From positions 1 to 34,278 of the forward strand of contig NEUS01000034.1 in NCBI GenBank assembly GCA_002288455.1: a stretch of DNA of 34,278 nt, in the 5' to 3' direction. The position numbers were made by a program, and so were the translations under genes. Position 1 is the first letter of the stretch. Every line of letters begins with the position of its first letter. The stretch comes from Opitutia bacterium Tous-C1TDCM. GTDB lineage: Bacteria > Verrucomicrobiota > Verrucomicrobiia > Opitutales > Opitutaceae. The notes under the pieces were generated by a model. It was not told where the DNA came from. It made no database searches and saw nothing but the letters and a program-made list of their open reading frames with translations. Shown here one piece after another: positions 1-34,278 of the stretch.

Positions 1-375
1 GCGAGCGCGGCCGTGGCCCCGGATCAAATCGACTACATCAACGCCCACGGCACCTCGACGCCCTACAACGACAAGTTCGAGACGCTCGCGATCAAGAAGG
101 TCTTCGGCGACCACGCGCGGAAGGTCCCGGTCAGCTCGACGAAGTCGATGACCGGCCATCTGCTGGGGGCGGCGGGCGGCATCGAATCCGTGATCTGCGT
201 GAAGACGCTCCAGACCCAGACCATCGCCCCGACGATCAATCTCGAGGATCCGGATCCGGACTGCGATCTGGACTACGTGCCGAACGTGGCGCGCGCGGCG
301 AAGATGAAGACGGTCCTGAGCAACAACCTCGGCTTCGGCGGCCAAAACGCGGCCATCGTTTTCCGCTCCGTTTAG
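1..375 (+). CDS. fabF: beta-ketoacyl-ACP synthase II, C-terminal part (cut by window edge)
   Basis: The C-terminal ~124 residues of a condensing enzyme, open at the left edge. KAS enzymes elongate acyl-ACP with malonyl-ACP in cytosolic type II fatty acid synthesis. Both active-site histidine motifs are visible: NAHGTST near the start and the [15 protein letters not shown] block, with the Lys and second His of the Cys-His-His triad. The catalytic Cys lies upstream of the window. The end [14 protein letters not shown] is the usual C-terminal glycine-rich strand, with Gln where His or Thr is common. FabF and FabB are hard to separate from this fragment; the spacing fits FabF. It converges on the histidine kinase gene, with a repeat element between them and no clear intrinsic terminator of its own. 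Confidence 0.93.
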
Positions 376-398
376 CCTACATCCGGCAGCAGAGCGGG

Positions 399-565
399 GT
401 CACAGAGCGCACCGAGGGGAGCATGGAGTTCACGGAGAACAGCTTGCTGGGATCGCCGCCACGGTCTGTCGGTACAGCCCTCGGGTGAACGCGACGCGGC
501 TTCGATTTTTCGCCAAACCTCTGGGCCTCTTCAGCTTGCCTCCGTGCCCTCCGTGACCAACTGCG
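399..565. repeat. inverted intergenic repeat of ~7-nt units (cacagag/cacggag type)
   Basis: The left arm (about 401-447) is a degenerate series of cacagag-like heptads. The right arm (about 523-563) is the same kind of series in reverse complement (cctccgtgccctccgtga), next to a shared cgcagtt-like outer sequence. About 75 bp of unique sequence separates the arms. The element fills the spacer between the convergent ketosynthase and histidine kinase genes. It belongs with the elements at 6213, 18391, 21959, 22681, 23817 and 30652. The role is unknown. Confidence 0.7.
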
Positions 566-575
566 TTTTTTGGGT

Positions 576-2411
576 TTAGGCGTTGTTGCCGGGAGCGGAC
601 GACGGGGCGGCGCCGGCGGGCAGCCAGCGGGCCAGGACCGCGCGCAGTTCGTCCTGCCGGACCGGCTTCGCGATGAAATCGTCCATGCCGGCCGCGCTGC
701 AGGCTTCGCGGTCGGCGTTCATGGCGTTGGCCGTGAGCGCGATGATCGGCAGCGGGCGTCCGGCCAAAAAGGCGCGGATCTGCCGCGTGGCCTCGAAGCC
801 GTCCATGCCGGGCATTTGGCAATCCATGAGCACGGCGTCGAACCGCGTCGCGGCCACGGCATCGACGGCGGCCTGGCCCTCGCCGGCGAGCGCGGAATCG
901 ACCCCGAGCTTTTGCAAAATCAGTTGGATGACGCGCTGGTTCACGCGGTCATCCTCGACGACGAGCACCCGGCCGGCCAAGGGAGCAACCGGGAACGGCG
1001 CGACGGTCGCCGGCGGCCGCACCGGGACGGAGGCAAGCGGGAGCTTCAGATCGAAGGAAAACTCCGCGCCCTGGCCGGGTTCGCTGCGAACGGAGATTTG
1101 CCCGCCCATGCGGGCGACGAGGCGCTGGGAGATCGCCAGACCGAGGCCGGTGCCGCCGAAGCGGCGCGTCATCGAACTGTCGCCTTGGGAAAAGGCCTGA
1201 AACAATTTCGCCTGCGTTTGCTGGTTCATGCCGATCCCGGTGTCGAGGACGCTGAAGCGCAGCGCGGCCTCGGTGGCGGTGACGGCGAGGGCGCGCACGG
1301 CGACGACCACGCGGCCCTGGGGCGTGAACTTGATCGCGTTGCCCGTGAGGTTGAGCAGGACCTGTTTGAGGCGGACGGCGTCGCCGACCACGTAGGGCGG
1401 GACGTCCGCGGGCAGGTCGGTTGCCAGTTCGAGGCGTTTCTCGGCGGCACGGGCGCGGAGCAGGGCGGCGACTTCGCCGATGGCGCCGGGGAGCGCGAAG
1501 GGCATGGCCTCGAATTCGAGTTTGCCGCTTTCGATTTTGGAAAAGTCGAGGATGTCGTTGAGCAAACGCAGCAACGTATCCGCCGAGCCGGTGGCGATGC
1601 CGACCTGCGCCTGTTGCTCGGCGTTGAGCGGCGAGTTTTCCAGGACTTGCAGCATGCCCATGATGCCGTTCATGGGGGTGCGGATTTCGTGGCTGACGGT
1701 GGCGAGGAATTCGCTCTTCGCCTGGCTGGCGGCCTCGGCCTGCTCCTTCGCGAGGCTGAGGCGGGCGACGAGGGTTTCGTTTTCGAAGATCAGGCGCCAG
1801 AGCCGGAGGAGGTCGGCGTGGTGCAATTGGGCCGTGCGCAGCAAAAACAACGCGTAGGTGACGATGACGAGACCGAGGGTCCAGGTGCCCGCGAGGTCGA
1901 CGAGCAGCACGCGGACGAGCAACGGACTCAGACTGGCCGCGACGTAGACGCGGTAGCAGAGCGGCACGGAGGCGAGAGAACGCGCGGCGCCGGCGTTCAT
2001 GCCCGCCAGAATCACGGTGAGCAGCAGGCCGGGCAAAAGGGAGTGGACCTGAAAATAGTACCACCCGGCGGCGCCCCAAACGACGCCGGCGGCGGCGGTC
2101 CCGGCGAAAAAGGCATGGCGCCAAGGCGCGATGGCGTCGCCGGACGGAGCGGCACGGGCGAACGCGAGATTGAGGCCCCAGCGCAGCAGGGTGACACCGA
2201 TCATGGCCCCGAGCCACGGGACATGCAGCGAATCGGGGTGAATCGAGCGCGTCCCCAAAACCAAAATCACCGCCAAAACAAAATTGGAAAACAGGCCGAA
2301 GCCGGCGGAACGGAACAACAGGCGGGTCATTTCCGCCTCCACCTTGCGTCCGACGACGGCCTCGTTACCCGTTTCCGGGCCGTCCTGGGCGGGCGGGAGG
2401 GGGGCAGACAT
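576..2411 (-). CDS. membrane-bound hybrid sensor histidine kinase with C-terminal receiver domain
   Basis: A 611-residue hybrid kinase. Residues ~32-195 hold about six hydrophobic segments with no recognisable PAS, HAMP or periplasmic sensor domain, so the signal is probably sensed in or at the membrane. A short coiled coil (~205-232) leads into HisKA with the phospho-acceptor H241 in [10 protein letters not shown]. The HATPase domain follows: N-box NLTGNAIKF (N358), G1 DTGIGM and G2 GGTGLGL. The receiver (~480-598) has the acidic pair EDD, phospho-acceptor D530 in [11 protein letters not shown], and a conserved Lys in AKP. There is no Hpt domain, so a phosphorelay would need a separate Hpt protein and response regulator. 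No cognate regulator is adjacent. The ATG start sits at the edge of the spacer after the rpmB terminator. Confidence 0.93.
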
Positions 2412-2474
2412 GCAAACCCTTTACTACGGCACCCGCCGCAGGGGCTGAAGCATTTTTCTCGGCCTTGCGGACGA

Positions 2475-2504
2475 CAAAAAACCCGCGGTCCGAAGACCGC
2501 GGGT
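2475..2504 (-). terminator. intrinsic terminator of rpmB
   Basis: Read on the minus strand this is a perfect 10-bp stem (acccgcggtc / gaccgcgggt) closed by a TTCG tetraloop and followed by a run of T. It lies 26 bp past the rpmB stop codon and separates rpmB from the downstream kinase gene. Confidence 0.93.
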
Positions 2505-2530
2505 CAAAAGGGAAGGGGGTGGGAAAGACC

Positions 2531-2761
2531 TTAGACCTTCTCGACCAAGCCGCCCTTGATGGCCTTGACCGAGACCCAGACGCGCTTCGTGCCGCCGTTG
2601 GCGGTCTTGATGCGGATGCGCTGGAGATTGGGGCGGAATTTGCGCTTCGTGATGCTGGTCACGTGCGTACCGATGCCGCCGCTCTTCTTCGACTGACCCT
2701 TGCGATTGATGATCGAGCCCTTGACGGGACGGCGACCGGTGATTGCACAGATTCTGGCCAT
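2531..2761 (-). CDS. rpmB: 50S ribosomal protein L28
   Basis: A 76-residue basic protein with the L28 N-terminal signature MARICAITGRRPVKG and the TKRKFRPNLQRIRI block that contacts 23S rRNA. Length is normal for the family. It keeps a single Cys near the N-terminus and no CXXC pair, so it looks like a zinc-independent L28. The ATG lacks a clear Shine-Dalgarno sequence. It lies 85 bp downstream of the methyltransferase gene on the same strand and ends at a strong terminator, so it may be transcribed alone or with that gene. Confidence 0.97.
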   Translation of the reverse strand: MARICAITGRRPVKGSIINRKGQSKKSGGIGTHVTSITKRKFRPNLQRIRIKTANGGTKRVWVSVKAIKGGLVEKV

Positions 2762-2846
2762 GATGGTTTCGCTTTGGTTAAAGGTTCAGACCTAAACGGC
2801 GGCGGAAATGCGAAGCAAGGGCAATTTTGGCGATTGTCGCCGGCGG

Positions 2847-3845
2847 TCAGCGGACAGCGTGCAGGACCTGGAATTTCTGCCCCAGGTGTCCCGGGTGGAG
2901 CAATTGCATCAGCGCCAGTTTGCGCGGGCTGAGGCGGCTGGCTTCGTCGCGGCTGACGGCGGCGATGTGTTCGCCGGCTTGGCGGATGAGAAACGCCTCC
3001 TGCGAATCGAGGCGGGGTTCCGCAAAACCCGCGGTCCGTAGCGCGTTCGCCAGCCAATCCCAGCAGACGTGGCAGGTGAGGTCCTGTTCGCCGGGTTGGT
3101 CGAGCACGGCGTTGCTTTGCGTGTGGCGGAAGTAGGCGCGCACGGTGCCGGCGGGCGTTTCGGCGGCGAGTTGGGCGAGGGTTTTGCCGTAGTCGAAGGC
3201 GAGGAAGAGGCCGGTCCACGGTTGCCCGGCGAGGGTGCGGGCAAGCGCCGTGGCGGCTTCGGGCCGGTCGAAGCGGTAGCCTTCGGGAAACGGGGCAGCG
3301 ATGCCGGCCGGCGGGTCGACGACGCCGTCGAGCAGGATTTCCGCCAACGCGGTGCCGTCCCACTGCACGCCCCATTCCCGCCATTGCCCGCCGCGGAATT
3401 CGGTGCGCCGGCACGGTTGCGCGTCGAACAGTTCGTTGGAAAACACGACGCAGGGCCCGGCCAAGGCGGCGGTTTCGCCGACGCGCACGGTTTGCGCGGC
3501 GGCAAACGGGTGCGTCACGGCGCCGAGGATACCGCTGTCGGTCTCGGCGCCGATCTCGACGAAGGTGTGCTGCGCGGGATCGCGGCCGGCGTCGCGGAGG
3601 AGTTTCGCGGCGGCAGCCGCGACGAGTTCGCCGAAGATCGGCCCGCTGGTGCTGGCGGTGTAGAAATCGGTGCCGGGACCGTAGCCCACGCGCGGCCGAT
3701 TTTGCCGGTAGTAGCCGACGTCCGGATGGTAGAGCGCCAGCGCCATGAATTCCGCAAACGGCAAGGTGCGGCCCGCGCCGGCCTGGCCGAGGAACGCGGC
3801 GACGAAAGCGGCCGACGGCGGAGGGGCGGAAGGCGACGAACCCAT
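2847..3845 (-). CDS. MidA/NDUFAF7-like SAM-dependent methyltransferase (DUF185)
   Basis: A 332-residue protein of the family that includes mitochondrial NDUFAF7/MidA, a protein arginine methyltransferase needed for complex I assembly. Bacterial members are of uncertain function. Family marks seen are FAEFMALALYHPDVGYY near the N-terminus, the FYTASTSGPIFGE block, VVFSNELFDAQP, and the FDYGKTL strand. The SAM-binding loop, normally ExGxGxG, reads VEIGAETDSG here, so a glycine is displaced and SAM binding could be altered. The start codon lies only about 35 bp from the chosen start of the divergent protease gene, so the two promoters must overlap the coding regions. rpmB follows downstream on the same strand. 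Confidence 0.88.
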   Translation of the reverse strand: MGSSPSAPPPSAAFVAAFLGQAGAGRTLPFAEFMALALYHPDVGYYRQNRPRVGYGPGTDFYTASTSGPIFGELVAAAAAKLLRDAGRDPAQHTFVEIGAETDSGILGAVTHPFAAAQTVRVGETAALAGPCVVFSNELFDAQPCRRTEFRGGQWREWGVQWDGTALAEILLDGVVDPPAGIAAPFPEGYRFDRPEAATALARTLAGQPWTGLFLAFDYGKTLAQLAAETPAGTVRAYFRHTQSNAVLDQPGEQDLTCHVCWDWLANALRTAGFAEPRLDSQEAFLIRQAGEHIAAVSRDEASRLSPRKLALMQLLHPGHLGQKFQVLHAVR

Positions 3846-3879
3846 TTACAACGCGATGCCGATGCCCACAGTGGCGGCG

Positions 3880-5169
3880 ATGTTCAAACGGATTCTCATC
3901 CTCGGCGCGGGCACCCTCTTCGGGGCCGTGCTGGCGGTCGCGGGCCTGCGGGTGGCGGCGGCGTGGAATCTGTTCCCGAATCGCGAATTGTCGCGTTCGG
4001 CGGCGTACGTTAAGGACGTGATGGAGTTGGTGGCGGAGAACTATGTCGACGGGAAGGCGGCCGCGTACGACCAACTCGCGCGCAACGCCCTGCACGGGAT
4101 GATCGAGTCGCTGGATCCGCACTCGGAGTTTCTGGAAAAGAAGGACAACGCCGAATTCGAAGAGGACCTGATGGGTGAGTTCGGCGGCGTCGGCCTGCAG
4201 GTCGAAGCGCGCAACAACCGCATCGTCGTCATCACGCCGGTGGCGGGCGGTCCGAGCGAACGCGCCGGGATCCAGCGCGGCGACGAGATCGTCAGCATCG
4301 ACGGCAAGCCCGTGGAAGCGGCGTCGGGGCTCGACGGCGTCGTCGGCCGGCTCCGCGGCAAACCGAAGACCAAAGTCGAAGTCGGACTGTTCCGTCCGGC
4401 CAAGCGCCAGAACCTGGCCGTGTCGCTGCTGCGCGAAGTCATCAAGATCGAGAGCGTGCGCGGGGTGCGGTTGCTCGACGACGGCATCGGTTACGTGCAG
4501 TTGACGGAGTTTTCCGACCAGACCGGAACGCAATTCCGGCGCGCGGTCGACGAACTGCGGCGGCAGGGGGCGCGCGCCCTCGTGATCGATGTGCGCAACA
4601 ATCCCGGCGGGGTGCTGGACGCGGCGGTGGAAGTGGCGGAACCGTTTTTCCGGAAAGGGGAATTGATCGTCTACACCAAGGGGCGGAAGCCCGAGGACCG
4701 CGAGGACCTGAAGTCGGAGTTTGTCGGCGAACCGCTGGCCTTGCCGTTGGCGGTGCTGATCAACGCGGGCAGCGCGAGCGCCGCGGAGATTGTCGCCGGC
4801 GCGCTGAAGGACACGGGCCGCGCGGTGATCGTGGGCGAGCGGTCGTTCGGCAAAGGTTCGGTGCAGTCCGTGTTCAAGCTGGAACGCGGGGAAGGGCTGC
4901 GGCTGACGACGGCGCGGTACTTCACGCCCGGCGGAGCGACGATCCACGAGCGTGGCATCACGCCGCATGTGGAGGTCGTGATGACTTCGGAAGAGGATAC
5001 GAAATTGGCGCGGCAGCGGTCGCGGCCGGATCTGACCGATCCCGCGGAGTTCAAGGAGCGCTTCGGGTTCGATCCGATCCCGGACCGGCAATTGGATACG
5101 GCGGTGGCGATGTTGAAGGCGGCGCGGCTGTTCGGCGACCGGCCCTTGGCGGCGGCGAAAACAAAATGA
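3880..5169 (+). CDS. S41-family C-terminal processing protease (CtpA-like)
   Basis: A periplasmic, membrane-anchored serine protease of the carboxyl-terminal processing family, which trims exported proteins or degrades them from the C-terminus. From this start MFKR leads into a hydrophobic signal/anchor (residues ~4-28). A PDZ domain follows (~100-185, VGLQVEARNNR and GIQRGDEIVSIDG), then the S41 core with DVRNNPGG. By alignment with CtpB-type enzymes the likely catalytic residues are S300 (GSASAAE), K325 (SFGKG) and Q329. In-frame ATGs at 3856 and 3862 are possible, but this one gives the cleanest signal peptide. The frame is also open back into the divergent methyltransferase gene. The stop overlaps the tsaD start (ATGA), which points to translational coupling. 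Confidence 0.92.
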   Translation: MFKRILILGAGTLFGAVLAVAGLRVAAAWNLFPNRELSRSAAYVKDVMELVAENYVDGKAAAYDQLARNALHGMIESLDPHSEFLEKKDNAEFEEDLMGEFGGVGLQVEARNNRIVVITPVAGGPSERAGIQRGDEIVSIDGKPVEAASGLDGVVGRLRGKPKTKVEVGLFRPAKRQNLAVSLLREVIKIESVRGVRLLDDGIGYVQLTEFSDQTGTQFRRAVDELRRQGARALVIDVRNNPGGVLDAAVEVAEPFFRKGELIVYTKGRKPEDREDLKSEFVGEPLALPLAVLINAGSASAAEIVAGALKDTGRAVIVGERSFGKGSVQSVFKLERGEGLRLTTARYFTPGGATIHERGITPHVEVVMTSEEDTKLARQRSRPDLTDPAEFKERFGFDPIPDRQLDTAVAMLKAARLFGDRPLAAAKTK

Positions 5170-6209
5170 TTCTCGCGCTGGAAAGTTCGTGCGACGAAAC
5201 GGCGGTGGCGCTGTTCGATCCCGCGCGCGGCATGGCCGGCGAATGGGTGCACAGCCAGATCGCGTTGCACGAAAAGCACGGCGGCGTGGTGCCGGATTTG
5301 GCGACGCGGGAGCACCTGCGGACCTTTGCGCCGTTGCTGGCGCGGGCGCGGGACGAAGTCGGTTTCGGCGCGGTGGAGCGGATTGCGGTGACGCACGGGC
5401 CGGGCCTCGCCGCGTGTCTGGCGATCGGGCTCGCGGCGGCGAAGGCGCTCGGGGTGGCGTGGCAAAAACCGGTGGCGGGGGTGAACCATCTGCGCGGGCA
5501 CGTGTGGTCGCCGTTCATGGCTTTGCACGCGGCGGGGCCGGTGGAGTTCGAGGCGCGGCTGGCGGAGCTGTTGCCGCACCTCGGCCTGATTGTGTCCGGC
5601 GGCAACACCTTGCTCTTCACGATCGCGGCGGACCGGACGGTGGCGGTGCTGTCGTCGACGCGCGACGATGCGGCCGGCGAGGCGCTGGACAAGGGCGCCA
5701 AGTTGCTCGGGCTCGGCTATCCGGGCGGGCCGCTGGTGGAGCGGCTGGCGCGGACGGGTTCGCCGACGGCCTTCGATTTTCCGCGCGGCATCGGGCGGCG
5801 CGACGAGTTGGATTTCAGTTTCTCGGGATTGAAGACGAGCCTGCGTTACCAATTGGAAAAGATGACGCCCGCCGAGGTCGCGGCGCGGGCGCCGGATCTG
5901 TGCGCGAGTTACCAGCAGGCCGTGGTCGATGCGTTGGTGCGGAAGACGCGGGCGGCGTTGCGGCAAGGCGAGGGGCGATTCCGCAGCCTTGGGCTTTCGG
6001 GCGGAGTGGCGAACAACCAGGTGTTGCGGGCGGCGCTGGCGGCGGAAGCGGCGAAAGCGGGAATTCCGTCCCTCGCGGCGCAACCGCGGCATACGGGGGA
6101 CAACGCGGGGATGATCGCGTTTGCGGCGTGGGTGGATCCGCAGGGAACGCTGACGGCGGGCCTCGATTTGCGGATCGAGCCGAGTGCGGCGCTGAGCTCG
6201 GGGCGATAA
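5166..6209 (+). CDS. tsaD: tRNA N6-adenosine threonylcarbamoyltransferase
   Basis: TsaD transfers the threonylcarbamoyl group from TC-AMP to A37 of ANN-decoding tRNAs, working with TsaB and TsaE in the cytosol. The 347 residues are the normal length. The N-terminal ALESSCDETAVAL strand, metal ligands H108 and H112 (VNHLRGH) and D312 (GDNAGM), LIVSGGNTLLF, the GEALDKGAKLLGLGYPGG block, FSFSGLKTS and LSGGVANNQVLR are all present. The second His-rich block reads HEKHGGVVPDLATREH. It overlaps the protease gene by 4 bp. Downstream it converges on rpoN across a heptad-repeat spacer with no T-run terminator. Confidence 0.98.
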   Translation: MILALESSCDETAVALFDPARGMAGEWVHSQIALHEKHGGVVPDLATREHLRTFAPLLARARDEVGFGAVERIAVTHGPGLAACLAIGLAAAKALGVAWQKPVAGVNHLRGHVWSPFMALHAAGPVEFEARLAELLPHLGLIVSGGNTLLFTIAADRTVAVLSSTRDDAAGEALDKGAKLLGLGYPGGPLVERLARTGSPTAFDFPRGIGRRDELDFSFSGLKTSLRYQLEKMTPAEVAARAPDLCASYQQAVVDALVRKTRAALRQGEGRFRSLGLSGGVANNQVLRAALAAEAAKAGIPSLAAQPRHTGDNAGMIAFAAWVDPQGTLTAGLDLRIEPSAALSSGR

Positions 6210-6212
6210 GCC

Positions 6213-6258
6213 GAAAGCGGTAAGCTTTAAGCTGAAGGCTGACCGCTGAAAGCCGAAG
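6213..6258. repeat. intergenic heptad repeat (agcygaa type) with internal dyad
   Basis: Six consecutive near-identical 7-nt units can be read (agcggta, agcttta, agctgaa, ggctgac, cgctgaa, agccgaa). An inverted pair, agcggt (start) and accgct (end), brackets a centre of aagctttaagct. It fills almost the whole 55-bp spacer between convergent tsaD and rpoN. Confidence 0.65.
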
Positions 6259-6264
6259 AGCCGC

Positions 6265-7782
6265 CTACTTGTAATCGCGGCGGAGATTGCTCGGGAGAAT
6301 TCCGAGTTCCTCGCGGTACTTGGCGACGGTGCGGCGGGCGATGGTGATGCCCTTGTCGTGCAGTTTCGCGACGAGCTCCTGGTCGCTCAACGGCGCGCCT
6401 TTGTCCTCCATGTTGATGAGGTCGGCGATCATTTCCTTCACGCTGGTGTTCGAGACGGAGGCGCCGCTTTCGGCCTGGTAGCCCGGGGTGAAGAAATACT
6501 TGAAGTCGAAGACGCCGTGCGGGGTGCGAACGTATTTGTTGGCGATGGCGCGGCTGACGGTCGTCTCGTGGACGCCGACGACATCGGCGATCTGCGTCAT
6601 CGTGAGCGGCTTGAGGGCGGAGACGCCGGTTTCGAAGAAATCTTTCTGCGCGTTGATGATCTCGCGGGTGATACGCTCGATGGTGCGCTGGCGCTGCTCG
6701 ATCGAATCGATGAGGAATTTGCCGGAGCGCATGCGTTCGCGGAGGTAATCGCGCTCGGTCTTGTTGAGCGTGCCCTTGGCGATGAGGTCGCGGTAGGTGC
6801 TCGAGATGCGCAGGCGCGGGATGTAGTCGCTGTTGAGGTGGATGCGCCACTCGTTGCCGTCTTTGTCGACGGTGACATCGGGGACGACGACGCGGTTGTT
6901 GTCCTCGGCGAAACGGCGGCCGGGGGCCGGATCCAGTTTGCCGATTTCCTCGATGGCGGACTGCACGTCGTCGGCATCGACGCCGAGCTTGCGGGCGAGT
7001 TCGGGGATGCGGCGGCGGGTCAGCAGCTCGAAGTGGTCGCGGATCATGCGCGAGGCGAGGGAGCCGGCGCGGCCCTTGGCCTGGAGTTGGAGGACGAGGC
7101 ACTCGGCGAGGTCCTTGGCGCCGATGCCGGCGGGTTCGAAGGTCTTGAGCAGCCGCAGGGCTTCCTGGACGGCGTCGAGGGCGATGCCGGTTTGCAGGGC
7201 GACGTCGTTGGGCGTCTGGGTGAGGAAGCCGCGGTCGTCGAGGCCGCCGACGAGGTGCTTCATCGCGAGGACGGAGGCCGGGGAAAGATCGGCCATTTCC
7301 GCCTGCTGCATCAGGTGTTCCTGGAGCGAGGTTTCGCTGACGAGCGAGTCGAAGAAATGCTGGCGGCGTTCGGCGTCCTCGGAGGTGAACGGCTGGGAGC
7401 CGCCGACGCTGGCCATGTGGTCGCGCCAGTCTTCGTCGAGTTTGCCGAGGATCTCGAATTCTTTGTCTTTCGAGAAATCCATTTCCTCGCGTTTGGAATC
7501 GGAGTGGTCGGCGGGGGCGCCGGGGTCGGCGTCGGTGCTCGGGGCGTTGCCGCCGGATTCGCTGCCGTCGTTGGGACTTTCGCCGGCGGGTTGGTCGAGG
7601 CTCACGCCCTCCATGGGCAGTTCCTCGAGCGTGGGATTGCTCTGCAATTCCTCCTGGATGACGGAACGCAGATCGAGCGCGGCGACCTGAAGGATTTTCA
7701 GGGAATGCCGCAGTTGCGGGGCGAGAACCAGCGACTGGGTCTGCCGTTGGCGGAGATCCTGACTAAATCCTTGCCCGCTCAT
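6265..7782 (-). CDS. rpoN: RNA polymerase sigma-54 factor
   Basis: A 505-residue sigma-54 that directs RNA polymerase to -24/-12 promoters and needs AAA+ enhancer-binding activators (none in this window). Region I (~1-50) is the Gln- and Leu-rich activator-responsive segment (QRQTQSLVLAPQLRHSL). It is followed by an acidic linker rich in Asp, Ser and Glu (~60-130). The core-binding domain is next, then an HTH around MTQIADVVGVHETTVSRAI. The RpoN box ARRTVAKYREEL lies at ~482-493 and recognises the -24 element. It lies 26 bp downstream of the Ser/Thr kinase gene on the same strand, so the two are probably cotranscribed. No Shine-Dalgarno sequence is obvious. Confidence 0.98.
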   Translation of the reverse strand: MSGQGFSQDLRQRQTQSLVLAPQLRHSLKILQVAALDLRSVIQEELQSNPTLEELPMEGVSLDQPAGESPNDGSESGGNAPSTDADPGAPADHSDSKREEMDFSKDKEFEILGKLDEDWRDHMASVGGSQPFTSEDAERRQHFFDSLVSETSLQEHLMQQAEMADLSPASVLAMKHLVGGLDDRGFLTQTPNDVALQTGIALDAVQEALRLLKTFEPAGIGAKDLAECLVLQLQAKGRAGSLASRMIRDHFELLTRRRIPELARKLGVDADDVQSAIEEIGKLDPAPGRRFAEDNNRVVVPDVTVDKDGNEWRIHLNSDYIPRLRISSTYRDLIAKGTLNKTERDYLRERMRSGKFLIDSIEQRQRTIERITREIINAQKDFFETGVSALKPLTMTQIADVVGVHETTVSRAIANKYVRTPHGVFDFKYFFTPGYQAESGASVSNTSVKEMIADLINMEDKGAPLSDQELVAKLHDKGITIARRTVAKYREELGILPSNLRRDYK

Positions 7783-7808
7783 AGGGATGAAGAAGCCGAG
7801 GTATCATC

Positions 7809-8783
7809 TCAGATGGGAGGGCGCGTAGAAAGCGAAGGAACGACAGGATCGCGTACGCCGAAGAGATCCTTGAGGTAAACCCCCAGTTTCTCGTTCGTGG
7901 GTCCGTAGCGGTCGCTGTAAAGATAGAGTTCCAGGTCCGTGAGCATGTCGTAGGCGGACTGGTAGCGGCGGTCGCGGTCGCGCAGCAGGGCGCGTTGGAT
8001 GATGTTTTCCAAGCCGACATCGATATCGGCCCGGAGAGTGCCGAACTTGGGGATCGGCATCGTCAAAATATTCCGGCGGGACTGCGCGCGATCGAGGGAG
8101 CGGAAGAGGTTTTTGCCGAGGAGCAGCTCGGTGAGGACGATGCCGAGGGGGAAAAGGTCGGCGCGGGCGTCGGTGATGGCGTAGCTGGCCTGTTCGGGGG
8201 AGAGGTATTCGTCTTTGCCGGCGATCACCTTGCCCTCCTCGTTGTACATCAGGTCGAGGGCCTTCGCGATGCCGAAGTCGGTGAGCTTCACGTCGCCCTC
8301 GTAGGCGAGCATGATGTTTTTCGGGCCGATGTCGCGGTGGACGATGTTGAGGTGGCGGCCCTCGCGGTCGCACTTCATGTGGGCGTAGGCGAGGCCGCGG
8401 GCGACGCGGGAAATGATGAAGGCGGCGAGGTCGACCGGGACGGGGCGGTTGAGCTTGCGGTGCTGCTCCAGGAATTGCTCGAGGTTGATGCCCCGGACGA
8501 ATTCCATCACCATGAAATATTGTCCGCCGACCTGACCGAGGTGGTAGGTCTGGACGATGTTGGTGTGGATCAGGTCGGCGACGAGCCGGGCTTCGCCGAT
8601 GAAGTTGTTCTGGAACTCCTCGATGGCGGAGTACTCTTCGCGAATCAGCTTCACGGCGACAACCTTGCGGAAATTTCCGGCTCCGAGCTGCTGGGCTTCG
8701 TACACGAGGCCCATGCCGCCCTCGGCGATCTTCCGAGTCATCTCGTAGTGGAGCTCGTTGAAGATGTGTTTGATCGACGCCAC
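7809..8783 (-). CDS. soluble serine/threonine protein kinase (Hanks type)
   Basis: A 324-residue eukaryotic-like kinase that is almost all catalytic domain, with no transmembrane segment or extracellular sensor, so it is cytosolic. Visible are the Gly loop [12 protein letters not shown] (~19-30), catalytic K45 (VAVKLI), E64 of helix C, HRD with D151, DFG with D169, and SPEQA as the APE-like motif. The catalytic loop reads HRDIGPKN, with Gly in place of the usual Lys two residues after the Asp; other bacterial subgroups also vary here. The start is GTG. It sits directly upstream of rpoN in the same direction. Its substrate cannot be told from the sequence. Confidence 0.93.
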
Positions 8784-8864
8784 TCGGGGGCAGCAAAGGT
8801 ACGCGTGCAGGGAGTGGCAAGCGTGCAGATATTTTTTCGGCCCGATATTTGCTGTAGGTGCGAT

Positions 8865-8892
8865 TTGACAGGCTCGCGGCCGATTCTACGGT
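8865..8892 (+). promoter_or_regulatory. candidate sigma-70 promoter giving a leaderless mRNA
   Basis: A perfect -35 hexamer TTGACA (8865-8870) is followed after 16 bp by TACGGT (8887-8892), a weak -10. The start codon begins at 8899, about where transcription would start. Together with the lack of any Shine-Dalgarno sequence, this predicts a leaderless or nearly leaderless transcript for the Fe-S carrier gene. The -10 match is weak and is the main doubt. Confidence 0.5.
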
Positions 8893-8898
8893 CCGGTC

Positions 8899-9216
8899 AT
8901 GATCACGCTTACGCCCCGTGCCGCCCAGCAAGTGCGCTCCATGCAGGCCGACCTGAATGCGCCGCAGAAACGCCTGCGCGTGCTGGTCGAGGGCGGCGGC
9001 TGTTCCGGTTTCCAATACGGGATGTCGTTCGATGAGCCGAAGCCCGACGATGCGCTGCTGGAGAGCGAGGGCGTGCCGCTGCTGGTCGATCCCTCCAGCC
9101 TCGCCTACCTGAGCGGTTCGTCGATCGACTTCGACGATGGCCTGCACGGCAAGGGTTTCGAAATCAAGAATCCCAACGCGCAGAGCACCTGCGGTTGCGG
9201 CAAGTCCTTCAACTGA
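8899..9216 (+). CDS. A-type iron-sulfur carrier protein (HesB/IscA/ErpA family)
   Basis: A 105-residue A-type carrier that accepts nascent Fe-S clusters and hands them to apo-enzymes. The three cluster-binding cysteines are present: C35 in EGGGCSGFQY, and C98 and C100 in the C-terminal STCGCGKSF. The FQYGMSFDE pattern and lack of extensions are closest to ErpA or a stand-alone IscA; the subfamily cannot be fixed from sequence alone. No isc or suf genes are adjacent. It converges on ubiE/menG with a 52-bp spacer that holds no heptad repeat. Confidence 0.95.
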   Translation: MITLTPRAAQQVRSMQADLNAPQKRLRVLVEGGGCSGFQYGMSFDEPKPDDALLESEGVPLLVDPSSLAYLSGSSIDFDDGLHGKGFEIKNPNAQSTCGCGKSFN

Positions 9217-9268
9217 GCGCGGTCGCGGGCGCGGCGCCGATGGGGCGGACGCGCACCGGAGAGGCCCG

Positions 9269-9970
9269 TCACGCCTCGGCGATGTGGAGGGCGACGATGC
9301 CGAAGGTGAGGCCGATCGCGGCCACGGGTTTGAAGCCGGCCCGCGTGATTTCCGCGGCCAGGGCCGGGCGGTCGGGAAACTGTTCGATCGTGTCGTTGAG
9401 GTAGCCGTAGGCGGCGCGATCGCCGGTGAGCCAACCCGCCACGCGGGGCAAAATATGGCGGAGGTAGAAAAAATAAATCGGCCGGAACCAGGGTTGCGGT
9501 TGCGAGAATTCGAGCACGTAGAGGTGGCCGCCGGGCCGGAGGACGCGGCGCATTTCGCGGAGGCCGCGGTCGCGGTCGGCCAAGTTGCGCAGGCCGAAGG
9601 AAATCGTGACCGCGTCGAAATCCCGGTCCGGCAAGGGCAGGGCGAGGGCGTCGCCTTGGCGGAAGACGATCCGCTCGGGGGTGGGCGAGGCGGCCACGGT
9701 GTTTTTCTTCACGGCCTCGTCGAGCATCGGTTGGCAAAAATCCATGCCGACGATGCGGCGGGCGGCGGGGAGGCCGCGGCCGAGGGCGAAAGCGACATCG
9801 CCGCTGCCGGTGGCCAGGTCGAGCAGATCGGCTGGACGTTGCCGGGCGACGCGGCCGACGAGCACCCGGCGCCACCACACGTCCATGCCGCCGCTGAGCA
9901 GGCGGTTGGCGAGGTCGTAGCGGCGCGCAATCCGTGCGAACATCGAGTTTACAGCTACGGGATCGGGCAT
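9269..9970 (-). CDS. ubiE: demethylmenaquinone/ubiquinone C-methyltransferase
   Basis: A class I SAM methyltransferase that adds the ring methyl group in quinone biosynthesis. In an organism of this type it most likely makes menaquinone, so menG is the alternative name. From this ATG the protein has 233 residues, normal for the family. FARIARRYDLANRLLSGGMD is the typical N-terminal signature. SAM motif I is LLDLATGSGD (~49-58), followed by VGMDFCQPML and then ISFGLRNLADR. The open frame extends 25 codons further upstream, but that extension lacks family similarity. The divergent HU gene begins 129 bp away. Confidence 0.95.
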   Translation of the reverse strand: MPDPVAVNSMFARIARRYDLANRLLSGGMDVWWRRVLVGRVARQRPADLLDLATGSGDVAFALGRGLPAARRIVGMDFCQPMLDEAVKKNTVAASPTPERIVFRQGDALALPLPDRDFDAVTISFGLRNLADRDRGLREMRRVLRPGGHLYVLEFSQPQPWFRPIYFFYLRHILPRVAGWLTGDRAAYGYLNDTIEQFPDRPALAAEITRAGFKPVAAIGLTFGIVALHIAEA

Positions 9971-10022
9971 GGTGGAGGGATCGGTACGACGGGAAACTGG
10001 TAAAGCAAAAGGGTCATAGAGG

Positions 10023-10093
10023 TTGACGCAATTACGGGAATGCAAATAGATGAAGGTGTTCCGGAATCACGGGCAGCTTTAACCAGCAGGAGA
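10023..10093 (+). promoter_or_regulatory. candidate promoter and ribosome binding site of the HU/IHF gene
   Basis: TTGACG (10023-10028) resembles a -35. The best -10 downstream is poor (TAGATG, 10048-10053, spacing 19), so the promoter is tentative. AGGAGA (10088-10093), six bases before the ATG at 10100, is one of the few clear Shine-Dalgarno sequences in the window and fits a highly expressed nucleoid protein. Confidence 0.4.
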
Positions 10094-10099
10094 TAACCC

Positions 10100-10453
10100 A
10101 TGTCTAATCTGACCAAACGCGAAATCGTCCTGGAGATCTATCGTAAGTCGGGATTCCCCCAGAAACAGATCGTCGACACTGTGCAGCAGACTTTGGACAT
10201 CGTGCAGAAGGCTTTGGCCAACGGCCGAAACGTCGAGTTGCGCAACTTCGGCGTGCTCGAAGTCCAGGTCCGCAAGCAGCGGATCGGCCGCAATCCCAAC
10301 AAGCCGGAAGCGGAAGTCGTGATTCCGCAGCGGGCCGTGGTGAAATTCAAATCCGGCAAGATTCTGAAGCAGCAGCTGAAGAAGCTCGATCTGGCGAAAC
10401 TGCAGGCCAACGCGCCGGCGGCGGACCCGGATGCGGACGGCGACAACGATTGA
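10100..10453 (+). CDS. HU/IHF-family DNA-binding protein
   Basis: A 117-residue nucleoid protein that bends DNA as a dimer. The N-terminal helices (LTKREIVLEIYRKSG), the RNFGVLEV strand and the beta-arm with GRNPNKPE correspond to the IHF/HU DNA-binding ribbon; Pro in the arm intercalates into DNA in this family. The last ~20 residues are an extra acidic tail rich in Ala, Pro and Asp, not found in E. coli HU. It has its own Shine-Dalgarno sequence and an intrinsic terminator six bases past the stop, so it is monocistronic. Whether it acts like HU or like sequence-specific IHF cannot be decided here. Confidence 0.95.
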   Translation: MSNLTKREIVLEIYRKSGFPQKQIVDTVQQTLDIVQKALANGRNVELRNFGVLEVQVRKQRIGRNPNKPEAEVVIPQRAVVKFKSGKILKQQLKKLDLAKLQANAPAADPDADGDND

Positions 10454-10458
10454 GGCGC

Positions 10459-10488
10459 AAGCCGGCCCGCGGGCCGGCTTTGTTTTTT
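10459..10488 (+). terminator. intrinsic terminator of the HU/IHF gene
   Basis: A 10-bp perfect palindromic stem (aagccggccc, gc centre, gggccggctt) is followed by tgtttttt. It lies right after the stop codon and 41 bp before the hisS start. Confidence 0.9.
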
Positions 10489-10529
10489 GAGTGGCGCCGG
10501 CCCGGGGCGTTTCGCAACGTCCGGATTCC

Positions 10530-11843
10530 ATGGCCACGTTCCAGACGCTTCCCGGATTCCGCGAGTTCTACCCCGAAGACTTGGCGCGGCGGAACCACCT
10601 GTTCCGGCTCTGGCGCCAGACGGCGAACACGTTCGGCTTTGCCGAGTACGATGCGCCGGTGCTGGAGCCGCTGGAACTGTACAAGGCGAAGTCCGGCGAC
10701 GAGATCGAGAACCAGCTCTTCAGTTTCACGGACAAGGGTGGGCGCGAGGTCGCGTTGCGGCCGGAGATGACGCCGACGGTGTGCCGTTTGGTCGGGGCCC
10801 GGGCCAACGCGCTGAAGCGGCCGATCAAGTGGTTCAGCATCGCGGAATTCTACCGCTACGAGCGGATGCAGAAGGGGCGCGGCCGGTGTTTCTTCCAGTT
10901 CAACGCCGACATCTTCGGCGAGCCGGGCCCGGAAGCGGAAATCGAATTGATCGCGTTGCTCGTGCAATGCCTCTGTGCCTTCGGGCTGACCGACGAGGAT
11001 TTCTACGTGCGGCTGAGCGACCGGAATCTCTGGTTCTACTACCTTGAGGCTTTGGGTTTGGACGAAGCCCGCACGCGCGGGGTGCTCGGGGCGATCGACA
11101 AGTACGAGAAGTACGGCGACGACGCCTTCAAGGGTTACACCGAGGCCTTCGGGCCCCTGGCGCCGGAGTTGAAAACGGCGATTCTCGATTTCCTGCAGAT
11201 CAAATCGCTGCCCGCGCTCGAGGCGAAGTTGCAGACCTTGGGCGGGGAGAAATTGGCGGGGCGGCTGGCCGATTGGCGGAAGCTGCTCGGCGCGCTCGAC
11301 GCGATGGGACTGGCGCGGTTTGTCGAGGTCGACCTCGGCGTGGTGCGCGGACTGGCGTACTACACGGGATTCGTTTTCGAGGCCTTCGACCGGAAAGGCG
11401 AACTGCGGGCGCTGGCGGGCGGCGGGCGCTACGACGATCTCGTGCAGAAACTCGGCGGCCCCGCGTTGCCGGCCGTGGGCTTTGCGATCGGGGACATGAC
11501 TTTCGCGCTGCTGCTGGAGCAACGCGGATTGATGCCGACCTTCGTGCAGGCGCCGGATGTCTATTGCGTGATCGGCGGCGAAGCGGAGCGGCAGGCGGCC
11601 TTCGGGGATATCCACGCGCTGCGGGCGGCGGGGTACCGCGTCGACTACCCGATGAAGGACCTCGCCTTCGGCAAACAATTCAAGGCGGCGACGGAATCGG
11701 GGGCGAAGCTCGCGTTGATTTACGGCGGCGACGAATTGGCCAAGGGCGTCGTGAAGATCCGGGATTTGAGCCAGCGCAACGAAATCGAAGTGCCGCGGGC
11801 CCAGGTCGCGACGCACGTGCGCGATTTCTTCTCGGGCGGTTGA
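10530..11843 (+). CDS. hisS: histidyl-tRNA synthetase
   Basis: A class II synthetase that charges tRNA-His (437 residues). Motif 1 is in the N-terminal GFREFYPED region and motif 2 is FSIAEFYRYERMQKGRGR. The histidine-specific loops are VRGLAYYTGFVFE and LAGGGRYDDLV. The C-terminal ~90 residues form the anticodon-binding domain (DVYCVIGG to the end). Motif 3 reads GFAIGDMTFALLLE and lacks the usual Arg of GLERL. This form resembles what I recall of plant organellar and cyanobacterial-type HisRS, so activity is still expected. A HisZ-type regulatory paralogue is less likely because the anticodon domain is present. The ATG was chosen because the family begins at this point; an upstream in-frame start overlaps the HU terminator. 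Confidence 0.92.
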   Translation: MATFQTLPGFREFYPEDLARRNHLFRLWRQTANTFGFAEYDAPVLEPLELYKAKSGDEIENQLFSFTDKGGREVALRPEMTPTVCRLVGARANALKRPIKWFSIAEFYRYERMQKGRGRCFFQFNADIFGEPGPEAEIELIALLVQCLCAFGLTDEDFYVRLSDRNLWFYYLEALGLDEARTRGVLGAIDKYEKYGDDAFKGYTEAFGPLAPELKTAILDFLQIKSLPALEAKLQTLGGEKLAGRLADWRKLLGALDAMGLARFVEVDLGVVRGLAYYTGFVFEAFDRKGELRALAGGGRYDDLVQKLGGPALPAVGFAIGDMTFALLLEQRGLMPTFVQAPDVYCVIGGEAERQAAFGDIHALRAAGYRVDYPMKDLAFGKQFKAATESGAKLALIYGGDELAKGVVKIRDLSQRNEIEVPRAQVATHVRDFFSGG

Positions 11844-11868
11844 AGCCCGGCCGCGGACCCGGCCCCGC

Positions 11869-12324
11869 CTAGCGCCGCCGGCGCGGCTGCGGCGGATTCG
11901 TTTCCCGGACGCCGAGGTCGTGCGGGCCGAAGGCGGCGGGGAGGAGGGCGGGAATGACGGTTTCGAGGCGTTCCTTGCCGTCGCACACGCTGACGACGAC
12001 AGCCTCCGGGCCGAATTCACTGATGACTTGGCGGCAGGCGCCGCAGGGCATGGTGGCGACGGGCGTCGGCGTGTAGACGGCGACGGCGCGGAGGCGGCGC
12101 TCGCCGGCGGCGACGGCGGTGAAAATCGCGGTCCGCTCGGCGCAATTGCAGAGGCCGTAGGACGCGTTCTCGACATTGCAGCCGGAGTAGATGCGGCCCG
12201 TATCCGTGAGGATCGCGGCGCCGACCTTGAACTTTGAATACGGCGAGTAGGACATGCGGACAGCCTTGCGGGCGGCGGTCACGAGGCGGCGGCGCAGATC
12301 GGGGGTGAGGGGAACGACGGGCAT
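11869..12324 (-). CDS. cdd: cytidine deaminase (homotetrameric type)
   Basis: Deaminates cytidine and deoxycytidine to uridine and deoxyuridine in pyrimidine salvage. At 151 residues it is the short tetrameric form. Zinc ligands C61 (CNCAERTAI), C94 and C97 (PCGACRQVISEF) and the proton shuttle E63 are present, as is FKVGAAILT and GCNVENASYG for substrate binding. A C-terminal tail of ~20 residues rich in Arg and Pro is extra. Its ATG follows the stop of the kbl remnant by 2 bp, a sign that it was once the second gene of a kbl-cdd operon. It converges on hisS with a 25-bp spacer. Confidence 0.96.
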   Translation of the reverse strand: MPVVPLTPDLRRRLVTAARKAVRMSYSPYSKFKVGAAILTDTGRIYSGCNVENASYGLCNCAERTAIFTAVAAGERRLRAVAVYTPTPVATMPCGACRQVISEFGPEAVVVSVCDGKERLETVIPALLPAAFGPHDLGVRETNPPQPRRRR

Positions 12325-12326
12325 GG

Positions 12327-12431
12327 TCAGAGGGCGAGGGCCCGTTTGACGTCCGCGCAGGCGCGGATGGCAAACTCCAAATCCTCCCGATTATGGGCGC
12401 CGCCGACTTGGGTGCGGATTCGGGCGGCGGG
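12327..12431 (-). pseudogene. kbl: C-terminal remnant of 2-amino-3-ketobutyrate CoA ligase (glycine C-acetyltransferase)
   Basis: Immediately after the ogt stop codon the minus strand encodes 34 residues and a stop in a different context: ARIRTQVGGAHNREDLEF, then AIRACADVKRALAL. This matches the extreme C-terminus of Kbl-type PLP enzymes as I remember it (ARIRTQ, AH, a run of helix, then a Leu-rich end). No start codon, PLP lysine or other part of the enzyme is present upstream, where ogt sits instead. The fragment ends 2 bp before cdd. The simplest reading is that a deletion or replacement removed the body of kbl and joined ogt to its tail. Confidence 0.75.
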
Positions 12432-12926
12432 TCACTCCGCGAGCAACTGCGCTCCCTCGAGGGCGAGCAGTTTGACCTTGGTGGCGACGCCGCCGGGGCC
12501 GGAGAAGCCGGTCATGTGGCCGGAGGCGGCGACGATGCGGTGGCAGGGGATGAGGAGCGGCCACGGGTTGTCGCCGAGGGCGGCGCCGACGGCGCGGCTG
12601 GCGCCGGGCAGATGGCCGAGGGCCAGGGCGATATCGCCGTAGGTGGCGGTGGTGCCGGCCTTGATCCGAAGCGTGACCTTGAGGACGGCGCGGACGAATT
12701 CCGGCACGCGGCTGAAATCGAAGCGCACGTCGGAGAAATCCTGGGTTTCGCCGGCGAGGTGGCGCTGGACGCGGGCGATGATGGCGCGGACCCAATCGGG
12801 CGGGTCGGCTTCCGTATTGGAACTATGGCGACGCTCGGGGTCCGGCAGGAGGAAACGCGTGACGCCGCTATCGTTCCAGGCGATGGCGCAGGTGCCGAGC
12901 GGAGTGTCGAACGTCGCGTGGGGCAT
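12432..12926 (-). CDS. ogt: methylated-DNA--protein-cysteine methyltransferase
   Basis: A suicide repair protein that takes the alkyl group from O6-alkylguanine. From this ATG it has 164 residues, a typical length. The N-terminal ribonuclease-like domain (~1-80) is followed by the C-terminal domain with helix [12 protein letters not shown], recognition-helix region [13 protein letters not shown], and the active site IPCHRIV with C128. It ends normally ([10 protein letters not shown]). A longer frame extends upstream but would run into the divergent dNTPase gene and has no family similarity. Its 3' end abuts the kbl fragment with no spacer, which suggests a recombination junction. Confidence 0.93.
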
Positions 12927-13050
12927 CGGACGGGTCGAGAGGACCGAATCCTTTCCGACGATGGTTTGCAATCTCCGTCCCGGGTTTTCGCCCCGGAAAT
13001 CCGAAGATTGCTTCGCCGGGAGCGAAAGTGTGGCCTCAACCGCCCGCCGC

Positions 13051-14319
13051 ATGACCAACCGTTTCTATAGTGCCTTCGACAGCGAGACCTTGGGCGGGGC
13101 GCGGAAACGGGATTACCGGACGGCGTTCCAGATGGATCGGGACCGGATCATCCACGCGCAGGCGTTCCGGAAACTGCAGTCGAAGACGCAGGTGTTTCTC
13201 TCGGGCGAGTACGATTTCTACCGGACGCGGCTGACGCATTCGATGGAAGTGGCGCAGATCGGGCGTTCGATTTGCGCTTACCTGCGGTCGCGCGGGGCGC
13301 CGCTGCGGGGAGATTTCTACATCGACAGCGATCTGGTCGAGGCGGTCTGTCTGGCGCACGATCTCGGGCACCCGCCGTTCGGGCATTCCGGGGAGCGGAC
13401 GTTGCAGGAATTGATGCTGACGTGGGGCGGCTTCGAGGGGAATGCGCAGACCCTGCACCTGCTGACGGAGACGCTTTACCAGAACGAAGCCGGCGTCCGC
13501 GGCATGAGCCCGACGCGGGCGTTGCTCGACGGCGTGCTCAAGTACAAGAAGCTGTTCCGGGAATTCCCGGCGCCGCCGAAGCACCATTTTCTCTACGATC
13601 CGCAGGAGCCGCACCGGGCCTTCGTCTTCGGCGGAGCGGCGATCCCGGGGGAGCTGCACGGCGGCGAAAAGCTGAATGCCTTCAAGAGCATCGAATGCCA
13701 GATCATGGATTGGGCGGACGATGCGGCGTATTCGCTCAACGACATCGTCGACGGGACCAAGGCCGGTTTCCTGACTTTGGAGCGGATCGAGACCTGGGCG
13801 GCGGGGGAGCCGATGGACGCGGAGCGCCAGCGTTGGTTGGACCAATTGCTGGCGGCGATCCGGGGCGACCGGCTGGAGAGCGGGTTTGCGCAGAAGGTCG
13901 GGAGCTTCATCACGGCCTGCCGGCTGCGGGAGCGGACGAACTTCATGTCCGCGCAGACCAACCGCTACCGATTCGAGTTGATCGTGGCGCCGGCGGCGGA
14001 GCGGGAAGCGGCGTTTTACAAGAAGATGGCCAACGACATCATCTTCGAGAGCCCGCAGTTGCAGCAAATGGAGCACAAGGCGCGGCGGGTGATGTTCGAG
14101 TTGTGGCAATCCTGCTGGCGCAACTACGTCGAGAAGGGCCCGCGCACGATCAACATCTTGCCGCCCCGCGTCGGCCGCCTGATCGAAGGCGAGAATACGG
14201 CCGCGGGCAAAGCCCGGCAGATCTGCGATTGGTTGGCCGGTTTGACGGACGGCATGATCGTCCGGACCTACCGGCGGCTCTTCGATCCGGAATTCGGGTC
14301 GATCCGCGATCTCAGCTAG
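13051..14319 (+). CDS. dgt: deoxyguanosinetriphosphate triphosphohydrolase-like HD protein
   Basis: A 422-residue HD-domain dNTPase that cleaves dNTPs to nucleoside and triphosphate and so influences the nucleotide pool. The metal-binding residues are visible: H in [12 protein letters not shown] in [11 protein letters not shown], and the second Asp in [24 protein letters not shown] near the N-terminus is typical of the family. The start follows the family N-terminus ([16 protein letters not shown]). The frame is open far upstream, antisense to ogt, without similarity. Substrate preference (dGTP alone or several dNTPs) cannot be told. The PSCyt gene begins downstream with no terminator between. 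Confidence 0.93.
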
Positions 14320-14409
14320 CCCGATCGGGTGGGGCGATTTTCCGCCGAAATCCCGGTGCCGCGGATTGATTTCCGGACCGAGGTTCTCACTGTCACCGTC
14401 GTCTCGTTC

Positions 14410-16917
14410 GTGCGTCTTGCTCGCGTGGTCTCCGTCTTGGTCTCCCCCCTCACTTCCCGTTCCCGTGCCTTCGCGGCGGCAGCCGCGGCTTGGCTCTGCG
14501 TCGGCGGATCGGCGGCGGAGGTCAAACCCGCGGCGCTCGCTTCGTTTCACGCCAAGGTCGAACCGATCTTGGAGAAGTACTGCTACGACTGCCACGGCAA
14601 CGGCCTGAGCAAGGGCAAGGTCTCGTTCGACGAGTTCGCTTCTCCGGCCGAGATGCTCGCGCGCAAGGATCTGTGGTGGGCGGCCTTGAAAAATGTGCAG
14701 GGCGGGCTGATGCCGCCGCGGGAAGAGGGCGACGAAAAATCCCGGCCCACCGCCGCCGAGATCGAGACCCTGACCTCGTGGATCAAGCTGGAGGCTTTCG
14801 GCGTCGATCCGGCCAATCCCGACCCCGGCCGCGTCACGGCGCGGCGCCTGAACCGGATCGAATACCGCAACACCATCCGCGACCTGATGGCGTACGACTT
14901 CAACAGCGAGGTCGAGTTTCCGCCCGATGACAGCGGCAACGGTTTCGACAACAATGGCGACGTGCTGACGATCTCGCCGTTGCTGCTCGAGAAGTACCTG
15001 GCCGCGGCCGAGACGATTGTCGACAAGGCGGTGCCGAAGGTTTCCCGCATCATCCGCGAGCGCACGGCGACCGGCCGGGATTTCCGCGGCGAGGGCGGCA
15101 GCAACGGCGAGCGGCTCAACGCCCGCAATGCGGCGAAGGTTTCCCGCACCTTCAACGTCGACAAAGCCGACCGTTACCGGGTGGCGATCGAGTTCGAGGT
15201 GCGCGGATCGTTCGATTTCGACCCGAGCCATTGCGAACTCGTGTGCACCGTCGACGGCGTCGAAAAGCACACCGAGAAGGTCGTCTGGAGCGAGAGCCGC
15301 CGGGTGCAGCGCGATTTCGAATTCGACTGGAAGCCGGGCAACCACGTCGTGGCCTTCGAGGTGAAGCCGTTGCCGCCGGTGGACGGCGTCCTCCCGCCTC
15401 CCGCCCCGGTCCGGCCCGCGGCCGAAGGCGGCCGGCGTCCCGAGGCGCCGCGGCCCTCCGCCACGAGCGTGACGGCGCGGATCGTGTCGGTCCAGGTTCG
15501 CGGCCCGCTGAGCCCCGCGCACTGGGTGGCGCCGGAAAACCACGACCGTTTTTTCCCGCGCGGCCCGGCTCCGGCCGAGGCGTCGGCCCGCGATGCGTAC
15601 GCGGAAGAGATCCTGCGCACCTTTGCCACCCGCGCCTACCGGCGGCCGCTGGAAGCGGAGCGGCTGGCCCAATTGGTGGCGCTGGCGAAATCGGCGTACG
15701 CCGGCGGCGGCAAGACCTTCGAGGAAGGCATCGGCCGGGCGATGATGGCGGTGCTGGCGTCGCCGCGGTTCCTGTTCCGCGTGGAATTGCCGGAACCGAA
15801 ATTCGCCCGCGAGCCGATTGCGCCGATCGACGAGTATGCGCTCGCCTCGCGGTTGTCCTACTTGCTGTGGTCGTCGACGCCCGACGACGAATTGCTCCGG
15901 CTGGCCGGGGCCGGCGAACTCCGCCGCAACCTCCGCGCCCAGGTCGAGCGCTTGCTCAAGGATGCGAAATCGCAGGCCTTCATCCGCAATTTCACCGGCC
16001 AGTGGCTGCAGGCGCGCGACATCGAATTCGTGCCGATCAATCCGCGCGCCGTGATGGGCAACGCGATGCCGCGCAACCGGGAAGGCCGGCAGGAATTCGA
16101 CGGGCCGTTCCGCCGGCTGATGCGCAGCGAGACGGAAATGTATTTCGAATACGTGATGCGCGAAGACCGCAGCGTGCTCGAGTTGATCGACAGCGATTAC
16201 ACCTTCCTCAACGAGAAGCTCGCTTCGTTCTACGGCATTCCCGTCGAGGTGAAGGGCGAGCAGATGCAGCGGGTCACGCTCCCGCCCGGCAGTCCGCGCG
16301 GCGGGTTGCTCACCCAAGGCACGATCTTGGCCGTGACCTCGAACCCCACGCGCACCTCGCCGGTCAAACGCGGCCTCTTCATTCTCGAGAACATCCTCGG
16401 CACGCCGCCGCCGCCGGCCCCGCCGAATGTGCCCGATCTCGAGGAGGCGCGGAAAGATTTCAAGGGCCGCGAACCCAAGCTCAGCGAAATGCTCGCGGTG
16501 CACCGGGCGAACGCCCTTTGCAGTTCCTGCCATGAACGCATGGATCCGCTCGGCCTGGCCTTCGAAAACTTCAACGCCCTCGGCGCCTGGCGCGACCGCG
16601 ATGCCGGCCAGCCCATCGAGGCCGCGGGGCAATTGGTCACCGGGGAAAAATTCGCCGATGTCCGCGAATTGAAGCGCGTCATTGCGCGCGACCGGAAACA
16701 CGACGTCTATCACTGCCTTGCCGAAAAGCTGCTGACCTACGCGCTCGGCCGCGGGCTCGAGTACTACGATACCTTCGCGCTCGACGAAATCATCCGGCGC
16801 CTCGAGCGCGACGACGGCAAGTTTTCCGCCCTCCTGATGGGCGTCGTCGAGTCCGTGCCCTTCCAGAAGCAGCGGACCGTGCCGCCGGCCCGCGGCGTCG
16901 CCGCCGTGGCGCCGTAG
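14410..16917 (+). CDS. secreted PSCyt/PSD multidomain di-haem protein (DUF1587-DUF1592-DUF1588-DUF1585 type)
   Basis: A large exported protein of the kind abundant in Planctomycetes and Verrucomicrobia. A signal peptide ends near GGSAAE. A first cytochrome-like domain has CXXCH (CYDCH, codons at 14581-14595). Next come PSD3-like (RRLNRIEYRNTIRDLM), a ligand-binding-like beta domain with a Pro-rich linker (~15380-15470), PSD5/PSD4-like blocks (RAYRRPLEAERL, ASRLSYLLWSS), PSCyt3-like with a second CXXCH (CSSCH, 16519-16533) and the closing PSD2-like block (YALGRGLEYYD). These proteins are thought to bind haem and may act in extracellular redox or polymer breakdown, but no activity is established. 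The start is uncertain: GTG codons at 14329, 14410 and 14425 are in frame. It is paired with the DUF1552 gene. Confidence 0.88.
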   Translation: MRLARVVSVLVSPLTSRSRAFAAAAAAWLCVGGSAAEVKPAALASFHAKVEPILEKYCYDCHGNGLSKGKVSFDEFASPAEMLARKDLWWAALKNVQGGLMPPREEGDEKSRPTAAEIETLTSWIKLEAFGVDPANPDPGRVTARRLNRIEYRNTIRDLMAYDFNSEVEFPPDDSGNGFDNNGDVLTISPLLLEKYLAAAETIVDKAVPKVSRIIRERTATGRDFRGEGGSNGERLNARNAAKVSRTFNVDKADRYRVAIEFEVRGSFDFDPSHCELVCTVDGVEKHTEKVVWSESRRVQRDFEFDWKPGNHVVAFEVKPLPPVDGVLPPPAPVRPAAEGGRRPEAPRPSATSVTARIVSVQVRGPLSPAHWVAPENHDRFFPRGPAPAEASARDAYAEEILRTFATRAYRRPLEAERLAQLVALAKSAYAGGGKTFEEGIGRAMMAVLASPRFLFRVELPEPKFAREPIAPIDEYALASRLSYLLWSSTPDDELLRLAGAGELRRNLRAQVERLLKDAKSQAFIRNFTGQWLQARDIEFVPINPRAVMGNAMPRNREGRQEFDGPFRRLMRSETEMYFEYVMREDRSVLELIDSDYTFLNEKLASFYGIPVEVKGEQMQRVTLPPGSPRGGLLTQGTILAVTSNPTRTSPVKRGLFILENILGTPPPPAPPNVPDLEEARKDFKGREPKLSEMLAVHRANALCSSCHERMDPLGLAFENFNALGAWRDRDAGQPIEAAGQLVTGEKFADVRELKRVIARDRKHDVYHCLAEKLLTYALGRGLEYYDTFALDEIIRRLERDDGKFSALLMGVVESVPFQKQRTVPPARGVAAVAP

Positions 16918-16967
16918 TCTTTGCCCTTTTTCCGTTCCCCTTCCGTCAACCACGCCCCCGCCGCCCC

Positions 16968-18383
16968 ATGAAAAACCGATCCTCGATTCCCACCCGCGAA
17001 GAGCGCGCCGCGCAGCGTCATTTGGCCCTCAGCCGCCGCCAGTTCCTGCGCGGACTCGGCGCCTGCGTGGCCTTGCCGGTATTCGAATCCGCGCTCCGGC
17101 CGATGGCGCAGGCGGCGACGGCCGGTGCGGCCGGCGGCATGGGCGTGACGGCGAGCGGCATGCCGCTGCGCATGGCGTTCGTGTATTTCCCGAACGGCGC
17201 GCACCAGGACAATTGGTGGCCGACCGGGGAGGGCGCCAACTTCCAGCTCGGCCGCACGATGCAGCCGCTGTTGCCGTTGCAGCAATCGATCCAGGTGCTC
17301 GGCGGCCTCGACCACAAGAACGCGACCGCGGGCAACGACGGCGCCGGCGACCATGCCCGGGCCAATGCCACGTTCCTGACCGGCGCGCGCGCGCGGAAAA
17401 CCGACAGCACCGATATCGAAGTCGGCATCTCCGTGGACCAGATCGCCGCGCAACGCATGGGCCATCTCACGCGTTTCTCCTCGCTCGAACTTTCCTGCGA
17501 CGCCGTGCGCAAGGCCGGACGTTGCGATTCCGGCTACTCCTGCGCCTACCAGTATAATCTCTCGTGGGCCTCGGCCTCGACGCCGATGGCGCCCGAGCCG
17601 AATCCGCGGCTTGTCTTCGAGCGCCTCTTCGGCGCCGGCGGCCCGGGCGAGCGGCAGAAGAATTTCCGCCTGCGGCAAGAGACGCAGAAATCGCTGCTCG
17701 ATTTCGTGCAGGAGGACGCGAAGGCGCTGCAACGCCAGCTCGGGCGCAGCGACCGGGAGAAACTCGACGAGTACCTGACGGGCCTGCGCGGCATCGAGGA
17801 GCGCATCGAGCGCGCGGAGAAGTTCGGCGAATTGCCGAATCCCCTGAGCGACACGCCGGCGGGCATTCCCGGCAACTACGGCGAGCACATGGACATCATG
17901 TACGAGTTGCTCGCGATGGCTTTCGAGACGGACTCGACGCGGGTGGCGACGCTGTTGCTTGCCGGCGACGGGACCAACCGCGCGTATCCGCAGATCGGGA
18001 TTCCGGAAGGTCACCACTACTGCTCCCACCACCGCAACGAGCCCGATCTGATGTCGAAGATCGCGCAGATCGACCTGTACTACATGCAGCACTTCGCGCG
18101 TTTCCTGCAGCGCCTGGACAAGAAGAAGGACGCCGACGGCAAATCGATCCTCCAGAATTCGATGATCGTGTACGGCTGCGGCAATTCCGACGGCAACCGC
18201 CACACGCATCACAACCTGCCCATCGTCCTCGCGGGCGGCGGCGGCGGCACCTTCAAGCCCGGCCGGCACGTGAAACTCGGCGGGCAGCCGATGAGCAATC
18301 TCTTCCTTTCGATGACGGACCGCATGGGCGTGGCGGATTTGCCGCGGATCGGCGACTCGAGCGGCCGCGTGACGGCGGTTTGA
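16968..18383 (+). CDS. Tat-exported DUF1552 protein
   Basis: A 471-residue protein with a twin-arginine signal (LSRRQFLRGLGACVALP), so it is exported folded, probably with a cofactor or metal. The rest matches DUF1552: RMAFVYFPNGAHQDNWWP, the GGLDHKNA segment, GDHARANATFLTGA, DIEVGISVDQ, and His-rich stretches (GHHYCSHHRNE and NRHTHHNLPIVLAGG) that could bind metal. The fold recalls sulfatase/alkaline-phosphatase-like DUF1501 proteins. It lies 50 bp downstream of the di-haem PSCyt gene, and this pairing recurs in Planctomycetes and Verrucomicrobia, so the two probably act together in the periplasm. The function is unknown. Confidence 0.9.
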   Translation: MKNRSSIPTREERAAQRHLALSRRQFLRGLGACVALPVFESALRPMAQAATAGAAGGMGVTASGMPLRMAFVYFPNGAHQDNWWPTGEGANFQLGRTMQPLLPLQQSIQVLGGLDHKNATAGNDGAGDHARANATFLTGARARKTDSTDIEVGISVDQIAAQRMGHLTRFSSLELSCDAVRKAGRCDSGYSCAYQYNLSWASASTPMAPEPNPRLVFERLFGAGGPGERQKNFRLRQETQKSLLDFVQEDAKALQRQLGRSDREKLDEYLTGLRGIEERIERAEKFGELPNPLSDTPAGIPGNYGEHMDIMYELLAMAFETDSTRVATLLLAGDGTNRAYPQIGIPEGHHYCSHHRNEPDLMSKIAQIDLYYMQHFARFLQRLDKKKDADGKSILQNSMIVYGCGNSDGNRHTHHNLPIVLAGGGGGTFKPGRHVKLGGQPMSNLFLSMTDRMGVADLPRIGDSSGRVTAV

Positions 18384-18390
18384 GCCCACG

Positions 18391-18555
18391 TTCCGCAGTT
18401 CAATTTCCACCACGAAGACACAGAGCACACAGAGAAAAGCAGTTGGATGCATAGGTGGCTCGGACGACCGACTCACCACGCAGGTGGCCCGATTCCACGC
18501 ATTTTCAGCCGGGTTGTCTCCGTGGTCTCCGTGTCTCCGTGGTTCAACTGCGGAA
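18391..18555. repeat. inverted intergenic repeat (cacagag/cacggag type) with matched outer ends
   Basis: The left end ttccgcagttcaa leads into ccacgaagacacagag-type units. The right end, in reverse complement, reads ttccgcagttgaa followed by ccacggagacacggag-type units. The arms are ~40-45 bp and surround ~70 bp of unique sequence. It lies between the convergent DUF1552 and typA genes. The same unit family, less regular, is seen at 399-565. It resembles a small non-coding mobile element in outline, but no target-site duplication was found. Confidence 0.7.
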
Positions 18556-18622
18556 TCCAGGTTGATCCCCGCGGACGGTCGGCGCGGGAGTGTCTCCGCG
18601 GCGGCGCCCGCTGAACGGAGGC

Positions 18623-18653
18623 AAAAAAAGGGCCGCCCGGTGAAGGGCGGCCC
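18623..18653 (-). terminator. intrinsic terminator of typA
   Basis: On the minus strand a 9-bp GC stem (gggccgccc / gggcggccc) with a 6-nt loop is followed by seven T. It lies 26 bp past the typA stop codon. Confidence 0.92.
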
Positions 18654-18679
18654 GAGAACGGGACGAAAAACGCGACGGC

Positions 18680-20506
18680 TCAGTCCGCCTTGTTCTTCTG
18701 GGATTTCGAGGCCTTCTGGCGCTCGCCGTTGTTGAGGATGCGTTTGCGGAGACGCAGGTTCTTCGGCGTGACCTCGACGAATTCGTCGGAGGCGATGTAT
18801 TCGATCGCGCGCTCGAGCGAGAGCTTGGTCGCGGGCGTGAGGCCGGCGGCGACGCCTTCGCCCTGGGAGCGGAAGTTGGTGAGCTTCTTTTCGCGGACGG
18901 CGTTGCAGGCGATGTCTTCGTTGCGGGGATTTTCGCCGACGATCATGCCTTCGTAAACCTGCTCGCCGGGGCCGCAGAAGAGTTTGCCGCGTTCCTGCAC
19001 CATGAGGAGAGCGTAGGTCGTGGTCTCGCCGGCTTCCGTCGCGATGAGGGTGCCGGTGATGCGGGTGAGGACTTCGCCGGCGTAGGGGCCGTATTCCTTG
19101 AACAAATGGCTGAGCACGCCGCGGCCGCTGGTGGCGTTGACGACGTCGATTTCCATGCCGATGAGGCCGCGGGTCGTGATCGTGGCTTCGATCATGGTGG
19201 AGTGCGAATGCTTCTCCATGTTCGTGAGCTGGCCCTTGCGGTTGGCGAGATTCTGCATGATCGCGCCGACGCACTCGTCCGGCACTTCGATCCAGACGGT
19301 CTCGTACGGCTCGTGGCGTTTGCCGTCGACGATCTTCTCGATGACGGTCGGGCGGGAGACGAGGAGCTCGAAGCCTTCGCGGCGCATCGTCTCGACGAGG
19401 ACGGCGACCTGCATGGCGCCGCGGGCCTTGACGTTGAAGATGCCGGCTTTGTCGGAGTCCTCGATCTGGATCGAGACGTTGACCTTGAGTTCGCGCATCA
19501 GGCGCTCGCGGAGCTGGCGGGAGGTGACGAGCTTGCCTTCCTGGCCGACGAGCGGGCCGTCGTTGACGGCAAACTGCATCTCGAGGGTCGGCGGATCGAT
19601 CTGCGTGAAGGGCAGGGCGTGGCCGGCTTCGTCGACGGTGAGGGTATCGCCGATGTCGACGTCCTCGAAGCCGGCGATGCCGACGATGTTGCCGGCGACG
19701 GCGGAATCCGTTTCGCGGGTGCCGAGACCGGTGAACTCGAAGATCTTCGTGATCTTGGCGCGGACGCGTTTGTGGTCGGAATGGCGGATGACGAACACGG
19801 TATCGCCGATCTTGGCGGTTCCGCCGAGGATCTTGCCGACGGCGATACGGCCGACGTAGTCGCTCCAATCGATGTTGGAAACGAGCATGTGGAAAGGCTC
19901 GTCCGGCTTGGCGAAGGGCGGCGGCACGTGGTCGAGGATCGTCTGGAAGAGGGGCGTCATGTCCTTCTTCTCTTCGCCGAGGTGGTACATCATGTAGCCG
20001 TCGCGGCCGGAGCCGTACACGACCGGGGCGTCGAACTGTTCCTCGGTGGCGTTGAGCTCCATGAGGAGTTCGAGCACCTTGTCGTACATCTTGGCGGGTT
20101 CGGCGTTGTCGCGGTCGATCTTGTTGATGACGATGACGACCTTGAGGCCGTGGGCGAGGGCCTTGCGGAGCACGAAGCGGGTCTGGGCCTGGGGACCGTC
20201 GTAGGCGTCGATCACGAGGAGCACGCCGTCGACCATGCGGAGGGCGCGTTCGACTTCGCCGCCGAAGTCGGCGTGGCCGGGGGTGTCGACGATGTTGACG
20301 ATCTTGTCCTTCCAGTGAACGGACGTGTTCTTCGCCTTGATCGTGATGCCCTTTTCCTTTTCGAGGTCCATGGAATCCATGGCGCGCACCTGGACCTGCT
20401 GGTTGGCTCGGTAGACACCGCCTTCCTTGAGCAGTTGGTCGACGAGGGTGGTCTTCCCGTGGTCGACGTGGGCGATGATGGCGATGTTACGGATGCTCTG
20501 GTTCAT
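18680..20506 (-). CDS. typA: ribosome-associated GTPase TypA/BipA
   Basis: A translational GTPase related to EF-G and LepA that helps 50S assembly and growth under stress, such as cold. From this ATG it has 608 residues, normal for the family. G1 is AHVDHGKT (12-19), followed by the effector region (GITIKAKNTS), G3 DTPGHADFGGEVER and G4 NKIDR. Domains II, III and V follow, and the BipA-specific C-terminal domain ends in the basic tail LRKRILNNGERQKASKSQ. A GTG three codons upstream is an alternative start. No Shine-Dalgarno sequence is seen. It ends at its own terminator and is divergent from the hydrolase gene. Confidence 0.98.
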   Translation of the reverse strand: MNQSIRNIAIIAHVDHGKTTLVDQLLKEGGVYRANQQVQVRAMDSMDLEKEKGITIKAKNTSVHWKDKIVNIVDTPGHADFGGEVERALRMVDGVLLVIDAYDGPQAQTRFVLRKALAHGLKVVIVINKIDRDNAEPAKMYDKVLELLMELNATEEQFDAPVVYGSGRDGYMMYHLGEEKKDMTPLFQTILDHVPPPFAKPDEPFHMLVSNIDWSDYVGRIAVGKILGGTAKIGDTVFVIRHSDHKRVRAKITKIFEFTGLGTRETDSAVAGNIVGIAGFEDVDIGDTLTVDEAGHALPFTQIDPPTLEMQFAVNDGPLVGQEGKLVTSRQLRERLMRELKVNVSIQIEDSDKAGIFNVKARGAMQVAVLVETMRREGFELLVSRPTVIEKIVDGKRHEPYETVWIEVPDECVGAIMQNLANRKGQLTNMEKHSHSTMIEATITTRGLIGMEIDVVNATSGRGVLSHLFKEYGPYAGEVLTRITGTLIATEAGETTTYALLMVQERGKLFCGPGEQVYEGMIVGENPRNEDIACNAVREKKLTNFRSQGEGVAAGLTPATKLSLERAIEYIASDEFVEVTPKNLRLRKRILNNGERQKASKSQKNKAD

Positions 20507-20693
20507 GGCGGACACTTGCTATGGTTGGAAAAAAGAGTCCCACCGTGCTCCGCGGCCGAGGCGAAGGCAAGGCCTAAGCCGGCGGGATGCGTTGAGCGTT
20601 CAAAATCGGGGATTGAAAGGCGGACTTGTCCCGGCGCGTCGCGGCCGGGAAGCGGCTCGTTTTTGGCGGGGCATCTGCTTCAACGGGAGGACG

Positions 20694-21956
20694 ATGAAAC
20701 ACGGGTGCTTTCGAATCGGATTCGCGTTGCTGCTGGGCTCGGTGGGTTTGCGCGGGGCGGAAACACCGTTGCCGATGACGACGCCGGCGGCGGCCGGGAT
20801 GGCGGCGGCGCAACTGGACGGGTTGCACGCGCGGCTGGCGGAGGAAGTGGCCGGCGGACGCTATTCGGGTTTCGTGACCTTGGTCGCGCGGGACGGAAAG
20901 ATCGTCGATTGGCGGGCCCATGGTTGGGCCGACGTCGAGGCGAAGCGGCCGATGACGAAGGACGCGATCGTGCGGATCTATTCGATGACGAAGATCGTGA
21001 CGACGGTGGCGGCGCTGATGCTCGTCGAGGAAGGGAAACTGAAGCTGACGGATCCGGTGGAGCTTTACCTGCCGGCGTTGAAGAACCGGCAGGTTTACGT
21101 GAGCGGCCCGGCGGAGGCGCCGGTCCTCGAACCCGCGCAGCGGCCGATGACGGTGGTCGAGTTGCTCACGCACACGGCGGGTTACTATTACGACGAGCCA
21201 TGGTCGGCGGAGCCGGTGCCGAGCGCGCTGATGACGAAGGCGAAGCTATGGGAAGCGGCGGATCTCGACGACTTCGTGCGGCGATTGGCGGCGGTGCCGT
21301 TGCACCAGCAGCCGGGGACGAAATTCCGCTACGGCATCCACACGGATTTGGTCGGGGCGGTCGTGGAGAAGGTTTCGGGCCAGCGGATCGAGGCGTTTTT
21401 CCAGCAACGGATTTTCGGTCCCTTGGGGATGAAGGACACGGCCTTCCACGTGCCGGCCGAGAAGCGCGGGCGGATGGCGACGCTGTACGCCTATGCCGAC
21501 GGCAAGGCCAAGGTCGCGCGGCCGTTGGTCGAGGAAGCGGCGCCGGCGCAGGGTCTGAAGAGTGCGGGCGGCGGGTTGCACAGCACGGCGGCGGATTATG
21601 TCCGGTTCGCGCAAGCGCTGCTGAACGGCGGTGAATTCGACGGCGTGCGTTTGCTCGGCCGCAAGACCGTGGAATTGATGGTGCAGAACCGGCTCGTCGG
21701 CCTCGCGGACCCGCATCCGTTTGCGAGCAAGGAACTGGGTTTCGGGCTCGGGGTGCGCATGATCACGAATCTCGGGGCGAGCCGGCATCTGGGTTCGCCG
21801 GGGATGTTCGGCTGGGACGGGGCGGCGACCACGCTGGTGTGGATGGATCCGAAGGAACGCCTCGTATCCATTCTCCTGACGCAGCATTTTCCCTACAACG
21901 AAGGGGACATCTTCGCGACCTTCATGAACGGCGTGTACAGCGCGGTGGGAAAGTGA
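20694..21956 (+). CDS. secreted serine hydrolase of the beta-lactamase class C / esterase family
   Basis: A 420-residue protein with an N-terminal signal peptide (cleavage near LRGAE) and a PF00144-type fold. The nucleophile motif SxxK is S97-M-T-K100. The Tyr of the YxN-like motif is Y213 (FRYGIH), with Ile where Asn would be in true beta-lactamases. The KTG-like third motif is replaced by GMFGWDGAATT. HTAGYYYDEPW and GPLGMKDTAFHVP match EstB-like esterases and carboxypeptidases better than AmpC. It is probably a periplasmic esterase or peptidase of unknown substrate. GGGAGG precedes the ATG with short spacing. An upstream open frame overlaps typA and is not used. Confidence 0.9.
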   Translation: MKHGCFRIGFALLLGSVGLRGAETPLPMTTPAAAGMAAAQLDGLHARLAEEVAGGRYSGFVTLVARDGKIVDWRAHGWADVEAKRPMTKDAIVRIYSMTKIVTTVAALMLVEEGKLKLTDPVELYLPALKNRQVYVSGPAEAPVLEPAQRPMTVVELLTHTAGYYYDEPWSAEPVPSALMTKAKLWEAADLDDFVRRLAAVPLHQQPGTKFRYGIHTDLVGAVVEKVSGQRIEAFFQQRIFGPLGMKDTAFHVPAEKRGRMATLYAYADGKAKVARPLVEEAAPAQGLKSAGGGLHSTAADYVRFAQALLNGGEFDGVRLLGRKTVELMVQNRLVGLADPHPFASKELGFGLGVRMITNLGASRHLGSPGMFGWDGAATTLVWMDPKERLVSILLTQHFPYNEGDIFATFMNGVYSAVGK

Positions 21957-21958
21957 GT

Positions 21959-22040
21959 TTGGAGTTGAGGGATGAGAGTTGAGAGACGGAGCGGGCGCGC
22001 CGGATCGATCTCTCAACCTTCAACTTTCAATTCTCAACTG
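21959..22040. repeat. inverted heptad repeat (agttgag/cttcaac type)
   Basis: The left arm carries heptads such as agtttgg, agttgag, ggatgag and agttgag. The right arm carries ctctcaa, ccttcaa, ctttcaa and ttctcaa. The inner ends form a perfect gttgagaga / tctctcaac dyad around a ~22-bp core (cggagcgggcgcgcc and on). It lies between the convergent hydrolase and YnbA-like genes. The right arm runs into the YnbA-like gene and supplies its TGA stop (22034-22036). Confidence 0.8.
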
Positions 22041-22663
22041 CCGCCGTCGGCTCGGGCCGGCGGCGACTCGGCGAGGGCGCGGCGGGCGCGGTTGACGACC
22101 GTCGCGACGAGCAGGGCGGCGGTGAGCCAGAGGGCGACGGGGAGCCACGATGACGTCGGGACGCCGAGGGCGGTGACGAGCGCGAGCACGCCGAAGACGG
22201 TGGCGCGGTCGCTCTTGCCCATGGGGCCGTCGTAACGGCGGGAGGCGCCGATCTGCAGGCCGACGACGCCGGTCATTTCACTGATGACGGCGAGCAAGCA
22301 GACGACGATCACGGCCGGGGCGGAGAAACCGGGCACGAGGGCGAGCGGGAGGTAGAGCGCGGTGTCGGCGGCGACGTCGCCGATCTCGTTGAGCACGGCG
22401 CCGAGGCGGGATTTCTGGCCGTGTTCGCGGGCGAGCATGCCGTCGATGGCGTTGAGGGCCATGCGGACAAAGAGGCAGGCCGGTAGCAAAAAGAGCGGCC
22501 AGCGGGCGGCGGGGTTGAGCGCGATGGCGGCGCCGACGGCGGCGGAGAGGAGGGCGGCGGCGACGGTGACTTGATTCGCGGTGACGCCGGCGGCGGCGAG
22601 GGCGCGCGTCGTCGGTCGCAGCAGGGCCTGGAACTTGGGTTTGAGGTCGTAGACGGAGGCCAT
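22034..22663 (-). CDS. CDP-alcohol phosphatidyltransferase, YnbA-like
   Basis: A 209-residue membrane enzyme that joins a CDP-diacylglycerol-type donor to an alcohol to make a phospholipid. About five to six hydrophobic helices are seen. The family motif DGxxARx8Gx3Dx3D is present as D74, G75, A78, R79, G88, N92, D96, with a further Asp at 100. The first of the final Asp pair is Asn (LNEIGDVAAD). I recall the same Asn in the E. coli YnbA subgroup, so this looks like a YnbA relative, not a main-line PgsA or PssA. The alcohol substrate is unknown. It is the last gene of a same-strand cluster with CdsA-like and PlsC-like genes. Confidence 0.88.
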   Translation of the reverse strand: MASVYDLKPKFQALLRPTTRALAAAGVTANQVTVAAALLSAAVGAAIALNPAARWPLFLLPACLFVRMALNAIDGMLAREHGQKSRLGAVLNEIGDVAADTALYLPLALVPGFSAPAVIVVCLLAVISEMTGVVGLQIGASRRYDGPMGKSDRATVFGVLALVTALGVPTSSWLPVALWLTAALLVATVVNRARRALAESPPARADGGS

Positions 22664-22680
22664 GCGGGGCGCGGAGCGCG

Positions 22681-22860
22681 GTTGAAAGGTGAAGGTTGAA
22701 AGTTGAAAGACCGGACTGCCGAGCGGCGGAAAAGGCGGAAGGCGAAAGGCGGAAGTCGGAATGAGTAGGGCGGGAACTGGGAGCGGGGCCGGGCTGCGAT
22801 TGGGTTTTCCGAAGTTCGCCGGATCGGTCTCTCAACTCTCAGCTCTCAACGCTCAACTCC
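22681..22860. repeat. composite inverted heptad repeat with an inner repeat of another unit
   Basis: The outer left arm (22681-22710) has gttgaaa-type heptads and the outer right arm (about 22829-22860) has their reverse complement (ctctcaa, gctcaac). Both are followed inward by related sequence (gaccggactgccga and gaccgatccggcga, read from each side). Inside, 22723-22768 holds a second series of heptads (aggcgga, aggcgaa, aggcgga, agtcgga). It fills the whole spacer between the CdsA-like and YnbA-like genes, which are in the same direction. Confidence 0.75.
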
Positions 22861-22864
22861 ATCA

Positions 22865-23806
22865 TCACGTATAGCAGTAGCGCACGACGTGGAAGAAGAC
22901 GGGGGCGGCGAAGCAGATGGAGTCGATACGGTCCATCACGCCGCCGTGGCCGGCGATGAGGTTGCCGTAGTCTTTGACGCCGCGGTCGCGTTTGATGGCG
23001 GACATCACGAGGCCGCCGAAGAAACCCATGAGCGTGATGCCGAGGGAAAACAGCGCCGCCTGCCACGGCGCGAACGGCGTGGCCCACCAGAGGGCGGCGC
23101 CGACGGCGGAGGCGGAGAGCACGCCGCCGACGAAGCCTTCCCAGGTTTTGCTCGGGCTGAGGACGGGCGCGATTTTCCGGCGGCCGCAGAGTTTGCCCCA
23201 GACGTATTGGAGCACGTCGCTCAGTTGGACGATGATGAGGAAGAAGAGGAGGAGCCGGGCGTTGCCGTTTTCGAAATTCGGGATCTGCAGCATGAGCAAC
23301 GCGGGTACGTGGCTCACGCAGTACACGCAGACCATGAGCGCCCATTGGGTGCGGGCGGTGCGGGCGAGGAAGTCGGCGGTCTCGCCGGCGAGCGCGCTGC
23401 GGATCGGCACGAAGAGGAAAGCGTAAACCGGAATGAAGATGGAGAAGAGGCCGTACCAATCCCGCGCGACCAAGACATATTGGACCGGCGTAATGACGAA
23501 GAAGGCCCAGAACAGCGTGCGGTGATCGGCGGCGCGGGTCGGGGCGAGGGTGATGAATTCGCGCAGGGCGAAGAACGAGAGCAGACCGAAGAGAACAACG
23601 GTGCCGATTTCCCCGATGGCCAGGGCGACGGCGACGATCGCGACCATGGCCCACCAGGCGCGGACGCGGGCGTCGAGGTTGGCGACGACGTTGCTCGGTT
23701 GGCCGGCGGGCTGGCGGCTTTTCAGGACGGCGGTGACCACGCTCGCGAGCGCGAGCAGGGCGCCGATGCCGCCGAGCAAAGAGAGCGTGAGACGATCGTT
23801 CAACAT
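22865..23806 (-). CDS. phosphatidate cytidylyltransferase, CdsA/YnbB-like
   Basis: A 313-residue polytopic membrane protein of the CdsA family, which makes CDP-diacylglycerol from CTP and phosphatidic acid. About eight hydrophobic segments are seen. The signature begins LSPSKTWEGFVGG and continues through SAIKRDRGVKDYGNLIAGHGG to VMDRIDSICFAAPVFF, the conserved catalytic end of the family. The APVFFHVVRY ending and the neighbour genes recall E. coli YnbB more than the housekeeping CdsA. It could supply the donor for the YnbA-like enzyme 202 bp downstream. The spacer to plsC upstream is 60 bp and includes a short repeat. Confidence 0.92.
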   Translation of the reverse strand: MLNDRLTLSLLGGIGALLALASVVTAVLKSRQPAGQPSNVVANLDARVRAWWAMVAIVAVALAIGEIGTVVLFGLLSFFALREFITLAPTRAADHRTLFWAFFVITPVQYVLVARDWYGLFSIFIPVYAFLFVPIRSALAGETADFLARTARTQWALMVCVYCVSHVPALLMLQIPNFENGNARLLLFFLIIVQLSDVLQYVWGKLCGRRKIAPVLSPSKTWEGFVGGVLSASAVGAALWWATPFAPWQAALFSLGITLMGFFGGLVMSAIKRDRGVKDYGNLIAGHGGVMDRIDSICFAAPVFFHVVRYCYT

Positions 23807-23816
23807 GGGGGAGGTG

Positions 23817-23847
23817 CCGCAAGAAGGCGCAGAAGGCGCAAAGGAGC
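23817..23847. repeat. short tandem repeat (gaaggcgca)
   Basis: Two copies of gaaggcgca in tandem plus degenerate flanking units (gccgcaa, aaggagcgg) occupy the plsC-cdsA spacer. The unit is about 9 nt here, not 7. It is shorter than the other intergenic repeats and has no inverted partner that I can see. Confidence 0.5.
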
Positions 23848-23866
23848 GGAGATCGCGGCGGCAAAC

Positions 23867-24475
23867 TCAGGTCGGGCCGCGGAGGGCGGCGACGGCGGCG
23901 CGGGCACGGGCGAGGAACGCGTTTTTGTTTTCCTTCGGATCGAAGGCGAGGACGGGGCCGGTGCGGACGGCGCCGAGCAGCGGCACGGGGAGGAATTCCC
24001 CTTTCGGCAAGATGCGGTTCAGGTTGTCGAGGAGAACGGGCACGAGCGGGATCGACGGGCGGCCGCGGGCTAGGTGGTGCAGGCCGGATTTGAATTCGCC
24101 GAGAGTGCCGTCGGGGCTGCGCGTGCCTTCGGGAAACACGATCAAGGTGGCGCCGGCGTCGAGGGCGGCGAGCATGGGCTCGAGGGGATTGGTGGCGACG
24201 GTGACGCGTTGGCGTTCGATCAAGACCGCGCGGAAAACGGTGCCCGCGAGCCAACGCCGGAACGGCGTCGCTTCCCAGTAATCGCGGCCCGCGACCGGGC
24301 GCGTGCGGGCGCGGAGGGCGGGTGGCAACGCGGCCCAGATGACCGCGAAATCGAGATGGCTGGAGTGGTTCGCGAAGAGAATGCAGGGCCCGGCGGGCAA
24401 TTCCGCCGCGGGCAATTCGCGCACCCCGCAGAGGAGGCGGATCCCGCGGGCGACGGCGTCACGGCCCAACGACAT
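23867..24475 (-). CDS. 1-acyl-glycerol-3-phosphate acyltransferase (PlsC-like)
   Basis: A 202-residue PlsC-family acyltransferase that acylates lysophosphatidic acid to phosphatidic acid at the membrane. The catalytic HX4D motif is H37-SSHL-D42 (NHSSHLDF), and the substrate motif FPEGTRS is at 114-120. The short length and single N-terminal hydrophobic segment are normal. It lies upstream of cdsA-like and ynbA-like genes on the same strand and 21 bp downstream of the esterase gene, so the cluster could make a phospholipid from lysophosphatidate in three steps. A different acceptor is possible. Confidence 0.92.
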   Translation of the reverse strand: MSLGRDAVARGIRLLCGVRELPAAELPAGPCILFANHSSHLDFAVIWAALPPALRARTRPVAGRDYWEATPFRRWLAGTVFRAVLIERQRVTVATNPLEPMLAALDAGATLIVFPEGTRSPDGTLGEFKSGLHHLARGRPSIPLVPVLLDNLNRILPKGEFLPVPLLGAVRTGPVLAFDPKENKNAFLARARAAVAALRGPT

Positions 24476-24496
24476 AACGCAAACCGCGCCGGCGCC

Positions 24497-25468
24497 TCAG
24501 GGCGTGCCGAGGAATTTGCGTTCCTTGAACCAGTAGAGGAGCTGGTCGGCCCAGGGCGGGGCCTCGCGGCCGGGGCGGCCGAAGCCGAGCCCGTGGGGAC
24601 CGTTCTCGTAGATGTGCAGGGAGAACGGAACGCCGGCTTTGCGGAGCGCGGCGGCGAAGAGGAGGGAGTTTTCGACCGGGACGGCTTTGTCCTCGACGGT
24701 GTGCCAGAGGAAGGTGGGCGGCGTCTGCGCGGTGACCTGCAGTTCCGAGGAAAGGGCGCGGACCAGTTCGGCCGAGGGATTATCGCCGATGAGATTGCGG
24801 CGGGAGCCGGAGTGGGCGAATTCGAAAAACGAGATTACCGGGTAGCAGAGAATGGCGAGGTCGGGGCGGGAGGATTCCTTGTCGATCGGATCGCCGGGGA
24901 TGAGCGTGGGGCCGTACGGCTTCACCGGGTCGAAGTGGGTGATGAGCGTGGAAGCGAGGTGGCCGCCGGCGGAGGAGCCGATGACGCCGATGCGGGCGGG
25001 GTCGAGGCCGTCGCGCTTGGCGAAGGCGCGGACGAGGCGGAGGGCGCGGGCGGCGTCGTTGAGCATCACGGGGTGTTTGTAGCCGCTGGAGCCGAGGCGG
25101 TACTTGAGCACGTAGCAGGTGATGCCGTGGGCGGTGAAGAAATCGGCGTAGCCCTTGCCCTCGTGTTCGGCGAGGCCGCCGTAGCCGCCGCCGGGGAGAA
25201 TGAGCATGGTCGCGCCGTTTTTCTTGGCGGGATCGGCGGGGTAGGGCGTGAGCGTCGGGATATCGAGGACGCGGTCGCCCTTGGCGGCGGGGGTGTCGGC
25301 TTCCCAGAGGCGGATCGGGCCGGGGATGCTTTGGTAACTGGGGGCGGCCGGGGCTTTGGCGGCGGGGGCTTTCGCGCCCGGAGCGGCAGGAGTCTGGCCG
25401 AAGGCGGCGGAGACGAGGAGGAGGCCGGCGGCCGCGGCGGCCGGGAGACGGGTGGGGCGGAGAGGCAT
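24497..25468 (-). CDS. secreted alpha/beta hydrolase (acetyl-esterase-like)
   Basis: A 323-residue protein with a signal peptide (cleavage near AAFG-Q) and a low-complexity Ala/Pro/Lys linker (~27-45). The alpha/beta-hydrolase domain then carries the oxyanion motif LPGGGYGG (~91-98), nucleophile S166 in GSSAGGH, an Asp in HTVEDKAVP and the catalytic His in GPHGLG. This pattern matches BD-FAE/AXE-type acetyl xylan or carbohydrate esterases, which act on acetylated sugars outside the cytosol. It is the first gene of the minus-strand run leading into plsC. A terminator lies 82 bp before its start, so it begins a new transcription unit. Longer frames upstream are not used. Confidence 0.9.
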   Translation of the reverse strand: MPLRPTRLPAAAAAGLLLVSAAFGQTPAAPGAKAPAAKAPAAPSYQSIPGPIRLWEADTPAAKGDRVLDIPTLTPYPADPAKKNGATMLILPGGGYGGLAEHEGKGYADFFTAHGITCYVLKYRLGSSGYKHPVMLNDAARALRLVRAFAKRDGLDPARIGVIGSSAGGHLASTLITHFDPVKPYGPTLIPGDPIDKESSRPDLAILCYPVISFFEFAHSGSRRNLIGDNPSAELVRALSSELQVTAQTPPTFLWHTVEDKAVPVENSLLFAAALRKAGVPFSLHIYENGPHGLGFGRPGREAPPWADQLLYWFKERKFLGTP

Positions 25469-25550
25469 AGGGGGTGAGGATCCGAGTGCAGGCGGAATCG
25501 GCGGCGGCGACAAGTCCGGGTTGCAGGCGGCGCGACTCGGCGGAAGCGGA

Positions 25551-25589
25551 AAACAAAAAGGCCCCGGGCGTCTTGCGACGTCCGGGGCC
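25551..25589 (-). terminator. strong intrinsic terminator ending the candidate structured RNA
   Basis: On the minus strand GGCCCCGG-A-CGTC, a GCAA tetraloop, and GACG-C-CCGGGGCC form a 12-bp stem with one mismatch, followed by TTTTTGTTT. It lies upstream of the esterase gene start and 1.07 kb past the nearest upstream stop codon on that strand. It therefore must end a transcript that covers the gene-free stretch 25590-26657. Confidence 0.93.
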
Positions 25590-26400
25590 AATTGTGGGGG
25601 TGGGCGCTCGTCACGCGCTCTTTCCCGGTGGCACACGCTTGGACGCGCTCGCTTTCGCGGGCGGTGTGCTTCCCGACGCCACTCTCCGCGGCAGGCGGAT
25701 GTTTCGGTCTCATGGCGGGACCGTCCCGGCCGTTGCCGGTCGGGATTTATCGAGTGAGGCCTCTGCGCCCGGTTCGGTCGCTCCCTGCCGGGAGCGGCGC
25801 GCCGGACGTGGTGTTGACACGCCTGCAACGGATGTCGTCGCGCGTCGGCACCTTTGCCACGGGGACGGCGCCGGCTTTTGGCCGGCCGTTGGCCCCGCGT
25901 TACGGGTCTGGCCTCTTACCTCTCAGGCTGCGTTCGCGTTGGCAGTAGGGTGACCCCGTTTTGCGGGACCGCCCCAGTGAGGAGGTTTGCGGGCTTTGCC
26001 TAGGTCCGCTCTCTCCCCGCCTTCCCGTCTCCCTTGCGCGCCCGGGTCGATGGCGAGCCGGGCCTTTTGGCGGGGTCGTCCCGCCGGGAAACGCGATGGC
26101 GTTCTGGTCTGCGCAGTAGCAGCCGTGTACCTCTGGGGTAACTGCGTCGGCTTGAAGGTCGAAACGTCCCGCAAGCCTGACTCCGCTCGGCGCGGTTTCT
26201 GATCGCGCCTGGCGGCACAGTTCCTGATTCGTGGATGGACTGACCGGACACGACTCCGGCCAGAGGAACTGGTGATAAATGCCTCGCGCCGGCTTGCGCC
26301 GGCCTGAGGGGGCGGCGGCACCAGTTGCCACCGTCCTTTCCCCGGTCACCCGGGATTATCCCAGTCGGGCGATCAGCGTTCATTTCAGACCGCTGCGCGT
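25551..26400 (-). ncRNA. candidate large structured non-coding RNA of unknown class
   Basis: This gene-free stretch has strong secondary structure and ends at an intrinsic terminator. Seen directly (plus-strand positions): perfect hairpins at 26341-26354 (GUGA loop on the minus strand) and 26288-26303 (GCAA loop), 26189-26209 (6 bp), 25780-25795 (6 bp, GGCA loop) and 25631-25669 (GCACAC/GTGTGC). A long-range 8-bp stem pairs 26319-26326 with 26267-26274. An H-type pseudoknot pairs 26112-26117 with 26141-26146, and 26121-26125 with 26148-26152. Frames on both strands are open only as expected for high GC and match no family I know. The minus orientation rests on the terminator. The 5' end is not defined. 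I found no RNase P, tmRNA, SRP or intron signatures. Confidence 0.6.
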
Positions 26401-26490
26401 TCGACTGTGCTATCAAGGAACGGGGTCAACGGTGGGCGCCGCGGCGCAAAACTGAAGGCTTTCTTCCGCGCAACTTCTTCACCGCCCAGA

Positions 26491-26536
26491 ACGGTGAACA
26501 ACGTGTGAGTTACGTTGTTCACCGGTTGTTCACCGG
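26491..26536. repeat. 13-bp perfect dyad plus direct repeat (TTGTTCACCGG), operator-like
   Basis: cggtgaacaacgt (26492-26504) and acgttgttcaccg (26512-26524) form a perfect 13-bp inverted repeat with a 7-nt centre. The right half continues as two exact tandem copies of TTGTTCACCGG (26515-26525 and 26526-26536), so the motif is present three times with an 11-bp direct period. There is no T-run, so it is not a terminator. It lies ~90 bp upstream of the candidate RNA, and ~120 bp past the glycosyltransferase stop. The rest of 26400-26657 shows nothing else recognisable. Confidence 0.7.
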
Positions 26537-26657
26537 GCCGGCGGAATCAGTCCGGCAGCAAGCCGGCGCGCCGGGCGGCAGGGCGCGCAACTGGCGCGCG
26601 ACCAGCCCGCGATTTCCGCCGCCAGCCGGGTTCTGACCTCGCCGGACCGCGGCGCCT

Positions 26658-27347
26658 TCAGCCAGAGGGCGATTCGGGCCGGTAGGAGGCGGCCAAGGTT
26701 TCCGGCGAGGTGCCGGCGAGAAAGCGCAGGAGCAGCCAGCCGTTGCGCAATTGCTGGCGGACGGGGCCGCCGCGATGGAAGCGCCGGGCGGAGGTCGTGA
26801 CGGCGGCGGGAAAGGAGTGGATCCGGGTGCGGCGGCGGGCCCGCCGCAGCAGGTCGACGTCCTCGAACAGCGGCCAGGGCGCGAAGCCGCCGAGGGCGGC
26901 GTAGAATTCGCGGCGGACGACGATGCCCTGGTCGCCGAAGCGGGTGCAGACCGAATCGAACCGCGAGCACCAGGCGAAACCGCGGTACCAGAGGCCGGGC
27001 GCATCGAAGGCGAGCCGGAAGGTGCCGATCTTGACGGCGGGATCCGCGAAGGCGCGGGCCAACACCGGACCGGCCGCCGGCGGCAGCAGCGTGTCGGCGT
27101 GGAGAAACACCAGCAGCGCGCCGCGGGCGGCGGCGGCGCCGGCGACCAGTTGGCGTCCGCGGCCGCGCGGGGCCGAGACGATCGTGGCGCCGCGGGCGGC
27201 GGCGAGACCGACGGTCGCATCGGTGCTGCCGCCGTCGGCCACGATCAGTTCGCAGCCGGGCAGCGCGGCGCGGGCGCGGTCGAGGGTCGCGCCGAGCCGG
27301 GCCGCTTCGTCGAGGGCGGGGATGACGACGGAGACGGGAGGGTTCAC
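26658..27347 (-). CDS. family 2 glycosyltransferase, rSAM/selenodomain-associated type (TIGR04283-like)
   Basis: A 229-residue GT2 with the nucleotide-sugar-binding start VSVVIPALDEAA, the VADGGSTDAT segment, FLHADT as the DXD-like motif, and FGDQGIVVRREFYAALGGF, PLFEDVDLLRR and TTSARRF in order. This last series matches the transferase-2 family found beside radical-SAM/selenodomain proteins, which are linked to arsenosugar synthesis in some bacteria. No such partner is visible here. The GTG start overlaps the stop of the DUF3047 gene by 4 bp (GTGA), which decides the start and implies coupled translation. The acceptor is unknown. Confidence 0.88.
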   Translation of the reverse strand: MNPPVSVVIPALDEAARLGATLDRARAALPGCELIVADGGSTDATVGLAAARGATIVSAPRGRGRQLVAGAAAARGALLVFLHADTLLPPAAGPVLARAFADPAVKIGTFRLAFDAPGLWYRGFAWCSRFDSVCTRFGDQGIVVRREFYAALGGFAPWPLFEDVDLLRRARRRTRIHSFPAAVTTSARRFHRGGPVRQQLRNGWLLLRFLAGTSPETLAASYRPESPSG

Positions 27348-27979
27348 GGGGCGGCAGGGGGCTCGGTTTCGGTGCGCAGCGGGAGACCGGCGAACCAGGC
27401 TTCCGCCGTCCCGCCCGCGTCGTCCGTATCCACGATCACTGATACGGCGGCGAGTCCGGCCGGGGCGCGCCCGAAGGCGCGCAGGTGGTCGGCGAAGGGA
27501 TCGCGGATCTTCGTTTGCCACGCTTCCCGGCCGGCCGGGCCCTGCCGCAGCACGATCATGGCGACCGCGTCGGAGCAGGGGCGGCGGAAAAACGGGCCCG
27601 CCGGGACGGACCCGGACCAGACGGAGCAAAGGGCGCGGGTGCGGAGCGGGAGCAGCGAGCGTGCGAAGACCACGATGACCCGGGCGGTGCAGTCGTCGCC
27701 GGCCCGTTCGCGTTCGCGGCGGTTGGCCGGCCGCGGACCGCCGACTTTCCAATCCCATTCCGGCCGGGCGGCATGGTCCGCGGCGCTGCGCGCGTGCAGG
27801 ACGGTCCGGCCGTCGACGACGGTTTCGCGGAATTCGGTGGCGCGGCCGAACCGGCTTTCGTCCCGCCACGCGTTGCGCCAGCCGGCGGCGAAATCGTCGA
27901 ACGGGTCCGTGACTCCCGCGCGCGCCCCTTGACCCGCGGCCGGCAGCAGGCAGGGAACGAGAGGACGGGATATCGGCAT
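27344..27979 (-). CDS. DUF3047 protein
   Basis: A 211-residue protein of a conserved bacterial family without assigned function. The typical core is seen: WDWKVGGPRP, GDDCTARVIVVF, then AMIVLRQG and a C-terminal strand pattern with VSVIVDTDDAGG. From this ATG there is a short N-terminal stretch that may be a signal sequence (PLVPCLLPAAGQGA), so it could be periplasmic. The stop codon overlaps the GTG start of the glycosyltransferase gene. The start is divergent from hrpB with a 97-bp spacer. A longer frame overlaps hrpB and is not used. Confidence 0.8.
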   Translation of the reverse strand: MPISRPLVPCLLPAAGQGARAGVTDPFDDFAAGWRNAWRDESRFGRATEFRETVVDGRTVLHARSAADHAARPEWDWKVGGPRPANRRERERAGDDCTARVIVVFARSLLPLRTRALCSVWSGSVPAGPFFRRPCSDAVAMIVLRQGPAGREAWQTKIRDPFADHLRAFGRAPAGLAAVSVIVDTDDAGGTAEAWFAGLPLRTETEPPAAP

Positions 27980-28076
27980 GGGGTGCAGCGGAGATTCGAG
28001 ATGGGAGAACCGCGGGAGCGGATTATGCCGGAAAAAATTGCCCCGGCAACGTGCCGCCGCAGATTGCGGGGTCCGC

Positions 28077-30641
28077 ATGCCGCCGCGCGCCCTGCCCATC
28101 TACGAACTCGAGTCCGCGATCGTCGCGTCGCTGCGCGCGCAAGGGCGACTGATCGTGCAGGCGCCGACGGGCTCGGGGAAATCGACGCAGCTGCCGCAGA
28201 TGCTGTGGCGGCACGGGTTGCTCGGCGAACGCGGCGAGGTCGTCGTGCTGCAGCCGCGGCGGCTGGCGGCGCGCATGCTGGCGAAGCGCGTGGCGGAAGA
28301 GGCGGGCACGGCGCTGGGCGAGGGCGTCGGCTACCAGATCCGGCTGGAGTCGCGGGTGAGCGAGCGGACACGGATCCGGTTCGTGACCGAGGGCATTCTG
28401 CTGCGGCAGATGTCGTTCGACCCGACGCTGCGCGGGATCGGCGCGCTGGTGTTCGACGAATTCCACGAGCGGCATCTTTACGGCGACATCTCGCTGGCGC
28501 GGGCGCTGCAGATCCAGCAGAGCGTGCGGCCCGACCTGAAGATCGTGGTGATGTCGGCGACGCTGGATGCGGGCGTGCTGCGGCAGTACCTCGCGCCCTG
28601 CGACGTGCTGGTCTCGCAGGGCCGGAGCTTTCCGGTGCGGATCGAGTACCTGCCGAAGGCGGTGAATTTCGAGCAAGAGGCGGTGTGGGACGTGGCGGCG
28701 CGGGAATGCGAACGCGTGGCGGCGGAGACCGACGGCGATCTGCTCGTTTTCATGCCGGGCGCCTACGAGATCGGCCGCACGGTGCAGGCGCTGGAGTTTG
28801 CGCGCGGGTTGCGGGGGTTCACGGTTTTCCCGCTGCACGGCGAACTGTCGCCGGAGCAGCAGGACCGCGCGGTGGCGCGGTACGAGGCACGGAAGATCAT
28901 CGTGGCGACCAACGTCGCGGAAACGTCGCTGACGATCGACGGCGTGACGGCGGTGATCGACAGCGGCCTGGCGCGCGTGGCGCGGTTCGATCCGCACCGC
29001 GGCATCAACACGCTGCTGATCGAGAAAATCTCGGCGGCGAGCGCGGACCAGCGCGCGGGCCGGGCGGGGCGCACGGCGCCGGGCGTGGGCGTGCGGCTGT
29101 GGACGGAACGCGAGCACGGTTCGCGCGCGCCGCAGGAATTGCCGGAAGTGCGGCGGCTCGATCTCTCCGAGGTGGTGCTGACGCTGAAGGCGAGCGGGAT
29201 CGACGACGTGTTCGGTTTCCCGTGGCTCGAGAAACCGGAATTGCGCGGACTCGAGCGGGCGGAGCGGCTGTTGGCGGACCTCGGGGCGCTGGCGCCTGCG
29301 GAACGCGGCGGCGCGACGGTGCTGCGGATCACGGAGACCGGAAAACGGATGCTGCGTTTCCCGGTGCACCCGCGGTACGCGCGCATGCTGTTGGCGGCGG
29401 AGGAGCGCGGGTGCGTGCGTTCGGTGGCGCTGATGGCGGCGTTGACGCAGGGCCGGAGTTTCCTGCTCCGCAACGTCGACAAACGCACGGAGGAGGCGCG
29501 CGAGGAGGTGCTGGGCGAGGAGCACGAGAGCGATTTCTTTCTGCTGATGCGGGCTTGGCGTTTCGCGGACCAAGCGAACTACGGGCTCGAGGCCTGTCGG
29601 CGCCTCGGGATCCACGCGCAGGGCGCGCGGCAGGTGGGGCCGCTGTTCCAGCAGTTTCTGGAGATCGCGAAAAAGGAAGGGCTCGATACGGCGGAGCGGC
29701 GGGTCGATGGCGCCGAGGTGCGCAAGTGCGTGTTGGCGGGATTTTCGGACCAGTTGGCGAAACGGCTGGATACGGGGACGCTGCGCTGCGAACTCGTGCA
29801 CAGCCGGCGCGGCGTGCTGGCGCGGGAGAGCGTGATCCAGAAAGCGCCGCTGCTGGTGGCGGCGGAGATCAGCGAGATCGGGCGCGGCGACGGCGAGGTC
29901 AACACGCTGCTCACGTTGGCGACGGCGATCGAGGAGCCGTGGTTGAAGGAGATTTTCCCCGACGACTACCGCGAGACGCGCGGGGTGAGCTACGACGAGC
30001 AGGCGAAGCGCGTGATGTCGCGGCGCGAGCGCCGGTTCCGCGACCTTGTGCTCGAGGCGAAGTCGAGTCCGGACGAGGCGCCGCTCGATGCGGCGGCGGC
30101 GATCTTGACTAAGGAAGTCCTGGCGGGACGGCTTAAACTGGAAGCGTGGGACGAGGCCGTGGAGCAGTGGATCACGCGGGTGAACCGGCTGGCGGAGTGG
30201 TTTCCCGAATTGGAAGTGAGCCCGGTCACGGAAGCGGACCGCGCGACGCTCGTGGAACAGATTTGCTACGGCGAACTCGGGTATCGGGGAATCAAGGACA
30301 AGCCCGTGATGCCGGTGCTGCGGGATTGGCTGACGGCGGAGCAATTCGCGGTGCTGGACGACTATTTGCCGGAGCGGCTGACGATGGGCAACGGCCGGAA
30401 GTCGCGGCTGACGTACCACAAGGAAGGACCGCCGGTGCTGAGCGCGCGGATCCAGGAATTGTACGGGATCGACGGCCGGTTCTTCGTCGGCCACGGGCGC
30501 GTGGCGGTGAAGTTCGAGATCCTGGCGCCGAACCAGCGGCCGATCCAGATCACCGACGACCTGGGGAATTTCTGGCGCGAGCAGTACCCGAAGGTGAAGG
30601 CGGAATTGTCGCGGCGGTACCCGCGGCACGAGTGGAGGTAG
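28077..30641 (+). CDS. hrpB: ATP-dependent helicase HrpB
   Basis: A DEAH/RHA-type helicase of 854 residues. Walker A is APTGSGKST (K35), Walker B DEFHERH (127-133, the form usual for HrpB), and motif III SATLD. Motif V is VATNVAETSLTIDGV and motif VI DQRAGRAGRTAPG. The ratchet/HB and C-terminal HrpB domains follow, ending in a YPRHEW-like tail typical of HrpB. The bacterial role is unclear and is presumed to be RNA remodelling or ribosome-related. The ATG was chosen at the family N-terminus; the frame is open 33 codons further. It converges on the GT-C-like gene across a heptad repeat. Confidence 0.95.
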   Translation: MPPRALPIYELESAIVASLRAQGRLIVQAPTGSGKSTQLPQMLWRHGLLGERGEVVVLQPRRLAARMLAKRVAEEAGTALGEGVGYQIRLESRVSERTRIRFVTEGILLRQMSFDPTLRGIGALVFDEFHERHLYGDISLARALQIQQSVRPDLKIVVMSATLDAGVLRQYLAPCDVLVSQGRSFPVRIEYLPKAVNFEQEAVWDVAARECERVAAETDGDLLVFMPGAYEIGRTVQALEFARGLRGFTVFPLHGELSPEQQDRAVARYEARKIIVATNVAETSLTIDGVTAVIDSGLARVARFDPHRGINTLLIEKISAASADQRAGRAGRTAPGVGVRLWTEREHGSRAPQELPEVRRLDLSEVVLTLKASGIDDVFGFPWLEKPELRGLERAERLLADLGALAPAERGGATVLRITETGKRMLRFPVHPRYARMLLAAEERGCVRSVALMAALTQGRSFLLRNVDKRTEEAREEVLGEEHESDFFLLMRAWRFADQANYGLEACRRLGIHAQGARQVGPLFQQFLEIAKKEGLDTAERRVDGAEVRKCVLAGFSDQLAKRLDTGTLRCELVHSRRGVLARESVIQKAPLLVAAEISEIGRGDGEVNTLLTLATAIEEPWLKEIFPDDYRETRGVSYDEQAKRVMSRRERRFRDLVLEAKSSPDEAPLDAAAAILTKEVLAGRLKLEAWDEAVEQWITRVNRLAEWFPELEVSPVTEADRATLVEQICYGELGYRGIKDKPVMPVLRDWLTAEQFAVLDDYLPERLTMGNGRKSRLTYHKEGPPVLSARIQELYGIDGRFFVGHGRVAVKFEILAPNQRPIQITDDLGNFWREQYPKVKAELSRRYPRHEWR

Positions 30642-30651
30642 GGCCGGAAAA

Positions 30652-30726
30652 GTTGAAACGTGAAAGTTGAAAGGTGAAAGACGGAGCGTGGTCCGGGGCT
30701 TCAACTTTCAACTTGGCTCTTTCAAC
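30652..30726. repeat. inverted heptad repeat (gttgaaa/tttcaac type)
   Basis: The left arm reads gttgaaa, cgtgaaa, gttgaaa, ggtgaaa. The right arm reads cttcaac, tttcaac and, after one diverged unit, tttcaac. A ~20-bp core begins gacggagcg, a sequence that also begins the core at 21985. It lies between the convergent hrpB and GT-C-like genes. Confidence 0.8.
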
Positions 30727-30737
30727 CCCGGCCCGTT

Positions 30738-32321
30738 TTAGGGCCGGTGGTGCAGCACGAAGAAGCGGGCGTCGTGGGCGAGCCAGCCGCGGCCGGGCAG
30801 GAGGGGAAGGGCGTCGAGTTCCGGGCGGGCGTCCCAGGTCTTGACGAGACGGTATTCGCGGAGGACGGCGTTTTCCGGCAGCCTGGGGTCGGCCAATTCG
30901 TGCGGGCGCAGGACGAGCCAGGTCGGGCGCAGCGCGTCGATCACGGCGCGGTAGCGCGGGCCGGTGCGGCGGACGACGTCGACGACTTCCGGCGAACTCA
31001 GACCGGGCAGATCGTAGGTCTTGAGGTTCGAGAAATAGCCCACGTAACCGAGGCACTCCATGAGCACGCTGTCGCCGGGTTTGGCCTGGGCGCGGAGCCA
31101 GAGGCCGATGTCGCGGCGGACGCCGTGCTCGATCACGCGTTGCTGGATGCGCATTTGCCAGGTCGCGGCGACGAGGACCGAAACCTGGACGGCGACGACG
31201 AGGGCCGCGGCGATCCGCAGGGCGGAAGCGACGGCGGGGAGTTGCCGTTGTTGCGACCAGCCGAGGCCGAGGTTCACCCAGCCGGCCAGCACGAGGGCGG
31301 AGAGCAGCGTCCACGGCGGGGCGTACCACGGAAACATCAAGATCGAGCAAAGGTAGAACATGCCGAGGAACACGGTCAGCGACGTGCGCCGGACGGCGGC
31401 GGGCAGGGCCGGCACGAGCCAGGCAAAAGCGGCGAGCACGCCGATGGCATGGCCGAAGTATTTGAGGCCCGCGGGCCAGTCTCCGTAAAACCAATACGTC
31501 GGCAGAAAGAGATCCATCAGCAGCGAATCGCCGGTGAGGGAGCGCCACGGGATGAGCAGAAATTCCTTCACGCCCAACGGCGGCAGCAGAACCGATTTGG
31601 CCAAAATCGTATGCGGAATCGGGGAGCCGTAGTACCACCAGGCCCAGGCGAACCACGGGGCGTAGAGCAGGCCGCCGAGCAGCACGCCGCGGACGGCGAG
31701 GCGCCAGGGCCAGCCGGCGGGCGCGCCGGGAGGGCGGGTGCGGAAGACAAGATGCGGGAGCAGCAGGGCGGCGCCCAAAATGAAGGCGTCGGGGCGGGTC
31801 CACATCAGGCCCGCGGTCCAGCCGGCGACGGCGCCGGCACGCGGGCCGGCGGTGCGCTCGAGTTCGCTCCACAGACCGAGCACGGCGCAGACGAGCAGCG
31901 CGGTCTCCATGCCGTTGGTGGCGAAGTCGGCGAGTTTGGAATCCGCCAGCATGAAGCCGAAGAACAGGGCGCGGGCGAGCGGGGCGACTTGGTTTTCGGC
32001 GAAGCGGCGCCAAACGAAGACACAGGACAAGGCCAGCAGCGCGGCGCCGAGCAGACGGAAGAGCCAGAGGGCGGCTTCCTCGCGGCCGGGGCCGACGATC
32101 CAGGTGAAGAACGCGGGCACGAGCACGCCGAGCGGGGAGGTGAAGGTGTGGACACGCTCGCCGGGTTGGAAAACGAGACCGTGGCCCTCGACCAGATTCC
32201 GGCTGGAACGGAGGGTGATGTAGTAGTCTTCCCAGGCGTGGCCGGTCAGGGCGGCGAACCCGAGCGGCATGGCCACGGCGGCCGCGAGCAGCAGGATGGG
32301 AGGCCGGAAACCGACGTGCAT
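30738..32321 (-). CDS. polytopic membrane protein, probable GT-C glycosyltransferase
   Basis: A 527-residue membrane protein with about ten hydrophobic helices and a C-terminal soluble part of ~120 residues (from ~400). After the first helix it has the acidic motif WEDYYITLRSSRNLVEGHG (E31, D32), which matches the catalytic loop of GT-C enzymes such as AftB-like and PMT-like transferases that use polyprenyl-phosphate sugars. VHTFTSPLG follows, as in that group. The acceptor cannot be told. A 7-bp GC palindrome (30728-30747) straddles the stop codon but lacks a T-run. It is divergent from the PhoX-like gene. Confidence 0.75.
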   Translation of the reverse strand: MHVGFRPPILLLAAAVAMPLGFAALTGHAWEDYYITLRSSRNLVEGHGLVFQPGERVHTFTSPLGVLVPAFFTWIVGPGREEAALWLFRLLGAALLALSCVFVWRRFAENQVAPLARALFFGFMLADSKLADFATNGMETALLVCAVLGLWSELERTAGPRAGAVAGWTAGLMWTRPDAFILGAALLLPHLVFRTRPPGAPAGWPWRLAVRGVLLGGLLYAPWFAWAWWYYGSPIPHTILAKSVLLPPLGVKEFLLIPWRSLTGDSLLMDLFLPTYWFYGDWPAGLKYFGHAIGVLAAFAWLVPALPAAVRRTSLTVFLGMFYLCSILMFPWYAPPWTLLSALVLAGWVNLGLGWSQQRQLPAVASALRIAAALVVAVQVSVLVAATWQMRIQQRVIEHGVRRDIGLWLRAQAKPGDSVLMECLGYVGYFSNLKTYDLPGLSSPEVVDVVRRTGPRYRAVIDALRPTWLVLRPHELADPRLPENAVLREYRLVKTWDARPELDALPLLPGRGWLAHDARFFVLHHRP

Positions 32322-32384
32322 TTTGCGTTAGGTTCGGCGCGGCGCAGGCGGCGAAAACACCGAATTTCGCGGCGGCGCAAAGGA

Positions 32385-32430
32385 ACGTCACGGCGATGTC
32401 ACACACCGGGCGGCGCGGTTGTGGTTTAAT
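32385..32430 (+). promoter_or_regulatory. candidate Pho box and -10 element before the PhoX-like gene
   Basis: Two 7-mers, ACGTCAC (32385-32391) and ATGTCAC (32396-32402), are separated by 4 bp. That gives the 11-bp direct-repeat spacing of a PhoB site, whose known half-site is CTGTCAT-like. A TTTAAT hexamer (32425-32430) follows and would start transcription about 2 bp before the ATG at 32439. The gap from box to -10 (22 bp) is longer than the classical ~10 bp, which is the main reservation. Confidence 0.4.
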
Positions 32431-32438
32431 GGCGGGTC

Positions 32439-34097
32439 ATGATTCCGCTCGCCCATTCCCGCCGCCAGTTCCTGCAGTTCACCGGGGCGGCGGCCGTGGT
32501 GGCGGCGGGGCATCGGCTGGTGCCCGCGTGGTTCAATGCCCAGGCAGCCGCGCCGGCGGCGAAAGCGCTCTCGCTGCTGGGCAACCTCGATTTCGGGGCG
32601 GTGGCGATTTCGCATGCGGATGCCCTGACGGTGCCGGCCGGTTTCAAGGCGGAGGTCCTGCTGCGGCGCGGCGACGTGCTGAACCCGCAGGGCGAACGCT
32701 ACGGCGACCACAACGATTACCTGACGTGGCTGCCGCGGGACGAGCGGACGGCGTGGCTGTGGTGCAACCACGAGAACGTGCAGCTCGAACTGTTCGAAGG
32801 CGGCTGGGACGGGCGGTGGACGGAGGCGCGGGCGGCGGAGTTCCTGCGGATGCAGGGCGGGTCGGCGATCCGGCTGGAGCGCGACGGGGCGGGGCGATGG
32901 CGGCCGGTGTTGCCGCATGCGGACAATTTCCGGGCGGACGGGTTGACGACGAAGATCGCGCTGGGCGGGCCGGCGGCGGGGACGTCCTGGGTGAAAGGCG
33001 CGCGCGAGGCGATCGGCACGACGAGCAATTGCGGCGGCGGGCTGACGCCGTGGGGCACGGTGTGCACGGCGGAGGAGAATTACCAGGAGACCTGGGGCGA
33101 TCCGGAAATGGGCGTCGCGCCTTCGCCGGCGGCGGGCTTCTTCCCGCGGCCGTCGGAGCATTACGGATACATCGTGGAGCTCGACCTCGCGACCCGCGCG
33201 GCGGTGAAGCACACGGCGCTCGGGCGCTTTGCCCACGAGAACGTGGCGTTCAACACGGCGCGGGACGGCCGCCTCGTGGCGTACATGGGCGACGACCGGA
33301 ACGGCGAGTGCCTGTACAAATTTGTCTCGGATGAAAAGTACGAGCCGGCGGCGGGCGCGGCGAACCGGCGCTTGCTGGAGCGGGGCACGCTGTTTGCGGC
33401 GGACACGGAGAAGGGGCGCTGGCTGCCGCTGGACCCGGCGCAGACGCCGGCGCTGGCGCGGGCGGGCTTCGACCGGGCGCGGGTCTGCGTGCACACGCGG
33501 GCGGCGGCGAAGCTGGCGGGGGCGACGCCGTTGGCGCGGCCGGAGGATGTGGAAGTGCATCCGCTGACGGGAGAGGTTTACGTGGCGCTGACGTCGTGGC
33601 AGCCGGGGAAAAACGAGGCGAAGCGGCCGGCGTATTTCAAGGAAGCGGCGGGGGCGATCGGGGCGTTGCGCGAGGCGGGCGGCGACGCGGGGGCGCGGGA
33701 ATTCGAATTCCGGATTTTTGTGCCGGGCGGGGCGGAGACGGGGTTGGCGTGGCCCGACAACCTCGCGTTCACGCCGGAGCAGCACCTGCTGGTCACGACC
33801 GATTTCAGCGTGAAGCCGCGGCCGGAGGCGGGCGGCACGCAGGCGGCGTTCGGCAACAATTTCCTCGTGGTGGTGCCGACCGCCGGGCCCGCGGCGGGGC
33901 AGGTGAAGCGGTTTGCGGTGGCGCCGCGGGGCGCGGAGTTCTGCTCGCCGACCCTGAGCCCGGACGGGGGCGAACTGTGGGTGAACGTGCAGCACCCGGG
34001 CGGGGACAGCACGGCGACGGAGTTGACGAGCCGTTGGCCGAACGGCGGCACGAGCATGCCGCGTTCGGCGTTGGTGGCGATCCGGCGGGAAACCTGA
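32439..34097 (+). CDS. Tat-exported PhoX-like alkaline phosphatase (DUF839)
   Basis: A 552-residue protein with a twin-arginine signal (HSRRQFLQFTGAAAVVAA). The DUF839 beta-propeller fold of PhoX follows, with DHNDYLTWLP, LWCNHENVQLELF, TSNCGGGLTPWGTVCTAEENYQ, GRFAHENVAF and YMGDDRNGECLYKF. In PhoX these loops bind iron and calcium in the active site and hydrolyse phosphate monoesters in the periplasm. The match to PhoX is by motif only; some DUF839 proteins are not phosphatases. The candidate Pho box upstream supports a phosphate-scavenging role. Confidence 0.88.
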   Translation: MIPLAHSRRQFLQFTGAAAVVAAGHRLVPAWFNAQAAAPAAKALSLLGNLDFGAVAISHADALTVPAGFKAEVLLRRGDVLNPQGERYGDHNDYLTWLPRDERTAWLWCNHENVQLELFEGGWDGRWTEARAAEFLRMQGGSAIRLERDGAGRWRPVLPHADNFRADGLTTKIALGGPAAGTSWVKGAREAIGTTSNCGGGLTPWGTVCTAEENYQETWGDPEMGVAPSPAAGFFPRPSEHYGYIVELDLATRAAVKHTALGRFAHENVAFNTARDGRLVAYMGDDRNGECLYKFVSDEKYEPAAGAANRRLLERGTLFAADTEKGRWLPLDPAQTPALARAGFDRARVCVHTRAAAKLAGATPLARPEDVEVHPLTGEVYVALTSWQPGKNEAKRPAYFKEAAGAIGALREAGGDAGAREFEFRIFVPGGAETGLAWPDNLAFTPEQHLLVTTDFSVKPRPEAGGTQAAFGNNFLVVVPTAGPAAGQVKRFAVAPRGAEFCSPTLSPDGGELWVNVQHPGGDSTATELTSRWPNGGTSMPRSALVAIRRET

Positions 34098-34144
34098 AGT
34101 CCGGGAGTTGAAGTGCAGGAAGGGGGACATCAGCGTCGGCGGCG

Positions 34145-34278
34145 ATGACCCTCCTGATGACGGAAGCGATGCGCTGGTTCGGACCGGCGGATACGGTGAC
34201 TTTGGCCGAGATCCGGCAGACGGGGGCGACGGGCGTGTATTCGGCGTTGCACGACATTCCGGCGGGAGAGGTCTGGCC
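34145..34278 (+). CDS. uxuA: mannonate dehydratase, N-terminal part (cut by window edge)
   Basis: An open frame of 44 codons reaches the right edge. [17 protein letters not shown], then [19 protein letters not shown], matches the start of UxuA, which dehydrates D-mannonate to 2-keto-3-deoxygluconate in hexuronate breakdown. ATG codons at 34145, 34157 and 34169 are in frame; the family usually begins a few residues before RWFGP, so 34157 is also likely. It lies 47 bp after the PhoX-like stop, with no clear terminator between. Confidence 0.88.

Follow-up and report, generated by a model that had tools for sequence, protein, structure and literature searches.

The intergenic minus-strand locus considered here is, with near certainty, the gene of the MISL RNA (Rfam RF03079) in an Opitutaceae-related bacterium, Opitutia bacterium Tous-C1TDCM. 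In our opinion, its product is best regarded as an autonomous, trans-acting structured RNA made from its own growth-linked transcription unit, and a probability of about 0.7 may be given to this reading. The window, i.e. the whole stretch of DNA that was analysed, comprises 34,278 nucleotides of contig NEUS01000034.1; positions refer to it unless they are called RNA positions, RNA position 1 being window position 26361.

Identification of the locus

A cmscan search of the whole window gave a single Rfam match, the MISL RNA, at 25603–26361 on the minus strand. It covers model positions 1–751, that is, 751 of 751, with a score of 481.4 bits versus a gathering score of 274.6 and an E-value of 3.7e-145. 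A permissive Rfam search (E up to 1) over 25400–26560 returned nothing besides MISL, and one copy was found when the whole source genome was searched. The first-pass annotation of this DNA had described a structured minus-strand RNA gene with its own terminator, of a new or very divergent class and distinct from RNase P RNA, tmRNA, SRP RNA and introns. The gene itself has been borne out by the MISL match, by covariation and by the terminator. Its separation from the RNAs listed also holds, since only MISL matched at E up to 1, and models of SRP RNA and of group I or II introns gave no match at this level over 25400–26560. The claim of novelty fails because the recommended Rfam/Infernal search, once run, led to a known family, and this at full length and far above the gathering score. 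No new RNA class is added by this locus, an ordinary orthologue within a family already catalogued.

MISL is presumably among the 253 families of the Weinberg database that were taken into Rfam 14. The families added to that release from this database were found through the analysis of intergenic regions (PMC7779021). In our literature search, outside which the original description lies, MISL appeared solely as a target of in-vitro chemical mapping (PMC10925082); no function for it was found there, and it is catalogued as a candidate noncoding RNA.

Gene boundaries and flanking signals

The gene occupies a gap of about 1.19 kb, with an alpha/beta-hydrolase gene on one side (which ends near 25469) and a glycosyltransferase gene on the other (from 26658), both on the minus strand. 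A gap without a recognisable gene had indeed been noticed earlier, its length being put at 1.07 kb. The RNA homology spans 759 nt (25603–26361), and the likely transcript, judging by the signals on both sides, would extend from about 26421 to about 25550 on the minus strand. The terminator, the neighbouring genes and the weak codon periodicity characterise the gene as stand-alone, intergenic and noncoding. Long open reading frames on both strands inside the RNA gene, at 25900–26349, appear to be conserved only through the conservation of the RNA and may carry hypothetical-protein annotation in public genomes.

At the 3′ side, the intrinsic terminator stem GGCCCCGG-A-CGTC-GCAA-GACG-C-CCGGGGCC (25560–25589, minus strand) consists of 8 bp and 4 bp with one mismatch and is followed by the T run TTTTTGTTTT (25550–25559, minus strand), the likely 3′ end of the transcript. 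Its folding energy is −28.1 kcal/mol (z = −4.1), a value as good being reached by 0 of 200 shuffles, and a comparable terminator was found 3′ of MISL in 86 of 97 relatives. The terminator seen at first reading is, therefore, real; the mismatch in the stem explains why it escaped a strict pattern scan.

Directly before the 5′ end of the Rfam model, and outside it, there is a hairpin, P0 (26362–26406, minus strand), recognised from the alignment and from individual folds. All 5 of its 5 consensus pairs stay paired with changes on both sides in a 38-sequence alignment. P0 sits between the model and the leader GTTCCTTGATAGCAC (26407–26421, minus strand), a boxA-like element whose consensus 15-mer GTTCNTTGANAGAAC is almost invariant and occurs in 96 of 97 loci. 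With up to one mismatch, the MISL copy is the sole match in the source genome; among seven genomes, the 15-mer occurs once in five and three times in two, always at MISL. The leader was also considered as a hairpin, and this was rejected: changes in its right half are not compensated in the left, which argues that the sequence and not the pairing is conserved.

In the rRNA operons of relatives, the 16S leader contains GCTCTTTGAAA and the spacer GTTCTTTGAAA or GTTCTTTGACA; by position and sequence, these elements are boxA. The family leader GTTCCTTGATA matches the local spacer boxA GTTCTTTGAAA at 9 of 11 positions, positions 5 and 10 being different, and nine MISL loci match the local rrn form GYTCTTTGANA exactly. 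In gamma-proteobacteria, the boxA consensus is GYTCTTTAANA, according to a survey in which noncoding RNAs were not considered (PMC5725501). The MISL leader resembles the rRNA boxA, a NusB/S10 site, in fitting GYTCNTTGANA and in lying close to where a long untranslated RNA probably begins; it differs in that position 5 is C or A at most loci, the source locus included, and NusB-S10 binding is putative. On these sequence grounds, the chances that the leader is a boxA-like antitermination signal may be put at about even. No clear sigma-70 promoter was found in the window. In 51 of 93 loci, a free search gave hexamers ending 6–7 nt ahead of the leader, with scores not above those of shuffles; on both counts, a sigma-70 promoter upstream of the leader is at most putative.

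Farther upstream, the 9-mer TTGTTCACC occurs three times, at 26493–26501 on the minus strand and at 26515–26523 and 26526–26534 on the plus strand, the last box being 11 bp from the preceding one. Such 9-mers, recognised by sequence and by their enrichment in the family, resemble DnaA boxes. In an unbiased count of 8-mers 75–400 bp upstream of the model, TTATTCAC was at the top (410-fold over flanking DNA, 83 loci). The relaxed 9-mer TTRTNCACM is 91-fold enriched upstream and present in 91 of 97 loci, the strict form TTATNCACA is 134-fold enriched upstream of MISL, and the TTATNCACA-like 9-mers are clustered, as in a DnaA box array. Among ten complete genomes searched for paired-box clusters, these lie at MISL in four (G137, G274, G279 and G297), and some were found elsewhere. 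Genome G029 has a reversal of GC-skew sign that is remote from dnaA and lies within about 200 kb of MISL (L060, L146–L165).

Secondary structure and pseudoknots

The consensus secondary structure of MISL is upheld by covariation among homologues, whose collection and comparison had been recommended as a check. In a MAFFT alignment of 44 sequences, built purely on sequence with neither structure nor fitting to the covariance model, 136 of 174 Rfam pairs have two-sided (compensatory) changes. The covariation score of the Rfam pairs is 0.389 versus 0.168 for shuffled data and at most 0.122 with slid partners, and 51 of 168 pairs have E < 0.05 over the set under a tree-aware null in the manner of R-scape. 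The 759-nt RNA folds with −376.1 kcal/mol versus −332.6 for shuffles (z = −4.2). Both this z-score and the covariation speak against high GC as the source of the stems, which had been the main caution at first reading. It may be concluded that the RNA is under selection, because its structure covaries strongly.

The perfect hairpins reported earlier, two of them with GNRA loops, are real, and each of the two loops is GNRA in 90 of 96 homologues. An 8-bp long-range stem had been mentioned without coordinates. Taken as RNA positions 90–97/136–143, it belongs to the Rfam structure (helix 6) and covaries; the competing stem 36–42/89–95, a perfect match of AACTGGT with ACCAGTT, shows no covariation and was discarded. 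The most conserved segment in the family consensus, TGAGAGGTAAGAGGCCAGACCCGT, lies at 25902–25925 (minus strand).

Four helices beyond the Rfam model are strongly supported, three of them being clear pseudoknots, all on the minus strand. The H-type pseudoknot predicted earlier turned out to be genuine: in GGCCGGA-GTCGTG-TCCGGTC with CACGA, RNA positions 109–113 pair with 129–133 (26253–26249 with 26233–26229, within 26229–26253) and covary, 98% of cells being paired and 3 of 5 pairs having two-sided changes (helix E = 0). The second, GGCTGC/GCAGCC, joins RNA positions 238–243 and 431–436 (26124–26119 with 25931–25926, within 25926–26124; 97% paired, 5 of 6 pairs two-sided), and the third, CTGCCA/TTGCAG, joins 417–422 and 534–539 (25945–25940 with 25828–25823, within 25823–25945; 93% paired, 6 of 6 two-sided). 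The fourth helix is a loop-to-3′ pairing, CGCCA/TGGCG, of RNA positions 645–649 and 681–685 (25677–25717; 100% paired, 2 of 5 two-sided). Together they comprise 22 pairs, 96.9% paired and 16 with two-sided changes, a count that depends on the tree-aware discovery analysis, since the helices were chosen on overlapping sequences; their covariation score is 0.356, as compared with 0.203 for shuffled data and no more than 0.139 with slid partners. Weaker extra helices were found at RNA positions 387–390/412–415 (25947–25975, minus strand; helix E = 0), at 38–42/254–258 (CTGGT/ACCAG, 26104–26324, minus strand; 96.8% paired, 3 of 5 two-sided, helix E = 0.025) and at 717–720/750–753 (E = 0.075). Because the output of a covariance model displays no pseudoknots, some of these may already figure in the drawings of the original authors of MISL.

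Distribution and genomic neighbours

Orthologues of MISL were found in 94 of 384 genomes of the class and in 52 of 171 genera, nearly always in a single copy, and two genomes outside the class also carry it. Among the matches listed, all named matches to the pattern of the most conserved segment belong to Verrucomicrobiota. Several complete genomes of the source's own family have no MISL, so the RNA is dispensable in some lineages. Two genomes, G203 and G314, each have a second copy (L111:8014-8765 and L112:8036-8776), in which the leader and the terminator are kept, the upstream DnaA-box-like sites are absent and the 3′ end is altered.

The neighbours are conserved within clades only, being the HrpB helicase and GTPase BipA genes in the family of the window and rho in others. 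Outside this family, several MISL genes immediately precede a rho gene of the same strand (L087:1926-3237). A partner protein was sought by synteny, and this approach was abandoned, as clade-specific neighbours gave no fixed partner. Such clade-limited conservation argues against cis-regulation of a neighbouring gene or a fixed partner encoded there, as well as against a fixed downstream target gene.

Possible function and alternative explanations

According to the proposed scheme, RNA polymerase would start just upstream of the boxA-like leader, at about 26421, pass through the 5′ hairpin and the MISL domain of about 760 nt and stop at the dedicated terminator at about 25550, whose sequence is evident and whose use is presumed. 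The leader, with roughly equal odds for and against, would recruit NusB-S10 as rRNA boxA does, which would allow the long untranslated transcript to escape Rho. Coupling of expression to replication or growth by the DnaA-box-like sites upstream of the promoter is a more tentative suggestion and somewhat doubtful. As follows from covariation, the RNA folds into many helices joined by pseudoknots. Its most likely role, although held with less than even confidence, would be a trans-acting one, either as scaffold for an RNA-protein particle or as an RNA-only oligomer. The boldest version, in which MISL would be a growth-coupled RNA machine of Verrucomicrobiota with rRNA-like expression (5′ boxA and Nus-factor antitermination) and DnaA control through the upstream box array, is speculative and, as a whole, rather unlikely; if true, replication and the economy of ribosomes would be tied to a giant orphan RNA.

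Several other explanations deserve consideration. That the locus is a protein-coding gene, or a chance structure caused by GC, has a negligible probability: both strands do carry long open frames, yet the homologues show little periodicity of substitutions by three (0.157/0.149/0.135), and the fold z-score, the strong covariation and the Rfam match refute both variants. A cis-acting leader or riboswitch is very improbable too; in the window, the hydrolase gene lies downstream on the same strand, but an intrinsic terminator closes the RNA in most relatives (86/97), and the downstream genes vary between clades. An equally slight chance may be given to an RNA of the ROOL or GOLLD kind, carried by phages or plasmids. 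This reading is favoured by a single contig, out of 2.9 million viral ones, that contains MISL from model position 144 onward (L331:1-567), whereas 50,697 phage records and 72,556 plasmid records gave no MISL match, and synteny is preserved inside clades. Moreover, the MISL part of that contig is joined to maturation and coat-like genes of a single-stranded RNA phage, in sense orientation relative to them, and is most simply explained as an assembly chimera; the idea of a mobile RNA was abandoned on these grounds. Since single-stranded RNA phages never pass through DNA, the most likely origin of the contig is the sequencing of RNA, which gives a hint that MISL of another organism is transcribed.

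Two further explanations are unlikely but carry more weight. One of them places the importance of the locus in DNA, i.e. in a control site adjoining MISL, such as a DnaA titration or regulatory locus or even a replication origin. The roughly 90-fold enrichment of the 9-mers in 91 of 97 loci, the position of the densest paired boxes found at MISL in several complete genomes and the skew switch within about 200 kb in one genome agree with it. We regard it, nevertheless, as improbable: dnaA is not adjacent to MISL (0.15–2.2 Mb away), of the four genomes in which GC skew was sampled around MISL, three show no switch there and the fourth a drop without a change of sign, the second copies in two genomes have no boxes, and the strong covariation shows that the RNA is under selection. 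For a location at the origin or terminus, skew (one genome sampled along its length, four around MISL) and dnaA positions gave inconsistent indications. The other supposes that MISL acts by catalysis, as a ribozyme or an RNA-processing enzyme, and not as a scaffold. Its large size, strictly conserved single-stranded segments, GNRA loops and several pseudoknots are like those of known large ribozymes, but no ribozyme or intron family matched at E up to 1, and the RNA is single-copy, with no mobile partner gene. We know of no catalytic signature in MISL, and catalysis seems a rather poor bet. The reading of MISL as an autonomous trans-acting structured RNA is preferred to all of these.

Comparison with known systems

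In comparison with the catalogued MISL RNA (RF03079), the gene described here is the same in its full-length match far over the gathering score and is intergenic and stand-alone. It differs in that its transcription unit exceeds the Rfam model by the 5′ hairpin, the boxA-like leader and the terminator, and in that several supported helices are not in the nested Rfam structure. RNase P RNA and tmRNA are likewise large structured RNAs, with housekeeping roles; neither matches at the locus (E up to 1), and both are encoded elsewhere in the genomes of relatives, so MISL is no replacement for them.

OLE, ROOL and GOLLD (PMC12286853) share with MISL the size class, a gene of their own and many helices and pseudoknots. 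They differ in that the locus has no match to their Rfam models at E up to 1 and in that MISL is absent from the phage and plasmid records searched. For ROOL and GOLLD, the cellular role is likewise open (PMC12286853). The comparison made here yields a fuller model of the MISL gene, which now includes pseudoknots and a 5′ domain in the RNA, a boxA-like leader and, upstream, a DnaA-box-like array, together with an indirect hint of transcription. This makes the expression and function of MISL directly testable and could improve the corresponding Rfam model.
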